A stretch of 64,000 nucleotides of DNA, from the NCBI GenBank assembly GCA_030602715.1, contig JAUVZD010000002.1, positions 62,001-126,000 of the forward strand, given 5' to 3'. Below are positions 1 to 64,000 of the stretch, one piece after another. How positions within the stretch are numbered: the stretch's first letter is position 1; each line of letters starts with the position of its first letter. A model generated the notes under the pieces. That model searched no databases and was not told the DNA's origin. It saw only the letters and a list, made by a program, of their open reading frames with translations. The DNA is from Candidatus Coatesiibacteriota bacterium. GTDB lineage: Bacteria > RBG-13-66-14 > B26-G2 > JAUVZD01. The translations under genes and the position numbers were made by a program.

Positions 1-873
1 GGGTTCTGCATAGGCAACGGTCAGGCTCCGCCCACCGACGGGGTCAGCTTGCGCACCTCCAACAGAAACTTCAAGGGGCGAAGCGGCACCCCCTCGGCGA
101 AGCTGTATCTATGTAGCCCGGAAGTCGCCGCAACGGCGGCGATAACCGGAGAGGTCACCGACCCCCGCACGCTGGGCATCCCTTACCCCGGAATTGAGAT
201 GCCGGAAAAATTCGCAATTGACGACTCCATGATAGTTCCCCCCCAGCCGGAAAAGGAGACCGCCAAGGTGAAGATTATCCGCGGTCCCAACATCGGCGAG
301 CCACCGAAAAACGACCCCCTGCCGTCAAGTTTCTTCGCCCGGGTTGCCATCGTGGTGGGCGACAAGATAACCACCGACCACATCGTGCGTGCCGGTCCAC
401 GACTGAAGTTCCGCTCCAACATAGAGAAATACTCCCGGTTCGTCTTTGAAGAGATTGACCCGGAGTTTGATAAAAAATGCAAGAGGAACCGCTCCGATGG
501 CTTCTTCAATATCATCGTCGCCGGCGAGTCCTACGGTCAGGGCTCCAGCCGGGAGCACGCCGCCATCTGCCCCATGCATCTAGGGGTAAAAGCGGTGCTG
601 GCGGTGTCCATAGAACGCATCCACACCTCCAACCTGATAAACTTCGGCATTCTCCCCCTCTTCTTCAGCGAGGGTGTGAAGCCCAAGGACCTTTCTATGG
701 ACGAGGAGTTGGAATTTTCCGACATCGTGGAAAATCTCAGGGAAGGCAAGGATATAGAAGTCAAGCGCAAGAGCGGAGGAAAGCTCACCCTAACCTACGA
801 CCTGTCAGAGCGCCAGAGGGAGATAATCATCGCCGGTGGTCTCCTAAACTACATCCGCCGGGGCGGAGAGTGA
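1..873 (+). CDS. acn: Aconitate hydratase, C-terminal part (cut by window edge)
   Basis: Isomerises citrate to isocitrate with a 4Fe-4S cluster in the TCA cycle. The reading frame is open from the first base, so the 5' part of the gene lies outside the window. Visible are the cluster/substrate region around CIGNGQAPPTDG and TSNRNFKGRSG (residues 3-30 of the visible part) and the C-terminal swivel domain with the hallmark GESYGQGSSREHAA. The CSPEVAATAAITGEVTDP stretch and compact linker resemble the small Aquifex-type bacterial aconitases, a recall-based comparison. Isocitrate dehydrogenase follows 62 bases downstream, so the pair probably forms one unit making 2-oxoglutarate. Confidence 0.95.
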   Translation, partial: GFCIGNGQAPPTDGVSLRTSNRNFKGRSGTPSAKLYLCSPEVAATAAITGEVTDPRTLGIPYPGIEMPEKFAIDDSMIVPPQPEKETAKVKIIRGPNIGEPPKNDPLPSSFFARVAIVVGDKITTDHIVRAGPRLKFRSNIEKYSRFVFEEIDPEFDKKCKRNRSDGFFNIIVAGESYGQGSSREHAAICPMHLGVKAVLAVSIERIHTSNLINFGILPLFFSEGVKPKDLSMDEELEFSDIVENLREGKDIEVKRKSGGKLTLTYDLSERQREIIIAGGLLNYIRRGGE

Positions 874-935
874 ATTAGCTAAGAGAGCAAGCAAATTTTT
901 AGATATAATCCCAGAAACTGCAATCGGAGGATGCG

Positions 936-2180
936 ATGTTTGACAAGCTCATCCCCCCTTCTGAGGGCACACTCATCACCGTTAAAGACGACAAGTTGAC
1001 AGTTCCCGACGACCCCATCATCCCCTTCATTGAGGGAGACGGCATCGGGGTGGACATCACCCCGGCCATGAAGAAGATAGTTGACTCCGCGGTGAAAAAG
1101 ACCTACGGCGGTAAAAGGCGCATCGTGTGGTTTGAGATATTTGCCGGGGACAAGGCGGTCGCTAAATACGGCCAGGGGCAGTGGCTCCCCGAGGACACCA
1201 AGAAAGCCATCGCCCACTACATCGTGGCTATAAAAGGTCCCCTGACCACCCCGGTGGGCGGGGGAATCCGCAGTCTCAATGTTACTCTGCGCCAAACCCT
1301 CAACCTCTATGCCTGCGTGCGCCCGATCAAGTGGATTCCCGGCGTGCCCAGCCCGGTCAAAGCACCGGAGAAGCTGAATGTGGTCATCTATCGTGAGAAC
1401 ACCGAGGACGTCTATGCGGGCATAGAATGGGCGGAAGGCACACCCGAAGCGCAGAAAGTAATCCATTTCCTCAACTCCCAGATGGGGACCAAGGTGCGGG
1501 AGGACTCCGGCGTGGGCATAAAGCCCATCTCCATAACCGGCACCAAGCGTCTGGTGCGCAAGGCTCTACAATTCGCCCTGGACCGCAACCGGGACTCGGT
1601 CACTTTTGTGCACAAGGGCAACATAATGAAGTTCACCGAGGGCAGCTTCCGTGACTGGGGCTATGAGCTGGCAAAGGAGGAATTTGCCGACCAATCCATA
1701 ACCGAGGCTGAGGTGTGGGATAAATATGACGGCAAACTACCCGGAGGGAAGGTGCTGGTCAAGGACCGCATCGCCGATTCCATGTTCCAGCAGGTGCTAT
1801 TGCGACCCGACGAATACTCGGTAATCGCCACCCCCAACCTCAACGGCGACTACCTCTCCGACGCCTGTGCCGCCCAGGTGGGTGGTCTGGGCATGGCTCC
1901 CGGGGGGAACATCGGCGACTATGTAGCCCTCTTTGAAGCCACCCACGGCACCGCGCCCAAATACACCGGTCAGGACAAGGTCAACCCCAGCTCGCTGGTC
2001 CTCTCCGCGGTGATGATGCTGGACTACCTGGGCTGGCGGGAGGCGGGAGACGCCATAGAGAGGGCGATGGAGCGCACCATCAAGCAGAAGACGGTGACCT
2101 ACGACCTGGAGCGCCAGATGGAGGGGGCAACCAAGGTCTCCACCAGCGAGTTCGCCGACGCTGTGGTGGGGAATATGTAG
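936..2180 (+). CDS. icd: NADP-dependent isocitrate dehydrogenase
   Basis: Oxidatively decarboxylates isocitrate to 2-oxoglutarate. The 414-residue length fits the E. coli-type homodimeric enzyme. Family signatures include [11 protein letters not shown] near the N-terminus, the substrate-binding [13 protein letters not shown] with the serine phosphorylated in E. coli, and [11 protein letters not shown]. The HGTAPKY stretch followed by TVTYDLER supplies the Lys-Tyr and Tyr/Arg pattern associated with NADP rather than NAD. GGAGG at 926-930 is spaced correctly for the ATG at 936; an out-of-frame ATG at 931 lies between. It follows aconitase directly. The downstream restriction gene begins only 40 bases later but is very different in base composition. 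Confidence 0.96.
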
Positions 2181-2220
2181 AGGGGGGGGTGAATTTTCCT
2201 ATCCATTAGAGGACTTAAAT

Positions 2221-2949
2221 ATGAACTCAATGTTTCTGGATCCAGAAGAGTTGGATAGAGACCTAGATACTCTAGAGAAGATTGAGAAATCGACAATTCG
2301 CTTAGTAACACAGGCTATTTACGATTTCCGTAGTGAAGCTTGTGAAATATTTTCAATGGAACCTGATAAACCTCAGACAATTGGTGAAGATATCACCAGA
2401 GAAGCACTTGATGCAATTGGAATGTCTAGGATTCCAGTAAGGTTGTTTGGTCAAATGGACTACAAAAGAGCTCGCTATGTATTCAATGCAAACTATGCAA
2501 TAAGACAAGCATTGTTCATCGACTCAAAATCAGAAAAAGTAGGTGGACAAAGCACCGCCACAATACAAACATCTCAAACTTCAATGATTATTCGCCAGTT
2601 AAAGTCAGGAAAACCAGTAGAGGTGAAAGGAGAATTACCAGCAATAATAGAGGCTTCAAAGGGAAAATGCTTAGTGACAACAATATTTGTGAAATATACT
2701 TATGAAGAAATATCAAAACATGATATCAAGTTATATAAGATTACTGTTGCATGTTTGCCAAATGTAATGCTCCAATCATATTATAATCCTTCTACAGAAG
2801 ATGGGATTTGGATGGTAGGAAGACAATCCCACCAACGTGGTGAGGCTTTTAGGGTAAGGATAAGTTTTTCGAAATTGAAAAAGAAGAGAAAGTGGAGGGT
2901 TCAGGAAGTAATTTTGCATCCAGAAGAGGATTTTCAATGGGATGAATGA
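2221..2949 (+). CDS. SfiI-family type II restriction endonuclease
   Basis: Predicted to cut a defined DNA site not protected by the partner methyltransferase. The 242-residue protein aligns from memory along its length with SfiI: an N-terminal LEKIEKSTIRLVTQAI helix, the EDIT segment, MDYKRARY and FIDSKSEK, then YNPSTEDG, RQSHQRGEAFRVRI and WRVQEV near the end. Asp80, Asp101 and Lys103 match the spacing of the PD-(D/E)xK catalytic residues of SfiI as I recall them. SfiI cuts GGCCNNNNNGGCC as a tetramer; whether this protein keeps that specificity is inference. The ribosome binding site is GAGGA at 2209-2213. The gene is far more AT-rich than icd before it, suggesting horizontal acquisition. 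Its 3' end overlaps the convergent methyltransferase by 16 bases. Confidence 0.85.
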   Translation: MNSMFLDPEELDRDLDTLEKIEKSTIRLVTQAIYDFRSEACEIFSMEPDKPQTIGEDITREALDAIGMSRIPVRLFGQMDYKRARYVFNANYAIRQALFIDSKSEKVGGQSTATIQTSQTSMIIRQLKSGKPVEVKGELPAIIEASKGKCLVTTIFVKYTYEEISKHDIKLYKITVACLPNVMLQSYYNPSTEDGIWMVGRQSHQRGEAFRVRISFSKLKKKRKWRVQEVILHPEEDFQWDE

Positions 2950-3917
2950 ATTTCATCATACAAAGACAAATCTCTATTTGAGGAAGACAGCTCTTGCAGA
3001 GTTCTCTTACAATTCTTTTTAGCTAGTTTCACATATTTCTCATCTATCTCTATTCCTATATACTTACGTCCTTCTAATATTGAAGCGGCAGCGGTTGTCC
3101 CACTACCAATAAAGCAATCAAGGACGATGTCTCCTGCGGAAGTTAACAATTTGATTATTCTTATTGCCAACTCTAATGGGAACTTAGCTGGATGATCGTC
3201 ATTTGACCTGACAGATGCTATTTTCCAAACTCCACGAGAACCCCATTCTGACCATTCTTTCCTGGTAATTCGGTTCCGGTCAATTTTTGTAACACCAGGT
3301 TTCCAAAATGTGTAAATATATTCAAACTCATCAACAGACCTATATGATAATGTATGCCATGGACTGTTTTGCCAAGCAGGGTCTTTAGACCAAATTCGTC
3401 GGTCATACAAGTAAAAACCAGCAGTATTCCCCCATTCTTCAATTAATCCCCCAACAACCTTAACGCGAGTCTGTGTACCATACTTTCCACCTCGGACATT
3501 GTTCCCACGAAGGCGGCGATCTATCGTTTGCTCACTACACCCTAAAAGCTCAGCAAGTTGATAACGATTATAGTTTGGATGTTTTGCCTGAGCCTTGAGA
3601 ACATCTTCTATTGTAACTGTTCTCATTCGTCTTATGTTATGTGCTTGAATACGAGGCATTTTTTCATCTTTAAAACAAAGTATATCAGCAATATTCACTA
3701 CCAGGAATCCTCCAGTTTTCATAATTGGAAAATGCTGCTTTATAACTTCTTTAATAAGATTCTTCCATTCATCAAAATCAAGATGTTTTTCATAATGCTT
3801 TCCAACAAAATATGGTGGAGACCAAAAACTTAAAGCTATTGACTCAGGCTCAATAGCCCCTAAAAGTTCTCGGGCGTCTCCCATATGGATCTCATTTAGT
3901 TCAAGATATTTAGTCAC
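2934..3917 (-). CDS. DNA methyltransferase (N4-cytosine/N6-adenine beta class) with internal HTH
   Basis: Likely protects the site cut by the convergent SfiI-like nuclease. Motif IV is SPPY (residues 33-36), the form most common in N4-cytosine enzymes, and motif I (DCFIGSGTT) lies near the C-terminus, giving beta-class order. Between them, residues about 115-140, is a helix-turn-helix-like stretch (YQLAELLGCSEQTIDRRLRG) not needed for catalysis. It may contact DNA or autoregulate. The start is GTG at 3917 preceded by AGGGGTG; the ATG eleven codons later would cut into the conserved N-terminal GDA motif. The gene is AT-rich like its partner. SfiI's own methylase is an N4-cytosine enzyme, consistent with this reading. 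Confidence 0.85.
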   Translation of the reverse strand: MTKYLELNEIHMGDARELLGAIEPESIALSFWSPPYFVGKHYEKHLDFDEWKNLIKEVIKQHFPIMKTGGFLVVNIADILCFKDEKMPRIQAHNIRRMRTVTIEDVLKAQAKHPNYNRYQLAELLGCSEQTIDRRLRGNNVRGGKYGTQTRVKVVGGLIEEWGNTAGFYLYDRRIWSKDPAWQNSPWHTLSYRSVDEFEYIYTFWKPGVTKIDRNRITRKEWSEWGSRGVWKIASVRSNDDHPAKFPLELAIRIIKLLTSAGDIVLDCFIGSGTTAAASILEGRKYIGIEIDEKYVKLAKKNCKRTLQELSSSNRDLSLYDEIHSSH

Positions 3918-3996
3918 ACATACACCCCTACATATATATTAGCATACAAAACGATATATAGTCAAGAACTAGAACTTGTTTCTTCGCTATTCATTG

Positions 3997-4034
3997 TGAA
4001 AAAAACACAAAAAACACCGGGGCTCTCGCCCCGG
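3997..4034 (-). terminator. Intrinsic terminator of the acyl-CoA/carboxylase operon
   Basis: Read on the minus strand, GC-rich arms CCGGGG/CCCCGG at 4029-4034 and 4017-4022 enclose a six-base loop. A T-rich tract (plus-strand A runs, 3999-4014) follows. It lies 34 bases past the stop of the last acyl-CoA dehydrogenase gene and 80 bases before the methyltransferase start, so it ends the leucine-type operon before the restriction-modification genes. Confidence 0.8.
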
Positions 4035-4067
4035 CTCTTTAATTCCACTTCCTCACCAATCCCCCAC

Positions 4068-5210
<1,143 letters not shown>

Positions 5211-5216
5211 TCTCCC

Positions 5217-6359
5217 TCAATCCTTCAGTAGTTGACCGCTGATCACCAATCTCTGTATCTCGCTGGTGCCCTCGTATATCTCGGTTATGCGGGCATCACG
5301 AAAGAGACGCTCCACGACATATTCTTTCATGTAACCGTATCCGCCGTGAATCTGCAGTGCCTTGTCGGCGACCCAGTTCGCTGTCTCGCTGGCATAGAGT
5401 TTGGCGGTCGCCGCCTCCAGGGAGAAGGGTTTCCCCGCATCTTTAGCCCAAGCAGACCGCAGGGTGAGCAAGCGAGCCGCATCCACCCGCATTGCCATAT
5501 CCGCCAGCATAAACTGTATCGCCTGAAACTTGCAGATGGGACGACCGAACTGCTCCCGCTCCTTGGAATAGGAGGTGGCTTCCTCCAAAGCCCTCTGGGC
5601 TATGCCGGTCGCCTGGGCGGCGATTCCGATGCGCCCGCCGTCAAGGAGACCCAGACCGATGGACATCCCCTTCCCCTCCTCGCCCAGAAGGTTGGTCTTG
5701 GGCACCTTGCAGTCCTCAAAGATCAACTCCCGGGTATCGGTGGCTCGGATGCCCATCTTGACCTCCTTCTTGCCCAACCTGAAGCCGGGGGTATCCTTCT
5801 CCACAATCAGGCAGGACAATCCCTTGGCGCCGGCTTCTTTATCGGTGGAGACGAAGAGCAGGAAGAGGTCGGCAAATCCGCCGTTGGTGATGAAGGTTTT
5901 GGTGCCGTTGATGACGTAGTCATCACCCTTTTTCACCCCGCTGGTGGTCATACTGCCCACATCGGAGCCGGCGCTCGGCTCGGTCATGGCGAAGGCGCCT
6001 ATCACCTCACCCGTTGCCAGTTTGGGAAGATACTTCTTCCTCTGCTCCTCGCTTCCGTATTTGATAAACCCTTCAGCCACCAGGCTGAGCTGGATGGAGA
6101 TGGTGGTCGCCGTCGCCGCACAACCCCGAGCCATCTGCTCCATCACCAGAGCATAGGATATGGTATCAAGCCCGGCGCCGCCGTATTTCTCCGGGATGGT
6201 TATCCCCATATAGCCCAACTCCCCCAGCTTCTTGATGGCGGAGAGATTGGGCTCGTCCTTCTCGTCATACTCAGCGGCTTCCACCGCCAGGACCTCATCG
6301 GAGAACTCCTTGGCGGTGTCCCGGATCATCTTCTGGTCGTCGGTCAGCATAAAATCCAT
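5217..6359 (-). CDS. Acyl-CoA dehydrogenase, second paralogue
   Basis: Same family and length (380 residues) as its downstream neighbour but clearly diverged, so this is an old duplication, not a recent repeat. Visible motifs are [61 protein letters not shown] and [13 protein letters not shown] with the canonical catalytic glutamate, as in butyryl-CoA dehydrogenases. It starts at ATG 6359, 62 bases after the biotin carrier gene. Two dehydrogenases in one operon suggest two acyl-CoA substrates, for example isovaleryl-CoA plus another branched or straight short chain. No electron-transfer flavoprotein genes are in the window. Confidence 0.93.
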   Translation of the reverse strand: MDFMLTDDQKMIRDTAKEFSDEVLAVEAAEYDEKDEPNLSAIKKLGELGYMGITIPEKYGGAGLDTISYALVMEQMARGCAATATTISIQLSLVAEGFIKYGSEEQRKKYLPKLATGEVIGAFAMTEPSAGSDVGSMTTSGVKKGDDYVINGTKTFITNGGFADLFLLFVSTDKEAGAKGLSCLIVEKDTPGFRLGKKEVKMGIRATDTRELIFEDCKVPKTNLLGEEGKGMSIGLGLLDGGRIGIAAQATGIAQRALEEATSYSKEREQFGRPICKFQAIQFMLADMAMRVDAARLLTLRSAWAKDAGKPFSLEAATAKLYASETANWVADKALQIHGGYGYMKEYVVERLFRDARITEIYEGTSEIQRLVISGQLLKD

Positions 6360-6421
6360 CTCTATCTCATCCCCTTTAACTAAGACCTATAGGACAAGTG
6401 CTTCTCGTTCAGTAAAGAAGG

Positions 6422-6934
6422 TCAGCTCTCGCCAACCTCCACCTCCACCAACACCTGGGCGGCGTCAACCAACTCTTCATCCTTTACTAAAATTGAGGAG
6501 ACCTTCCCCGCCTGGGGACTTGCCAGCTCAAGCTCCATCTTCATCGCCTCCAGGATGACCAGCACCTCCCCGGCGCCCACTTCATCCCCCTCGCCGATAC
6601 ACACCTTGACCACCTTGCCGGGCATGGGCGCCTCCACGCAGAGCATACCGTCACGAACCTCGGCGGCACCCCCACTCAGTTCCCCGCCGACATCCCCCTT
6701 AGGCTCCTCAAACACAAAAGTATGCCCGCCGATGAAGACATAGGTGCGACCCTCACTTATGGCGATGTATGCCCGAACCCGCTCATCCCCCAAAGAAAGC
6801 GCAATAATCCCCGGCTTTCCCGGCGAGATGTTCACTAACCGCTCTCCTTCACCCCAGTCCACCAGCCATCCCCCCTCCTTACTCTCCAGGGATACCGAAA
6901 GCAGATTCTTTCCGCATCTATATTTCAGTTCCAT
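6422..6934 (-). CDS. Biotin carboxyl carrier protein of an acyl-CoA carboxylase
   Basis: Carries biotin between the biotin carboxylase encoded just upstream and the carboxyltransferase encoded at 11.9-13.5 kb. The last 70 of 170 residues form the biotinyl/lipoyl domain (EAPMPGKVVKVCIGEGDEVG...), with the biotinylated lysine in LEAMKMELE. The first 100 residues resemble the BT-type linker of propionyl-/methylcrotonyl-CoA carboxylase alpha chains, so this looks like a split-off C-terminal part of such an alpha subunit. The gap to the biotin carboxylase gene is 21 bases. A GAGGG precedes the ATG at 6934. Confidence 0.92.
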   Translation of the reverse strand: MELKYRCGKNLLSVSLESKEGGWLVDWGEGERLVNISPGKPGIIALSLGDERVRAYIAISEGRTYVFIGGHTFVFEEPKGDVGGELSGGAAEVRDGMLCVEAPMPGKVVKVCIGEGDEVGAGEVLVILEAMKMELELASPQAGKVSSILVKDEELVDAAQVLVEVEVGES

Positions 6935-6955
6935 TTCAAGCCCTCTGCTGACAGG

Positions 6956-8458
6956 TCACTTGCCTATCTCCCATCGCCCCACATCAAGCCAGGGGTCAAA
7001 AGCCCTCTTCTGGGGGGAATCATCTCCGGCGGTCCTTCCGTCCAGCCCCCGGGTCTCGGCTACGGCGGCGACAGCAGACGCCAGCCCCAGAAGTTCGCTA
7101 TCTTTATCGCTCCGCCAGTCAGCCATATGCTGGTCTATGAAGCCGGTGTGGGTCTCCCCTTTGATAAACGCCGGATGGAGCATCAAATCGTGCAGAAAGC
7201 CCACCGTGGTCTTTATCCCCAGAATGGGGTAGGAGGCAAGTGCGGAAACCATCCGCTTGCGAGCGGACTCCCTATCGGCACCCCAAGCGATGACCTTGGA
7301 TAAGATGGGGTCGTAATAGACGGAGACCTGGTCTCCGGAGGTTATCCCGGAGTCCACCCTGATGCCGGGACCCTTGGGCTCCTCCATGAAGAGTATCTTC
7401 CCGGAGGCGGGCAGAAAGCCCTGTTCGGCGTCCTCGGCATAGATTCGGCATTCAATGGCCCAACCCCGCTGGGATAACTCCTCCTGCTTGAGGGTTAACT
7501 GCTCCCCGGCGGCTATCTTGATCTGCTCCGCCACCAGGTCAACCCCCACCACCGCCTCGGTGATGGGATGCTCCACCTGGATGCGGGCGTTGACCTCCAG
7601 GAAGTAGAAGTCACCCCGGGGAGTGAGCAGGAACTCCACCGTGCCGGCATTCTGATAGCCGGAGGCGGCAACCACCTTGAGCGCCGCATCGCCCATCTCA
7701 GCCCGCAGACCGTCGTCCAGCGCCGGTGAGGGGCTTTCCTCCACAATCTTCTGGTGGCGACGCTGGATGGAGCACTCTCGCTCAAAGAGATGTACCACAT
7801 TACCGTGGGAATCGGCGAGCATCTGAAACTCCACATGGCGGGGCTTCTCCAGAAACTTCTCCAGATACATAGTGGCGTCGCCGAAGGCGGACTCCGCCTC
7901 CCTTGCCGCTCCCTCCAGGGCTTTGGCGAGCTCCTTTTGGTCAGCCGCCACCCGCATACCCTTTCCTCCCCCGCCGGCTGAGGCTTTGATCAGCACTGGA
8001 TAGCCGATGGCGTCGGCTTCTTTAGCGAAGGCTTTGGCGTCCTTGGCGGTTCCGCTCATGCCGGGTATGACCGCAACGCCAGCCTGTGATACCGCCTTGC
8101 GGGCATCCAGCTTGAAGCCCACCAGTTTGAGCGCTTTCGCCGGGGGTCCGATGAAGACCAGGCCTGCTTTAGCCACCTTCCCGGCGAACTTGTGGTTTTC
8201 GGCAAGGAAGCCGTAGCCGGGGTGTATTGCTTCGGCGCCGCACTCCTGGGCGCAGGCGATAATTTTCGCCATATCCAGGTAGGATTCAAGCGCCGGCGGA
8301 GGACCGATGCAGTATGCCTCATCCGCCAGTTGAACATGGAGGGAGTTGACATCGGCTTCAGAATATACGGTAGCGGAGCGCACCCCCAGCTCCCGGCAGG
8401 CATGGATTATCCGCACCGCTATCTCGCCCCTATTGGCTATGAGAATTTTGGAGAACAT
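6956..8458 (-). CDS. Biotin carboxylase subunit (methylcrotonyl-/propionyl-CoA carboxylase alpha type)
   Basis: Uses ATP and bicarbonate to carboxylate biotin. The protein (500 residues) opens with [21 protein letters not shown]. It has the ATP-grasp glycine-rich loop KASAGGGGKGMR, the HVEFQMLAD and ERECSIQRRHQKIVEE signatures and the NARIQVEHPITEAV active-site loop. It is longer than AccC (about 450) and lacks a fused carrier, fitting a split alpha subunit. The ATG at 8458 has no clear ribosome binding site; the sequence just upstream belongs to inserted DNA holding an Mrr-like gene, so the native leader has been replaced. Partial copies of this gene's 5' end occur at 9587-9611 and 10418-10484. 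Confidence 0.95.
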   Translation of the reverse strand: MFSKILIANRGEIAVRIIHACRELGVRSATVYSEADVNSLHVQLADEAYCIGPPPALESYLDMAKIIACAQECGAEAIHPGYGFLAENHKFAGKVAKAGLVFIGPPAKALKLVGFKLDARKAVSQAGVAVIPGMSGTAKDAKAFAKEADAIGYPVLIKASAGGGGKGMRVAADQKELAKALEGAAREAESAFGDATMYLEKFLEKPRHVEFQMLADSHGNVVHLFERECSIQRRHQKIVEESPSPALDDGLRAEMGDAALKVVAASGYQNAGTVEFLLTPRGDFYFLEVNARIQVEHPITEAVVGVDLVAEQIKIAAGEQLTLKQEELSQRGWAIECRIYAEDAEQGFLPASGKILFMEEPKGPGIRVDSGITSGDQVSVYYDPILSKVIAWGADRESARKRMVSALASYPILGIKTTVGFLHDLMLHPAFIKGETHTGFIDQHMADWRSDKDSELLGLASAVAAVAETRGLDGRTAGDDSPQKRAFDPWLDVGRWEIGK

Positions 8459-8476
8459 TGTTGGAGTAAAAAATCC

Positions 8477-9475
8477 TTAAGCAGGCCAGTACACTTTTAT
8501 CAAGGGAACAAGAGCCTTTGTATCAGGGTCAATGCTTTCATAATATTGTACATAGAGTTTTACCAAATCATCTAAATCTATCAGAGTTAACTGATTTTGA
8601 GCGCTTTCCGCTTTGTAATAAGCGTCCTTTGAAAAACCTCCAGTGCTTACAAATAGTCCCACTTCATTTTGCAACAAGACTCCCAAGAAACTATTTATCT
8701 CCTCAATTCCAGAGCGGGTTTTCAGACGATGTTTAACTTGAATTTTAATTCTTGGTTGTTGTATTCCTAAGCCATCAGGGGAAGCTATGATATCTTTACC
8801 TCTATCCGGTCCAGGAGAAGATACTTTAGTTTTATAACCCATAGCCCTTAAAATGCCAGCAACGAATTCTTGCATCTCATCCCATGAAAGCTTAAGTAGC
8901 TTATCTTTAATAAATTCGTTTGCCCTTCCAATTATATTAAGTTTTAATATATCAAATTCTATCTCCTCGTCAGCTATCTCCAAAGGAGTCCCTTCTGGTG
9001 TTTCCCCTTTTAAAAGAGTTTTTATTTCTCCTAATATATCTTCATTCAAAGAAAATAAAGTCTGTATTGCTCCAAGACTATTTCTAGATTCAATGGATAA
9101 ATCGTCTCTAGATACTTTTCCAATCCAATTCACAGGAATTATGTTCTTATAATCTTGAACTATTCCCGGTTCATATTTGTATTCTCCTGTTACTTCACCT
9201 ACAAGATACTCCCGATCTGTTTTATTATAAGAAACTACTACATCGCCTTTTTCTATTTCAAAACGAAATTTGTAAATTTGTTCAAGTGACTTAGCATGTT
9301 GAGCTTTATTATCCTCTTGATAAGCTTCCCATAATCTTTCATCCATCTCTTCTCTACTTGCAACATCTGTCAAGTCACCCATATTATCCCAACCAACAGC
9401 CACACACCCAACCTTCTCAAAGTCATCAATTAGGCGACCCGCCTCACCTGCTCTTACCATCCATCCCTTTTTCAT
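8477..9475 (-). CDS. Mrr-like type IV restriction endonuclease with N-terminal modified-base-reader-like domain
   Basis: Predicted DNA-targeting defence nuclease. The C-terminal third carries the Mrr_cat fold: LSWDEMQEFVAGILRAMGYKT, then PGPDRGKDIIAS with Asp228, then IKIQVKH with Gln246 and Lys248, the QxK form of the PD-(D/E)xK site. The N-terminal 130 residues (WMVRAGEAGRLIDDF..., GDVVVSYNKTDREYLVGEVTGEY) resemble the SMF/EVE-like domains that precede Mrr domains and may read modified DNA; this part is recalled similarity. ATG 9475 is preceded by AGGAG. The gene is AT-rich and lies exactly between remnants of the crotonase and biotin carboxylase genes, so it is a cargo insertion into the carboxylase operon. 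Confidence 0.82.
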   Translation of the reverse strand: MKKGWMVRAGEAGRLIDDFEKVGCVAVGWDNMGDLTDVASREEMDERLWEAYQEDNKAQHAKSLEQIYKFRFEIEKGDVVVSYNKTDREYLVGEVTGEYKYEPGIVQDYKNIIPVNWIGKVSRDDLSIESRNSLGAIQTLFSLNEDILGEIKTLLKGETPEGTPLEIADEEIEFDILKLNIIGRANEFIKDKLLKLSWDEMQEFVAGILRAMGYKTKVSSPGPDRGKDIIASPDGLGIQQPRIKIQVKHRLKTRSGIEEINSFLGVLLQNEVGLFVSTGGFSKDAYYKAESAQNQLTLIDLDDLVKLYVQYYESIDPDTKALVPLIKVYWPA

Positions 9476-9510
9476 TACTACTCAACTCCTTTCGTATAAA
9501 TGATAATTAT

Positions 9511-9611
9511 CTATCCCGCCCACTTGGGTTTCCTCTTCTCAAAGAAGGCAGACATCCCCTCCTGTCCCTCCTCACTCACCCGCATCTTGGCTATGAGGAT
9601 TTTGGTGAAAA
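9511..9611 (-). pseudogene. Chimeric remnant 1: biotin carboxylase 5' scrap fused to crotonase 3' end
   Basis: Read on the minus strand, a short piece matching the first codons of the biotin carboxylase gene (about 9611-9587) runs into a copy of the last 27 codons of the crotonase gene, ending in TAG at 9511. Both parents contain the eight-base word TTGGCTAT (plus strand, 9587-9594), and the join lies in it. The crotonase part encodes [20 protein letters not shown], then RKPKWAG and a stop: one residue differs from the intact gene, while many bases differ silently. It separates the Mrr-like gene from the helix-hairpin-helix gene. Confidence 0.85.
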
Positions 9612-10277
9612 AGATAGTCCCTCTTCTAGTATATCTTTACATTTGGCGTATATGAATAAGCACCTTTCAATCCGTCTTGCCGTTGTATCGAATTGCCCGG
9701 CCCATTTCCGTAAATATTTTATATATAGCCACCAATCATCAACAGAATAGCTATAAACCCCTATTCCGTTTCGGTCTACACCTTTTTCCCTTTTCCGCGT
9801 TTTCGTTAAATCACATGGTAGGTTTTTTATAGATAATGGTTCCCAATCAATAGTTAATAAATCCCAAACGTGGTAGTCCAAAACGCCATATTTTTCGGGG
9901 TTTAAAAACATTAGTATAGCCGAACCTACACCCACACCGACGCCCTTTAACTTTTTCGTTCCTTTTTCAAATGCTAGTAAATGTATTTTCTTTTTAGAGT
10001 CCCCCTCATCTTCGTCCGATCCAATATTAAATATTTGCCTAAAAATTCCGTTTATCTTTTCTTTTTCGTTACCTTCGTAAAGGTCCGGGCGTCTTGGACT
10101 TTTCCATTTGCACACTTCTACGAAATCCTTTTCGTTGTTAAAGTGCCCTTTCTGCTTAACTTCTTCTATAATTCCGAAAATCCTTTTGGTTTTTTCGTTC
10201 TCTTCCGCTTTTAAGATGTAGGAATTCGCCGTTAATAAATCTTCTATCGTATTGTATTTTTTGATCGATATTTCCAT
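9591..10277 (-). CDS. Helix-hairpin-helix (HhH-GPD-like) protein of unknown function
   Basis: No named family recognised. The 228-residue protein contains LKGVGVGVGSAILMFLNP followed by YGVLDYHVWDLL. This resembles the helix-hairpin-helix plus conserved aspartate of the HhH-GPD DNA glycosylase superfamily (compare VDTHV in endonuclease III), so base-excision or DNA-binding activity is possible. ECVCKW-type residues are limited to VCKWKSPRRPDLYEG near residue 70, which is common in small HhH proteins of this kind. I place the start at ATG 10277, since the preceding in-frame codons belong to remnant 2. The stop TAG at 9591 and the last six or so codons fall inside remnant 1, so the natural C-terminus may have been altered on insertion. 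AT-rich; accessory cargo. Confidence 0.7.
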   Translation of the reverse strand: MEISIKKYNTIEDLLTANSYILKAEENEKTKRIFGIIEEVKQKGHFNNEKDFVEVCKWKSPRRPDLYEGNEKEKINGIFRQIFNIGSDEDEGDSKKKIHLLAFEKGTKKLKGVGVGVGSAILMFLNPEKYGVLDYHVWDLLTIDWEPLSIKNLPCDLTKTRKREKGVDRNGIGVYSYSVDDWWLYIKYLRKWAGQFDTTARRIERCLFIYAKCKDILEEGLSFSPKSS

Positions 10278-10293
10278 CGTAACCTTTTTCTCC

Positions 10294-10484
10294 TCAATAC
10301 ACCCACTCCGGTTTCCTCTTCTCAAAAAAGGCGCTCATGCCCTCCTGTCCCTCCTCACTCACCCGCATCTTGGCTATCGCCTCGGCGGTGTAGCCCTTGA
10401 CCTCGCTGATGGGCTTTCCCGGCAGGCGCGGATTATGCGCACCGCTATTTCGCCCCTATTGGCTATGAGGATTTTGGAGAACAT
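10294..10484 (-). pseudogene. Chimeric remnant 2: biotin carboxylase 5' end fused to crotonase 3' end
   Basis: On the minus strand this begins with ATG at 10484 and 23 codons nearly identical to the start of the biotin carboxylase ([18 protein letters not shown] then RACRE; His to Arg is the one change). At the shared word CCCGGCA (10418-10424) it switches, out of frame, to the last 42 or so codons of the crotonase gene ([20 protein letters not shown] ... KRKPEWVY, stop at 10294). Its crotonase part shares about eight bases with remnant 1 that the intact gene at 10713 lacks, so both came from a diverged allele. It lies between the HhH gene and the zinc-ribbon gene. Confidence 0.88.
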
Positions 10485-10503
10485 ATAGTGTAAAACCAAC
10501 TGC

Positions 10504-10683
10504 CTAATTATTGTCTTTTTCTAGTATTGCGAATTTGTCCATTTCCTTCATTCTTCTTCCATAACCCTTAACAGTATACCCACAATTTGGATTTGAACAG
10601 ACCCAGAAATAGAAAAATCTCTTTTCCGAAGACAAAGGCAACAAATTCCCTTTTTTGCAAATAAAACACTTTGGAAATTCCAT
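10504..10683 (-). CDS. Zinc-ribbon microprotein (59 residues)
   Basis: Small protein of unknown function. It begins [19 protein letters not shown] with a CxxC knuckle (Cys6, Cys9), then an aromatic strand [15 protein letters not shown] with a Cx4C pair (Cys29, Cys34), together a plausible four-cysteine zinc ribbon like those of topoisomerase-type or restriction-associated zinc fingers. The tail is basic then acidic. GGGGGTGAG precedes ATG 10683 at good spacing, supporting real translation. It lies between the intact crotonase gene and remnant 2, the third cargo gene of this hot spot, and is AT-rich. Confidence 0.72.
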
Positions 10684-10712
10684 AATTTTCTCACCCCCTC
10701 ATATATTTAATC

Positions 10713-11504
10713 TCACCCAACCCACTTTGGCTTGCGCTTCTCAAAGAAGGCGCTCATGCCCTCCTGACCCTCCTCGCTGACGCGCATTTTGGCTATAGCC
10801 TCGGCGGTGTATCCTTTGACCTCGGAGATGGGTCTGCCCGGCACCCTCTGGAGAAGTTCCTTGCAGGTGGCGATCGCCTCCGGTCCGGAGGTGAGCAGGG
10901 CGCCGATTATCTCATCAACCGCCGAATCCAGCTCCTTTAAAGGAACTACTTTGTTTACCAGTCCGGCGGACAAAGCCCGTTCAGCGGTCAACCGCTCACC
11001 GGTGAGGAAGAACTCCCGTGCTTTGGATTCCCCCACCCGGCGGATGACATAGGGGCTGATGCAGGCCGGCACCAGTCCCAGCTTGACCTCGGAGAGGGAG
11101 AGCACCGCGCTCCCGGCGACGACGGCGATATCGCAGGCGGCTACCAAGCCGGTGCCCCCACCGATGGCGGAGCCGTTCACCCGGGCGATGGTGGGCTTCT
11201 TGCAGGTGAATATCGCCTCCATCAGGTCGGCGACTTTGTTGGACTCGGCGAGGTTCTCCTGGTAGGAGTATTTGATTATCTCCCGCATCCAGTTGAGGTC
11301 CGCCCCGGCGCAGAAGGACTTGCCCTCGCCGGTGAGCACCACCACCCGCACATCACCGTCTTTTCCCAGCTTGGCGAAGGCGTCCAGCAGGTCAAGCAAC
11401 ATCTGATAGTTGAAGGCGTTGTGCACCTTGGGGCGGTTGAGGGTGATGCGGCAGACCCGGTCGGCGGTCTCTACTTTTATGGTTTTGTAGGGCATGGACT
11501 TCAT
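10713..11504 (-). CDS. Enoyl-CoA hydratase/isomerase, methylglutaconyl-CoA hydratase-like
   Basis: Crotonase-fold hydratase; its neighbours suggest hydration of 3-methylglutaconyl-CoA to HMG-CoA. The 263-residue protein has the oxyanion-hole segments SFCAGADLNWM and GSAIGGGTGLVAACDIAV, a SEVKLGLVPACISPYV strand and the AFFEKRKPKW tail typical of crotonases. The CAGADLNWM form is characteristic of AUH/LiuC-type hydratases. The start could be ATG 11504 or ATG 11495; neither has a strong ribosome binding site. Its 3' end is the source sequence of remnants at 9511-9598 and 10294-10424. In the ancestral order its stop probably lay just before the biotin carboxylase start. Confidence 0.92.
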   Translation of the reverse strand: MKSMPYKTIKVETADRVCRITLNRPKVHNAFNYQMLLDLLDAFAKLGKDGDVRVVVLTGEGKSFCAGADLNWMREIIKYSYQENLAESNKVADLMEAIFTCKKPTIARVNGSAIGGGTGLVAACDIAVVAGSAVLSLSEVKLGLVPACISPYVIRRVGESKAREFFLTGERLTAERALSAGLVNKVVPLKELDSAVDEIIGALLTSGPEAIATCKELLQRVPGRPISEVKGYTAEAIAKMRVSEEGQEGMSAFFEKRKPKWVG

Positions 11505-11512
11505 AATTTCAA

Positions 11513-11845
11513 TTAAACAACCACCCCACCCTCTCTAACATTTAATAGTAATGGGCTATTATAGTTTTCATACTTATCTTCAGTAGTAGGAAGCAATGTG
11601 AGTAAAACACCATATTTCACATTTAACTCGTAAACCATATCACAAGTCGCATCTATCTCCCTGGAAGCCCCACCCGGTATCAACTTCTTTAGCACCACCA
11701 GCACATCTATGTCCGAATCCTCATCCGCTTCGCCACGGGCGTGGCTACCGTAAAGGATTAGTTTGACTAACTGGTCGCCGTAATGCTCGCTTAGCGCTTA
11801 CTTCAGCTCGGCGAGTATATCCTTTATGTCTTCCACACCTAACAT
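11513..11845 (-). pseudogene. MNT-type nucleotidyltransferase interrupted by an in-frame stop
   Basis: Starting at ATG 11845 the frame encodes MLGVEDIKDILAELK, then TAA at 11798-11800. It continues in the same frame as ALSEHYGDQLVKLILYGSHARGEADEDSDIDVLV and on to a stop at 11513. The GSxARGEADxxSDIDxLV motif is the catalytic signature of minimal nucleotidyltransferases, often partners of HEPN proteins in toxin-antitoxin pairs. Only the one stop disrupts an otherwise intact frame of about 110 codons, so this is a young pseudogene or a truncated product restarting inside. No HEPN partner is adjacent. It sits between the carboxyltransferase and crotonase genes. Confidence 0.75.
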
Positions 11846-11852
11846 AATCTAC

Positions 11853-13460
11853 CTACATCCTAAATATACCATACTTAGTCTCCGGGATGTCCGCATTCAA
11901 GCTCATGGAGATGCCCAGCGCCAGAGCGGTGCGAGTTTCAGTCGGTTCTATGATGCCGTCGTCCCAGATGTGGGCTGTGGAGTAATAGGGCGTTGATTGG
12001 GCTTCATACTCATCAATTATTGGCTTGCGAATCTCCTCTATCTCCTTTTTGGTCAGCTTCTTGCCCTGCTTCTCAAGTTGGCGGACTTTGACCATCGCCA
12101 GCACATCGGCGGCTTGCTCCCCTCCCATCACGCAGATGCGGGAGTTGGGCCACATCCACAACAGCCGGGCGCCATAGGCTCGTCCGCACATGGCGTAGTT
12201 GCCGGCGCCGAAGGATCCGCCCACGATGACGGTCAACTTGGGAACATCGGCGCAAGCAACCGCATGCACCATCTTGGCGCCGTCCCGGGCGATTCCCCCG
12301 TGCTCATACTGCTTGCCGACGATAAAGCCGGTGATGTTCTGCAGGAAGATGATGGGTATACGCCGCATGGTGCACAGTTCAATGAAGTGGCTTGCCTTCA
12401 GCGCCGACTCGCTGAACAACACCCCGTTGTTTCCGATAATGCCCACCGGATAGCCCATAATGCGGGCAAAGCCACAGACCACGGTGGGGGCGTAAAGCTC
12501 CTTGAACTCCTGAAAGCGGGAGCCGTCAAAGATGCGGGCGATGACCTCACGGATGTCGTAGGGCTTGCGCACGCTGGTGGGGATGATGCCGTAAAGCTCC
12601 TCGGGGTCGTAGCGAGGCTCCTCCGGCTCGGTTATCTCCAGCGGGAATTTGCTCGGACGCTCCAGGGCTTCAACGATGTTTCTGGTGATCTCAATTGCAT
12701 GCTCGTCGTTCTGGGCGTAATGGTCGGAGACGCCGGATATGCGGCAGTGGACATCGGCTCCGCCCAGCTCCTCATCGGTGACCTCCTCGCCGGTAGCCGC
12801 CTTCACCAGCGGAGGTCCGCCGATGAAGATGGTGCCCTGCTTGCGCACGATTACCGACTCGTCGCTCATGGCGGGCACATAAGCCCCCCCGGCTGTGCAA
12901 CTACCCAAAACCACCGCAATCTGGGGGATGCCCAGAGCAGAAAGGCGAGCCTGATTGTAGAATATCTTGCCGAAGTGGTCCTTATCCGGGAAGGTGCCCT
13001 CCTGAAGGGGGAGGAAGATGCCCCCGGAGTCCACCAGATAGATGCAGGGCAGGCGGTTCTCCATAGCCACCTGCTGGGCACGGACATGCTTCTTGATGGT
13101 TATGGGGAAGTAGGTTCCGCCCTTCACGGTGGCGTCGTTTGCCACCACCAGCACCTCCCGCCCATGCACCACACCTATGCCGGTGACCATTCCGGCGCAT
13201 GGGGCTTCGTTGTTATACATATCGTAGGCGGCAAAAGCAGATAACTCCAGGAAGGGAGTGTTGCGGTCAAAGAGAATTTCCAACCGTTTGCGCACCGGCA
13301 TTTTACCCCGCTTTATGTGCCTCTCCATTGATTTGGGAGGTCCCCCCTTGCGGACGGTTGAAAGCCTCTCCCTCAACTCATCTTGCAGGCGGAGATTCTC
13401 CTCACGGTTGTTGTTAAACTCCTTGGATTTTGTGTCTATTTTGGACTGTAAGCGATACAT
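11853..13460 (-). CDS. Methylcrotonyl-CoA carboxylase-type carboxyltransferase (beta) subunit
   Basis: Transfers carboxyl from biotin to an acyl-CoA. The family is the 3-methylcrotonyl-CoA carboxylase beta chain rather than propionyl-CoA: [50 protein letters not shown] and [20 protein letters not shown] are all MCC-like. The [18 protein letters not shown] and [14 protein letters not shown] motifs form the second crotonase-like half. Start is ATG 13460 (MYRLQSKI); a GTG two codons upstream (13466) is possible. Length about 535 residues is normal. With the biotin carboxylase and carrier genes downstream it completes a three-subunit MCC of the leucine pathway, making 3-methylglutaconyl-CoA. Confidence 0.93.
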
Positions 13461-13485
13461 TCCCACTCATCCAGAAAAAAGGAAA

Positions 13486-13514
13486 CAAAAAAGAGAGGAT
13501 ACTAAAATTTCCTC
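13486..13514 (-). terminator. Possible terminator/attenuator between DUF35 and carboxyltransferase genes
   Basis: On the minus strand GAGGA (13514-13510) and TCCTC (13499-13495) flank a ten-base AT-rich loop, extended by partly pairing AGAG/CTCT, followed by TCTTTTTTG (plus-strand A run 13486-13492). It would separate the HMG-CoA synthase-thiolase-DUF35 unit from the carboxylase unit. The stem is short, so it may only attenuate. Confidence 0.45.
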
Positions 13515-13522
13515 CCCTCTAA

Positions 13523-13924
13523 TCACTTAAATCTATCCAGAACCGCCTTGTAGCCATAATGGATTATCCCCGCATCCCCCTCCTCACCTATCTTGCGAAA
13601 TTCAATGGTCACCGGTGCTCCTATCTCAAGCTCCTCCGGTTTAGCGTCGGCAACCTGACAGGTCAGCCTTACCCCGTCCTCCAGCTCAACGACTGAGACA
13701 ATGTAGGGCACCTGTTCCACGAACTGACTGGGACCTATCCGCACCACGCTGTAGGATACCACCTTACCCTTGTCAGAAAGGCGATGGGGTTCAAACTCCT
13801 TGCCCCCGCATTCATCGCAGATGAGCCGAGGGGGGAAGAAGAGCTTTGAACATCCCTTACACTTCGCCGCCTCCAGGCGGTAGCGCTGGGGAATCTCTCT
13901 AGTATATCTTGCAGATGTGGACAT
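13523..13924 (-). CDS. DUF35 zinc-ribbon/OB-fold protein (thiolase-associated scaffold)
   Basis: Acyl-CoA-binding OB-fold partner that in archaea bridges acetoacetyl-CoA thiolase and HMG-CoA synthase and channels intermediates. The 133-residue protein has an N-terminal zinc ribbon (CKGC, then CDEC) followed by the OB-fold (GKVVSYSVVRIGPSQFVEQVPYIVSVVELEDG). The start is ATG 13924, preceded by GGAGG at nine bases; that ribosome binding site lies inside the end of the thiolase gene, whose stop is two bases away. This tight coupling to the thiolase matches the archaeal gene order. Confidence 0.9.
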   Translation of the reverse strand: MSTSARYTREIPQRYRLEAAKCKGCSKLFFPPRLICDECGGKEFEPHRLSDKGKVVSYSVVRIGPSQFVEQVPYIVSVVELEDGVRLTCQVADAKPEELEIGAPVTIEFRKIGEEGDAGIIHYGYKAVLDRFK

Positions 13925-13925
13925 T

Positions 13926-15083
13926 TTATATCGCCTCCAGTATGTGCACCACGGCGCTTCCACCGGTGCCGCCCATATTCTGGGTCAAGCCGTATTTTGC
14001 CCCCTCCACCTGTCGTTCCCCACACTCTCCACGCAACTGTTTGGTAACCTCAACCAGTTGAGCCACGCCGGTGGCTCCCACCGGATGACCTTTGGACTTG
14101 AGACCGCCGGAGGTGTTGACCGGGATCTTCCCTCCCAGGGCGGTTGTGCCCTCCTTTGCCGCCGAACCACCCTTGCCTTTCTCCACCAAGCCCAGCGCCT
14201 CAATGACCATTATCTCGGCGATGGTGAAGCAGTCGTGCACCTCAGCGCAGTGCAGGTCCTGGGGTTTAATGTCGGCTTGCTTGTAAGCCTGTTTGGCGGC
14301 TCTCGCTGTGCCCTCAAGCCAGGAGAGTTCCTTTCGCTGGTGGAGGGCGATGGTGTCGGTGGCGTGACCGATACCCGCCACCCTGACCAACGGCTTATCG
14401 GTGAACTTGGACGCCATCTCCAGGGGGCATAGAATTGCCGCCGCCGCCCCGTCGGTTATCGGAGAGCAGTCGTAGATGTGCAGGGGGTCGGCGACCATAA
14501 TTGAGTTCAGCACCGCATCAACGGAAATCTCAAACGGGAACTGCGCCAGGGGGTTCTTGGCTCCATGCTTGTGGTTCTTGACCGCGACATGAGCCAGATC
14601 CTCGCTGGTGGTGCCATAAAGATGCATGTGCTCCACAGCCATCATGGCATAGAGCGAAGGGAAAGTGACCCCGTGATAGACCTCGTATTCGGCATCCGCC
14701 GCTGTGGACAGGGCGTAGGTGGCTCCGTCCCCGCCGACATCGGTCATCTTCTCCACCCCGGCGACCATAACTATATCGCTCGCCCCACTGGCAACCTCAA
14801 AGTAGCCACACTTGGCAGCCAACGCCCCGGAGGCGCACGCAGACTCAATGCGAGCGGAAGGCAGGTGATTCTGACCCAGGTAGTCGGCAAGGAGGGAAGC
14901 CAGATGCTCCTGTCCTATAAATAGTCCGGAGGTCATACAGCCCACATACATTGAGTCCAGGTGGTCCACTTTTGTGTCCGCTATCGCCTCCAGAGCTGAC
15001 TCCACAAATATATCCCGCAAGGGGGACTCCCATAACTCCCCCCATCTGTTTATTCCCACTCCGATTATTGCTACATCGCGCAT
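13926..15083 (-). CDS. Thiolase (acetyl-CoA C-acetyltransferase, archaeal/SCP-x type)
   Basis: Condenses two acetyl-CoA to acetoacetyl-CoA or the reverse. Length 385 residues. Nucleophilic Cys83 lies in [10 protein letters not shown], with [26 protein letters not shown] (catalytic histidine) and [16 protein letters not shown] near the end, as in the archaeal/SCP-x thiolase group rather than AtoB-type enzymes. The start ATG 15083 gives [10 protein letters not shown], the usual N-terminus, and follows GAGGTG. It sits between HMG-CoA synthase (11 bases upstream) and DUF35, which in archaea form one physical complex. Confidence 0.92.
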
Positions 15084-15094
15084 GCCCATCACCT

Positions 15095-16156
15095 CTATAA
15101 AATTTGGGGGGATTCGCTCATAATTATCTTTCGCCTGAATTTGGCATATGTACCATAATCCAGATAAATTTGGTTCTTATCCAGATAATCCCGGGTCTTG
15201 GGAGCCAGGTTCTGAACTTCCTTTATGCGCTCGGTCACTTTCCAGATGAAGGCGTCGGAACCGGCTCCGGAGCCGTAGGAGACCATAAAGATGCGCTCCC
15301 CGGGCTCGGCTACATCCAGGATAGCGGTCAAACCCATGGGGCTTGAGCCGGAGTAGGTGTTACCCAGCCTGGGAACCAGCCAACCGGGCTCAATCTGCTC
15401 CTTGTTGAAGCCGAGCATCTTCCCCACTTTCATAGGGAATTTACCGTTGGGCTGATGGAAGACCGCATATTTGAAGTCGCTCGCCTTCGCCTTCGCCCTC
15501 TCCATAATGGCACGACCGGCGCCCAGAATATGTTTGAAGTAGGCCGGCTCGCCGGTGTAGCGACCGGCATGCTGGGGATAGTATTGATGCTCCTTGCGCC
15601 AGAAGTCGGCGGTGTCGGTCATATATGCGTCGGTAAACTCACATTCCGCCACCAGATTCTCGCTTCCCATGATAAAAGCCGCCCCGCCGGCGCTTGCCGA
15701 GTATTCCAGAGCGTCGCCTGGGGCTCCCTGGCTGGTGTCCGTCCCAATACCCACAGCATATTTCACTGCTCCCGCCTGGACCAGGTTCAAAGCGACGAAC
15801 ATTCCTTCTGTTCCGGCTTTGCAGGCGAACTCAAAGTCAGCGGTATGGCAGTATGGGGTCGCTCCCATCGCTTCAGCAACGATGGTCCCGCTGGGCTTGA
15901 CCGCATAAGGATGGGACTCACTGCCGACATACAGAGCCCCTATCTCTGTGGGGTCAATTTTAGCCCGTTTGAGCGCATTGCGAGCCGCCTCCACCGAGAT
16001 AGTGACCGTATCCTGGTCGGGACCGGGAACCGACTTCTGTTCCATCAAAAGCCCCGCCTTATAAGCGAGCGCATCGGCACCCCAGATTTTGGCAATCTCC
16101 TCCAGCTTTATACGGAAGCGGGGGATATAAACCCCGTAGCCGACGATTCCTACCAT
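15095..16156 (-). CDS. Hydroxymethylglutaryl-CoA synthase, archaeal type
   Basis: Joins acetyl-CoA and acetoacetyl-CoA to HMG-CoA (mevalonate pathway; reversible in principle). The 353-residue length and sequence match the short archaeal HMGCS family rather than the longer Gram-positive/eukaryotic one: [29 protein letters not shown] with the catalytic glutamate, [12 protein letters not shown] with Cys112, [10 protein letters not shown] with the histidine, and [20 protein letters not shown] 16156 follows GGGAGGT. It is the first gene of the minus-strand acyl-CoA region. No mevalonate kinase or HMG-CoA reductase gene is in the window, while the methylcrotonyl-CoA carboxylase genes are, so a catabolic link is possible. 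Confidence 0.92.
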
Positions 16157-16348
16157 TTAGGATACCTCCCAATTGAGCAGGGGAACGGTGGCTTTATTCA
16201 GGTTTTGTGAAAAAATTAGCTAACGGTAAGATTAATATATCCTCACCTAGCGAGGAGAAAAGAAAGATAAATTCATTTGATAGATACTCTAACCTGTGCA
16301 CTTTGCAAAGCACGGGGCCAATCAAAACCCACCTTGATAGTAATGTTT

Positions 16349-16378
16349 ATACTACAATATTAATAAAAGCCAAGTCAA
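16349..16378 (-). promoter_or_regulatory. Candidate sigma70-type promoter of the HMG-CoA synthase operon
   Basis: On the minus strand TTGACT (16378-16373) and TAGTAT (16354-16349) are separated by 18 bases in AT-rich sequence. Transcription would start near 16340, giving a leader of about 180 bases before the HMG-CoA synthase ATG. Consensus matches are five of six and four of six. Confidence 0.42.
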
Positions 16379-16519
16379 GAATATTCTTAATTTTAGAGAG
16401 GATATGACAGTTAAATCATGAAATTTTAAGCGATTCATAGATTACTCCGAAGGACAACATAGATTAATAAACCTCCGAGGAGCGATGAGAGAACATTTAT
16501 TCATCTAGCGACAATACCC

Positions 16520-16548
16520 TTGCAAAAATAAATCCATTGTGATAATGT
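16520..16548 (+). promoter_or_regulatory. Candidate promoter of the sulfatase-fold gene
   Basis: TTGCAA at 16520-16525 and TAATGT at 16543-16548 with a 17-base spacer precede the plus-strand gene. The -10 is poor (three of six), but the same TTGCAA -35 occurs before the PfkB-acsB unit. Confidence 0.28.
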
Positions 16549-16604
16549 CGGTAAAAAATTAGATGGCATCAACTTAGGTAACTGAGAAGCAACAAAGCCA
16601 AAGT

Positions 16605-18617
16605 GTGGGCTTGTTGAAGTTATTCTTATCCTCAAACATCCCACTAAAAAGCGAACTTGGTATGAACTTCTTAAAACGAATACTGGTCATAATCGGTATC
16701 CTGTCCGCATTCTCAGTCGTTGCCGCGATCATAGACGCAATTACTATTTCCCCACCCATCCTAAACCCCATAACCAATCTTCATCCCGTCGCCAGATTCC
16801 TGCTGACGGCTGACGGATACTTCCTTTTCTTCCTCATGGGACTCATCCCCTTTGTGCTATTGTTTCTCCTGTCCAAAATCAAGGGCTTAAAGTTCCTCTT
16901 CAGGGGGAAAGCTGTCAACAACCTTATCGCCTTCAACGTAATCCTCCTAATAGTGCTCTACATAATTATCCCAATTGAAAGAACAAGAATATCACAAAAG
17001 TCACTCATCGGTATTCTACTATCAATAGCCATACTCCTTTCGCTGGTAGCCGGCTATGTCGCCTTAAGGAGGCTGTTCCAGTGGACAGCGGACAGACTAA
17101 ACCATAGATTAAAGAAAATTGCCGGGACAGGTATAATCTCCCTAGGTTTTCTCCTAATAGTGGCGGGTCTTGTAGTAAGAATATTCCTCAGCATCGTTCC
17201 CCTCCAAGGGGGAGATGACCAAAGACCCAATGTAATTATCATCAGCATAGACACTCTGCGCAAAGACCACCTCCCGTGTTATGGATATGAGGGCTGCCAG
17301 ACCCCCAATATAGACCAGTTTTCCGAAAAGTGTGTCGTCTTTGAGAACTGCATCGCCCCCGCTCCCCATACCGTCCCCTCTATGGCATCCATGTTAACCG
17401 GATTCTATCCCACCGCCCACGGTTGCCGTTTCGAACCATCAATACCAATAAATGATGAGGTCACCACCCTCTCCGAAATCCTCCAACATAGCGGTTATCA
17501 CACGGAGTCTTATACCGCTAACCCACTACTGAGCCCCGAACGTGGTTTCAGTCGGGGATTTGATTATTACGAAGATTTCTTCTTTACCAAAGACCTCCGC
17601 TACCTCCTACCTAAGAGGGTTCACGAAGTTGCAGAGGATGTACTGATATTCGTCGGTGTGGAGGACAGGATTGGATTCTTGGATACGACAGAGTGGCTGA
17701 GAAGCAAAGCCGCCGCTAGACTTGCGAAGTTAAAGAAGTATTCGCCGTTCTTCGCCTGGTTCCATTTCCTAGATCCACATTTCCCATTCTTCCCGCCGAA
17801 GAATTACATTCCTGCTGAAGCTGAAGACAGGGAAAGGATAGAATCAATTAAATACGAGCTTTTCGATTTGGAAGATGATTATTCCAACAACAAAGACCAG
17901 GTCTGGGAGATAGTAAAACTATATGACGGCGAAATCCAGTATCTGGATTATGCCCTGGGAGACTTATTCGAAATAATGGAGGAGGAGGGGATTCTTGAGA
18001 ACACAATTATTGTCTTCACCGCCGACCATGGGGAGGAATTCTGGGAACATGACGAATTTGGACACGGACACTGCCTGTATCCGGAAGTTATTCGCATCCC
18101 CTTGTTCATCTATCTTCCCCCATCAATGGGATGCATATCCGGGCGCATCTCCGGTTATGTCAGCCTGGTTGATGTAGCGCCAATAATCCTAGAATGCTTA
18201 GGACTTCCCCAAACCTACGGGATGCAAGGGAGTAGTCTAGCCCCGCTGATTGAATCTTTAAGGAACGGTTCCTACGAAAACGATTTTGAAGGAGTCAGCC
18301 GTTCTGTCTTCTCAGAATTCATTATATACCCGAAACACCGCCCGGAGAAAAAAGGTGCCTATCTGGATAATTATCACCTGATATACAACTTAATGTCTCA
18401 AGAGATAGAACTCTATGATTTATCAAGCGACCCCACGGAATTAGTGGACATCTCCACAGAGGATGAAGCTGCGAAGGAGAAATTATACTCTGAACTGATG
18501 GAGTGGTATGAAGCAAACCAGAAAATTGCTGAACAACTCTCTCCCCAAAAAGAAATAGAGATGTCCGAGGAGGAGAAGGAGATGCTCAGAGGACTTGGTT
18601 ATATAATTTCGGACTAG
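16605..18617 (+). CDS. Membrane-anchored sulfatase/alkaline phosphatase-fold protein with threonine at the nucleophile position
   Basis: Hydrolase or transferase of the alkaline phosphatase superfamily. The first 200 residues form about five membrane helices (IVIIGILSAF..., YFLFFLMGLIPFVLLFLL, NLIAFNVILLIVLYIII, IGILLSIAILLSLVAGYVAL, GIISLGFLLIVAGLVV). The catalytic domain follows with NVIIISIDTLRKDHLPCYGY (metal-binding Asp) and TADHGEEFWEHDEFGHGH. The nucleophile site reads PHTVPSMASMLTG: Thr256 stands where sulfatases have Cys/Ser in CxPSR, so formylglycine chemistry is unlikely. LtaS-like phosphoglycerol/phosphoethanolamine transferases also use threonine. The start is unsure: GTG 16605 or ATG 16662 (MNFLKRIL), neither with a clear ribosome binding site. 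It stands alone, near glycan genes. Confidence 0.82.
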   Translation: MGLLKLFLSSNIPLKSELGMNFLKRILVIIGILSAFSVVAAIIDAITISPPILNPITNLHPVARFLLTADGYFLFFLMGLIPFVLLFLLSKIKGLKFLFRGKAVNNLIAFNVILLIVLYIIIPIERTRISQKSLIGILLSIAILLSLVAGYVALRRLFQWTADRLNHRLKKIAGTGIISLGFLLIVAGLVVRIFLSIVPLQGGDDQRPNVIIISIDTLRKDHLPCYGYEGCQTPNIDQFSEKCVVFENCIAPAPHTVPSMASMLTGFYPTAHGCRFEPSIPINDEVTTLSEILQHSGYHTESYTANPLLSPERGFSRGFDYYEDFFFTKDLRYLLPKRVHEVAEDVLIFVGVEDRIGFLDTTEWLRSKAAARLAKLKKYSPFFAWFHFLDPHFPFFPPKNYIPAEAEDRERIESIKYELFDLEDDYSNNKDQVWEIVKLYDGEIQYLDYALGDLFEIMEEEGILENTIIVFTADHGEEFWEHDEFGHGHCLYPEVIRIPLFIYLPPSMGCISGRISGYVSLVDVAPIILECLGLPQTYGMQGSSLAPLIESLRNGSYENDFEGVSRSVFSEFIIYPKHRPEKKGAYLDNYHLIYNLMSQEIELYDLSSDPTELVDISTEDEAAKEKLYSELMEWYEANQKIAEQLSPQKEIEMSEEEKEMLRGLGYIISD

Positions 18618-18752
18618 AAATTACTTTTTGCATCCATTGTCCTCACTCAAAGTATAAAAATCTTCTCCCGCTTCCAGAATTAAACGGTGCACGCCCCTCC
18701 GAGTATATCTCCCACACTCCCCCTTCCTTTAGAACACCACACACTGAATAAT

Positions 18753-18772
18753 AACCCCCCAACAGGGGGGTT
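18753..18772. terminator. Bidirectional terminator between convergent genes
   Basis: A perfect eight-base-pair stem, AACCCCCC (18753-18760) and GGGGGGTT (18765-18772), closes an AACA loop. It lies between the convergent sulfatase-fold gene and the Nudix gene. Only short T runs follow on either side, so it may act on both strands or need help. Confidence 0.6.
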
Positions 18773-18831
18773 AAATTAATTCTACATAGCTTCCCTAGCC
18801 TCGGGCCACAAAGGAGAGGAATATAACTACT

Positions 18832-19584
18832 CTATCCAATCCTCCTCCGATAAGCCTCCACGATTCCCAATGTTGTGGGAACCATCATTCGGTGGTTCTT
18901 CTTGGTGAAGAACCCCAAGTCCGAGGTGGCGACGAAGATGGGCTGGTCATACTCCCAACCGGCGGTCAAACCCGCCCTGACCACATCCCTATCCGAAGAG
19001 ACTCTTAGCAGACAGCAGACATCATAAACATTTTCGCCCCTATCCAGCACCAGTGCAAGTGGGGTTGTCTCCTCCACCGCCTCCGGGGGGATTCCACACT
19101 CCTCGTATAGCTCACGTATCAGCTTAACCTGGTAATCTACGTTTCCGTCGCCCAGAGCACACCCCTTATCTACACCTCCCGAGGGGACAAGCTCCAGATA
19201 GCCGGCATACTGAGCGACCCCCTCCCCCCTGCGGGCAAAAACGGTGTATTCGCCCTCTTCCTCCGAAAGAATTATCATTCCGCTCACCCCCACCGGACGA
19301 ATGACCTCCTTCAGGTCCGGGTATGCCCTACTAGCCAGAAAATATCCATAATTCACAAACTCGCCGATAACCTCTATCCTATCCCCATCCTCCTTTATCT
19401 CCACCAAATTCAGAAAAGTATCCCCTGGGGCGCTATCCGCCACCTCATCGGTTATCCTTCTCCTTAAATCCTCCTCTAAATTGCCCAAATAACCGCGAAA
19501 TCTATCCTCACCCACCACCCACCTCACCAGGATATCCCCCATCCCGACTATCTCGTAATCTGCACCGCTCGCTCCCACTGGCAT
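18832..19584 (-). CDS. Nudix hydrolase domain protein
   Basis: Likely cleaves a nucleoside diphosphate linked to another moiety; the substrate is unknown. Of 250 residues the C-terminal half holds the Nudix box in the form GGVDKG...RELYEECGI (consensus GX5EX7REUXEEXGU) around residues 142-172, within strands such as GMIILSEEEGEYTVFARR. The N-terminal 100 residues look like a separate domain I cannot name. ATG 19584 has GAGGA directly against it, so GTG 19578, six bases further, is the better-spaced start. It is the last gene after the nonulosonate cluster on the same strand, 100 bases downstream, so a role with a nucleotide-sugar is plausible but unproven. Confidence 0.8.
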   Translation of the reverse strand: MPVGASGADYEIVGMGDILVRWVVGEDRFRGYLGNLEEDLRRRITDEVADSAPGDTFLNLVEIKEDGDRIEVIGEFVNYGYFLASRAYPDLKEVIRPVGVSGMIILSEEEGEYTVFARRGEGVAQYAGYLELVPSGGVDKGCALGDGNVDYQVKLIRELYEECGIPPEAVEETTPLALVLDRGENVYDVCCLLRVSSDRDVVRAGLTAGWEYDQPIFVATSDLGFFTKKNHRMMVPTTLGIVEAYRRRIG

Positions 19585-19684
19585 TCCTCAACATTTGGGA
19601 AACTTATTTGCGAAAAAACTGCCCCATTCCGCAAAAAAATGTTTCCGGCACAACATCAGAGTCAGATGATACCTCCCCAAACCC

Positions 19685-21256
19685 CTACTCATAGTCGTTC
19701 TCCTGAATGCCATCCCCCAGAGGGATATCCCGCCTGGCACGTTTTCCCACGATATCCACTATAAACCTGGGGTGGAGACCAGCTTTCTGCCTACCGGGGC
19801 GTAAAATCTCAATATTCTCCCCCTCCATCAATACCTCCCCCTTCTTGATCCCCCTGGTCGCCTGGATAGCCCGGTGGGCATACTCCCTTAGCTCCCTCTC
19901 CTCATCCAGCACCACCTTTTCAGCCGAACCCAGAGCTTGCTCTGTCTCCCGCACCGCCCGCACCATCGCCTTCAACTCATCGGGGAGTATGGAATATGCG
20001 TGGTCGGGTCCGGGAAGGGTATTGTCCACGGTAAAGTGCTTCTCTATCACTGATGCCCCCAAAGAGACCCCCGCTACCGGCGCGGTGACTGGTTCCCGGC
20101 TGTGGTCGGAGAGACCTACCGGCAGACCGAAGCGAGCGATAAGTTGGGGGATGACCCGCAGGTTCAAGGTATGCGGGGGAGCGGGATATTTGGCGGTGCA
20201 CTGCATCAGACAGAGATGGTCTCCTCCGTTTTCAAAGAAGAGACCCACCGCCCACTCTATCTCTCCATAGGTGGCGCCACCCGTGGAGAGAATCAGGGGT
20301 TTGCCGCTTTCTGCAAAGAAGTTCAACAGATGGATGTGGCTTATCTCGTAGGAGGCGTTCTTGTGAATGGAAACGAAGGGGTCAACAGCCTCCGCATCCT
20401 TAATGGAGAAAGGGGTGGACATAAATTCTATGTCGCACTTCTTACAGTGCTCAGCCAACCGGGGGAGCATCTCATAGGGCATAGCCAGGTCCTTAAAAAT
20501 GTCAACGATGGAATCCTTGATGCCAGCCCGGGAGAGGTAATCGGAGTCCCCGGCGTTGGGCACATAGACCGTCTCCGCCCGAAAGGTCTGGAACTTGACC
20601 GCATCGGCTCCTGCCTCTGCGGCCACCTCAATGAGTGCCTGCGCCATCTCCAGGTCTTTCTTTGGGTTACCCACCCGCCAGTTGGAGCCGGCTTCGGCCA
20701 CGATAAAAACCCCGCCGGACCGAAAACTCGGCGCTTCTGGCAACTCCCTTTCCTTTTCCTTGGTTAGGCGGTAGATGGGCACCGCTCCAACACCTTCCAC
20801 CTCCCGCACGGTGGCGTCATAGAAGAGATAGCCCGCCCTCTCAAATGCCCTAATGGAGGGTGTATTCTCACGCTTTATCTCCGCCACTGCAACGGTGAAA
20901 CCCCTCTCCATTAACAGCTCCGTCGCCCGCTTGATGACCTGCGCACCCAGACCCAGACCACGAAACTGCGGGGCAAGATTTACATTTACCTCCACTGCCT
21001 CCTCGCCCTCCTCCCCGGCCAGGCGGTAAGCACGAAAGCGTAGAAAGCCAATCCTCTCCCCCTTATGTAGGGCAAATAGGGGAGCCAAACGCCCACCCGG
21101 AAAATACTGCTCACAGAACTCGTGCAAGAAGGAAGGCCAGGTCTTCTTCTCCGTGTGGAAGGAAAATTTGAGTGTGGTGGGGTCGTTACGCCACTCCATC
21201 ACCATAGCGGCGTCCGCCTCGGTCGGTTGGGCGTCCTGGAAGGTTATCTGCTGCAC
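19685..21256 (-). CDS. Fusion of GNAT acetyltransferase (PseH-like) and NeuB/PseI-type nonulosonate synthase
   Basis: Two enzymes of surface nonulosonic-acid synthesis in one chain of 523 residues. Residues about 1-170 are a GNAT domain (PQFRGLGLGAQVIKRATELL for acetyl-CoA, IKRENTPSIRAFERAGY), as in PseH-type sugar acetyltransferases. Residues about 180-450 are the NeuB TIM barrel: FIVAEAGSNW, ADAVKFQTF, STPFSIKDAEAV, LILSTGGATY, GLSDHS, SVIEKHFTVD and PGPDHAYS. The end is a SAF domain (AIQATRGIKKGEVLMEGENI). The barrel condenses phosphoenolpyruvate with a hexose. It follows the glycosyltransferase-like gene in the cluster that begins with a CMP-sugar synthetase. Confidence 0.93.
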   Translation of the reverse strand: MQQITFQDAQPTEADAAMVMEWRNDPTTLKFSFHTEKKTWPSFLHEFCEQYFPGGRLAPLFALHKGERIGFLRFRAYRLAGEEGEEAVEVNVNLAPQFRGLGLGAQVIKRATELLMERGFTVAVAEIKRENTPSIRAFERAGYLFYDATVREVEGVGAVPIYRLTKEKERELPEAPSFRSGGVFIVAEAGSNWRVGNPKKDLEMAQALIEVAAEAGADAVKFQTFRAETVYVPNAGDSDYLSRAGIKDSIVDIFKDLAMPYEMLPRLAEHCKKCDIEFMSTPFSIKDAEAVDPFVSIHKNASYEISHIHLLNFFAESGKPLILSTGGATYGEIEWAVGLFFENGGDHLCLMQCTAKYPAPPHTLNLRVIPQLIARFGLPVGLSDHSREPVTAPVAGVSLGASVIEKHFTVDNTLPGPDHAYSILPDELKAMVRAVRETEQALGSAEKVVLDEERELREYAHRAIQATRGIKKGEVLMEGENIEILRPGRQKAGLHPRFIVDIVGKRARRDIPLGDGIQENDYE

Positions 21257-21369
21257 TGGAAATCCCCCATTGGGTTCATCCGTAAGCCATCAATTCTACA
21301 ACTTAATAAATATAGCACAGACGCAGGGTGCAGACAAGGAGGAAGGCAAAGGCGATACTTTGGCACATT

Positions 21370-23190
21370 CTAACCCCCGACTTTCTCCTTTACCATCCCC
21401 TCACAAAGTTCAGCTACCGATTCCACAGACTCCCCTGTAAGGCTTGCCAGATAATAATCATAGAACCGCCTGCGGGAGGAGAGGAGCCTTTCCCTCACCC
21501 CGCCGTCTTCAATTATCATACTGAGTGCCGAAGTCAGCTCATCCTTATCTTTAGCGAGCAGAGCCGACCCGCATTCTACATAAGGAATCATCTCCCGTAA
21601 AACGGTCAGGTTGACCATCACCAGATACCGCCCGGCAATCAGAGCCTCTATGCCCACGCCGGAGTTGAATGTTACCACCACCTGGCACCGCTCCAAGGCT
21701 TGCGGCAAAGGGTGGTGGGATGGAAGGAGCTGAAAGCGTCCGCCTAGCCCCTCTATGGAGCCCAGGACCCGCTGGTGCAATGCACCATCCTCGCTGGGAT
21801 GGGGCTTGACCAGCAGAGTAAGCTGGGGCATATCCGCAACAGCCCTGCCCACTAACTCCAACACCCGCACCACCTCAGTGGGCGTATAGGGACTGGTGAG
21901 TAGAAGAACGGTGGAGATCTTGCTCTCATCAACAGGCTTTATCTTTCCCAAACCCTCCGCCAGACCCTCCATCCTGGGCGAGCCACAGACCACCACCCTA
22001 TCCTCAGGGGTGCCCCTCTCCACCATCCACCGCCGAGCCGCCTTACCCCAGGCGGAGAAGATGTCAGCGGATAAGGGAATGAAGGCATACTCACCGCCGA
22101 CGGCGCCGTTTTGCAGATTTATGCTGGGGATACCAAGCTCCCTAGCCCAACAGGTCAACGCTCTCCCCCGGGGATGGGCGTCATCAGCGAGCAGGAGAAT
22201 GCGGGGGCTGACCCGGGCAAGAAAACCACCATAGATGACTACCAGTCTAAGCATACTGGCGAAGTTGCGGGGGAAGGCAAAAGGCGAACATTGAGCCATA
22301 ACCTCAGCTATATCCCCTCCAAAACCGATATCACGCCACACCCTCTGCAACATAAATCGCCACCGACCGAGGAACCTCACCCCCAGAACTAGGAGGGAAA
22401 GGATATCGCCAAAGGAGAGTTCCTCCTCCAAGTTTGGTGCTCCTATCCCCTGCGCCTTGATATAACTTTCTGCCCGCTCGCTTGCGGAGACGATGCTCAC
22501 CGGACGAAGCGGGCTTGAATCTACAAAATATCTATAGACCGGCAGGACGGTTTCCACATCAGCCCTGCTATACTGTGCAACCATGAGCACGCCACAGGGA
22601 AAAATTCGCCCCCCGGGGAAAAGCCGTCTGACAGTCCCCCTGAGTAAACCCATCAAGGGCCGAAAAAGGAGCGCCTTAGAAACCTCCCAGATACTTCCCC
22701 CCAGTCTCATATCCCCTCTTCTCCCAAGCCAGGTCAACCTGACACCACATCGGCGCGCCCAGGTGGGGAGTAGTATCCTCAGATGGAGGGGAAGATGGGG
22801 TGAGAGGAGCAGGGCGCCGGGCGGGCTCTCCTTCTCCAATGCCTGCAGGAATATGTAGAAGAGTAATGTGGGATAAAACCAGAAATAGAACTCACAGCCG
22901 TATAGGAAGCCGAACTCCATACCGGCGACTTTATCTTTGCGCCAGAGGGGACTTTCGGCGGTCATCCTGGCAAGTCCATTAGCCCACCCCCCAGCCCGGC
23001 ACACATCAGCCATATCCATCATGCTGATATAGCTATTCTTATCACTTGAGGGCGTAAAGTAGATAACTCGGGAAAGCTCTGCACCCATCTGCTCGGCTTC
23101 CCGCTCTGCTCTAATAAGTTCCCCCTCATCGGCTAGCAAAGCCCAGAGGAAGGGTCCGTCTCCTCCAGTTTCGCCCAAAGCCCTAGCCAT
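21370..23190 (-). CDS. Glycosyltransferase-like (GT-B / polysialyl- or polyglycerolphosphate-transferase-like) protein
   Basis: Probable transferase of the surface glycan pathway; exact family unresolved. The 606-residue protein shows two Rossmann-like halves. The second carries the nucleotide-binding features TVLLLTSPYTP, LTLLVKPHPSEDG, and CQVVVTFNSGVGIEALIAGRYLVMVN, a pattern shared by capsule-polymerising and CDP-glycerol-type transferases. NLQNGAVGGEYAFIPLSADIFSAWG is like the conserved middle of those families. No membrane helices are obvious apart from a hydrophobic WFYPTLLFYIFLQAL. I choose ATG 23190, preceded by GGGAGGGGAGAGG; a TTG 11 codons upstream is open but has no ribosome binding site. 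It overlaps the flippase gene by eight bases. Confidence 0.72.
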   Translation of the reverse strand: MARALGETGGDGPFLWALLADEGELIRAEREAEQMGAELSRVIYFTPSSDKNSYISMMDMADVCRAGGWANGLARMTAESPLWRKDKVAGMEFGFLYGCEFYFWFYPTLLFYIFLQALEKESPPGALLLSPHLPLHLRILLPTWARRCGVRLTWLGRRGDMRLGGSIWEVSKALLFRPLMGLLRGTVRRLFPGGRIFPCGVLMVAQYSRADVETVLPVYRYFVDSSPLRPVSIVSASERAESYIKAQGIGAPNLEEELSFGDILSLLVLGVRFLGRWRFMLQRVWRDIGFGGDIAEVMAQCSPFAFPRNFASMLRLVVIYGGFLARVSPRILLLADDAHPRGRALTCWARELGIPSINLQNGAVGGEYAFIPLSADIFSAWGKAARRWMVERGTPEDRVVVCGSPRMEGLAEGLGKIKPVDESKISTVLLLTSPYTPTEVVRVLELVGRAVADMPQLTLLVKPHPSEDGALHQRVLGSIEGLGGRFQLLPSHHPLPQALERCQVVVTFNSGVGIEALIAGRYLVMVNLTVLREMIPYVECGSALLAKDKDELTSALSMIIEDGGVRERLLSSRRRFYDYYLASLTGESVESVAELCEGMVKEKVGG

Positions 23191-24712
23191 CGTCCCTCTC
23201 CCCTCCCTGCCTTTTGCGTCCAATTAATTGACGCATATCCTTGAATATACCCGTCCTGCGCTCCAGAACCCACATCATGGGGAGCAAGAGGAACACAACC
23301 AGTAAAAGGCGATAGACAAGACAGGTCAGATGGGGCATTAATGTTGCTATGCCGATCACCTCTGGGGCGGGAAGGAGCCTGACGGTGGCATACAACGCTG
23401 ACAGGGAGTAAGCCAACGGCAAGATTATCTCCAGAATATAGGTGACGACCGCTTTGGCGGGCATGGAGATAAGGCGAAAGGTGTAAATGGAGACGAAGAC
23501 GGCATAGATGGCAAAGCCGATGACCATTGAGCCAGCAATTCCGATTATGCCCATCTGCATCAGACTGGAAAGGAAGCAGAGTAGACCGGTGAGTAAGATG
23601 GAGACCAACTGGATGAAGAAAATATTCAACTGTCTATTCTGGGCGATAAGGGTATTGGCGGGTCCGATAATCACCCCCAAGAAAAATACCGCCACAAGGA
23701 GCAAAAAGGTGGCGTCCATAGCCGGGATATAATGATTGAGGAAGACATAGAGGACCAGAGGATAGAAGCAGGAGGCTAAAGCGATGAGCACCGCCAAGGC
23801 TGTTGATATCACCGCTGTGGTCTTGCTGACATAGTCCCTTAGGGTCTTCGCCGACTGTGTTTTTCCGTATTCCAGAAAGAGGTTCTGGGCTAAGACCTTG
23901 GATATATTCACCGGAAGGAGAAAGACGAACATTGATATAGTGACCGAGATGGTGTAATATCCCAGCTCAGCGGCGGTCAGATAATAGATAATGAAGAAAC
24001 GGTCCAGGGTCATAAGAACGGTGCCCCCGATTCCCATCAAGAACATGGGCAAACCAATCTTCAACATCCGCCAGAACTCACCCCTGTCAAAATAGAGTAT
24101 CGTCCGTTCCTTGCGGATAATAAAGAAGATGACCCAGACGAATATAGATACACAAATTGCTCCCGCATAAAAGCCATACAACCGCCAGAAGTACACCAAG
24201 GGGACTATCACTATAAGAGTTGCCGCAGAATTTATCACCACCATAGCGCTGACCGCCCCAAAACGACCCCGACCACGGAAGAGGAAGCGGTAGTAGTCAC
24301 TCAGCCTGCCGAAGATGACCAGAACGATGAAAGCAGTGAAGCCCCACAAGGCTTGCAAGGTCAATGTAGGCTTAAGGAGAACCGCAAGAACCACCAGAAA
24401 CAAAGAATATATGAAAGTGGTGAATAAATTTACTAAAAAGGCGGTGCTCTTAACCCGCTGAACTGCCTCCTCGTCGCCCGAGCCGGTCAGCATGGGCACC
24501 TCCCGCTCCATAGCCGGCAGGAAGCCCACATCCAGATAGCCGGCATAGCGGGTGAATAGGTTCAGACCGCCTAAAATGCCGTATTGCTGGGGGTGGAGTA
24601 GGTCAGGGATAATAAGGCCACGGAAGAAGGCGAAAATCTGGCTGATGAGAGTTGAAGACCACATCTTGCCCGAGGCGGTAATGATTCTCTCCTTGCGCCC
24701 TCCTCTATCCAC
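23183..24712 (-). CDS. Polysaccharide flippase (Wzx/MATE-like)
   Basis: Integral membrane exporter flipping lipid-linked glycan units. About 12 to 14 hydrophobic segments run through 509 residues, e.g. FLVNLFTTFIYSLFLVVLAVLL and GLPMFLMGIGGTVLMTLDRFFIIY, the latter typical of the RfbX/Wzx repeat. I prefer GTG 24712, which has GGAGG four bases upstream; ATG 24751 is also open but its ribosome binding site is almost touching it. The C-terminus is basic (RRTGIFKDMRQLIGRKR). It sits between the CMP-sugar synthetase and transferase genes, so it should export the nonulosonate-containing glycan. Confidence 0.86.
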   Translation of the reverse strand: MDRGGRKERIITASGKMWSSTLISQIFAFFRGLIIPDLLHPQQYGILGGLNLFTRYAGYLDVGFLPAMEREVPMLTGSGDEEAVQRVKSTAFLVNLFTTFIYSLFLVVLAVLLKPTLTLQALWGFTAFIVLVIFGRLSDYYRFLFRGRGRFGAVSAMVVINSAATLIVIVPLVYFWRLYGFYAGAICVSIFVWVIFFIIRKERTILYFDRGEFWRMLKIGLPMFLMGIGGTVLMTLDRFFIIYYLTAAELGYYTISVTISMFVFLLPVNISKVLAQNLFLEYGKTQSAKTLRDYVSKTTAVISTALAVLIALASCFYPLVLYVFLNHYIPAMDATFLLLVAVFFLGVIIGPANTLIAQNRQLNIFFIQLVSILLTGLLCFLSSLMQMGIIGIAGSMVIGFAIYAVFVSIYTFRLISMPAKAVVTYILEIILPLAYSLSALYATVRLLPAPEVIGIATLMPHLTCLVYRLLLVVFLLLPMMWVLERRTGIFKDMRQLIGRKRQGGERDDG

Positions 24713-24780
24713 TATCCCTCCCTGCGGATACAAAAAAGCCCATCCCAACATCCCTTACACAACTTGCCTATATACATCAA

Positions 24781-25524
24781 CTAAACTTCCTTCTGGCGAA
24801 CGGCGGCGTTTATAGCGGCGATATGCGGATTCTTTTTCAGAAAATCGCTAATATCATCTAATGTAAATTGGGGATTTTGAGGGTGGAGTTCCTGGATTAT
24901 CCTTTTCACCAGCTCAAAATCTGGTTGCTCATCCACACAGAGCCGCCAGTGAGGGTCCCAGGAAGCACCTTCCGGGGCGGAATATTCACGGACATGGAAG
25001 GGGGTGTCCTCCTTATATAACGCCAAGGTAACATGCTCCCGATAACTCCCTTCGGTGCAGTTCCGGTTGAGCCAGCCCAAGACCTCAAAGGTCATATACT
25101 CCACATCCATCCCCCGAGGGAAGCCCAGAGTCCGGTCTATGATGTTGCGAGCAACATAGGCACCGGAGAATTCGGCAAACTCTATCACTTCGTCAACCAG
25201 TTGGGGGTCAATCAATGGGCAGTCGCCGCTAATCCTTACCAGAGCATCTGCACTAGCCTCCGAAGCGGCTCCATAGAATCGTCCCAATACATCCTGCTTG
25301 CTTCCCCGATATAAACTGATTCCCTCTGATTTGGCAAAATCGGCAAGGGGGTCGTCGGAGTCAGCGACCGAGGTCGCCAATATGGCATCATCCAGCCCCC
25401 GGACATATGAAATCCGCTCAAAGAGATAGGCGATTAGCGGGCGACCCAGTACCGAAAGCATCGCCTTGCCCGGTAGGCGCCGGGAGTCCATCCGTACCTG
25501 AACTATGGCAACTGTCCTGGGGAT
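24781..25524 (-). CDS. SpsF/PseF-type cytidylyltransferase (CMP-nonulosonate synthetase), probable AUC start
   Basis: Activates a nonulosonic acid or related sugar with CTP. The family N-terminal strand VAIVQVRMDSRRLPGK (nucleotide loop) lies partly upstream of the first ATG (25491), so translation must begin earlier. No ATG, GTG or TTG exists in frame before the stop at 25573-25575. ATC at 25524-25522 sits seven bases after GGAGG (25536-25532, within TGGAGGTGA) and would give MPRTVAIVQVRMDSRRLPGK, the expected start. Other motifs: DALVRISGDCPLIDP, FPRGMDVEYMTFEVL, RLCVDEQPDFELV. Length 247 from ATC. It opens the nonulosonate cluster. Confidence 0.88.
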   Translation of the reverse strand: MPRTVAIVQVRMDSRRLPGKAMLSVLGRPLIAYLFERISYVRGLDDAILATSVADSDDPLADFAKSEGISLYRGSKQDVLGRFYGAASEASADALVRISGDCPLIDPQLVDEVIEFAEFSGAYVARNIIDRTLGFPRGMDVEYMTFEVLGWLNRNCTEGSYREHVTLALYKEDTPFHVREYSAPEGASWDPHWRLCVDEQPDFELVKRIIQELHPQNPQFTLDDISDFLKKNPHIAAINAAVRQKEV

Positions 25525-25665
25525 GAGCTCACCTCCAGATCTATCTTGCGCCCCGGCAAATTGGGTCAGTGCTTAAATCTATACCCAGATAATACCAAGA
25601 AAAGAGCAGCTTTTCCAGAGGGATAAACGATAAATTCAACCACCCACATCCCCCTCCTCTTCCCC

Positions 25666-25694
25666 TTGACAATCAACCCCTGCTGTGCTAAAAT
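25666..25694 (+). promoter_or_regulatory. Strong sigma70-type promoter of tRNA-Leu
   Basis: TTGACA at 25666-25671 matches consensus fully, TAAAAT at 25689-25694 matches five of six, and the spacer is 17 bases. The tRNA begins 20 bases after the -10. It may also feed trigger factor downstream. Confidence 0.85.
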
Positions 25695-25714
25695 GCTGAC
25701 TTGGCGCAAATCTA

Positions 25715-25796
25715 GCGAGAGTGGCGGAACTGGCAGACGCGCTGGACTTAGGATCCAGTGGGTAACACCGTGGGGGTTCAAATCCCCCCTCTCGCA
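25715..25796 (+). tRNA. tRNA-Leu (anticodon UAG)
   Basis: Acceptor arms GCGAGAG (25715-25721) and CTCTCGC (25789-25795) pair fully, followed by discriminator A at 25796; CCA is not encoded. The anticodon stem CTGGA/TCCAG encloses loop CTTAGGA with anticodon TAG. A long variable arm (TGGGTAACACCGTG) as in leucine tRNAs precedes the T arm GGGGGTTCAAATCCCCC. The 82-base length fits a class II tRNA. It reads CUA and probably other CUN codons. Confidence 0.97.
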
Positions 25797-25844
25797 TTTT
25801 TCACAACCGTATCCCATACACTCGCTAAAGACAGGAGAGCGCAC

Positions 25845-27107
25845 TTGGAATACGATATCAAACGCCTTGACGCCAGTAAACTGACCGCCAACATCACCAT
25901 TGAGCCAGATGAGCTTGCCGAGGAGGAAGCAAAGGTCGTCAAGCGTCTGACCAAAGAGGCGGAGATAGACGGATACCGCAAGGGAAAAGCCCCCAAGGAG
26001 CTCATCCGCAAGCGCTATCAGGAGAGCATTCGCCGGGATGTGAGCGGAAAGCTCATCCCCCTTGCCTGGGAGGATGTGGCTGGGGAGGAGAATATCAAAC
26101 CCCTGGAGGACCCCACCTACCGCCTGATAAGTTATCCTGACGGAGGACCGCTGGTCTTTGAGGCTGCCGCCTATCTCCCCCCGCCCGTTGAGCTTGGGGA
26201 TACAAAGAAGCTCAAGCTGGCTCCCCGCTTGTTCACCATCTCCGACGAGGAGGTTGGAGCGGTTCTGGCTCGCATAGCCGAGGAGAACGCCGAACGCAAG
26301 GAGCGCCTGCTCACCCCCGCCCAGGAGGGCGATGTGGTCACCTTCAAGTGGGAGGGAGAGCCCCCAGCCGGCGGCTCCAAAGAGGAGATGGAAGCCCTCA
26401 TCCCCACCGAGAAGATGACCGGCTCCATAGGTGCGCAGTTGATAGGGGTGGAGAATGACGCGGTGCGCACTATCACCATCAAGTATGAGAAGGATTTCCC
26501 CAATCCGGAGCTTGCCGGTAAATCGGTCAACGCCAAGGTGCGCATCGTCAAGGTGGAGGAACGGATAGTTCCCGCTGTTGACGATGAGCTTGCCAAGGAC
26601 CTGGAGTTTGAGAATCTGGAGGTGTTCAAGGAGGCGGTGAAAGATGACCTCATCCGCTCCCGCAGTATGGAGGACCGCAGACGCTTAAGAGACCAGGCTC
26701 TGGAGTGGTTGATCACCAAAAGCAAGATAGAGATACCCAAATCGCTTCTGGAGTGGGCTCGTCTCGGTGAGCAGGAGGGCGCCGAGAACCCCCCAACCGA
26801 CGAGCAGATAATAAACGACCTGAAAGCCCGTTTCATCATCTCCGCCCTGGGGCAGAAATATAAGACAAAAATAGAGGAGGACGAACTACGGCTGGAGGTA
26901 AACGCCGTCGCCCACCAGCTGGGGCTGACCGAGGTGGGAGAGGGCTTTGTGCGCACCGTCTGGGCAAACATCTATCGCCGTAAGGCGTTGGAGATGGTGG
27001 TTCGGGAGGCGTTGGGGGAGGAACTGCCGGCGGAGGAAGAGAAGGGGGAGGAGGAAAAAAAGGGGGCAAAAGTGCAAAAGAAGGGCAGTCCTGGTAAAAA
27101 AGTCTAA
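25845..27107 (+). CDS. tig: Trigger factor (ribosome-associated chaperone)
   Basis: Binds nascent chains at the ribosome exit and has a prolyl isomerase domain. The N-terminal ribosome-binding domain runs from LEYDIKRLDASKLTANITIEP and includes the signature GYRKGKAPKELIRKRY (the family GFRxGKxP loop). The FKBP-like domain starts about residue 140 (EGDVVTFKWEGEPPAGG). The C-terminal helical arms end in an acidic-lysine tail (EEEKGEEEKKGAK). The start is TTG 25845 with AGGAG seven bases upstream; the frame is open further back only through the tRNA. Length 420. tig-clpP-clpX order is common in bacteria. Confidence 0.95.
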   Translation: MEYDIKRLDASKLTANITIEPDELAEEEAKVVKRLTKEAEIDGYRKGKAPKELIRKRYQESIRRDVSGKLIPLAWEDVAGEENIKPLEDPTYRLISYPDGGPLVFEAAAYLPPPVELGDTKKLKLAPRLFTISDEEVGAVLARIAEENAERKERLLTPAQEGDVVTFKWEGEPPAGGSKEEMEALIPTEKMTGSIGAQLIGVENDAVRTITIKYEKDFPNPELAGKSVNAKVRIVKVEERIVPAVDDELAKDLEFENLEVFKEAVKDDLIRSRSMEDRRRLRDQALEWLITKSKIEIPKSLLEWARLGEQEGAENPPTDEQIINDLKARFIISALGQKYKTKIEEDELRLEVNAVAHQLGLTEVGEGFVRTVWANIYRRKALEMVVREALGEELPAEEEKGEEEKKGAKVQKKGSPGKKV

Positions 27108-27166
27108 AAAAATAGTTTCCCAAAACTATCCATTCACTAAAAACGATTGACACAAGGAGTATCATC

Positions 27167-27790
27167 ATGACCCTCGTTCCCTGGGTAATTGAGCAGACCG
27201 CACGCGGAGAGCGCAGTTACGACATCTACTCCCGCCTGCTCAAGGAGCGCATCATCTTTGTGGGCACACCAATAGAGGATCTGGTAGCCAATACCATCAT
27301 CGCCCAGATGCTCTACTTGGAAAAGGACGACCCGGATAAAGACATCCTATTTTACATAAACTGTCCCGGCGGACTGGTCACCTCCGGTATGGCTATCTAC
27401 GACACCATGCAGTTCATCCGCTCGGATGTGGCTACCTACTGCATCGGACAAGCCTCCTCCTTGGGCGCCTTATTGCTCGCCTCCGGCACCAAAGGCAAGC
27501 GCTTCGCCCTGCCCCATTCCTCCATCCTCATCCACCAGCCCTCAGGGACTTTCTCCGGGCAGGCTGCGGACATTGAGATTCACGCCGCAGAGATAGTACG
27601 CCTGCGCAAGCGACTGAACGATGTCCTTGCTCTCCATACCGGACAGCCGATAGAAAAGATTACTGAAGACACCGACCGTGACTTCTTCATGAACGCCGAG
27701 GAGGCAAAGGAATACGGCATAATTGACGAGGTGATCACCAGCCGCAAGATGGAGAAGAAGAAGGATAAAAAGGCTAAGAAAGATAAATAG
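27167..27790 (+). CDS. clpP: ATP-dependent Clp protease proteolytic subunit
   Basis: Serine protease forming a tetradecameric chamber used by ClpX. The 207-residue protein shows [30 protein letters not shown], the standard start. Ser98 in [10 protein letters not shown] and His123 in LIHQPSG are the active-site residues, and Asp lies in the following LTGQ-like [14 protein letters not shown] segment. A basic lysine-rich tail ([11 protein letters not shown]) extends beyond the usual end. AAGGAG lies seven bases before ATG 27167. It is 59 bases after tig and 22 before clpX. Confidence 0.97.
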
Positions 27791-27812
27791 GAAGAAAGGT
27801 AGAAGCTAGAGA

Positions 27813-29087
27813 ATGCCCAAGATACCCCCCCAAGAAGGAATAACCTGTTCATTCTGTGGGCGCGGCCAGGAGGAAGCCCGAAGGATGGTCGCCGGACAGG
27901 AGGTTTACATCTGCGACTCCTGTGTGGAACGTTGTAACCAGATTCTGGCAGAAGACGCCTTCCTGCGCAAAGAAGAACTGTCCACAAAGAAGATTTCCAA
28001 GCCCAAAGAGATAAGGGATTTTCTAAGCCTCTATTGCATCGGACAGGAGCGGGCGAAAAAGACTTTATCGGTTGCGGTATACAATCACTACAAGCGAATC
28101 AGCCACCAACAGAAGCCCGGCGACGAGAGTGTGGAGCTGGAGAAAGCCAACATTCTGCTCATCGGTCCTACCGGCTCGGGCAAGACCCTGCTCGCCCAGA
28201 CATTAGCCAAGTTCCTCTCGGTCCCCTTTGCCATCGCCGATGCCACCGCTCTCACCGAAGCCGGCTATGTAGGTGAGGATGTGGAAAACATCATCCTCAA
28301 ACTGCTCTTAAATGCCGGCGGAGTGGTGGAGAAAGCCGAACTGGGCATAGTTTATATAGATGAAATAGACAAAATCACCCGTAAGACCGACACCCCCTCC
28401 ATCACCCGGGATGTCTCCGGCGAGGGCGTTCAGCAAGCCCTGCTCAAGATACTAGAAGGGACTATCGCCAATGTGCCCCCACAGGGGGGGCGCAAACACC
28501 CCCAGCAGGAGTTCATCCGGGTGGATACCACCAACATACTGTTCATCTGCGGTGGTGCCTTCAATGGTCTGGAGGAGATAGTGGAGAAGCGGGTGCGGGG
28601 TTCGTCCATCGGCTTCGGCGCAGATATAAGCGGCGGTAAAGAACGCAACATCGGTGAGATATTGGTCATGGTGGAACCCGAGGACCTGCTCAAATACGGG
28701 CTAATTCCCGAGTTCGTAGGTCGACTGCCGGTCATCGCCGCTTTAGATGAGCTTAGTGAGGAAGACCTGATACTGGTGCTCACCGAGCCCCGCAACGCCC
28801 TCACCAAACAATACAATCAGCTTTTCGCATTTGAAGATGTGGAGCTGGAGCTCACCGAGGAAGCCCTCCGGCTGATAGCCCAAGAAGCGGTGAAAAAGAA
28901 GTCCGGCGCCAGGGGTCTTCGGGCGATTCTGGAGAATGTTATGCTTCCGACAATGTATGAACTTCCCAGCCACCATAAGGCGGTGGACAAAGTGATTATT
29001 GATGCGGAGGTGGTCTCCAAAGGCACCAAGCCCACCTATATTTACAAGACTAAGAAGAAGTCCGCTCCCAGAGCGGAATCGGCATAA
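27813..29087 (+). CDS. clpX: ATP-dependent Clp protease ATP-binding subunit ClpX
   Basis: AAA+ unfoldase feeding ClpP. The N-terminal zinc domain has Cys12, Cys15, Cys34 and Cys37. The AAA+ core carries Walker A GPTGSGKT (118-125), [16 protein letters not shown] (pore-loop region), Walker [10 protein letters not shown] and sensor motifs, and the family segment [40 protein letters not shown] is near the end. Length 424 is typical. It lies 22 bases after clpP. Confidence 0.97.
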
Positions 29088-29149
29088 TCACCACATACAT
29101 AAAATATTCTCCTAATTCCCCAAATAAATCACCAACCTGAGGTTGACAG

Positions 29150-30292
29150 ATGGAAAAGTTTCGCTTAATGGCTCCCGGACCTTGTATGATACCAGACCGA
29201 GTCTATCAAGCCATGACCCGCCATATAATCCACCATCGTTCTGCAGAGTTTCGCTCCTTGGTCAAAGAGGTGGTGGAGGGTTTGAAGTATGTCTTCCAGA
29301 CTAAAAATGAGATGCTCATCTTCACCTCCTCGGGGACGGGGGGGATGGAGAGTTCCGTAGCCAATCTCTTCTCAGCGGGGGATAAAGTGCTGGTGGTGCG
29401 GGCGGGAACCTTCGGCGAACGCTGGACGCAGATCTGCAAGAGTTACGGTTTGGCGGTGAAAACCATAGATGTGGAGTGGGGGCGAGCGGTCAACCCCAAG
29501 CTTGTGGAACAGCGACTTAAGGAGGACAAGGAGGGAAAGATAAAGGGCGTCTTCACCACTCATACGGAAACCTCCACCGGCACAGAGACCGATATGGAGG
29601 AGATAGGCAATATTCTCGCTGACTACGGCGCCCTACTCATCTGCGATTCAGTAAGCGGTCTGGGCACCTGCAACCTTCAGACCGACGCCTGGCAGATAGA
29701 TGTGGTGATATCCGGCTCTCAAAAGGGACTGATGACCCCTCCGGGTCTATGCTTCGTCTCCCTCTCCGAGGCTGCCTGGAGTGCTCACAAGAAAGCCAAG
29801 AGTCCCCGTTTCTATTTTGACTACTCCAACTACCGCAAATTTATGGAGAGTTCAAGCACTCCCTTCACGCCGGCGATAAGCCTCCTCTACGGCTTAAGAG
29901 AGGCGCTTTCCATGATTCGGGAGGAGGGACTCTCCAATATCTTTTCCCGCCACGAGCGATTGGCTCGGGCTACCCGGGCAGCCGTAACAGCTATGAATCT
30001 ATCCCTCTTCTCCATAAATCACGCCAGCAATGTCACCATCGTCAATGGTCCCGATGGGGTGGATGTGGAGGAGATGCGGGAGAGGATGCTTCGCCGATTC
30101 GGCATCTATATCGCTGGAGGACAGGGTGATCTGATGGGAAAGGTCTTCCGCATCGGGCACATGGGCTACTGCGATGCGATAGATATTCTCTCCACAATCT
30201 CCGCTCTGGATATTGTCCTCACCGATATGGGACACATCTTCAACCAGGCGCAGGGGGTAAAAGCCGCACAGGATATCTTGGGAGAGGAATAG
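29150..30292 (+). CDS. Class V aminotransferase (alanine-glyoxylate / serine-pyruvate type)
   Basis: PLP enzyme transferring amino groups between small amino acids and oxoacids; this subgroup also serves as serine or phosphoserine-linked aminotransferase in many anaerobes. The 380-residue protein starts LMAPGPCMIPDRVYQAMTR. It has the FTSSGTGGMESSVANLF cofactor loop, THTETSTGTETDMEEI, and PLP-lysine Lys192 in VVISGSQKGLMTPPGL. The ribosome binding site is GAGGT, with ATG at 29150. It lies between clpX and purA on the same strand. The exact donor and acceptor cannot be read from sequence. Confidence 0.9.
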   Translation: MEKFRLMAPGPCMIPDRVYQAMTRHIIHHRSAEFRSLVKEVVEGLKYVFQTKNEMLIFTSSGTGGMESSVANLFSAGDKVLVVRAGTFGERWTQICKSYGLAVKTIDVEWGRAVNPKLVEQRLKEDKEGKIKGVFTTHTETSTGTETDMEEIGNILADYGALLICDSVSGLGTCNLQTDAWQIDVVISGSQKGLMTPPGLCFVSLSEAAWSAHKKAKSPRFYFDYSNYRKFMESSSTPFTPAISLLYGLREALSMIREEGLSNIFSRHERLARATRAAVTAMNLSLFSINHASNVTIVNGPDGVDVEEMRERMLRRFGIYIAGGQGDLMGKVFRIGHMGYCDAIDILSTISALDIVLTDMGHIFNQAQGVKAAQDILGEE

Positions 30293-30342
30293 CTCCAAAA
30301 GATAAGACATCCGTAAACTTCTAAAAAGTCAGAAAGTTTCCT

Positions 30343-31611
30343 ATGACTGTCTTAGCATTAGTGGGCACCCAATGGGGTGATGAGGGAAAGGGCAAGGTCT
30401 GCGACCTGTTGGCTGGTGAGGCGGACCTGGTAGTCCGCTTCAGCGGGGGGAACAACGCCGGTCACACCATCGTCACCGAAAAAGGAATGATGATACTCCA
30501 CATCGTCCCCTCTGGCGCTCTCAGGAAGGGCGTGCACAACCTCATCGGCGCCGGGACGGTGATTGACCCCGCAATCCTGCGCAAGGAGCTAGATGCCTTG
30601 GAGGAGATAGGTCTTCCTCAGGATGCTACCACCCTGACCGTCTCCCCCAAAGCCCACATCATCACCGACATGCACCGCGCCTACGAAGCCTGGATAGAGG
30701 AACATTTGGGCGATTACAAAATCGGCACTACCCTGCGAGGGATAGGACCGGCATACGCCCTCAAAGCCCTCCGTCTGAACCTTCGCACCGGCGAACTACG
30801 CTCGGAAGAAACGGTGCGCATCCGGATTGCCCTGCTGGCAAAGATACTGCAAGCAACTGAAGAGGACGCCGAAAAGGTCACCGAATATCTACTGGGCATC
30901 CGGGATTGGTTCCTTCCCCTACTTGGCGACGACATCAAGCTGGTCAGGGAGGCACAGGCTTCGGGGAAGAATATCCTTCTGGAGGGGGCCCAAGGTGCGC
31001 TTCTGGACATAGACCACGGGACCTACCCCTTCGTCACCTCCTCCGGCACCACCACCGCCACCGCCTGCACCGGATTAGGCATCCCCCCCAGCGCTATCAC
31101 CACCTCCATCGGCGTGCTCAAAGCCTACTGCACCCGTGTTGGGGAAGGTCCCTTCCCCACCGAGCTTTCCGATGAGATGGGCGACCTCCTGCGAGAGCGG
31201 GGCAAGGAGTATGGTGCCACAACCAGACGACCCAGGCGCTGTGGTTGGTTTGACGGCGTTGCTACCGCCCACACCATAGCGATTAACGGTCTAGATTCTT
31301 TGGCGGTTACCAAGCTGGATGTACTGGACGGCTTGGAGCAGATTATGCTCTGCACCGCCTACGAACTGGACGGGCGAAAAATAGAGCACTTCCCCACCGA
31401 AGCCGAAGTCCTAAGTAATGTTAAACCCATCTATGAGGAGATGCCCGGCTGGAAGGGGAATACCACAGAAGCCCGCAACTACGAGGAACTACCTGAGGGG
31501 GCAAAGCGATACCTGAAGCGGATTGAGGAAATTACCGGAGTGAAGATAGCGCTTATATCGGTCGGCTCCCACCGTGACGAGACCATCTTGATTGACAACC
31601 CTTGGATTTAG
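30343..31611 (+). CDS. purA: Adenylosuccinate synthetase
   Basis: GTP-dependent first step from IMP to AMP. The 422-residue protein has the P-loop-like VGTQWGDEGKGKVCDLL, SGGNNAGHTIV with the IMP-binding residues, GTTLRGIGPAY, LEGAQGALLDIDHGTYPFVTSS, and TTRRPRRCGWFDGV near residue 300. The end has SVGSHRDETI. The ATG at 30343 has no strong ribosome binding site (GAAAG six bases upstream). It is 50 bases after the aminotransferase gene and convergent with the LytR_C gene. Confidence 0.97.
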   Translation: MTVLALVGTQWGDEGKGKVCDLLAGEADLVVRFSGGNNAGHTIVTEKGMMILHIVPSGALRKGVHNLIGAGTVIDPAILRKELDALEEIGLPQDATTLTVSPKAHIITDMHRAYEAWIEEHLGDYKIGTTLRGIGPAYALKALRLNLRTGELRSEETVRIRIALLAKILQATEEDAEKVTEYLLGIRDWFLPLLGDDIKLVREAQASGKNILLEGAQGALLDIDHGTYPFVTSSGTTTATACTGLGIPPSAITTSIGVLKAYCTRVGEGPFPTELSDEMGDLLRERGKEYGATTRRPRRCGWFDGVATAHTIAINGLDSLAVTKLDVLDGLEQIMLCTAYELDGRKIEHFPTEAEVLSNVKPIYEEMPGWKGNTTEARNYEELPEGAKRYLKRIEEITGVKIALISVGSHRDETILIDNPWI

Positions 31612-31613
31612 TA

Positions 31614-31710
31614 TGTAGTGCCCATATTATCATGCCAAAAGCTGTGTAGTGCCCAGTTATTTGCCCTCAATATCATCAACAGCTCAAAATTCCTGACTTT
31701 GTAGTGTCCA
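31614..31710. repeat. Three short direct repeats after purA
   Basis: TGTAGTGCCCA occurs at 31614-31624 and 31645-31655, with a variant TGTAGTGTCCA at 31700-31710, spaced 31 and 55 bases. The third abuts the palindrome at 31711. Function unknown; it may be part of a degenerate intergenic element. Confidence 0.5.
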
Positions 31711-31732
31711 AAAGCTCCCCCGGGGGAGCTTT
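31711..31732. terminator. Palindromic bidirectional terminator between purA and LytR_C gene
   Basis: A perfect 22-base inverted repeat with AAAGCTCCCCC as one arm, lying between convergent genes. As RNA it would fold with a four-base loop and a GC-rich stem ending in A/U pairs on both strands, so it can end transcripts from either side. Confidence 0.65.
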
Positions 31733-31776
31733 CAATTCGCCAGACTACCGCTTTACATAAGTATTACCTAAGCCAT

Positions 31777-32571
31777 CTACCCTCCATAATCCTCCCCCAA
31801 TACGATGACACAATCCGGCAAATCCTCCTTGATATTCTCGCTGGCAATATCCAATAACTGTCGCAGCGGCTCAACCACCTCCAGGTTGCCCTCGCCCACA
31901 TGTATCTGGGTAAGGATGTAGTCGTCCTTCTCCGCATTGCGAATTGCCAGCACCTTAAAGCCCCGAGCCTCCAGAAGGATCTTCAGTTCCGATGCCTTCC
32001 CCGGTATCCCGGAGCCGTTTAGCACTTCAACAGTAGTGTCTCTGGTCAGACTGACCTTATGCGCCCGGGCATAAGCCAGATGGGGCTCGATATCTTTACC
32101 TATGATGATACGCACATCCAACCTTTTAGGAAGAGGAAGGTTGATATCGGTGCCATATTCTATCGCCGCATTTTGCAGTTCGGTGGAGTCATATCTTTTT
32201 GAGGGCACAAAGAAATATCTGGTGCTTATATTAAACGGATTCTTAACCAGCTTGACCATGACGCCTCCCGCCCCCTTCTCCTTCAGCCCGTCCTTCACCT
32301 TCTTTTCCAACACCCGCTGAGAATCGCCCTCATCTATCTCAAAGGTGAGCTTCATCTGGTTGAAAGTAAGCTTCGACTCGTCTGTGGTAATCCCCCCTTC
32401 CAAACCCAATCTCTCCTGCTGATTATTGCGATAAAAGATTGAGGCTATCACCAAACCCACCACCACCGCCAGAAGGATGATCCCAAAATAGGCGCTGAGT
32501 CCGCTCTCTTTTCTCCTCTTCTCTATACGGCTCCTACGGTCTTTCAATGACCTCTTCGGGGAATCAGTCAT
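31777..32571 (-). CDS. Membrane-anchored LytR C-terminal (LytR_C) domain protein
   Basis: Envelope protein of unknown exact role. A basic N-terminus (KRSLKDRRSRIEKRRK) precedes one membrane helix (YFGIILLAVVVGLVIASIFY, about residues 28-47), so most of the 264 residues are outside. The C-terminal 90 residues are the LytR_C domain: TTVEVLNGSGIPGKASELKI, LEARGFKVLAIRNAEK and DCVIVLGEDY. The catalytic LytR-CpsA-Psr domain itself is missing. The start is ATG 32571 with GGAGG four bases upstream. It is the last gene after RNase G, 28 bases apart, so likely cotranscribed. Confidence 0.82.
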   Translation of the reverse strand: MTDSPKRSLKDRRSRIEKRRKESGLSAYFGIILLAVVVGLVIASIFYRNNQQERLGLEGGITTDESKLTFNQMKLTFEIDEGDSQRVLEKKVKDGLKEKGAGGVMVKLVKNPFNISTRYFFVPSKRYDSTELQNAAIEYGTDINLPLPKRLDVRIIIGKDIEPHLAYARAHKVSLTRDTTVEVLNGSGIPGKASELKILLEARGFKVLAIRNAEKDDYILTQIHVGEGNLEVVEPLRQLLDIASENIKEDLPDCVIVLGEDYGG

Positions 32572-32599
32572 CAATCCTCCACTCTATCGTCAATCCTGG

Positions 32600-34102
32600 C
32601 TATTCATCCTGGATGTCTATCTCCACCTCATCCAAAGCCAGGCTCTCGTCGGTCTTAAAATTCACCTCACCCTGATACGCCCGCTCCAACTGGGCTGTCG
32701 TAGCTATTAACTTATCCTTTACCTCTTCAAATGTATCCGGATTGAGTAAGACCAGCAGTTTGCGGGATGAGGACATCATAAAACGACGGTTTATCTCCCG
32801 TTCCACATGGATTATCAGCGAGGAAGAGGATAGCACCCTCCCCCGACCGCGACAGGAGGGGCAGGGCTGAGTCATTGCGGCGGTCAATGATTCCCGCACC
32901 CGTTTACGGGTCATCTCCACCAGCCCCAGTTGGGATATCTCCATTATCTTGGTCCGACTGCGATCCGGCCGGACAGCCTCCCGGAGCGCATCCAGCACCC
33001 TTTGCCTGTCCTGCTCACTCTTCATATCTATAAAATCAATGATAATGATGCCGCCGATATCCCGCAGTCGCACCTGGCGAGCGATCTCCCGAGCCGCCTC
33101 CAGATTGGTCTGCAGGATAGTCTGCTCGGGGTCCTCCTTGCCAACAAATCTACCGGTATTGACATCTATTGCCACCATAGCTTCCGCTTGGTCAATGACG
33201 ATGTAGCCCCCACTGCGCAGCCAGACTTTGCGGCGGAAGATACGCTCTATCTCCTGCTCCACCCGATATTCATCAAAGAGAGGAAACTCACCGTCGTATA
33301 GCTTAACCCGCACCGAAAGCCCCGGCGTCAGAGTATCCATGGAATTGACGATGTTCTCATACTCCTCAACATCGTCCACTATCAGACTCTCCACCTCCTC
33401 GGTAAAGACATCCCTGAGCATACGGTGGATCATCCCTAAATCCTTATAGAGCAGGATTGGCGCCGAGCTTTTTTCGGCTTGCGCGGTTATCCCCTCCCAA
33501 CGTTCCACCAGGGCACGAGCGTCGGCGACGAGCTCCTCCTCCGACTTTCCCTGGGCGGCGGTGCGCACGATGAAGCCGTGTGGCGAGAAGGGGAAGCGCT
33601 CGGCGATAGACTTTAGCCGTTCCCGCTCCCCGCTCTCATCTATCCGGTGGGAGATAGCCACCCGCTTCACGCCCGGCATCAGCACCAAATACCGCCCCGG
33701 CAGGGTGATGGCTGTGGTCAGCTTAGCACCCTTCCCGCCGATGGGGTCCTTAGCCACCTGCACCAATATCTCCTGCCCCTTCTTGATTAAGTCCTGGATG
33801 TTTGCAGTATTGCCCTGTCGGCTCGGTTCCTCGTACTCATCCAGGACATCTTGGTGCATATGAAGGGCTGTAGAACTCTGCGCCAGGTCGTTTATATGCA
33901 AGAAGCCTTTGCGCTCAAAGCCTATCTCCACGAACGCCGACTGGATGCCGGGGAGCACATCTGTGACCCGTCCCTTGAAGACGTTGCCTATGGTTCGGCT
34001 CTCGTCGTTGCGCCCCAGAAGAAGCTCGGTGAGCCGGTCGTTCTCCAAAACCGCCACCCGGGTCTCACTTGAGCCCACATTTACTAGAATCTCTTTTGAC
34101 AT
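32600..34102 (-). CDS. rng: Ribonuclease G (Rne/Rng family)
   Basis: Endoribonuclease for rRNA maturation and mRNA decay. The 500-residue length fits RNase G rather than the longer RNase E. An S1 domain (NVFKGRVTDVLPGIQSAFVEIGFERKGFLHINDL split over residues 38-75) comes first, then the RNase H-like and DNase I-like parts. Metal-binding Asp is in VAIDVNTGRFVGKED and in IIIIDFIDMKSEQDR. The zinc-link CPSCRGRG follows the catalytic domain, and it ends with a small domain (RRFMMSSSRKLLVLLNP). ATG 34102 has no clear ribosome binding site. The neighbouring LytR_C gene follows on the same strand. Confidence 0.95.
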   Translation of the reverse strand: MSKEILVNVGSSETRVAVLENDRLTELLLGRNDESRTIGNVFKGRVTDVLPGIQSAFVEIGFERKGFLHINDLAQSSTALHMHQDVLDEYEEPSRQGNTANIQDLIKKGQEILVQVAKDPIGGKGAKLTTAITLPGRYLVLMPGVKRVAISHRIDESGERERLKSIAERFPFSPHGFIVRTAAQGKSEEELVADARALVERWEGITAQAEKSSAPILLYKDLGMIHRMLRDVFTEEVESLIVDDVEEYENIVNSMDTLTPGLSVRVKLYDGEFPLFDEYRVEQEIERIFRRKVWLRSGGYIVIDQAEAMVAIDVNTGRFVGKEDPEQTILQTNLEAAREIARQVRLRDIGGIIIIDFIDMKSEQDRQRVLDALREAVRPDRSRTKIMEISQLGLVEMTRKRVRESLTAAMTQPCPSCRGRGRVLSSSSLIIHVEREINRRFMMSSSRKLLVLLNPDTFEEVKDKLIATTAQLERAYQGEVNFKTDESLALDEVEIDIQDE

Positions 34103-34205
34103 GATTACGGTTGATGGTAAATAGCTACATTAACAAGTATAACACAATCCCTTAAACCTGAAAGCAAAAACTCAACCAAAAACATTTTCCTTCTCTCTAA
34201 AAACC

Positions 34206-35651
34206 CTACCTCTGTCCGAAAAGGTAACGGCGCACAACCGAAATCCCCGCCCGAGCCAAGGTTAGTAGCTCACCCGGACGGCTCATCTTAAAAAGTCGGC
34301 GCAGGACATACTCCGGGCGCAGATAAAAAGCTCTGTAAGCCCGGTTGAGTAACTCCTCCAAAATCTGAGCCTTACCGGTAGGTGCGTGGCGGGCGTCGTA
34401 GTGCTGCCAGTCGGATGTCTCCCCGCCCTGCATCCAGTATAACGGCGTCCCTGGATAGGGGGTGGTGATGTTGAAGCTGGCGTAGTCTGCACCCAGGCGC
34501 AGGGCAAGTTCCATGGTAGCGGATATGTCGCTCAGAGTCTCACCCGGGGTGCCGAACATGAAGAAGGCGGCGCTCTCTATCCCCGCCCGCCGGGTGAGCC
34601 GAAAAGCGCTCTCTATCTGGGGAATGGTGATTCCCTTGCGCAGAACCTTCTGCACCGCCGGCGACCCGGACTCCACTCCATAAACGATCAAACGACAACC
34701 GGCGGATTTCATCGCCGAAAGCATCTCCCCATCAACGGTATCCACCCGGCTCATACATATCCACGGCAGAGAATACCCCCGCTCCATTATTCCTCGGCAG
34801 ATGGCAATTACATAAGGCTTACTCAGGGTGAAGGTATCGTCCCAGAAGCCGTAGGCGTCATAGTCCCGTTCTATCTGCCCAATCTCCTCCATCACCCTCC
34901 CGACGCTGTGCCGGCGCAGGGTTCTGCCGAAGTAAGCCGCCGTGGAGCAATAGATGCAGGGATAGGGACAGCCCCGGGTGGTGAGCAGGGTGGCGAAGCG
35001 CCCCCCTCCGGCAAACGGTGGAGAATAAGCTCCACTGCGAAGCAGATCCCGTACCGGTGGGGGAAGCTCATCAATATCCTCAACCAATTGCCTCTCAGCG
35101 GCGGAGATGACTTTGCCCATCCTGAGGAAGGAGAGACCTTCAATACCATCCACATCCCTCCCCTCCGCCATAGCTTTACAGAGCTCACCACAGGTAACCT
35201 CCGGCTCCCCTCGCACCACATAGTCCACCCCTCCATCACCCAACAGCTCCTGCGGCAGGACGGTGGCGTGGGTCCCGCAGGCGACGGTGATAAGTCCTCC
35301 CCCACTCTCTTCCTTTGCCCGGGCTAAAAATGCTCTGTCGTTCGCCAGCGTTGAGGTGCCGACGGCGGTTATCACCACATCCGGGGACAACTCCTGCAGG
35401 CGCCTTTGGGCTCCCTTGTGTTCCAGACCCTCCGCCGAGCAGTCCAAAATGCCCACCGAGAAACCCATTCGCCAAAGATTCCCGGCGATGTAAGCCAGAC
35501 CAAGCGGAGGGACCAGGTAATCGGCTTTGGTGAAGATGCCGGCACAGCGAGCCATCACCGCATCGGTCTGAACCGAGGACAGACCCGCAGGCGGTGGGGG
35601 CACCAGGCAGAGCACCTTAAACCACCCATATTTTGCCGAGCTTCCCTTCAT
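34206..35651 (-). CDS. B12-binding-domain radical SAM protein
   Basis: Radical SAM enzyme with a B12-binding-type N-terminal domain; substrate unknown. Residues 1-180 are the Rossmann-like cobalamin domain (LVPPLGLAYIAGNLWRMGFSVGILD, CGTHATVLPQELL) without an obvious DxHxxG histidine. The radical domain has CPYPCIYC (Cx3Cx2C) near residue 235, then FWDDTFTLSKPYVIAICRGI and GVESGSPAVQKVLRKGITIPQIESAF, typical of lipid- or glycan-modifying members such as HpnJ-like enzymes. ATG 35651 follows GGAG at four bases. It is a single gene between RNase G and the divergent inositol monophosphatase gene. Confidence 0.9.
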   Translation of the reverse strand: MKGSSAKYGWFKVLCLVPPPPAGLSSVQTDAVMARCAGIFTKADYLVPPLGLAYIAGNLWRMGFSVGILDCSAEGLEHKGAQRRLQELSPDVVITAVGTSTLANDRAFLARAKEESGGGLITVACGTHATVLPQELLGDGGVDYVVRGEPEVTCGELCKAMAEGRDVDGIEGLSFLRMGKVISAAERQLVEDIDELPPPVRDLLRSGAYSPPFAGGGRFATLLTTRGCPYPCIYCSTAAYFGRTLRRHSVGRVMEEIGQIERDYDAYGFWDDTFTLSKPYVIAICRGIMERGYSLPWICMSRVDTVDGEMLSAMKSAGCRLIVYGVESGSPAVQKVLRKGITIPQIESAFRLTRRAGIESAAFFMFGTPGETLSDISATMELALRLGADYASFNITTPYPGTPLYWMQGGETSDWQHYDARHAPTGKAQILEELLNRAYRAFYLRPEYVLRRLFKMSRPGELLTLARAGISVVRRYLFGQR

Positions 35652-35810
35652 TTCACTCCAAAGGTGGATTGTAATATAATAAGCGGATGTTTACAAGCGC
35701 CCTCCGCTCATCTTCCCTCCCCTCAAGCGATAGTTACCGGCGCTATTTAATTGACCAATCCATCCAAATTAATTACAATATTTAATTAAATCACCCCATC
35801 CCCAAATAAC

Positions 35811-36620
35811 ATGGGCAATTTCAAACCCAAAATAGACCCTGCTTTATCCGATTTTGCCGTCTCCCTGGCAAAGCGCGCCGGCGAGCTGGTAATGAGATAT
35901 TACACCGCCCCCAAGGAGATAGAGCAGAAGGGGGAGATAGACCTGGTCACCACCGCCGACCAAGCCTCCGAAGAGCTGATCTGCAGCGAGATAAGGGAAA
36001 AATTTTCCCAACACGGGATACTCTCCGAGGAGGGCTCCTCCTCCCAAACCGAAGCCGACTGGCTTTGGGTGGTAGACCCCCTGGACGGCACCACCAACTA
36101 CGCTCACCGCTACCCCTTCTTCTGCGTCTCCATCGCCCTGCAGTATAAGGGGGTTTCACAGATAGGGGTGGTCTACGAGCCCCTGAGGGGGGAGCTATTC
36201 TGCGCCGTGCGCGGTCAGGGTGCTATGGTTGACGGCTACCCCATCCAGGTCTCCCCCACCGATAAGCTCTCCAAATCCTTTCTGGCTACCGGCTTTGCCT
36301 ACGATATCCGGGAGAGTTCATGCGACAACCTGGACAACTTCTCACGCTTTGCCAAGAGTGCTTTCGCCATCCGCAGGGGGGGTTCGGCGGCTCTGGACCT
36401 GGCTTATGTCGCCTGCGGTCGCTTTGACGGCTTCTGGGAGCTGAAGCTCTTTCCCTGGGATACCGCCGCCGGTATCCTGCTGGTGGAGGAAGCCGGGGGG
36501 CGCACCAGCCGATTCTCCGGCGACCGCTTCTCCATCTCTGACCGGGACATCCTGGCAACCAACGGACGCATCCATCAGGAAATGATGGATACCCTAAGCC
36601 GGAGCCGTATGCCGGAGTGA
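35811..36620 (+). CDS. Inositol monophosphatase family protein
   Basis: Mg-dependent sugar or inositol phosphate phosphatase (SuhB/IMPase/CysQ family). The 269 residues include AKRAGELVMRYYTAP, DLVTTADQASEELI, ILSEEGSS with a metal-binding glutamate, and the diagnostic WVVDPLDGTTNYAHRYPFFCVSIAL. RRGGSAALDLAYVACGRFDGFWELKLFPWDTAAGILLVEEAGG is the second signature, given here as two adjoining parts of the C-terminal domain: GSAALDLAYVA and WDTAAGILLVEEAGG. The ATG 35811 has no clear ribosome binding site. Substrate not decidable. Confidence 0.94.
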   Translation: MGNFKPKIDPALSDFAVSLAKRAGELVMRYYTAPKEIEQKGEIDLVTTADQASEELICSEIREKFSQHGILSEEGSSSQTEADWLWVVDPLDGTTNYAHRYPFFCVSIALQYKGVSQIGVVYEPLRGELFCAVRGQGAMVDGYPIQVSPTDKLSKSFLATGFAYDIRESSCDNLDNFSRFAKSAFAIRRGGSAALDLAYVACGRFDGFWELKLFPWDTAAGILLVEEAGGRTSRFSGDRFSISDRDILATNGRIHQEMMDTLSRSRMPE

Positions 36621-36748
36621 TAGATTGGACAAGCCGGAATACATGTGGAATTCTGCCTTTTACTACCATGCTCGGGAAAAGGAAAAGTTCCTCTCCATAA
36701 TACAGTCTTCCATATGCTATAATCCCATCAACTTAACCGGGGGAAGAG

Positions 36749-37294
36749 TTGAGCGCCACGAAGAAAGTATTCACCATTGACATTGTGGTCTTCGGTAGGT
36801 TGATAGACCTGGTGGCGGTCACCGCAAGCCACACCATCAAACATCTGATGGGCTACGGCGACAGGCTCGCCGAGGTTAAGCGTGCCGACCACTACCGGCT
36901 GGAACTCTCCGCCAAGGATACCTCCCAAGCCCGGCAGTTGGCTGAACAGTTAGTCACCGACACATTGGTATTCGTGAACCCCAACAAGCAGGTGGGTAAG
37001 GTCACCACCCCCGAAGAGTTAACCTCACTTCTCCCTCCACCCGAGGAGGGCTTTATGTCGCTTGCTCTGGTGCGGGAAAGGGAGGACAATACCGCCAGCC
37101 ACATCCTATCCAACCTGAGAGAGAATCTGGGCTACACCCATGTCAAGGGGCTATCCCGCGGTGTGCTCTGGTTCCTGCACTGGAATGCGCCAGAGCGGGA
37201 AGCCCACAGACTGACCGAGGAGGTGCTGGTAACCGAGAGCCGAAAAAGGGGCTTACTCTCCAACCCCCACAGCCAGATAGCGGAGATTATCTGA
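36749..37294 (+). CDS. Tandem PurS-like protein (two repeats)
   Basis: Each half of this 181-residue protein looks like PurS, the small subunit of phosphoribosylformylglycinamidine synthase. Repeat 1 (about 8-85) has IDLVAVTASHTIKHLMGYG, then LELSAKDTSQARQLAEQLVTDTLVFVNPNKQ. Repeat 2 (about 100-175) has ASHILSNLRENLGYTHVKG, then RLTEEVLVTESRKRGLLSNPHSQ. The ASHxI...LGY...NP pattern is repeated. PurS is normally one 80-residue copy acting as a dimer, so a tandem form would be a built-in dimer. The start is TTG 36749 after GGGGGAAG. PurL/PurQ are not nearby. The identification rests on pattern recognition only. Confidence 0.5.
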   Translation: MSATKKVFTIDIVVFGRLIDLVAVTASHTIKHLMGYGDRLAEVKRADHYRLELSAKDTSQARQLAEQLVTDTLVFVNPNKQVGKVTTPEELTSLLPPPEEGFMSLALVREREDNTASHILSNLRENLGYTHVKGLSRGVLWFLHWNAPEREAHRLTEEVLVTESRKRGLLSNPHSQIAEII

Positions 37295-37387
37295 GCGAAA
37301 GAGAATGGACCCATCCAGGTGACTGCAAAGCCACCTTTTTCCATATCCATCAAATGCCTCTAGCAAATATGCTATACTACCGGTGAA

Positions 37388-39946
37388 ATGACCAAGCAAG
37401 CCAAAGTCCTCATAAGCATCACCCTCCTCCTGTTCACCTCCGCCCCCGCAACGGCGGAGACCTATATCGTCTATCATCACACCCTGGATACCTCGGCGGA
37501 AAGCTGGGGGAATCTATATACTGTAAGTTATGGGGGCGAGCCCATCGGCTTTGAGGGAAGCGGAGTGCTCCTGCTCTCCTCAGGCGACGCCCTCTCCACC
37601 GATAAAGGCTCGCTAATTGCTATCTATCACCAACGCCTGGCGTTGTTATCCGATGGGAAAGCCAACTTAAAGATTGAGGCTTCAGGTGACCCGCAGCTTG
37701 AAAGCGGGCGCTTCGTCCTCTTCGGCAGTGGGGAGGTTCGGGCAGGGGAGTTCAGTATCATCTCCACCGACGCAAAGAGCACTCTAAACCTCACAGACGG
37801 TGGCTGGGCTGAGGTTGAGCTCTTCTCCGGCGAGTTGGAGGTCACCTACAAGGGGAAAAGCTACCTCAGTCTCTTATCCGGCGAGACAGCCACCCTCTCC
37901 CTCTACAATCCCGGAATTACCCCCTCAGTTAAAAGCCAAACCCCTTCCGAGGACTGGGCTTTCGGTCTGGTGGTAGCCATCTATAGCGAACTGCTGACCA
38001 AAGCCCAGGCAAACTGGAGCACTCACCCCCCGGCTTCCGCCGTCCAGTATGAGACCCTGCTCATCCTGGACCCCGAAAACGAGAACCTCATCCTCAATCT
38101 CGGCTACCTCCATTTCAAGCAGGGGGAAAGCGTGCGGGCGCTTGAGCTCTTCAGCAGGCTCTCCAAGCTCTTTCCCAAGAAAGCCTCCTTCCAGTTGGTG
38201 ATGGGGGTAGCCCTCTGTGACCTGGAGCGCTACCAGGAAGCCCTGCCTTATCTAGATAGGGCTCTTGCGCTCAACCCCCAACTGGTACAGGCGCTCAACC
38301 AGAAAGCCACCGCCCTGCGCCGCATGGGACGCTACGATGAAGCCCTGCAAATTTCCTTCTCCTCCCTCACCATAAAACCCACCGCAGAGGCACACCTCAT
38401 TCAGGCGCTCATCCATTACGATGTTGGTGATAAGTTACAGGCGGAGAAGCTCATCACCGAAGAGGTATCGGCAAGAAGCGAGGGCGCCGACTTCTGGGTG
38501 GAGAAAGGGCACAACCTCATCGCCCGGGGATACACCGACCTTGCCCTGACCATAAGCCAAACGCTCTTAAAGCTGGACAAGAGGATCCTGCAAGCCTACC
38601 TTCTCTCCGCTCGTGCATATCTGGCGGAAAATCGCGTGAAAGAGGCGGGCGCCATTCTGGACCAGATGCTTTCGCAGATGCCCGACTACGACGAGGGTTA
38701 CCGCTCCAAGGCTCAGTTCCTGGTAAAGTTGGATAAGTCGGATGAAGCCCTGAGCACAATTGATGAGGGGCTTGCCAGAGTCGGTCGCACCCCCCTCCTG
38801 CTCGCCGCCAAGGGGGTGATGTTACTTAAGCAGGAGCGCATAGACGAGGCTCTGGTGCTATTCCAGGAGAGCCTGAGGAACTACCCCGACGACCCCCTGG
38901 TGCGCAGTCTGGAGGGGAAATGCCTGGTCTATCTGGACCGCCTGGAGGAGGGATATTATGCTCTGTGGGAGGCTTTAGCCCTGGGCATTCCCCCGGACCC
39001 GTCCATATACTCCCTCCTAGCCTCAACCGCGACCGTCATGGAGGACTTCTCCGCCGGAAAGGAGTTCTTTCAGAAAGCCCTGACCCTCTCCCCCCACGCA
39101 AGTTCCCTGGTGGCAAACCTGGCTTCGTTGATGGCGCAGATGGGGGAGGGAGAGTCCGCCCTGAGGCTTGTCGCCGAGGAGCTCCTGCGCTCGCCCGACG
39201 ACTACCAGCTCCGCCTGACCGACGCCATCCTCATCTATCTTGATGGGCGTGGGGAGGAAGCGATTACCAAGCTGGACGGAATCATCGCCGATTTCCCCGA
39301 AAAATCATCGGCGGTGATGGCTAAGGGGAAGGTGCTCATCTCCCTGGGAGAGGTGGAGGAGGGTCTGGCTCTGGTGGGTGAGTACGAGCGCACCGCAAGC
39401 GGGGAGGTATCCTTCCGAGAGGTGGGGGTAGTATATCTGAGCCTGGAGATGCTTGACGAAGCGGTCTCGGCGTTCAACAAGATGACCGCGGCGGCAAAGA
39501 ACCCGGCTCGGTCGGCGCAGAAGGCGAGCGAACTGTTGATGCTCTCCGGCTACTACGGCGAGGCACGGGACTACCTGGAGCAAGGTCTTCAGCAGGGCAA
39601 TCTCTTTCTGGCGAACAGCCTGATCGCCAGAATGTATCTGGTGCAGGCTCTGTTGGGCGAGCCCACCGAGATTGAAAGCCTGAAGATGACCTACATCTCC
39701 TCGCGGGGGATTGACAGGTTCAGCGATAAGGTGCTGGACTTCCTTAAGGGGAGCATCACCACTGACGAGCTTCTGGCATCCGCCTCCACGCCCAAGGAGC
39801 GGGGGGAGGCTCTCTTCTGGTCGGCGACGAAAGCGCTTGCCGAGGGCGACCGGAATGCAGCTGACCAGTTTCTGGCACGGGTCCTCGCCGAGGGCGCGCC
39901 CTACGGCTTCGCCCGGGATATGGCAGGGTGGCTTTTGGGGGAGTAG
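37388..39946 (+). CDS. Secreted TPR-repeat protein with FecR-like N-terminal domain
   Basis: Large periplasmic or surface scaffold. A signal peptide (KVLISITLLLFTSAPATA, cleavage after ATA near residue 22) is followed by a beta-rich region (about 40-180; SGEVRAGEFSIISTDAKSTL, WAEVELFSGELEVTYKGKS) resembling FecR-type sensor domains. From about residue 215 to the end run many tetratricopeptide repeats such as ALELFSRLSKLFPKKASFQL, YQEALPYLDRALALNPQLVQ and IDEALVLFQESLRNYPDDPL. Total 852 residues. TPR proteins of this kind assemble machinery or secretion systems; nothing more specific can be said. The gene stands alone, 93 bases after the PurS-like gene. Confidence 0.87.
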   Translation: MTKQAKVLISITLLLFTSAPATAETYIVYHHTLDTSAESWGNLYTVSYGGEPIGFEGSGVLLLSSGDALSTDKGSLIAIYHQRLALLSDGKANLKIEASGDPQLESGRFVLFGSGEVRAGEFSIISTDAKSTLNLTDGGWAEVELFSGELEVTYKGKSYLSLLSGETATLSLYNPGITPSVKSQTPSEDWAFGLVVAIYSELLTKAQANWSTHPPASAVQYETLLILDPENENLILNLGYLHFKQGESVRALELFSRLSKLFPKKASFQLVMGVALCDLERYQEALPYLDRALALNPQLVQALNQKATALRRMGRYDEALQISFSSLTIKPTAEAHLIQALIHYDVGDKLQAEKLITEEVSARSEGADFWVEKGHNLIARGYTDLALTISQTLLKLDKRILQAYLLSARAYLAENRVKEAGAILDQMLSQMPDYDEGYRSKAQFLVKLDKSDEALSTIDEGLARVGRTPLLLAAKGVMLLKQERIDEALVLFQESLRNYPDDPLVRSLEGKCLVYLDRLEEGYYALWEALALGIPPDPSIYSLLASTATVMEDFSAGKEFFQKALTLSPHASSLVANLASLMAQMGEGESALRLVAEELLRSPDDYQLRLTDAILIYLDGRGEEAITKLDGIIADFPEKSSAVMAKGKVLISLGEVEEGLALVGEYERTASGEVSFREVGVVYLSLEMLDEAVSAFNKMTAAAKNPARSAQKASELLMLSGYYGEARDYLEQGLQQGNLFLANSLIARMYLVQALLGEPTEIESLKMTYISSRGIDRFSDKVLDFLKGSITTDELLASASTPKERGEALFWSATKALAEGDRNAADQFLARVLAEGAPYGFARDMAGWLLGE

Positions 39947-40169
39947 GGGGTGGGGTGAAATAAAATACTATATATCAGCACACAATGAGAAAGAAGAAAA
40001 ATTATGATGCAAAAAATAACTTGACAATTATATGTTTAGATATTATACTTATTAAACAATTATCAATAAATGGAAAGCTTAGGCTAACTTTTCGTTCAAA
40101 TTACGGTTATCCAGCAGTTTGAATAACTGCAACATACAATCAACATTCTTTAACTTTAAAGGATTAGCT

Positions 40170-41588
40170 ATGCCAAAGAGAATTATCTTTTCAGTGGGTT
40201 TTAGTTATCCAATTGATAAAGCAAAATTTGTTTCTTTCAATTCTGATCAATCCTTGTTGGATGCAGACATAATACTTTTTTGCCCAAGAATTTTGCCTAT
40301 TTACTCATCAGACAGTGATTATCAAGGAAAACCTTTAATTAGTGAATCTGATTCCTTTAGACTGGTAGAAGACTCGTATCATTGGCTATCTGAATTGAAA
40401 ATTGCTTTTGATTCAGGCAAAACAATAATAATTTTTCTTGCAAAACTTGAGGAAGTATTTATATACACTGGTCAAGATGAACATTCAGGAACAGGAAAAA
40501 GTAAATTTACACAAAAATCTGTAGAACTTTACAATAACTACTATTCTATACCATTTGATTTTGAAAAAATTGTACCAAAAAAAGGCAAAGAAATAAAAGT
40601 TACGAAAGATTTGGGGGTTCTTGCAACATATTGGAATAATTTTTCATCCTATTCTGATTATGAAATTTATCTAGAGGGAAAAATCCCCAAACCAATTCTA
40701 ACAACCAAGACTGGGAATAAAGTTGTAGGTGCCATATACGAGGGAGAAAAAGGAAGTATCATCCTTCTACCGCCAATTCATTATGACGAAGACTCATTTA
40801 CTTATTATGATGATGATGGCGAGGAATGTTGGACAGATGAAGCTATTGAGTTTGGGAAAAGACTTGAATTCTGTATTTTAGAAATAGATAAAATCCTTCA
40901 AAGTCAACGCATAGGGACTCCACCGCCAGAATGGACTCGAAAAGATGAATATAGATTGAAAAAAGAACCAATCCTTGAAACCAGAATTAAGAGCATTACA
41001 AAAAATATTGAGGAATTTCAAAACACTCTAAGTGATTTATTATTAGAGTTAGAGCAAGAGTGTAGTCTAAGAAGGCTACTATATGAGACAGGACCCCAAC
41101 TTGAGGAAGCAGTTATTGGTGGACTTAAATTGCTTGGTTTTAAAGCAGAACAATATAAGGATTCAGAATCCGAATTTGATGCAATTTTTATATGCCCTGA
41201 AGGCAGGTTTCTTGGAGAAGTTGAGGGAAGAGATAATAAAGCAGTATCTATTGAAAAACTAAGTCAACTTGAAAGAAATATTCACGAGGATTTTGCAAGA
41301 GAAGAAGTCTCACAATATGCAAAAGGTGTCCTTTTTGGAAACGCCTTTCGTCTCAAGCCTCCTTCTGATAGGTCAGAATTTTTCACTGAGAAATGTTTTT
41401 CTGGTGCCAAGCGTTCAAAAGTTGCCTTAGTTCGAACTACTGACTTGTTCAATGTAGCAAAATACCTTAAAGAAAATAAAGATATTCCTTTTGCAAAAAA
41501 ATGTAGAGAATCAATTATGAGTACGGAGGGTGACATTGTAAAATTTGCCCCAATACCAGAAAAAACTAAAAATAGAAAAGAAAAATAG
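40170..41588 (+). CDS. Accessory protein with C-terminal restriction-endonuclease-like domain
   Basis: No named family recognised. The 472-residue AT-rich gene starts at ATG 40170 with AAAGGA upstream; a TTG 17 codons earlier lacks one. The N-terminal 230 residues (MPKRIIFSVGFSYPIDKAKF, LLDADIILFCPRILP, SGKTIIIFLAKLEEVFIYTG) have an alpha/beta look. Near residue 300 a coiled segment (EEFQNTLSDLLLELEQECS) leads to the C-terminal domain: LLYETGPQLEEAVIGGLKLLGF, SEFDAIFICPEGRFLGEVEG, AKGVLFGNAFRLKPP. Its Asp then GEVEG fits a PD-(D/E)xK-like fold with an unusual final residue. Probably a defence or DNA-damage protein. It lies just left of a duplicated methyltransferase gene end. Confidence 0.68.
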   Translation: MPKRIIFSVGFSYPIDKAKFVSFNSDQSLLDADIILFCPRILPIYSSDSDYQGKPLISESDSFRLVEDSYHWLSELKIAFDSGKTIIIFLAKLEEVFIYTGQDEHSGTGKSKFTQKSVELYNNYYSIPFDFEKIVPKKGKEIKVTKDLGVLATYWNNFSSYSDYEIYLEGKIPKPILTTKTGNKVVGAIYEGEKGSIILLPPIHYDEDSFTYYDDDGEECWTDEAIEFGKRLEFCILEIDKILQSQRIGTPPPEWTRKDEYRLKKEPILETRIKSITKNIEEFQNTLSDLLLELEQECSLRRLLYETGPQLEEAVIGGLKLLGFKAEQYKDSESEFDAIFICPEGRFLGEVEGRDNKAVSIEKLSQLERNIHEDFAREEVSQYAKGVLFGNAFRLKPPSDRSEFFTEKCFSGAKRSKVALVRTTDLFNVAKYLKENKDIPFAKKCRESIMSTEGDIVKFAPIPEKTKNRKEK

Positions 41589-41638
41589 ACTACGCTTTCA
41601 AGCAAAAGACATAATATATTCACCAATCTTTTTAGCAA

Positions 41639-41716
41639 TCACCCCCCCCTCCGAAACCTCGCCACCACCGCCCCGCCGGGGATTCTGCCGAAGAGGAGTA
41701 TATCCAGGACCGAAAA
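41639..41716 (-). pseudogene. Duplicated 3' end of the methyltransferase gene (remnant 3)
   Basis: On the minus strand this encodes FSVLDILLFGRIPGGAVVAR then FRRGG and a stop. It matches the last 25 codons of the intact gene at 43192 in 22 positions (FSALDILLFGKIPGGAVVAR then FRRGE). No further similarity extends upstream. It sits between the nuclease-like gene and the GT39 gene, as if an inserted segment had left a copy of its neighbour's end, like the remnants at 9.5 and 10.4 kb. Confidence 0.85.
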
Positions 41717-41794
41717 GAGGGACTGTGTGACGGGTAAGCCATTCCAGGCTTGACATTTGTTGCCGGGATTGGTAAAACCCGCCCAAGAGGAGTT

Positions 41795-43105
41795 ATGGAA
41801 AAGGTCAATGACAAATCCCATGACCGTCGCCGGGTGATTTACTGGGCGCTGGCTGTCTTTCTAGCCGCCCTACTGCTCCGCCTTATAGTTATTATATTAT
41901 GGGCACCAGAGCCACTATACGACTGGGTAGAATATCTAAAACTGGCAAAAAGCCTGGCAGAAGGGTCCGGCTTTATGGTGGATGGAATTGCGAATACAAT
42001 CAGAGCGCCTCTATACCCAGCCTTCCTGGGGATCATACATTATATAACAGGCGGCGAACCTTATCGCACTGCAACCATATTGCAATCAATTCTTTCCGCC
42101 TTTACGTGCGTCATTATATTTTTACTGACACGAGACAGTTGGGGCGAAAAGATAGGGTTAACAGCCGGAATAATCGCAATATTAGCTCCAGATTTAATCC
42201 TCTATAACGCCTATCTACTAACAGAGACCTTATTCATCTTTGAGGTCTCGCTACTTGTCTATTGCTTATATAAACACAGCGACAAGCTATTGGGATGGAT
42301 TGTGACCGGTTTGTTATTGGGACTTGCAGCATTAACCCGACCCACAATTCTGTTCTTTTTACCATTCTTATTTTTATGGATATATTTCATAAAGAAAGTA
42401 AAAATATATAAGCTCCTTTTGATTCCATTAATCACGTTTGTGGTTATTACACCCTGGACGGTGCATAACTCCATTGTATCCGGCTCGTTCGGATTCGTAA
42501 GGAACGATGGTCCTGTAAACCTATTTATTGGCAACAGCGAAAACGCGACTGGAAAAGATTGTTATTTAGAAGATGACCCCCGTTTTAATAGTGAACTTTC
42601 AGAAACAGAAAAAAATTCCAAATGCTATCGTGAAGTATTTAACTTCATCTCTAAAAATCCTTTGAAGGAATTAAGATTGATTGCCTTGAAATCCATATTT
42701 TTTATAACACCAACCGGCGATATTTATGGCATCTCAAAAAATTACAAATTGCCGAATATTATTATGTATTTTATCACTGGTCTATTCTTTGAATTCATCT
42801 TATTAGGAGCAGTAGCCCTGTGTTTCTCCAATAACATCAAAGGTATTTCCATTTATTGGTTATATATCGCCTCCGTATTTTTTGTGGTGCTGGTTTTCTT
42901 CTTCCAGGAGCGCTACCGCATCACCACCTATCCGACTCTGATTCCCCTGGCGGCGGCTGGATGGGCTTTTTTATCGGGCAGAGAACAACGAAAGCGAAAA
43001 GTGATAATCGTCGCTTTTATAATGATTATACAACTAATCTTAGGGTTGTTCGCCCTAGCACTGCGACCAGACATCATCGTGAGCATTCGTAAAATATTTG
43101 CTTAG
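41795..43105 (+). CDS. Glycosyltransferase family 39-like membrane protein
   Basis: Probably transfers sugar from a polyprenyl donor in the membrane. About ten hydrophobic segments run through 436 residues, e.g. YWALAVFLAALLLRLIVIIL, LLGWIVTGLLLGLAALTRPT and LLLIPLITFVVITPW. The luminal YDWVEYLKLAKSLAEGSGF with an acidic residue after the first helix is the GT39/ArnT-like active-site loop. TLIPLAAAGWAFLSG is near the end. ATG 41795 is close to AGAGGAG (two-base spacer); upstream in-frame codons overlap the remnant, so I start here. It is AT-richer than its flanks and lies between the intact methyltransferase gene (convergent) and that gene's duplicated end. Confidence 0.8.
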   Translation: MEKVNDKSHDRRRVIYWALAVFLAALLLRLIVIILWAPEPLYDWVEYLKLAKSLAEGSGFMVDGIANTIRAPLYPAFLGIIHYITGGEPYRTATILQSILSAFTCVIIFLLTRDSWGEKIGLTAGIIAILAPDLILYNAYLLTETLFIFEVSLLVYCLYKHSDKLLGWIVTGLLLGLAALTRPTILFFLPFLFLWIYFIKKVKIYKLLLIPLITFVVITPWTVHNSIVSGSFGFVRNDGPVNLFIGNSENATGKDCYLEDDPRFNSELSETEKNSKCYREVFNFISKNPLKELRLIALKSIFFITPTGDIYGISKNYKLPNIIMYFITGLFFEFILLGAVALCFSNNIKGISIYWLYIASVFFVVLVFFFQERYRITTYPTLIPLAAAGWAFLSGREQRKRKVIIVAFIMIIQLILGLFALALRPDIIVSIRKIFA

Positions 43106-43191
43106 TGTAAAGCACAACTTTATCCCTCACTCCAATACTCCCACAACGAAGCTCTCCATTAAGTGGCTTTCCCTCTCAATCCTATCCCCGC

Positions 43192-44076
43192 TCACTCCCC
43201 CCTCCTAAACCGCGCCACCACCGCCCCACCGGGGATTTTGCCGAAGAGGAGTATGTCCAACGCGGAGAACACCGCCAGGGCTTTTAACAGTATTCGCACC
43301 ACCATTCCCTTTATCCCCTTACTCCGCTTCCACCCTTCAGGCGGTTCACATTCACCGCCGGTCTCCCGTTTTTTATGAAGCGGAGCATCTCCTCTCTCCA
43401 TCAGCTTATCCTTAGTCCACCTAATTATCGGCTGAAATAGGTGCTTATAATAGACCGCCCGCTCCAAAACCAGCCCGCTTCTCCTCGCCAGAACCGCAAG
43501 CTCCCCGATAGTCAACCGATTGCGATGACCATCCTTCAGGTCGTAGCGGTCCAATCTCCCCTCGCCCCCTCCAAAAAACCAAGCCCCCAGCCTACGAAGA
43601 TACCAGCCCCAGCAGGAAGTATGCAGCACCACCCTACCGCCATAAGTGGTTACCCGAGCCATCTCGTCCAATGCCTGTGGTATGTCCTTTGGATACAGGT
43701 GCTCAAGAAAATCCGAGCACATTACCCAACGGAAACTGCCATCCACAAAGGGCAGAGCTAATCCATCGGCGGTCAAACGGATGCCCTTATAATCAACCAG
43801 CGATTCGGTGGCAATATCAGTAAGCACCCCCACCGCACCACTTCCTTTTAACACATAGTCAAAGACCACTCCTCGTCCACCGCCCACATCCAGCACCATT
43901 TCGCCCTGCTTGGGGGTTAGCAAAGAGCGGAGAAGCCCCACCACCTGATAACCGATAGGACCGAGCAAGAACCATACCGGCTGGGTAACATCCAGAAACA
44001 CCTGCTGGGTGGCGTCTTCACCAGACCAGAAACCTTCAGAATAACGTCGTTCAGCTTCTTCTCTATATTCACTCAT
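43192..44076 (-). CDS. Class I SAM-dependent methyltransferase
   Basis: Small-molecule or glycan methyltransferase. The 294-residue protein has the SAM-binding MVLDVGGGRGVVFDYVL near residue 80, then VGVLTDIATESLVDYKGIRL, and the post-motif RWVMCSDFLEHLYPKDIPQALDEMARV, typical of Methyltransf_11. The tail is basic and hydrophobic (GMVVRILLKALAVFSALDIL), perhaps a membrane-anchoring segment. ATG 44076 overlaps the stop of the GT9 gene in ATGAGTGA and follows AAGGTG. Its last 25 codons are duplicated at 41639-41716. With GT9, radical SAM and GT4 genes upstream it forms a glycan operon. Confidence 0.88.
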   Translation of the reverse strand: MSEYREEAERRYSEGFWSGEDATQQVFLDVTQPVWFLLGPIGYQVVGLLRSLLTPKQGEMVLDVGGGRGVVFDYVLKGSGAVGVLTDIATESLVDYKGIRLTADGLALPFVDGSFRWVMCSDFLEHLYPKDIPQALDEMARVTTYGGRVVLHTSCWGWYLRRLGAWFFGGGEGRLDRYDLKDGHRNRLTIGELAVLARRSGLVLERAVYYKHLFQPIIRWTKDKLMERGDAPLHKKRETGGECEPPEGWKRSKGIKGMVVRILLKALAVFSALDILLFGKIPGGAVVARFRRGE

Positions 44077-45271
44077 TAGAAAACACCTTCGTAAAAGCAC
44101 CCCATACCTTATCTACTTTGATCGCTTCCATGCAGTAGTGTCTCTGGTGGAAGCAGTTGGGGCGCTTACAGCCCCGGCAGGGCGATTCCCCGGCTACTAC
44201 AGCTATCTTACCCGGTCCCACCGGCTTCCAGATGGACTCGTCCCCGGGACCGAAGAGTACCACCAGGGGAACGCCCAACGAGGAGGCAATATGACCGGCG
44301 AATGTATCCAAACTTATCAGTGCATCAGCAAGGCTCACCAGCGCCAGATACCCGGCAACATCAACCTTTCCAGCTAGATTATAAACCCCGTCTCCAATGT
44401 CGGCGCAGAGGGCTTCCGCCAGCCCCCGCTCCTGCTCAGAGCCCCCTACCATCACCCGAAAGCCGGCGGAAAGCAACCTCCCGGCAAGCTCTCGCCAGCG
44501 AGCAAGCGGCCACAGGTAGCTCTCGTTGGCAGAGCCGGGGTGGAGGAGCACCCTCGGCGGTTCAATCTCCGCGACCAAAGCCTGTGCTTGAGACAGCCCC
44601 TGCGGGGAGAGCCGAAGCCGGGGATAAGGCCGGCTGTCGGGCGCCGCCCCGACCAGAGCCAACCACAGGTTGACAATCGGAGGACCGGCTTCCCCCTGGG
44701 GGTAGGCGTAGAGGGGGCGGTTGATGGTCGGCGGTGGTGGGAGAGGACGGCTGAGGGATAAACCCCGTTTATTGCAATTGTAGCCCACCCGGATCGGCGC
44801 TCGGCTGAGAAGGGCTAACAGGATACTTAATGCATCGGTCACCAGGACATAGGCTTGGGTGTAGCGGTTCCCCCTCAGGGTGCGAAGGGTGTCAAGATAA
44901 GCTCGCAATCCACCCTCTTTATCGCAGAGGATGACCCGGTCTACATGGGGATTGTTATCAAGGATGGGGAAAGCCCTTCGGTCGGCGAGGACATCTATGG
45001 TGGCGTGGGGAAAGAGGTAGCGAAGCTGTGAAAGCGTCGGCAGGCTGACGATGGTATCGCCCAATCTGAGAATGCGCTGGATGACTATAATCCGCTCCTG
45101 GGGAGATTCAGCTCGCCCCCCCCTGCGCACAAAAAGCAGAGCAAAGAACCAGGCGAGGGGGAAAGTGAGCACATGGAATATCCCCTCCACAAAGTTTTTC
45201 AGGGAGCGGAGGCGACCGTCCCGCCGCTTGGCTCTCTCTATCTGCGCCAACTCCTTTTCCCCTATCTGCAC
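44069..45271 (-). CDS. Glycosyltransferase family 9 (heptosyltransferase-like)
   Basis: Adds heptose or another sugar to lipid A core-type glycans. The 400-residue protein has the GT9 N-terminus RIIVIQRILRLGDTIVSLPTLSQLRYLFPHATID, seen in two parts, VIQRILRLGDTIVSLPTL and LRYLFPHATIDVLAD. The C-terminal nucleotide-sugar site is VLLHPGSANESYLWP, then GKVDVAGYLALVSLADALISLDTFAGHIA and VVLFGPGDESIWKPVG. Start GTG 45271 with AGGAG four bases upstream. It supports an outer-membrane, LPS-like surface. It is 34 bases after the radical SAM gene. Confidence 0.9.
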   Translation of the reverse strand: MQIGEKELAQIERAKRRDGRLRSLKNFVEGIFHVLTFPLAWFFALLFVRRGGRAESPQERIIVIQRILRLGDTIVSLPTLSQLRYLFPHATIDVLADRRAFPILDNNPHVDRVILCDKEGGLRAYLDTLRTLRGNRYTQAYVLVTDALSILLALLSRAPIRVGYNCNKRGLSLSRPLPPPPTINRPLYAYPQGEAGPPIVNLWLALVGAAPDSRPYPRLRLSPQGLSQAQALVAEIEPPRVLLHPGSANESYLWPLARWRELAGRLLSAGFRVMVGGSEQERGLAEALCADIGDGVYNLAGKVDVAGYLALVSLADALISLDTFAGHIASSLGVPLVVLFGPGDESIWKPVGPGKIAVVAGESPCRGCKRPNCFHQRHYCMEAIKVDKVWGAFTKVFSNE

Positions 45272-45305
45272 AACGCTCCTTTATGCTTGATTGCGTTCAG
45301 AAAGC

Positions 45306-46418
45306 TCAGTCCGAGAAAAGCCCGCAACAACGACTGCACCCCGGCAGAGTCCCCCTCCTTCCGATGACCCGTCTAAACCTGCGCATGCGCTCGCCGTTCC
45401 ATATGTCCCCAAAACCCGCCTGACGGATGTTACCGGCATTGTAGCCCAGGCAGGGGGTTACCGTCCCGTCGGCGGCGATATCCACCCTGAGCCAGCGTGA
45501 GAGGCACCGTCCCCTCACCTTCCCCCGTGCATCACGATAATAGGTAGAAATCTCCTCCGCGCTCAGGTCAGGATACAGGTGCACCGGCAACCCCCAGTCT
45601 TTTCCCTTCACCTCAGCTATCATCTCCGCCACCGGAGCACCCGACGGCAGTTCTTCTTGCAGGAAATCGCCCAGGGTAGGGCTCTCCTCGCCCAGCAGAC
45701 GACGGGAGAGTGCCTGGTGGGCGGAGAGGGCAGGCTGGTCGGTGAACCACAGATGTTGGACGGTGGCACTGTCCAAAGGCAACTTGCCCAGCTCTCCCAG
45801 AAGCCCAGGTATCCCCTTAAAGGTCTGCGGAGTTACGGTCGCCAGGACGCGCACCAGGGGGCGCAGTCTTCCCCGCTTTCTTTTCGCCTCCTCCAGGGCT
45901 ATGATGCCCTGCACCGCCCGGCGAAAACTGCCCTCCTTGCCCCGTAAGCGGTCGTGAAGTCCCTCCACCCCATCTAAAGAGATAGAGACGGTGTCAAGCC
46001 CAGCCTCCACCAACTCATCCCCCGCCTCGGCGAGGAGAAGACCGTTGGTGTTGAGCCCCACCCGCAGACCCCTGCTCCCCGCAAAGGCGACAATCTCCAC
46101 CACATCCCCACGCAGTAGGGGCTCACCGCCGGTGAGACCGATGCGGGGATTGTGGGGGGCAATCTCCTCTAAAAACCGACAAATCTCCCCGGTGGAGAGC
46201 TCATCCGTATCCTTTGAATATCTCACCCAGCACATGGGGCAGGAGAGATTACAGCGGTCGGTCAACCAGAAGCTGACCGAGTAAGGGGGAAGAGCCCTGC
46301 CGTCCATCATGCGCACCTCGGCTCGGGTAGCAAGGCGCACCAGCCTGAGCGCTTCCCGGCGGGCGTGGGCGAAAGTGAGCGTGCGCAGACGCCTGCTTAA
46401 AAGTTTTATACCCCTCAT
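45306..46418 (-). CDS. Radical SAM/SPASM-like protein
   Basis: Radical SAM enzyme of unknown substrate, probably modifying a surface molecule or peptide. CNLSCPMC (Cx3Cx2C) is near residue 53 after SVSFWLTDR; the domain continues with IGLTGGEPLLRGDVVEIVAF and LDTVSISLDGVEGLHDRLRG. The C-terminus carries extra cysteines (GRCLSRWLRVDIAADGTVTPC and GTLPGCSRCCGLFSD), consistent with a SPASM/Twitch auxiliary cluster. Start ATG 46418, one base off the GT4 stop (46420). Located between GT4 and GT9 genes in the same operon. Confidence 0.87.
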   Translation of the reverse strand: MRGIKLLSRRLRTLTFAHARREALRLVRLATRAEVRMMDGRALPPYSVSFWLTDRCNLSCPMCWVRYSKDTDELSTGEICRFLEEIAPHNPRIGLTGGEPLLRGDVVEIVAFAGSRGLRVGLNTNGLLLAEAGDELVEAGLDTVSISLDGVEGLHDRLRGKEGSFRRAVQGIIALEEAKRKRGRLRPLVRVLATVTPQTFKGIPGLLGELGKLPLDSATVQHLWFTDQPALSAHQALSRRLLGEESPTLGDFLQEELPSGAPVAEMIAEVKGKDWGLPVHLYPDLSAEEISTYYRDARGKVRGRCLSRWLRVDIAADGTVTPCLGYNAGNIRQAGFGDIWNGERMRRFRRVIGRRGTLPGCSRCCGLFSD

Positions 46419-46419
46419 C

Positions 46420-47607
46420 TCAGTCTATCTCCAAGCCCAGCTCCCGGTATAGTTCCAGGTATGCCCGGACCATGTTGCCTGTGGTGAATCTTTCCATTAT
46501 CTTCCGCCTGCCCCCATCCGTCAGACGCCGAGCCAAGGCAGGATTCTTGATGAGCGAGAGCAGGGCATCCACCAGTGGGAGAACCTCCCCAACCGGAACC
46601 AACAGACCGTCCACATTGCCTTCAACCAGCTCCGGCGTCCCCCCGGCGGTGGAGGCAACTACCGGCACCCCTGCAGCCATAGCCTCCATAATGGATAGGG
46701 GAAGTCCCCCCTCACTCATTGAGGGGTGGATGAAGATATCGCTCGCGGAAAGTATATCCGGTATATCGGTTCGGAAGCCGAGGAAATGGACACGCTGGGC
46801 GATGCCCAACAAACGAGCTGTCTCTTGCGCCTCACCCTTCTTGGGTCCCTCACCGACCACGAGTAAATGGGTATCAATCCCCCGCTCAACCAGCCGGGCG
46901 ACCGCAGAGAGCGCCTGACCGTGCCCTTTCTTATCTATTGCCCCGATGAAACTGACTAACTTTGCATTTGGGGGTATCCTCAAACTCGCCCTGAGTCCCC
47001 TTCCGCTTCCTCTGCCAAATTTCTCGCCGTCTATGCCGTTGTAGATGACCCGAACCCTCCCCTCCAACCGCCTCAGAGCCATCCTCCGCACCTGGCGAGC
47101 CATATACTCGGAAGGAGCCACCAGTCGGTCAAAAGCACGACCGAGTAGATAGCGATAGGTCATCGCCGGCAGATCGTTTCTGGGACGCAGGGTGCGGCGG
47201 TCAAGATTTATCTCTCCGTGCTGGGTGGAGACGGTGGGCAAACCGAGACTGAATCTTGCGGTCAGCGCACAGGCAAAGTCAGCACGGCGATTGTGGGAAT
47301 GGGCGATTACCCTGCCCAGAGGACGAAGCGCTCCGGCAAGCTCCCCCAGGCGCAGGGCTCCCAGCTTGCCGGTGAAGGAATAGGGTAGTAAACCCACCCC
47401 CAGCTCGGCGAAACGGTGAGCGTAAGTTTCAGTGCGGGGATAGGCAAGCCAAACCCGGACTCCGGCGGAGAGCAAACCCCGAGAGAGAGCCGACACCATG
47501 GCCAGATTCCCTCCCCAGGATGACTGAGCGTGAATCATGACCACGCCAGCCGGGGATGAGCTGTTATTTCCAGTAAAATCCATTTCAACCAAGTATGATA
47601 TTTCCAA
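46420..47607 (-). CDS. Glycosyltransferase family 4 (GT-B)
   Basis: Retaining nucleotide-sugar glycosyltransferase. The 395-residue protein has the N-terminal SWGGNLAMVSALSRGLLSAG, then the C-terminal donor site: LVSFIGAIDKKGHGQALSAV, RVHFLGFRTDIPDILSASDIFIHPSMSEGGLPLSIMEAMAAGVPVVAS (glycogen-synthase-like EX7E pattern, here SEGGLPLSIMEAM) and GGTPELVEGNVDGLLVPVG. The start is uncertain: TTG 47607 or ATG 47583, neither with a good ribosome binding site. It heads the minus-strand glycan operon next to the divergent mreB. Confidence 0.9.
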   Translation of the reverse strand: MEISYLVEMDFTGNNSSSPAGVVMIHAQSSWGGNLAMVSALSRGLLSAGVRVWLAYPRTETYAHRFAELGVGLLPYSFTGKLGALRLGELAGALRPLGRVIAHSHNRRADFACALTARFSLGLPTVSTQHGEINLDRRTLRPRNDLPAMTYRYLLGRAFDRLVAPSEYMARQVRRMALRRLEGRVRVIYNGIDGEKFGRGSGRGLRASLRIPPNAKLVSFIGAIDKKGHGQALSAVARLVERGIDTHLLVVGEGPKKGEAQETARLLGIAQRVHFLGFRTDIPDILSASDIFIHPSMSEGGLPLSIMEAMAAGVPVVASTAGGTPELVEGNVDGLLVPVGEVLPLVDALLSLIKNPALARRLTDGGRRKIMERFTTGNMVRAYLELYRELGLEID

Positions 47608-47679
47608 ACCATGATGTCAAGGGATTGTATTATCATGAGTAGAGCCGTAAAAAATGAACCCAATACACACGATTTGTTA

Positions 47680-47708
47680 TTGAAAAAAATTTTTGCGTAT
47701 GTTAAAGT
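47680..47708 (+). promoter_or_regulatory. Candidate sigma70-type promoter of mreB
   Basis: TTGAAA at 47680-47685, a 17-base spacer, then TAAAGT at 47703-47708 with an upstream TATG. AT-rich surroundings between divergent genes. The -10 is the same word as that before PfkB-acsB. Confidence 0.5.
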
Positions 47709-47765
47709 TGTTTGTTAATAGGTGGGGGCATAAACAGACGTAAATCTTCAAGTAAGGGAAAGGCA

Positions 47766-48791
47766 ATGAACAGGTTTAGAAGATTCTTTTCCTCCGTAGG
47801 GCGGGATATGGCTATCGACCTTGGAACCACCAACACGCTCATTTACACCAAGGGCGAGGGTATTGTCCTCAACGAACCCTCGGTGGTCATCGTGACCGAG
47901 CGCGACGAGGATGTGGTCGCCGTAGGGGCCGAAGCCAAAAGTATGGTCGGTCGCACCCCGAGCACGATAAAAACCGTCAGGCCGTTGAAGGACGGCGTGA
48001 TCGCCGACTTCAAGCTCGCCGAGGAGATGCTACGCCACTTCATCAACAAAGCTCGCGACGGGCGGGGTCTGATCAAGCCCCGAATTGCAATATGCGTGCC
48101 TTCGGGAATAACCGAGGTGGAGAAGCGGGCGGTCAGGGATTCGGCGGAACATGCAGGAGCACGGGAAGTCCTACTCATCCAGGAGCCTATGGCGGCGGCT
48201 ATAGGAACGGATCTGCCCATCCACACCCCTACCGGCAACATCGTGGTAGATATCGGTGGAGGGACAACCGAGGTAGCGGTAATCTCATTGGACGGCATCG
48301 TGGCTTCCAACTCCACCCGGATAGCCGGGGATGAAATAGATGAAGCTATTGACCAATACCTGAAGAAGACCTACAACCTGCTGGTAGGCGAGCAAACCGC
48401 CGAGCAGATTAAAATCCAGATCGGCACCGCCTACCCCCTAGAATTGGAGGAGAGCACGCTCATCAAGGGTAGGGACCTAGTCGCCGGCATTCCCAAGACC
48501 CAGAAGGTCTCATCCCGAGAGATCCGGGAGGCAATCAAAGAACCGGTCACCGATATCGTCAACACCGTTCTGCACACCCTGGAGCAGACTCCACCGGAGC
48601 TCTCTGCGGACATCGTCGATAGAGGAGTCGTCATCTGCGGCGGTGGAGCCCTCCTCCGGGGAATGGACCGCCTGTTGAGCAAGGAGACCAACCTACCCGT
48701 TCAGGTGGCGGAGAACGCACTGACCTGCATCGTCCAGGGGACCGGGCGGGTTCTGGATGACCCGGAGCGCTACGCAAATATCTTCATTTAG
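47766..48791 (+). CDS. mreB: Rod-shape determining protein MreB
   Basis: Actin-like ATPase organising cell-wall synthesis along the side wall. From ATG 47766 (after GGGAAAGG) 341 residues, the normal length. An amphipathic N-terminus (MNRFRRFFSSVGRDM) is followed by AIDLGTTNTLIYTKGEG (phosphate 1), CVPSGITEVEKRAVRDSAEHAGAREV..., GNIVVDIGGGTTEVAVISLDG (phosphate 2) and VVICGGGALLRGMDRLL (adenosine). First gene of the mreBCD-mrdA-rodA operon. Confidence 0.97.
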   Translation: MNRFRRFFSSVGRDMAIDLGTTNTLIYTKGEGIVLNEPSVVIVTERDEDVVAVGAEAKSMVGRTPSTIKTVRPLKDGVIADFKLAEEMLRHFINKARDGRGLIKPRIAICVPSGITEVEKRAVRDSAEHAGAREVLLIQEPMAAAIGTDLPIHTPTGNIVVDIGGGTTEVAVISLDGIVASNSTRIAGDEIDEAIDQYLKKTYNLLVGEQTAEQIKIQIGTAYPLELEESTLIKGRDLVAGIPKTQKVSSREIREAIKEPVTDIVNTVLHTLEQTPPELSADIVDRGVVICGGGALLRGMDRLLSKETNLPVQVAENALTCIVQGTGRVLDDPERYANIFI

Positions 48792-48854
48792 TCGGGCAAT
48801 AACTGAATCCATCCTTAACTTCAAAAACCATCCCCGGCACGAATGGAATGTTAA

Positions 48855-49823
48855 GTGCGATTCCTCTACCCAGGTTTTTTTCACCTACTGGTGGCTCTGT
48901 TCATCAGTGCTTCTTTGATTACCATTGATTCTCTGGGGTTGATTGAAGCACGACACGCCCTCCATTCCTTGCTCACCCCCATAGAACGCCTGGCAGGCGC
49001 CCTGCGCAACATCCAGAAGACCCAGGACCACTTGGCGGAGCTTTCCGCCGATTCCCCATCCCCACAAAGTTCCTTCGCATTCGGTGAGCTGACCCGAGAA
49101 AATGCCCTCCTGCGCCAACTACTCGGTTTATCCTTCTCCGTCCCCTACACCCCACTTCCGGCAAATGTCATTGAGAGCTCAATCCAACTGGGGGAGAATT
49201 ACCTGGTGATAGATAAAGGGGCCATGGACGGATGCGCCCCCGACCAGACGGTGGTATGCGGAAAATACTTCATCGGACGGATAGATGAGGCGGGCTTAAA
49301 CTCCAGCCGGGTGGAACTCTTAGGAGCGAATACTTTGCGGGTGGCGGTCTATCTCCCCCGAAGTGGATTCCAAGGGGTGCTACGACCTCGCCCCAATGGC
49401 GGTCTGGAAATCTACTACCTTCCGCCCCGGGCGGCAATCCAGGAGGGCGATTTGGTCTACACCTCCGGGCTGGGGGGAAAATTCCCCAGAGGGCTTCTGG
49501 CAGGCGTCGTAAGCAGGGCGGAAAGCATACCCGGCGAACTCTTCCTGGACTGCCTACTTACCCCTTCACCACATCTCCACGCGACAACGGTTGTGGCTGT
49601 GCTTCTTCCACCATCACCCCCCATCCCTCCCACCCCACCAACTACAGAGGAGAGGGAAATTGAAGAGAAAGTACTTAGAGAGGATGAGTATGAACAGCCT
49701 GTGGGCGAGGAGAGGGAGGAAATAACTGTAGAGGAGCCGGCTCCGCCAACCACGGAAGAAGATGAAATTGAAACAACACCGCCTACAGAGCAACCGATGG
49801 AACCGGGGGAGGAGGAGCGATGA
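48855..49823 (+). CDS. mreC: Cell shape-determining protein MreC with acidic proline-rich tail
   Basis: Periplasmic scaffold linking MreB to penicillin-binding proteins. One N-terminal membrane helix (FFHLLVALFISASLITIDSLG), a coiled-coil stretch (about 35-85), then the beta-barrel core: LVIDKGAMDGCAPDQTVVCG, GYIDEAG-like FIGRIDEAGLNSSRVELLG and YLPPRAAIQEGDLVYTSGLGG. After about residue 245 comes an unusual tail of Pro/Thr/Glu (PPSPPIPPTPPTTEEREIEE and onward to EPGEEER), not part of usual MreC. Start GTG 48855. Its stop overlaps the mreD ATG. Confidence 0.95.
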   Translation: MRFLYPGFFHLLVALFISASLITIDSLGLIEARHALHSLLTPIERLAGALRNIQKTQDHLAELSADSPSPQSSFAFGELTRENALLRQLLGLSFSVPYTPLPANVIESSIQLGENYLVIDKGAMDGCAPDQTVVCGKYFIGRIDEAGLNSSRVELLGANTLRVAVYLPRSGFQGVLRPRPNGGLEIYYLPPRAAIQEGDLVYTSGLGGKFPRGLLAGVVSRAESIPGELFLDCLLTPSPHLHATTVVAVLLPPSPPIPPTPPTTEEREIEEKVLREDEYEQPVGEEREEITVEEPAPPTTEEDEIETTPPTEQPMEPGEEER

Positions 49824-50362
49824 ACCACACAAGTTCTCACATCACTGCAAAAGCCCCAACGCTCACCCTCAATGATAGAGTGGCGGTCCATCTTGCCCTT
49901 CTTGCTGTGGTCCTGGTTCAGGTGGTGCTAAGGGAGTTTATCTCCCTTTGGGGTGTAACCCCATCACTCATTATTGCCGCCACCGTATTTCTTGCCCTAC
50001 AGTTGGGTCCCCGGGCGGTTGTGGCGTGTGCCCTCACTGCAGGTCTAGTTTTCGACCTCCTCTCCTATCACATACTGGGAAGTTCCGCCTTTGCACTATG
50101 CCTCACCGCATGGCTGGTTGGTTTCGTTCGGGGTTTGGTCTTTCGCCAGACTCTGCTCCTCTATCTAGCGACAATATGTGGAGCCACCCTCGTCTATACC
50201 ATAACCATCAGCATCATCAACTGGCTTGCTAGAGGAGAAGGGGTCATGGTTCTGCACCTGCTTTGGCAGATACCTCTCTCCTGCGCCCTCAATTTCATCG
50301 CCCTCCTGGTGCTCATCCCCATCTTAAAGCGGGTCCTGAAGGGAAGGTTGAGCCGTGGCTAG
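49820..50362 (+). CDS. mreD: Rod shape-determining protein MreD
   Basis: Integral membrane partner of MreC. 180 residues, mostly hydrophobic helices: VHLALLAVVLVQVVLREFIS, LIIAATVFLALQLGPRAVVACALTAGLVFDLLSYHILG (as segments LIIAATVFLAL and ALTAGLVFDLLSYHILGSS, the latter the MreD hallmark), and ALNFIALLVLIPIL. ATGA overlap with mreC; eight-base overlap with mrdA implies coupled translation. Confidence 0.93.
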   Translation: MNHTSSHITAKAPTLTLNDRVAVHLALLAVVLVQVVLREFISLWGVTPSLIIAATVFLALQLGPRAVVACALTAGLVFDLLSYHILGSSAFALCLTAWLVGFVRGLVFRQTLLLYLATICGATLVYTITISIINWLARGEGVMVLHLLWQIPLSCALNFIALLVLIPILKRVLKGRLSRG

Positions 50363-52385
50363 TAAATGGCGCTACTACTCCATCCGCATATTTTTTGGCA
50401 TCTGCTTCATGACCTTCGTATTCAGGGTCTTCTGGCTGCAGGTGGTGGAGGGAGAGACCTTTTCACAGATGGCGGAGAAGAACCGCATCCGAGTGGTGGA
50501 CATCCCTGCGCCTCGGGGAAATATCTATGACCGCAACGGCGAACTGCTTGTCACCAACCGCGGCTCCCTTTCAATACTTTATATGCTGCCCAAGGGAGCC
50601 ACTCCAGATAATGAACTTTTAGCTGAACTCTGCGCTATCCTGGAGCTATCTCCCGACGAGCTTATGGAGCGCATAGAAGGAGACCGACTCCCCTTTGAGC
50701 CCGCAGTGCTTCTAGCGGACGCTCCTCTTTCCATAGTCGCCCGACTGGAGGAGAGATTGGGTGGAAACGAACACATCTTCGTGCGGGCGGAGGTGACGCG
50801 GGAATATATCATCGGAAATACCGCCTGCCATCTGCTGGGCTACTGCGGCGAGGTGGACCAGAATATGCTCTCCCTGGAGAAGTATTCACAACTCACTATG
50901 GGGGATATCGTCGGTCGGGCCGGGGTGGAGCTCGTCTTTGACCAATTCTTGCGAGGAATAGACGGCAGGGAGTTTGTAGCGGTCAACGCCATGGAGGAGC
51001 GTTTGGGTCTGTTCAGCTCCCCCGACCCCATCCCCCCCACCCCCGGCAACGACCTGTATCTGACCATTGACCTGCGCCTACAGCAGTTTGTGGAGGACAT
51101 TCTGGCAGAGCTGACCCAGCCGGGAGCCATCATCGTCGCCGACGCCAGAAACGCCCAGATACTTGCTCTAGCCTCATCGCCCAAATACGACCCCTCAATA
51201 TTTGAGCGAGGCATCTCTCCGCAAGACTGGGCTACCCTGGCAAGTGACCCTACCCATCCCCTGCTCAATCGTGGAGTCTGCTGTTCCTTTCCTCCCGGCT
51301 CCACCTTCAAGATAATCACCGCAACCGCCGGTCTGGAGGAGGGCATTATCACCCCGGACGAGCTGATGCCCCTCCCCTGCTACGGCTACTATGTCTTTGG
51401 AGACCATACCTTCCGTTGCTGGAAACCCGGTGGTCACGGCTCACTCAATATAGCCGAGGGACTGACCAACTCATGCAATGTCTTCTTCTTCCAGTTGGGC
51501 TTCAAGGTGGGACTGGAGAATCTGGAGAAATATTCTCGCAAGTACCTGCTGGGCGAACCCACCGGCATTGAACTGCCCGGTGAGGCCCGCGGTCTGATCC
51601 CCTCCATTGCCAAACTTCAGGAACAATACGGCGATAAGTGGCCTGCCGGCGAGGTGCTCAACGACGCCATCGGTCAGGGTCACGACTTAATCTCCCCCCT
51701 GCAACTGTTGATGGTGCTTACCACCATAGCCAACGGCGGGGAGGTTCTTCGCCCCACCCTGCTCAATAAGATATGCTCCCCGCAGGGAGAGCTCATCGCC
51801 GCCTTCCATCGAGTGGTGCGCAGTAACCCGGGGTTTTCTGACACCACCATTGAGACCATTTTGACGGGACTGGAAGGGGTGGTCAACCGTTTCGGAGAAA
51901 ATGAGCACCGTCTTGTGGGCAAGACGGGAAGTGCGGAAAATCCCCACGGCGACACCCACGCCTGGTTCGCCGGCTTCGCCCCCAAGGAAGATGCTCGCAT
52001 CTCCCTGGTTATTTTCGTGGAAAATGGAGGCTATGGAGAATCGTATATCAAGTATGCCAAGCAGATTATCGGCTTCTGTCGGGAAAACGGCATTCCGGAC
52101 CAGGATTGGCCCGAAATCCCAAAAGAGACCGAGGAGGAAAAACTAAAGCCCAAGGATTCCTTCCTCCACCGGGTTCTTTCTGGCGTTAGCCCAAAGCCAA
52201 AGAAAAGCGAAGAGATGGAAGCACCGCCCTCACCTGTTACCGCCGTTCCCCTCCCTCCAGAGGAAATAGAGGGAGGTGAGTCTTTCCCCGAGGAGAGTGG
52301 ACTACCCTCTGAGGAGCTACCCACCGAGGAGACTCCACCTTCAACTGAAGCGATAACTGAACCTCCCCCAGAACCCCCTCAGTAG
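50355..52385 (+). CDS. mrdA: Penicillin-binding protein 2 (elongation transpeptidase) with acidic tail
   Basis: Cross-links peptidoglycan during elongation. 676 residues: cytoplasmic start and one membrane helix (FFGICFMTFVFRVFWLQVV), dimerisation domain (ENRIRVVDIPAPRGNIYDRNGE-type segment, here VVDIPAPRGNIYDRNGELLV), and transpeptidase domain with SxxK in PPGSTFKIITA (about residue 316), SxN in TNSCNVFFFQ, and KTGSAE. A long Pro/Glu tail follows from about 600 (SPVTAVPLPPEEIEGGESF and onward). GTG 50355 overlaps mreD. The tail is like the one on MreC. Confidence 0.95.
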   Translation: MASKWRYYSIRIFFGICFMTFVFRVFWLQVVEGETFSQMAEKNRIRVVDIPAPRGNIYDRNGELLVTNRGSLSILYMLPKGATPDNELLAELCAILELSPDELMERIEGDRLPFEPAVLLADAPLSIVARLEERLGGNEHIFVRAEVTREYIIGNTACHLLGYCGEVDQNMLSLEKYSQLTMGDIVGRAGVELVFDQFLRGIDGREFVAVNAMEERLGLFSSPDPIPPTPGNDLYLTIDLRLQQFVEDILAELTQPGAIIVADARNAQILALASSPKYDPSIFERGISPQDWATLASDPTHPLLNRGVCCSFPPGSTFKIITATAGLEEGIITPDELMPLPCYGYYVFGDHTFRCWKPGGHGSLNIAEGLTNSCNVFFFQLGFKVGLENLEKYSRKYLLGEPTGIELPGEARGLIPSIAKLQEQYGDKWPAGEVLNDAIGQGHDLISPLQLLMVLTTIANGGEVLRPTLLNKICSPQGELIAAFHRVVRSNPGFSDTTIETILTGLEGVVNRFGENEHRLVGKTGSAENPHGDTHAWFAGFAPKEDARISLVIFVENGGYGESYIKYAKQIIGFCRENGIPDQDWPEIPKETEEEKLKPKDSFLHRVLSGVSPKPKKSEEMEAPPSPVTAVPLPPEEIEGGESFPEESGLPSEELPTEETPPSTEAITEPPPEPPQ

Positions 52386-52395
52386 AGTTTCGCAG

Positions 52396-53622
52396 ATGGT
52401 TAGAAAAAGCACATTCTTACGGGACTTTGACCTCCTCCTCTTCATCGCCACCATCCTTATTGCTCTGGTCGGCGTCGCTATCATCTTCTCTGCGGTCGGC
52501 GGTTGGGAAAGCAGTGGTCGCACCTTTGCCCTCAAGCAAACGGTCTGGGTGGCTTTGGGGATTCTGGTTATGGTGGCAGGTTTTCTAACCAACCCCGAGT
52601 GGCTCATCTCCAAGGGAAAGCCGCTCTACATCGGGGTCATCTCCATCTTGGTCATTCTTCTGGTTCTGGGCAGGTCGGGGCTAACCCCCGCACGCTGGTT
52701 CCATGTCGGATTATTTTCCATACAGCCAAGTGAGCTGGCAAAGATAGCATACTTGCTATACGCTACGGGACTTTTAGCAAAAAAGGCCCCCAAGACATAT
52801 CCGGCGCTTGCCTTTCATCTCTTCCTGGCTTTCTGCCCGGCACTGCTCATCGCCGCCCAACCGGATTTAGGAACCGCCTTCATCTTCCTGCCCCTTTTAT
52901 TGTTGGTCTTACTCTGGGCTGGCGTAGAGTATCGCCTGCTCATCATCCTCCTAGCCCCCCTGCTCTTCGTCTTCCTCTCCTTCACCCAATGGTGGATCAC
53001 CTTATCTGCATTCGCCGTCCTGGTGGTCGCCTTGCGCCTCCTCGGCGCCAACCCCAAACAAGTAGCCTCATGTGCCGGAGCCTGCGCCACCTTCGCCCTA
53101 GTAAGTCCCCTGCTTTGGAGATACATCCTGCGAGAGTATCAGCGCCAGCGCATACTTACCCTCTTCAACCCCTCCATCGACCCCCTGGGAGCGGGATACA
53201 ACATCATCCAATCCCAGATAGCTATCGGCTCCGGAGGTTTCTGGGGCAAAGGCTTCCTTGCGGGAACTCAGACCAAACTTCGTTTCCTGCCACAACAGCA
53301 CACCGACTTCGTCTTCTCCGTTCTTGCCGAGGAGTTCGGTTTTGTGGGAGTGATTCTGACCCTGGCGGTCTTCGCCTTCATCATCCTTCGGGGAACTCGC
53401 ATCGCCCGCCGGGCAATGAGCAAGGAGACCTCCATTCTGGCTATGGGAATAGTCGGCTTAATCTCCATACATGTCATAGTCAATATCGCCATGTCCTTAG
53501 GACTCTTTCCGGTCACCGGTCTTCCCCTGCCCTTCCTCTCCTACGGCGGCTCCAACATCCTGGTCAACTTCTTCTCCGTGGGTCTGCTTCTGGGCATAGA
53601 ATATCGCCGCCACTTCTTCTAA
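52396..53622 (+). CDS. rodA: Rod-shape glycan polymerase RodA (SEDS family)
   Basis: Membrane peptidoglycan glycosyltransferase working with PBP2. 408 residues, about ten helices: FDLLLFIATILIALVGVAII, VALGILVMVAGFL, and the SEDS signatures IQPSELAKIAYLLYATGLL, AQPDLGTAFIFLPLLLLVLL, FLPQQHTDFVFSVLAEEFGFVG and VTGLPLPFLSYGGSNILVNF. ATG 52396, ten bases after mrdA stop. Last gene of the operon. Confidence 0.95.
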   Translation: MVRKSTFLRDFDLLLFIATILIALVGVAIIFSAVGGWESSGRTFALKQTVWVALGILVMVAGFLTNPEWLISKGKPLYIGVISILVILLVLGRSGLTPARWFHVGLFSIQPSELAKIAYLLYATGLLAKKAPKTYPALAFHLFLAFCPALLIAAQPDLGTAFIFLPLLLLVLLWAGVEYRLLIILLAPLLFVFLSFTQWWITLSAFAVLVVALRLLGANPKQVASCAGACATFALVSPLLWRYILREYQRQRILTLFNPSIDPLGAGYNIIQSQIAIGSGGFWGKGFLAGTQTKLRFLPQQHTDFVFSVLAEEFGFVGVILTLAVFAFIILRGTRIARRAMSKETSILAMGIVGLISIHVIVNIAMSLGLFPVTGLPLPFLSYGGSNILVNFFSVGLLLGIEYRRHFF

Positions 53623-53637
53623 CATTCTGCGTAGAAA

Positions 53638-53666
53638 TGAAAAAAGCCGAGCCAGAGTAGCTCGGC
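53638..53666 (-). terminator. Intrinsic terminator of the saccharopine dehydrogenase-like gene
   Basis: Stem GCCGAGC (53646-53652) / GCTCGGC (53660-53666) with a seven-base loop. On the minus strand it is followed by TTTTTTC (plus A run 53639-53645). It ends the minus-strand gene at 53687 and can also stall rodA transcripts from the other side. Confidence 0.82.
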
Positions 53667-53686
53667 GCGCCAGAACATTCTTTTCG

Positions 53687-54835
53687 CTAATCCTCCCAGC
53701 GCATGGTCAACTCCATACCTCTCTTCTCAAGCTCGGTAATGAACTTATCCGGGGGCACCACCACCTCCACCGGGAGAACGCCCCGCTTTTTAATAATGCC
53801 ACTGCCGAGCATGTGGGCGACGATAGCCACCGGAAAACCGGTGGTGCGCATCATTGCGGTAAGCGCAGTGGTTTCGTCCATGTAGTCAATAATCTGATAG
53901 ACCAAGGTCTTCTCAACTCCCCCCACATTACCCTTTGCGGTCACCCGCAGAAGGACCACATCCTCCTCACCGTGAGGAATATTATTGTAGAATAGCCGGG
54001 CGGTAAGCTCCCGGGGACTGACCCACTGTCCACCCACCTCCACCGGCGTGGAGTTGAAGAAGCCCAGCTTGTAGAAAGCCCGCATTATCCGGGCGTGACC
54101 GGGATAGCGAATGGTCTTCTCATTCATCTCCCTCACCCGTCCGGCGTAGGTCTCAGGCAGGGTTGATACCCCCCCGGAGGTATTGAAAGCCTCCAATACC
54201 CCAAAAGGTTGGGGAAACTCTATCTCCTCCACATCCTCCAGAGGTTTGAGGGTAACCGTCTGCCCTCCCCGAACGGCGATGCAGGGTTCCACATATTCGT
54301 TGATCAACCCTTGCACGGAGAAGACCAGCATGTAATCCAGCGGGGGCTGGGGTTTCTTAGGCAGCCCCCCGACACGGATATAGATCTCATCTACGGAATC
54401 AAAGCGCATGAAAACATCGGCAACCAGGACCGAAACCATTCCCGGGGCAAGCCCGCAGTCGGGAACAACGGTAACTCCACCGGCTTTAGCGGAATCACTG
54501 AGTGCCATCTGAGCCCGCACCACGGCATTATTTCCCCCCATATCCACAAAGTGGGTGGAGGTCTCAATAGCCAACCCGGTCAGCTCCTGGTTATAGTGGT
54601 AGGAGACCGCACCCACAGCCACATCAGCCTTCTCCAACAGGGCGATCAGTTCATCACGCCAGCGGACATCAACAACCCTGGTGCTCACCCTCTCAGAGCC
54701 GATGAACTCCGAAAGCTCGGTGACCTTCCGCTCATCCACATCAGCCAGAACCAGCTCCTCCACATCGGGCAATCGGGCAAGGTCAAAAGCCACCGCCCTT
54801 CCCATCAAACCACAACCTAAAAGAAGGATGCGCAT
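53687..54835 (-). CDS. Saccharopine dehydrogenase-like protein
   Basis: NAD(P)-dependent oxidoreductase family member of undetermined substrate, lysine or carboxynorspermidine-type metabolism being likely. 382 residues: Rossmann start MRILLLGCGLMGRAVAFDLA, VELVLADVDERK-like EELVLADVDERKVTEL, and the conserved PDCGLAPGMVSVLVADV and GGLPKKPQPPLDYMLVFSVQG segments. ATG 54835 follows GGAGGGGGAAG; ten codons upstream are open but lack a ribosome binding site. Single-gene unit ending in the terminator above. Confidence 0.86.
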   Translation of the reverse strand: MRILLLGCGLMGRAVAFDLARLPDVEELVLADVDERKVTELSEFIGSERVSTRVVDVRWRDELIALLEKADVAVGAVSYHYNQELTGLAIETSTHFVDMGGNNAVVRAQMALSDSAKAGGVTVVPDCGLAPGMVSVLVADVFMRFDSVDEIYIRVGGLPKKPQPPLDYMLVFSVQGLINEYVEPCIAVRGGQTVTLKPLEDVEEIEFPQPFGVLEAFNTSGGVSTLPETYAGRVREMNEKTIRYPGHARIMRAFYKLGFFNSTPVEVGGQWVSPRELTARLFYNNIPHGEEDVVLLRVTAKGNVGGVEKTLVYQIIDYMDETTALTAMMRTTGFPVAIVAHMLGSGIIKKRGVLPVEVVVPPDKFITELEKRGMELTMRWED

Positions 54836-55026
54836 CTTCCCCCTCCATCGTGAAAAAGTAGTCAAATAATATAACAGTGTAGGATAAGGCTTTTGTCAAA
54901 TCAAGGGAATTTACCCCTCAACAGTTGCGTTCCAATATCCACCATCCACCTTACTGCCCTGGAGTAAACATTATTAACTTGGGGTTGTCCAATCCACTTT
55001 CAATCATCGGATGGGGGATTTTTCAT

Positions 55027-55055
55027 TTGCAATTTTCCCTCGCTTGAATTAAAGT
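55027..55055 (+). promoter_or_regulatory. Candidate promoter of the PfkB-acsB unit
   Basis: TTGCAA at 55027-55032 and TAAAGT at 55050-55055 with a 17-base spacer, 42 bases before the PfkB start. The -10 matches the mreB one. Weak -35 (four of six). Confidence 0.4.
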
Positions 55056-55096
55056 AGATGGACTGATACCCCGGGTATAACCGTCAAGGAGACGGA

Positions 55097-56035
55097 ATGA
55101 CCATTCTTACTGTGGGCTCTATCGCCTTTGACGACATAAAAACGCCGGATGCTTACGGTATGCGCCAGCTCGGTGGCTCAGCCACCTACTTCTCACTGGC
55201 GGCAAGTTACCTGGCTGGAGTGCGCATTGTGGCTGTGGTCGGCGACGACTTCACCACCGACGATGAATCTATCCTCACCGACAAGGGCATCTGCACCGCG
55301 GGGCTTGAGCGAGCCCAGGGCAAAACCTTCTCCTACGGCGGTGAATATCACAGCGATCTCAATCTACGCACCACCCACTTCACCGAGCTGGGCGTCTTTG
55401 AGAATTTTTCCCCAAAAATCCCCGACCATTACCACGACACCCCCTATCTCTTCCTGGGAAATATCGCCCCCAAAATCCAACTTGAGGTCCTGGGCAAACT
55501 AAAACGACCCAAGTTGGTCGCCGCCGACACCATGAACTTCTGGATTGAGGGCGAGCCCCGGAGCCTTTCGCAGGTGCTGAGCGCCATAGACATCCTGCTA
55601 GTGAACGATTCCGAGGCACAGGCAATCACCGGGGAGACGAACCTGGTGGGTGCCGGTCGGGAGCTAATCAGGAGGGGTCCCCGGATTGCGGTGCTCAAGA
55701 AGGGCGAGCACGGCGCCCTGCTTTTCAGCGAGGGAATCTTCTTCTCCATTCCCTCCTTTCCACTCTTAGCGGTAGCCGACCCCACCGGCGCCGGGGACAG
55801 CTTCGCCGGCGGCTTCTTTGGCTACCTGTCAGCCACCGAGGAGCAGAGCGTTGGCAATTTACGTAGGGCTATGGCTGTAGGCACGGTGATGGCCAGCTTC
55901 TGCGTGGAGAAGTTCGGTGTTTCCGGACTACTTCACCTTTCATCCGAAGACCTACACAATCGTTACCGTGAACTGCAAAGTTATATCTCCTTCCAAGACT
56001 TAGACATTGACTTTATCCCCCACCAAAGGGAGTAG
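55097..56035 (+). CDS. PfkB-family carbohydrate/nucleoside kinase
   Basis: Phosphorylates a sugar, nucleoside or related alcohol. 312 residues; GGSATYFSLAASYL with the N-terminal PfkB glycines, and the C-terminal signature DPTGAGDSFAGGFFGYL with catalytic Asp in GAGD. LLVNDSEAQAITGE is the middle motif. AAGGAGACGGA precedes ATG 55097. It is joined to acsB by only three bases, an unusual partner for acetyl-CoA synthase. Substrate unknown. Confidence 0.9.
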   Translation: MTILTVGSIAFDDIKTPDAYGMRQLGGSATYFSLAASYLAGVRIVAVVGDDFTTDDESILTDKGICTAGLERAQGKTFSYGGEYHSDLNLRTTHFTELGVFENFSPKIPDHYHDTPYLFLGNIAPKIQLEVLGKLKRPKLVAADTMNFWIEGEPRSLSQVLSAIDILLVNDSEAQAITGETNLVGAGRELIRRGPRIAVLKKGEHGALLFSEGIFFSIPSFPLLAVADPTGAGDSFAGGFFGYLSATEEQSVGNLRRAMAVGTVMASFCVEKFGVSGLLHLSSEDLHNRYRELQSYISFQDLDIDFIPHQRE

Positions 56036-56038
56036 AGT

Positions 56039-58138
56039 ATGAGCGAAGCGACTGAGAGTGGTCTCCTATCAACCGCCAAACAGGGAGCGGACACACTTCT
56101 AACCTTGGCTCGCTCCACCTGCGAGCAGGCGCTCTCCACCCACCCGCCAGAGACCCCCATCTCCTTCCCCACCACCTCATACCAACTTCCCCTCTTCTAT
56201 TCCCTCATTCCCTCACCGGTCACCACCCTGGAGGAGCTTTCAAAGGCGCTCGGCGAACTTACCATCGGCGACGATGTCGGCGGAATAGGCACAGCCACCG
56301 CCCTATCCGCCGAAGCTATTGAAGCGCTTGCCTTCTTGGACGGTGAGAAAGCCGCCGAAGAGACCGGCTTCATCCCCGATAACCTCATCCGCCAACTGGG
56401 GCTTCCCCTGGTGGACGGCACCATACCCGGCATTGCGGTCATCTTCGGAGAAGCCCAGAAGGTGGATGCGGTGGAGTTGGTGAGAGGATACCAGGAGCGG
56501 GGGCTTTTGACCATGTTGGTCGGACCCGTCATCGGACAGCTGGAGGCGGCGGAGTTGGAGATGGGTGCGGAGGTCAAGCTGGTCCCTCTGGGGCAAGGGA
56601 CTGCGGTAGCCCTGGCTTTAAATGCCGCGGCGCGCATCGGTCTCATCTTCGGCAACCTGCCGGCAGGGGAAGCGGCACAGATGGCAGATTACATCCAAGG
56701 GAAGGTCCCCGCCTTCCTCAACCTACTCGGTGAGCAGGACCCCATCTCCTCAGCGGTGGCGGTTACCTGCCTTGCCTTCGGCTTGCCGGTGGTCGCCGAA
56801 AGAGCCTTTGACGACGCTGGTGAGGTGCTGGTGGAGACGGAAGCCGAAGCTATGATCACCGCATCCCTAAAAGCCCGCAGTATAGCCATAGTTGGGGAGC
56901 GACCGGATGTGCCCACTCCCTTCGGCTCCGCCTTTGAGGGGGAGCGCATCCGCAAAGCGGATTCCCACTTCCAAGCCGGCGGAGGTGCCTCGGTCAGCTT
57001 TGAGCTTCTGCGCATGGCTCCCGTCGAGGAGCTTACCGACGGTGAGGTCAAACTCATCGGTGAGGACATAGACGGAACCACACCCCTGCACATATCCCCC
57101 CTGGCGATAATCGTAAGAGTGGGCGGAGACGGCATGCAGGAGGACTTTGAGACGGTAATTGAACGGCGTATCCACGACTATCTCAACTACGCCATGGGGT
57201 TATGGCACATGGGTCAGCGGGACATCAACTGGATTCGCATAAGCAAGGAGGCTTATAGCGCCGGTCTGCGCCTCATCCACATGGGCAAGATACTGCACAA
57301 CCGTATTCACCAGGACTTCGGCAAGATAGTGCAGGTGGTGGAAGTGGACATCATAACCGACCAAGTAAAAATTAAAAACCTTCTCCCCCAAGCCCGCAAG
57401 CTCTATCATCAGCGCGACCTGCGCCTGGCGTCCCTAACCGACGAAGCGGTGGAGGAGTTCTACTCCTGCACCCTGTGCCAGTCCTTCGCCCCCATCCATG
57501 TCTGCGTGGTCACGCCGGAAAGGCTGGGGCTCTGTGGCTCGGTCTCCTGGCTGGACGCCCGGGCAGGCTATCAGATACTCCCCGAGGGAGGAAACAAGCC
57601 CATCACCAAGGAAGGATTGATTGATGAGACCCTCGGCGAATGGGAATCGGTGAACGCCTTCGTAAGACAGGCAAGCCAGAACAAGCTCCCCCGCATCTGC
57701 ATCTACAGCCTGATGGAGGCGCCGATGACCTCCTGCGGCTGTTTTGAGGCTATTTTGATGGTGGTGCCGGAGGCAAACGGCGTGCTGGTGGTAAACCGTG
57801 AATTTGAGGGAGATACACCATTGGGCTTGCCCTTCTCAACTCTTGCCGGAAACATCAGCGGGGGGGTGCAGACCCCGGGCTTCATGGGCATAAGTAAGCG
57901 ATTTCTGCTCTCGGGCAAGTTCATCCCCGCCGAGGGGGGACTCAGGCGGGTGGTGTGGCTACCAGAAGAGCTGAAGGAATTTTTGGGGGAGGAGCTAGGC
58001 GCCCGAGCCGAGAAGATGGGGATGCCGGACTTGATAGGAAAGATAGCCACAGAAAATGAGACGAGGACGCTGGAGGAACTGATAGCCCATTTGAAGCAGG
58101 TTGACCATCCGGCGCTGGGGCTTTCAGCGATGATATAA
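56039..58138 (+). CDS. acsB: Acetyl-CoA synthase (CODH/ACS beta subunit, bacterial type)
   Basis: Makes or splits acetyl-CoA from CO, a methyl group and CoA at the nickel A-cluster in the Wood-Ljungdahl pathway. 699 residues, close to the Moorella enzyme. The A-cluster ligands Cys477, Cys480, Cys489 and Cys499 in CTLCQSFAPIHVC...LCG keep the x2-x8-x9 spacing, and Cys566-Gly567-Cys568 in SCGCFE binds the distal nickel. The N-terminal 300 residues are the CODH-contacting domain that archaeal CdhC lacks, so this is the bacterial form. No CODH (acsA), corrinoid protein or methyltransferase genes are next to it. Strong evidence of an anaerobic C1 or acetyl-CoA metabolism. Confidence 0.96.
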   Translation: MSEATESGLLSTAKQGADTLLTLARSTCEQALSTHPPETPISFPTTSYQLPLFYSLIPSPVTTLEELSKALGELTIGDDVGGIGTATALSAEAIEALAFLDGEKAAEETGFIPDNLIRQLGLPLVDGTIPGIAVIFGEAQKVDAVELVRGYQERGLLTMLVGPVIGQLEAAELEMGAEVKLVPLGQGTAVALALNAAARIGLIFGNLPAGEAAQMADYIQGKVPAFLNLLGEQDPISSAVAVTCLAFGLPVVAERAFDDAGEVLVETEAEAMITASLKARSIAIVGERPDVPTPFGSAFEGERIRKADSHFQAGGGASVSFELLRMAPVEELTDGEVKLIGEDIDGTTPLHISPLAIIVRVGGDGMQEDFETVIERRIHDYLNYAMGLWHMGQRDINWIRISKEAYSAGLRLIHMGKILHNRIHQDFGKIVQVVEVDIITDQVKIKNLLPQARKLYHQRDLRLASLTDEAVEEFYSCTLCQSFAPIHVCVVTPERLGLCGSVSWLDARAGYQILPEGGNKPITKEGLIDETLGEWESVNAFVRQASQNKLPRICIYSLMEAPMTSCGCFEAILMVVPEANGVLVVNREFEGDTPLGLPFSTLAGNISGGVQTPGFMGISKRFLLSGKFIPAEGGLRRVVWLPEELKEFLGEELGARAEKMGMPDLIGKIATENETRTLEELIAHLKQVDHPALGLSAMI

Positions 58139-58219
58139 CTAGCGCAAAAAATACGCTTACTCCAATTATAAAACACAGAGATAAGAATTTCATTTAAAAC
58201 CCTGAAGGCAGGTGGTGTC

Positions 58220-59830
58220 ATGAGAATATTAATTAAAGTTCTCTCAGTAACAATCTCAATCATTATCATCGTCGGAGTCGGTTATGGAGACGAAACCGAC
58301 GACAGGATTTTTGATATACTGGGTAGTGAAGTACCCAAAGAAACTTTTATTCAATCAGTTGACCATAGTTTCTCTCCAAATACGATCCTTAAGGAAACAG
58401 ATAGGGAATTTACGCCCGGAGTAATAATTGATCGTGGCGTCTATTATATTGAGGAAGAAGGTCAATATATATCCAGACCCCTACCACCCCACGGAACCAA
58501 AGTGATTGTACTGGCTATGGCGGAACTTTACTTCCCGGAACTCAAAAAAACCCGGGAGTTCTATTATATTGAATGTGAAGACGAAACGACGGGATGGGTC
58601 AACTCAAATTATATATATCAGCACTTCAGCTATCGTGCCCTGGTCAATGTAGGTAATCTGAATGTTTACAATCTGCCGAGCACCGATGCTGAAGTAACCG
58701 GACAATTAACAATAGGAGATGAGGTCCTGATACGGCTGCGGAGTCGTGAAAAAGCGACCATAGACGGGGTAACCGATTACTGGTATCAAATCGCTTTCAT
58801 AGGCGATGAGTGGATCTTCGGTGCATACCTGGACCATTTACTCACCTACGACTTAATGAACATGCTTTACTTTTTCGGTTCGGTAGACCACCAACAATTT
58901 GAGATGATAAAGGACATACTTAACGATATACAATCGCTACCCGATAAACCATACGGACATGATAAATACAGCGTATTGACCGGTCTTGAAGAACCCACCT
59001 ACCATATTCAGGCGTATTATTATGTATGCATCAGTTTGCTTTCTCCGCTTGATGACTCTGAAACAATTTCTCCCGAAATCATAGACCAGTTGTTTGAATG
59101 GAGTGAGATGCTGACCGACGAATATCGGGATTATAAGGTTTACGATGTATATTTGTTTGACTGCCCGGCACAAGCCGAGGGGCTATGGTTTCAAATGAGG
59201 ATTTACGAGTATCTAAGAGACCGGGAGAATTTTGAGAAGACCTTAATGGAGATTTATACTAATTATGGAACAACAAAAAAGTGGCTAAAGCATGAATATC
59301 ATTCATTTTATGGGTTGGATATAGTAGATGAATATCCAGCCAGAGCGGCTGAAATCTGGGGTGAAGATTATGCCCTCTCCCTTTTAGATAAACTCTTTGA
59401 GAAATCACCGGACAAGTTCATTGAAGCCAAAGTCCTCATTGAGAAGGGCAAACTTTTGGCGGGCAGTGAGGGATTGGAAGATGAAGCCATTGACATTTTT
59501 GCAAAGGTGATAGAAGACTACGCCGGTGAGGAGCACAATTATTATTATAATACATATATGAATGCCGGGCAAGCGGCTGTGCTTGAAACCCTTGAAATGC
59601 TCCCCGATGAGGAATCACAGAGGGAATTCCTCATGTCTCTGACAGCGGAGGAGGTCCCTTTTCCCGTTCGCTATTTTGCCGTTTTTCTTCTAGCAAACGG
59701 TAAAGAAGGTTTTTCACCCGACCCGGCAAATTTCAATCAGTTGTATGAGGAACTATGGAGAGAGGAACATCCAAATTATTTCTTTGAATATTTTGGCTGG
59801 GAATGGTCGTGGGAACGGTACCATAAGTAA
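58220..59830 (+). CDS. Secreted SH3-like domain protein, paralogue A
   Basis: Exported protein of unknown function. Signal peptide (MRILIKVLSVTISIIIIVGVG) without a lipobox cysteine. The core at residues about 115-210 has SH3-like strands (ALVNVGNLNVYNLPSTDAEVTGQL, split here as NVGNLNVYNLPSTDAEV and LTIGDEVLIRLRS), as in bacterial SH3 domains that bind peptidoglycan or metal. The rest is helical, with EIWGEDYALSLLDKLFEKSP repeats like TPR segments. 536 residues. The next gene encodes a full-length paralogue; its start lies 13 bases after this stop. Confidence 0.75.
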   Translation: MRILIKVLSVTISIIIIVGVGYGDETDDRIFDILGSEVPKETFIQSVDHSFSPNTILKETDREFTPGVIIDRGVYYIEEEGQYISRPLPPHGTKVIVLAMAELYFPELKKTREFYYIECEDETTGWVNSNYIYQHFSYRALVNVGNLNVYNLPSTDAEVTGQLTIGDEVLIRLRSREKATIDGVTDYWYQIAFIGDEWIFGAYLDHLLTYDLMNMLYFFGSVDHQQFEMIKDILNDIQSLPDKPYGHDKYSVLTGLEEPTYHIQAYYYVCISLLSPLDDSETISPEIIDQLFEWSEMLTDEYRDYKVYDVYLFDCPAQAEGLWFQMRIYEYLRDRENFEKTLMEIYTNYGTTKKWLKHEYHSFYGLDIVDEYPARAAEIWGEDYALSLLDKLFEKSPDKFIEAKVLIEKGKLLAGSEGLEDEAIDIFAKVIEDYAGEEHNYYYNTYMNAGQAAVLETLEMLPDEESQREFLMSLTAEEVPFPVRYFAVFLLANGKEGFSPDPANFNQLYEELWREEHPNYFFEYFGWEWSWERYHK

Positions 59831-59843
59831 AGGAGATATACCG

Positions 59844-61427
59844 ATGAAAATGAAGAGAATCTCGCTCTCGGCAACTGTTATCTTAGGTTTCACCGTTGTT
59901 CTAAGCTGTGGGGACAGGACACATGACAGGATATTGAATGCGATGGATGATGAGATTATAAAAGGCGCATTCGTAGATGTAACCAATCCGCATATTTCCC
60001 CCGGAGTTATACTTGACTCGACATATAGAAAGTTTTATTCTGGAATGGTGATTGAAGAAGGATATTATTATAAGGAGGAAGGAGGCATTTATAAACTAAG
60101 ACCGCTACCCCCAATCGGGTCAAAAGGGGTTGTTTACTTTTATTCCAGCCTTCATATACCTGAACTTTCACATTGTCCCACCTTCTACTATGTTGAAGGT
60201 GATGATGGATGGAGCGGATGGGTGCGTTCAACCTATTTCGGCACTCGGGGGGGGTACTGCGCTGAGGTTAACGCGTCCGGAGTAAATGTCCACTCCGCAC
60301 CGAATCCAGAAGCCGAGATAGTCGCAGAATTGAGCTTCGGGGAAGAGGTGGTCGCCTACACCAGAAGCTCTGAAAAAGAGACTATAGACGGCATCTGTGA
60401 TTACTGGTATGCCGTCTGTGAAGAGCAGGACAAATGGGTCTTCGGTGGTTTCCTCACCCCATTATTCACCTACAATTCCATTCATCTACTTGCTAAGTCG
60501 GATCCCTGGAATATATTTTCATCCGATGCGGTCAAAATTATCGTTGATGAGATACTGGCTTCTCCGGATAGGCTTACCGAGGAATTTTTACCGGATGAGC
60601 ATTATGAATCGGGGGAATATAAAGAACCAACTTATCAGGTCCAAGCGCTATTATATGGTTGCCGTAATCTCCTTTCACGCTTCACCACTGATGCCTTTAG
60701 CGAACAAGATAATAATCTGTTCTGGGAATGGTGTGAAAAATTATGCACAGAATATAAAGACCATCTGGTTAATAACTTCTACTACGAAAAAATAATGATT
60801 GCAGGAGCGGAGGGGTTACTGCTGCAAATGAAGGCTTATGAAATATTGAACCAGCGAGAAAACTACGAAAAAACATTATTAGAAGCTAATAAAGAATATG
60901 GAAAAGGCTATCCGGATACAAGTGCAAGCTACACTTCGTATGGGTATACGCTGATAAAGGAAGCATCATATAGTGCCAGAGAGAAATGGGGCGATGATTT
61001 TGCCGTCTCCCTACTTGATAAGCTGTATGAAAAAGCACCCACCAGGTTGCTGGCCGCAAAAGCATTGCTTGAGAAAGGCAAGCTGCTCAGACCTCAAGAG
61101 AACGGTGACGATGAAGCCCTGGCAATTTTCATGGAAGTGATTGACAAATATCCCTATTCAGATATCAAATATCATCACGGATTAACAAACTTCGCCCATT
61201 ACGCCATGGACGAAGTTATGAGAATCATACGGGATAATACAGAACAGAGGGAATTCCTCACGTCTCTAACATCTGAAAATACTCCCTTTCCGGTCCGTCT
61301 TTATGCGGCATATTTACTAAGTAGTAACAATGAAAACTACAGACATGACCAGTATCCAAGAGAGGAGTTCGACCAACTATATGAAGATTTATTGGCGATA
61401 GAGCACGAGGAGTATGTTTTTGAATAG
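59844..61427 (+). CDS. Secreted lipoprotein with SH3-like domain, paralogue B
   Basis: Tandem paralogue of the preceding gene. ATG 59844 follows AAGGAG with a nine-base spacer. The signal peptide ends in VVLSC with Cys at about residue 20, a lipobox, so it is lipid-anchored, unlike paralogue A. Shared landmarks: DRTHDRILNAMDDEI against DETDDRIFDILGSEV, FYYVEGDDGWSGWVRS, VNVHSAPNPEAEIVAELSFGEEV (shown here to 20: NVHSAPNPEAEIVAELSFGE), and KWGDDFAVSLLDKLYEKAPT. 527 residues. Function unknown; tandem pair suggests a complex or surface coat. Confidence 0.75.
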   Translation: MKMKRISLSATVILGFTVVLSCGDRTHDRILNAMDDEIIKGAFVDVTNPHISPGVILDSTYRKFYSGMVIEEGYYYKEEGGIYKLRPLPPIGSKGVVYFYSSLHIPELSHCPTFYYVEGDDGWSGWVRSTYFGTRGGYCAEVNASGVNVHSAPNPEAEIVAELSFGEEVVAYTRSSEKETIDGICDYWYAVCEEQDKWVFGGFLTPLFTYNSIHLLAKSDPWNIFSSDAVKIIVDEILASPDRLTEEFLPDEHYESGEYKEPTYQVQALLYGCRNLLSRFTTDAFSEQDNNLFWEWCEKLCTEYKDHLVNNFYYEKIMIAGAEGLLLQMKAYEILNQRENYEKTLLEANKEYGKGYPDTSASYTSYGYTLIKEASYSAREKWGDDFAVSLLDKLYEKAPTRLLAAKALLEKGKLLRPQENGDDEALAIFMEVIDKYPYSDIKYHHGLTNFAHYAMDEVMRIIRDNTEQREFLTSLTSENTPFPVRLYAAYLLSSNNENYRHDQYPREEFDQLYEDLLAIEHEEYVFE

Positions 61428-61561
61428 TAAAAGGCTTGGTTATCTTAGGTCACTAATCGCCGATTTCACTTGGAAGAAACCATGAGGTATCTGCACGAAA
61501 AAATTTTCTGTAAATTATCCTAGACTAAGAAAAAATAGTTCAGAAGAAAGGAGCAAGTGCT

Positions 61562-61936
61562 ATGACTGTTAGACTTCAAATTTACAAGTGCGAGGTCTGC
61601 GGAAACATAGTGGAGGTCTTGCACGAAGGAGCAGGTGAGCTGGTCTGCTGTGGCCAGCCGATGAAGCTCTATGAGGAGAACACCGTTGACGCCGCCAAGG
61701 AGAAGCATGTGCCGATGGTGGATAAGTTTGAGGGCGGTTTCAAGGTGAAGGTGGGAAGCATCCCCCATCCCATGGAGGAGAAGCACTACATTGAATGGAT
61801 AGAGGTCATCGCCAACGGGAAGGCTTACCGCCAATTCCTCAACCCGGGCGAAGCCCCGGAGGCAACCTTCAAGATTGACGCCGAGCGGATTACCGCCCGG
61901 GAGTATTGCAACATACACGGTCTGTGGAGGAGCTGA
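61562..61936 (+). CDS. dfx: Desulfoferrodoxin (superoxide reductase)
   Basis: Reduces superoxide to hydrogen peroxide in anaerobes. 124 residues with the N-terminal desulforedoxin iron centre (Cys10, Cys13, Cys29, Cys30 in YKCEVCG and LVCCGQPM) and the superoxide-reducing centre II (His49, His69, His75, Cys116, His119 in [22 protein letters not shown] and REYCNIHG). Ribosome binding site GAAAGGAG before ATG 61562. It heads an oxygen-defence unit with the flavodiiron and rubredoxin genes. Confidence 0.96.
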
Positions 61937-61981
61937 GCCGACTTAAGATAAAAAGACAGACATCAACCAGAGGAATTTCAA

Positions 61982-63193
61982 GTGACAGATACATTCAAAG
62001 CGGTAAAGATAAGCGAGCATGTCCACTGGGTGGGAGCGATAGACTGGAGCATTACCGACTTCCACGGCTATTCCACCGACCGAGGAACCACCTACAACGC
62101 CTATCTGCTCATCGCCGATGAGCCAATCCTGATAGACACGGTCAAAGCCCCCTTCAAAGGGGAGCTACTCTCCCGCATCGCCTCGGTAATCAACCCCCAA
62201 GACATCAGCTACATCATCTCCAATCACTCCGAGATGGACCACTCCGGATGCCTTGCCGAACTGATTGAGCTGGTCAAGCCCAAGAAGGTATTCGCCTCCG
62301 TAAACGGGAAAAAAGCCCTTAACGGACATTTTCAGCTGGGGGAAAAGATAACTGCGGTCAAGGACGGCGAGAGCATCGGTCTGGGTTCTGCAAAACTCAC
62401 ATTTATGGAGACCCGCATGCTCCACTGGCCGGACAGCATGTTCACCTACTTTGCAAATGACAGTCTTCTCTTCTCCCAGGATGCCTTCGGGATGCACCTG
62501 GCAACGAGTGAGAGGTTCGCCGACCAGCTTGACGAGGGAGTGCTGGAATATGAGGCGACCAAATACTACGCCAACATCCTAATGCCCTACTCCCCTCTGG
62601 TGAGCAAACTTCTGGAGAAGGTGGGTGGACTGAACATAGACATCAAGACCATAGCACCGGACCACGGACCCATCTGGCGAAAGAGGTTAGATCGCATAAT
62701 GGAGCTCTATTCCAAGTGGGCGGAGCAGAAACCGACCATGAAGGCTGTGGTCGCCTACGACACCATGTGGCAGAGCACGGCCATTATGGCTCAAGCCATC
62801 GGCGAGGGGCTTTGCGCCGGCGGTGCGGAGGTCAAACTTATGTCCCTCTCCTCTCGCCACCGCAGTGATGTCGCCACCGAGCTCTTAGATGCCGGCGCAC
62901 TCCTGGTAGGCTCCCCCACCATAAACAATCAAATCTTCCCCACCGTTGCCGACCTCCTGTTTTATCTCAAGGGTTTGAAGCCCAAAAACCTAATCGGGGG
63001 CGCCTTCGGCTCCTACGGCTGGAGCGGTGAGGCGGTGAAACAGATTGTGGAGGTCTTGGGAGAGATGAAGGTTGAGCAAGTGGGCGAGGGAATAAGGGTC
63101 AAGTATGTCCCCGACAGAGATGCCCTGGAGCAGTGTTACTCTCTGGGCGTGCTTACCTCGGAAAAATTGAAGGAGGTCTGCAATCAAGGGTAA
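61982..63193 (+). CDS. Flavodiiron protein (rubredoxin:oxygen/NO reductase, FprA type)
   Basis: Reduces O2 or NO to water or N2O using electrons from rubredoxin. 403 residues: metallo-beta-lactamase-like domain with the diiron ligands in NHSEMDHSG (His82, Glu84, Asp86, His87) and further ligands in [12 protein letters not shown] and [12 protein letters not shown]-terminal flavodoxin domain follows ([41 protein letters not shown]). Start GTG 61982 after AGAGGA. It lies 45 bases after dfx and overlaps the next gene's start. Confidence 0.95.
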
Positions 63194-63911
63194 AAAGATA
63201 GACCCCAAGGCGTTGTGGAGCCTGAGCTACGGCTTATATGTGGTAACCACCTGTTGTAACGGTAAGTTTAACGGGCAGATAGCCAACACCGTATTTCAGG
63301 TTACCGCCGAGCCGATACGGATAGCGGTCAGCTTAGCCAAGGAGAATCTGACCTGCGAATTTATATCCAAAAGCGGAACCTTCGCCGTCTCAGTGCTGGA
63401 CGAGGAGACCCCGATGAAATTCATCGGTCTCTTCGGCTTCAAGTCCGGTCGGGATGTGGATAAACTCTCCCGGGTTGAGTATAAACTGGGGGTGACCGGC
63501 TGTCCTCTGGTCACCGAGAATGCGGTTTCGGTGCTGGAGGCAGAGGTCATAGACCAGGTTGATGGGGGCACGCACATCATATTTGTCGCCGATGTGGTCA
63601 GCGCCGAGGTGCTGGGGACGGGAAAACCCATGACCTACGCCTTCTACCAAGAGGTCAAGAAGGGGAGAGCCTCCAGGCTGGCACCCACCTACAAGCCCCA
63701 TCCTGAAGAGGATAAAAGAGAGGGAAGGGAGCAAGGTATGAAGAAGTATGTGTGCGATGTATGCGGTTATGTCTACGACCCGGCGGAAGGGGATGCGGAC
63801 GGCGGTATTCCCGCAGGAACCCCATTTGAGGACCTGCCGGACGACTGGGTCTGCCCGGTATGCGGTGCCGGCAAGGAGCAGTTCTCACCCCCCCGCCACA
63901 GGCGGGGTTAG
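63183..63911 (+). CDS. High-molecular-weight rubredoxin (flavin reductase-rubredoxin fusion), probable AUC start
   Basis: Electron carrier from NAD(P)H to the flavodiiron protein. The N-terminal 170 residues are a flavin reductase-like FMN domain ([40 protein letters not shown]); the last 55 form rubredoxin with [10 protein letters not shown] and CPVCGAG. A usual start is [10 protein letters not shown]-like; here [16 protein letters not shown] runs upstream of the first TTG (63213) and no ATG/GTG/TTG precedes. ATC 63183 sits six bases after AAGGAGG (63170-63176) and gives [12 protein letters not shown]. It overlaps the flavodiiron stop. 242 residues from ATC. Same fusion as in Moorella. Confidence 0.88.
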
Positions 63912-64000
63912 ACCAGGTGAGGGTTTAAAAGTGAGATTCACAATAAGTAGCTTACTAAAAAAAATCATCATTGCAACCCATAAGATATCCTCAATGTAAT
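63912..64000. other. Window end after rubredoxin
   Basis: The last 89 bases hold no gene I can support. A hairpin (CCCGCC ACA GGCGGG) covers the end of the rubredoxin coding region but no T run follows. A 22-codon frame from GTG 63931 is too short to support. Confidence 0.4.

Follow-up and report, generated by a model that had tools for sequence, protein, structure and literature searches.

Stacked cargo genes separated by chimeric gene-end scraps in an operon of a Candidatus Coatesiibacteriota bacterium: an apparent footprint of integrase-free gene addition

The stack between crotonase and biotin carboxylase

In the window (the whole 64,000-nt stretch of DNA analysed here), the minus strand carries in order genes for a carboxyltransferase, a decayed nucleotidyltransferase, a crotonase and a zinc-ribbon-like protein, a first scrap, a gene for a 228-aa protein, a second scrap, and genes for an Mrr nuclease and a biotin carboxylase (Table 1). 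Each scrap consists of the start of the biotin carboxylase gene joined to the end of the crotonase gene and lies between two cargo genes, and both parent genes are full length. The chimeric stack reported in the earlier note was confirmed in this form, with cargo divided by two-gene scraps and with both parents intact.

Table 1. Features of the stack and of a second scrap site in the window
Feature	Position	Strand	Evidence or remark
Carboxyltransferase	11853-13466	-	Operon gene upstream of crotonase
Intact crotonase (enoyl-CoA hydratase), upstream parent	10713-11504	-	ORF, 263 aa; PF00378 E=1.1e-63
Cargo 1, 59-aa zinc-ribbon-like protein	10504-10683	-	ORF; zinc-finger matches all sub-threshold
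Scrap 1, first half, biotin carboxylase start (nt 1-68)	10417-10484	-	93% to 8391-8458
Scrap 1, second half, crotonase 3′ end	10301-10424	-	124 nt, ~85% to 10720-10843; join in TGCCGGG
Cargo 2, 228-aa AT-rich protein, weakly OGG/HhH-like	9591-10277	-	ORF; PF21790 E=0.004, below cut-off
Scrap 2, first part, ~22-25 nt of biotin carboxylase start	9588-9612	-	21/25 identities; start codon lost
Scrap 2, second part, crotonase 3′ end	9518-9594	-	77 nt; 82-83% to intact gene, 90-91% to scrap 1; join in ATAGCCAA
Cargo 3, Mrr-type restriction nuclease, defence candidate PDC-S02	8477-9475	-	PF04471 E=2.9e-22; PADLOC PDC-S02 E=1.7e-94
Intact biotin carboxylase, downstream parent	6956-8458	-	ORF, 500 aa; Pfam biotin carboxylase domains
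Second site, 3′-end scrap of methyltransferase 43192-44100	41639-41706	-	91% over 68 nt, 1485 bp from parent
Second-site cargo, PMT_2-type glycosyltransferase	41750-43105	+ (opposite orientation)	PF13231 E=5.3e-10; GC 41-42%

Among the cargo identities first proposed, that of the Mrr nuclease is strong, the zinc-ribbon-like label is retained on sub-threshold matches, and the HhH label of the 228-aa protein is only weak. The stretch encoding the latter has a GC content of 37% (52% for the genome), its relatives among 386 genomes amount to four weak matches, its structure prediction has a pLDDT of 34, and no match to it was found among plasmids, phages, and viral contigs, from the last of which the scrap sequence is also absent. 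Relatives of the Mrr nuclease do occur on plasmids, at 31-43% identity, with no link from these to the site, and carriage of the cargo by known phages or plasmids was rejected on these grounds. Direct repeats of the scrap kind were not found in the 4-kb loci around Mrr relatives from the phylum. Between the carboxyltransferase and crotonase genes, positions 11513-11846 hold a nucleotidyltransferase (MNT) gene that has an in-frame stop after ~16 codons and is without a HEPN partner.

The scraps match their parents by blast with E-values of 1e-22 to 1e-34. The biotin carboxylase part of scrap 2 is far shorter than that of scrap 1 (~25 versus 68 nt), but its match is equalled by only 6 of 200,000 random genome windows and is therefore not due to chance. 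As had been noted at the outset, both joins lie in words common to the intact parents, one of 7 nt (TGCCGGG; P = 0.0014 for random registers) and one of 8 nt (ATAGCCAA; P = 0.0003 for random registers). Chance similarity was rejected on these three lines of evidence.

Comparison of the crotonase parts of both scraps, pooled, with the intact gene gives 24 synonymous and 2 non-synonymous codon differences. The scraps are 90% identical to one another over shared columns and each is 82-86% identical to the intact crotonase gene, whereas the crotonase gene of the nearest class relative compared is farther away, at 71-77% over the scrap columns. Since the differences are mostly silent and the scraps are closer than the class relative, the crotonase scraps descend from working alleles, as the earlier note had supposed; as judged from sequence, their divergence from the intact gene is about what alleles of related species could show. 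Scraps of genes other than crotonase have no clear excess of silent changes, and the pooled third-position share (58%, P = 0.012) is mostly driven by crotonase.

Gene-end scraps at this junction in relatives and elsewhere

The earlier note had suggested a search of relatives for the junction, and empty, single-cargo, and differently stacked alleles were all found. The relatives compared (G002 to G005) belong to the same class, being the nearest of the genomes searched that have the operon, and not to the same genus or family. In G005, whose crotonase is 78% identical, the allele is empty, with a 52-bp gap and no cargo. In G004, crotonase is followed by an MNT/HEPN pair, a repeat of the final 60 nt of crotonase, and then directly by the carboxylase. 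G003, whose locus is identical to public record JAUWLW010000012.1 (named Candidatus Zixiibacteriota), has the same pair and crotonase-end scrap as G004, followed by a stretch to the contig end that is labelled helicase-like from its translation, without Pfam. In G002, crotonase, an MNT/HEPN pair, and a crotonase-end scrap that passes into a carboxylase-start scrap are followed by a zinc/membrane protein gene, another carboxylase-start scrap, an HD-like protein gene, and the carboxylase. Gene content between crotonase and carboxylase therefore varies, from nothing in G005 to cargo that differs among G002, G003, G004, and the window, and no mobility gene was detected in the variable segment by Pfam and PADLOC analysis of the cargo. 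The intact MNT/HEPN pairs of G003 and G004 occupy the position that matches the decayed MNT gene of the window.

The arrangement is not peculiar to this junction and is found at other sites in the same genome and in other phyla. When 2.31 Mb of the genome was compared with itself, and repeats were retained in which one copy covers the terminus of a gene extending beyond it while the other copy lies outside such genes, 0.3-5 kb away, 30 direct and 0 inverted gene-end scrap pairs were obtained. Review of the 30 pairs by eye left ~20 loci with gene-end scraps beside cargo, mostly AT-rich; for a few of the pairs, a decayed paralogue or a simple tandem duplication is the probable origin, the latter exemplified by contig C4 at 37.6-39.7 kb, where one cargo gene resembles the other.

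The clearest of these loci is a second, independent chimeric stack on contig C4 of this genome (231.5-239.2 kb), where a radical-SAM gene is followed by HicA, HicB-like, and pentapeptide cargo (the HicB-like ORF being read by eye, without a Pfam match), a scrap, a GmrSD-type nuclease gene (HEC-05), and an intact sodium:dicarboxylate symporter gene. In the scrap, which also holds ~100 bp of DNA preceding the symporter start, that start is joined to the radical-SAM end within an 11-nt common word (GCAGATCAAGC; P = 0.00035). On contig C5 the order is an iron-sulphur gene, MntA/HepT, a scrap, MntA/HepT, and a further scrap. Cargo at other sites includes GmrSD, DUF4258/DUF2283, a PLD-type nuclease (PDC-S05), and an HNH gene, together with a C25 peptidase, a glycosyltransferase, and zinc proteins. 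The median GC content of the 16 cargo stretches measured is 36% against 52% for the genome, a value as low being reached by only 2% of random 1.5-kb windows. The scraps differ in where they end and in length (~25 to >300 nt). The anchor genes are unrelated to one another, and the anchoring homologies are mostly 40-190 nt long with 82-98% identity.

Two further sites were noted in passing. On contig C15 (84570-87680) the start of comEC is duplicated upstream of AT-rich DNA, so that a DNA-uptake gene is itself among the scrap sites. On contig C9 (118428-123148) a helicase-like gene is preceded by its own 5′ and 3′ scraps, which enclose HNH-type cargo, as though the upstream DNA held an older copy of the helicase gene that had been interrupted.

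Scars of this kind were also seen in a Cloacimonadales contig (L091), where cargo between carboxyltransferase and crotonase genes is divided by two crotonase-start scraps and the last cargo gene encodes a DUF1016/PDC-S02 nuclease, and in a Bacteroidetes contig (L086), where a gene end occurs in three copies with AT-rich spacers; the scar is thus not private to this lineage. Both L091 scraps (5336-5445 and 6748-6857) run on for ~40 nt that are alike in the two and absent from the intact gene, a continuation that may come from a more distant crotonase allele. No gene-end scrap pairs were found in a 400-kb stretch of G005. A control scan of 80 genome loci (1.02 Mb) gave 17 direct and 8 inverted pairs, a noisy set to which a single contig with dispersed repeats (L061) contributed many pairs and the contig of G003 itself one. 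In L061, which is from Aminicenantes, several genes have a recurring sequence of 26-37 nt near their ends, apparently a dispersed intergenic repeat and not a gene scrap. Because control loci also yield such pairs, a raised rate of scars in this genome is not claimed.

Assembly of the stack

The stack was probably formed by the addition of horizontally acquired genes to a housekeeping operon through general recombination, without an integrase. Donor fragments consisting of an upstream gene end, cargo, and a downstream gene start, or carrying one of these ends only, would enter the cell, RecA would pair the fragment with the homologous chromosomal gene end, and the other junction of the fragment would be formed at a microhomology of 7-11 bases. 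In the most economical version, the fragment would be circularised at the microhomology and integrated by one crossover, an event that would leave the parent gene whole, bring in the cargo, and deposit a gene-end scrap behind it, and repeated rounds would stack cargo. The survivors would be those insertions that spare both neighbouring genes, and operon junctions would consequently fill with AT-rich defence and toxin-antitoxin genes and scraps; selection may also have acted on the cargo itself.

Nearly all of the arrangements fit one rule, namely that the parent beside the cargo is whole and is separated from the scrap by the cargo, a two-gene scrap reading from the downstream gene's start into the upstream gene's end. 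This is what a single crossover of a microhomology-closed circle leaves. Neither a donor species nor a circle junction came to light, and a linear donor homologous at one end can yield the same products. The circularise-and-integrate model of the earlier note accordingly stands as regards a stack built by recombination, joins at microhomology, and the lack of an integrase, but not as regards the circle as the established intermediate. The anchors are short for RecA, which counts against the mechanism.

Entry of the fragments may have been by transformation or by other uptake. ComEC and DprA are both present in the genome. These proteins occur in non-competent bacteria too, and their presence permits natural transformation without proving it. 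Transformation is able to make merodiploids (PMC3784515).

The circle step, and that step alone, is rivalled by homology-facilitated illegitimate recombination (HFIR), in which a linear donor recombines with one neighbour and its other end is joined at microhomology without a circle; stacking by recombination is common to both readings. The microhomologies at the joins (7, 8, and 11 nt) are within reach of the 3-10 bp reported for HFIR (PMC3240628), a process already proposed for Vibrio T6SS immunity arrays (PMC5361080), and microhomology at one junction is indeed a feature of the stack. HFIR products, however, usually have ~1 kb recipient deletions (PMC3240628), whereas no such deletion is seen beside the insertion, the parent genes examined being whole and the gap in the empty relative being only 52 bp; moreover, re-ligation with a single crossover was ~10 times commoner than HFIR in E. 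coli (PMC3240628). The absence of parent deletions favours circles over HFIR, although the surviving insertions are a selected set, and HFIR is regarded as a somewhat unlikely source of the stack.

Local tandem duplication of the unit of crotonase end, cargo, and carboxylase start at a microhomology, followed by a swap of cargo through recombination with relatives (minimal mobile element exchange), would yield the same chimeric junctions, and the genome does contain a plain tandem duplication with like cargo, on contig C4. Such a history does not yield the one-sided scraps of G003, G004, and G002, however, it requires two kinds of event for each cargo, and the scraps are diverged beyond a recent local duplicate, all of which make it distinctly improbable.

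Insertion of the units by a dedicated mobile system, such as an integrase acting in trans, a homing nuclease, or a recombinase of a new type, is less probable again and is very unlikely. Several of the cargo genes encode nucleases (Mrr, GmrSD, HNH, and DUF1016) that could in principle cut an empty junction, and cargo genes recur as types. Other cargo is non-nuclease (glycosyltransferase, peptidase, and zinc proteins), though, and neither the variable ends and lengths of the scraps nor the unrelated anchor genes suit such a system. The whole genome encodes two tyrosine recombinases only, both on other contigs, and no integrase was found in the cargo or on the contig of the window; the single tRNA gene of the window lies at window position 25.7 kb. 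The integrase and att sites that the earlier note had named as a competing explanation were thus looked for and rejected, there being no integrase nearby and no fixed site.

An assembly artefact or chance similarity can practically be dismissed, for although the source is a draft genome of 18 contigs, the blast matches of the scraps are far too strong and scraps of the same two genes occur in separately assembled genomes, among them JAUWLW010000012.1. Reverse-transcribed operon mRNA was also considered as the source of the units and was rejected, because the cargo at 41750-43105 is antisense to its parent gene and because the C4 scrap includes DNA upstream of the symporter start.

Whether the same route operates widely is a more tentative matter. 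It is possible, although rather doubtful at present, that in many uncultured bacteria fragments bearing short ends of adjacent housekeeping genes recircularise at microhomologies and so stack single-gene defence and toxin-antitoxin modules at operon junctions by a general, integrase-free route, with scraps recording each addition. The question at stake is how single defence genes and toxin-antitoxin pairs enter chromosomes without a transposase or integrase. Gene-end scraps offer a mechanical signature of such entry that can be counted across genomes and dated against the parent gene, and they can be used to infer donors and the order of arrival.

Comparison with known recombination-built arrays

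The earlier note knew of no named system that works in this way, a statement overtaken by several precedents, namely Rhs tips (PMC2935791), re-ligation in E. coli (PMC3240628), T6SS immunity arrays (PMC5361080), and minimal mobile elements (PMC8627216). In E. coli, linear DNA integrates by single crossover after partial degradation and re-ligation, leaving gene-end duplications of 109-950 bp (PMC3240628). As in the stack, the insert is flanked by a duplicated homologous gene end, but the test substrate was a plasmid with 1 kb of homology, and there was neither natural cargo nor stacking (PMC3240628).

For displacement arrays of Rhs C-terminal tips, a single crossover of a circular intermediate has been proposed (Jackson et al. 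2009, PMC2935791). These arrays are likewise strings of GC-poor cargo, each with a piece of the conserved parent gene (PMC2935791), and the stack shares with them the cargo string and the fragments of neighbouring genes. It has no Rhs or effector parent, however; the Rhs arrays involve one gene family with exchangeable toxin tips, whereas the stack involves ordinary metabolic genes, whole cargo genes, and two-gene scraps. Vibrio T6SS immunity arrays resemble the stack in their integrase-free sequential additions, their anchor homology on one side, and their remnants of displaced genes, but there the displaced gene loses its effector, while in the stack both parents remain whole (PMC5361080).

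The minimal mobile element (Saunders and Snyder 2002), as defined in PMC8627216, comprises different genes, often restriction systems, between two conserved genes, and relies on no transfer machinery except homologous recombination. Variable content between conserved genes and a segment without a mobility gene are both found at the stack; the minimal mobile element is nevertheless by definition an exchange between two flanks, while the stack represents addition with chimeric scraps. The integrase and fixed att or attC sites of integrase islands and integron cassettes are absent from the stack.

No account of such stacking at ordinary operon genes was found in the literature searched, which was mostly outside subscription journals. 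The scar looks like the footprint of integrase-free gene addition to operons, a process already known at a few special loci, and scraps that join two housekeeping genes extend stacking of the Rhs and T6SS type beyond toxin loci. The stack is a variation on known recombination-built stacks and not an unnamed system. Its novelty lies in anchoring by ordinary operon genes, in chimeric scraps that join two genes, in recurrence both within a single genome and across phyla, and in how often the cargo is of the defence or toxin-antitoxin type.
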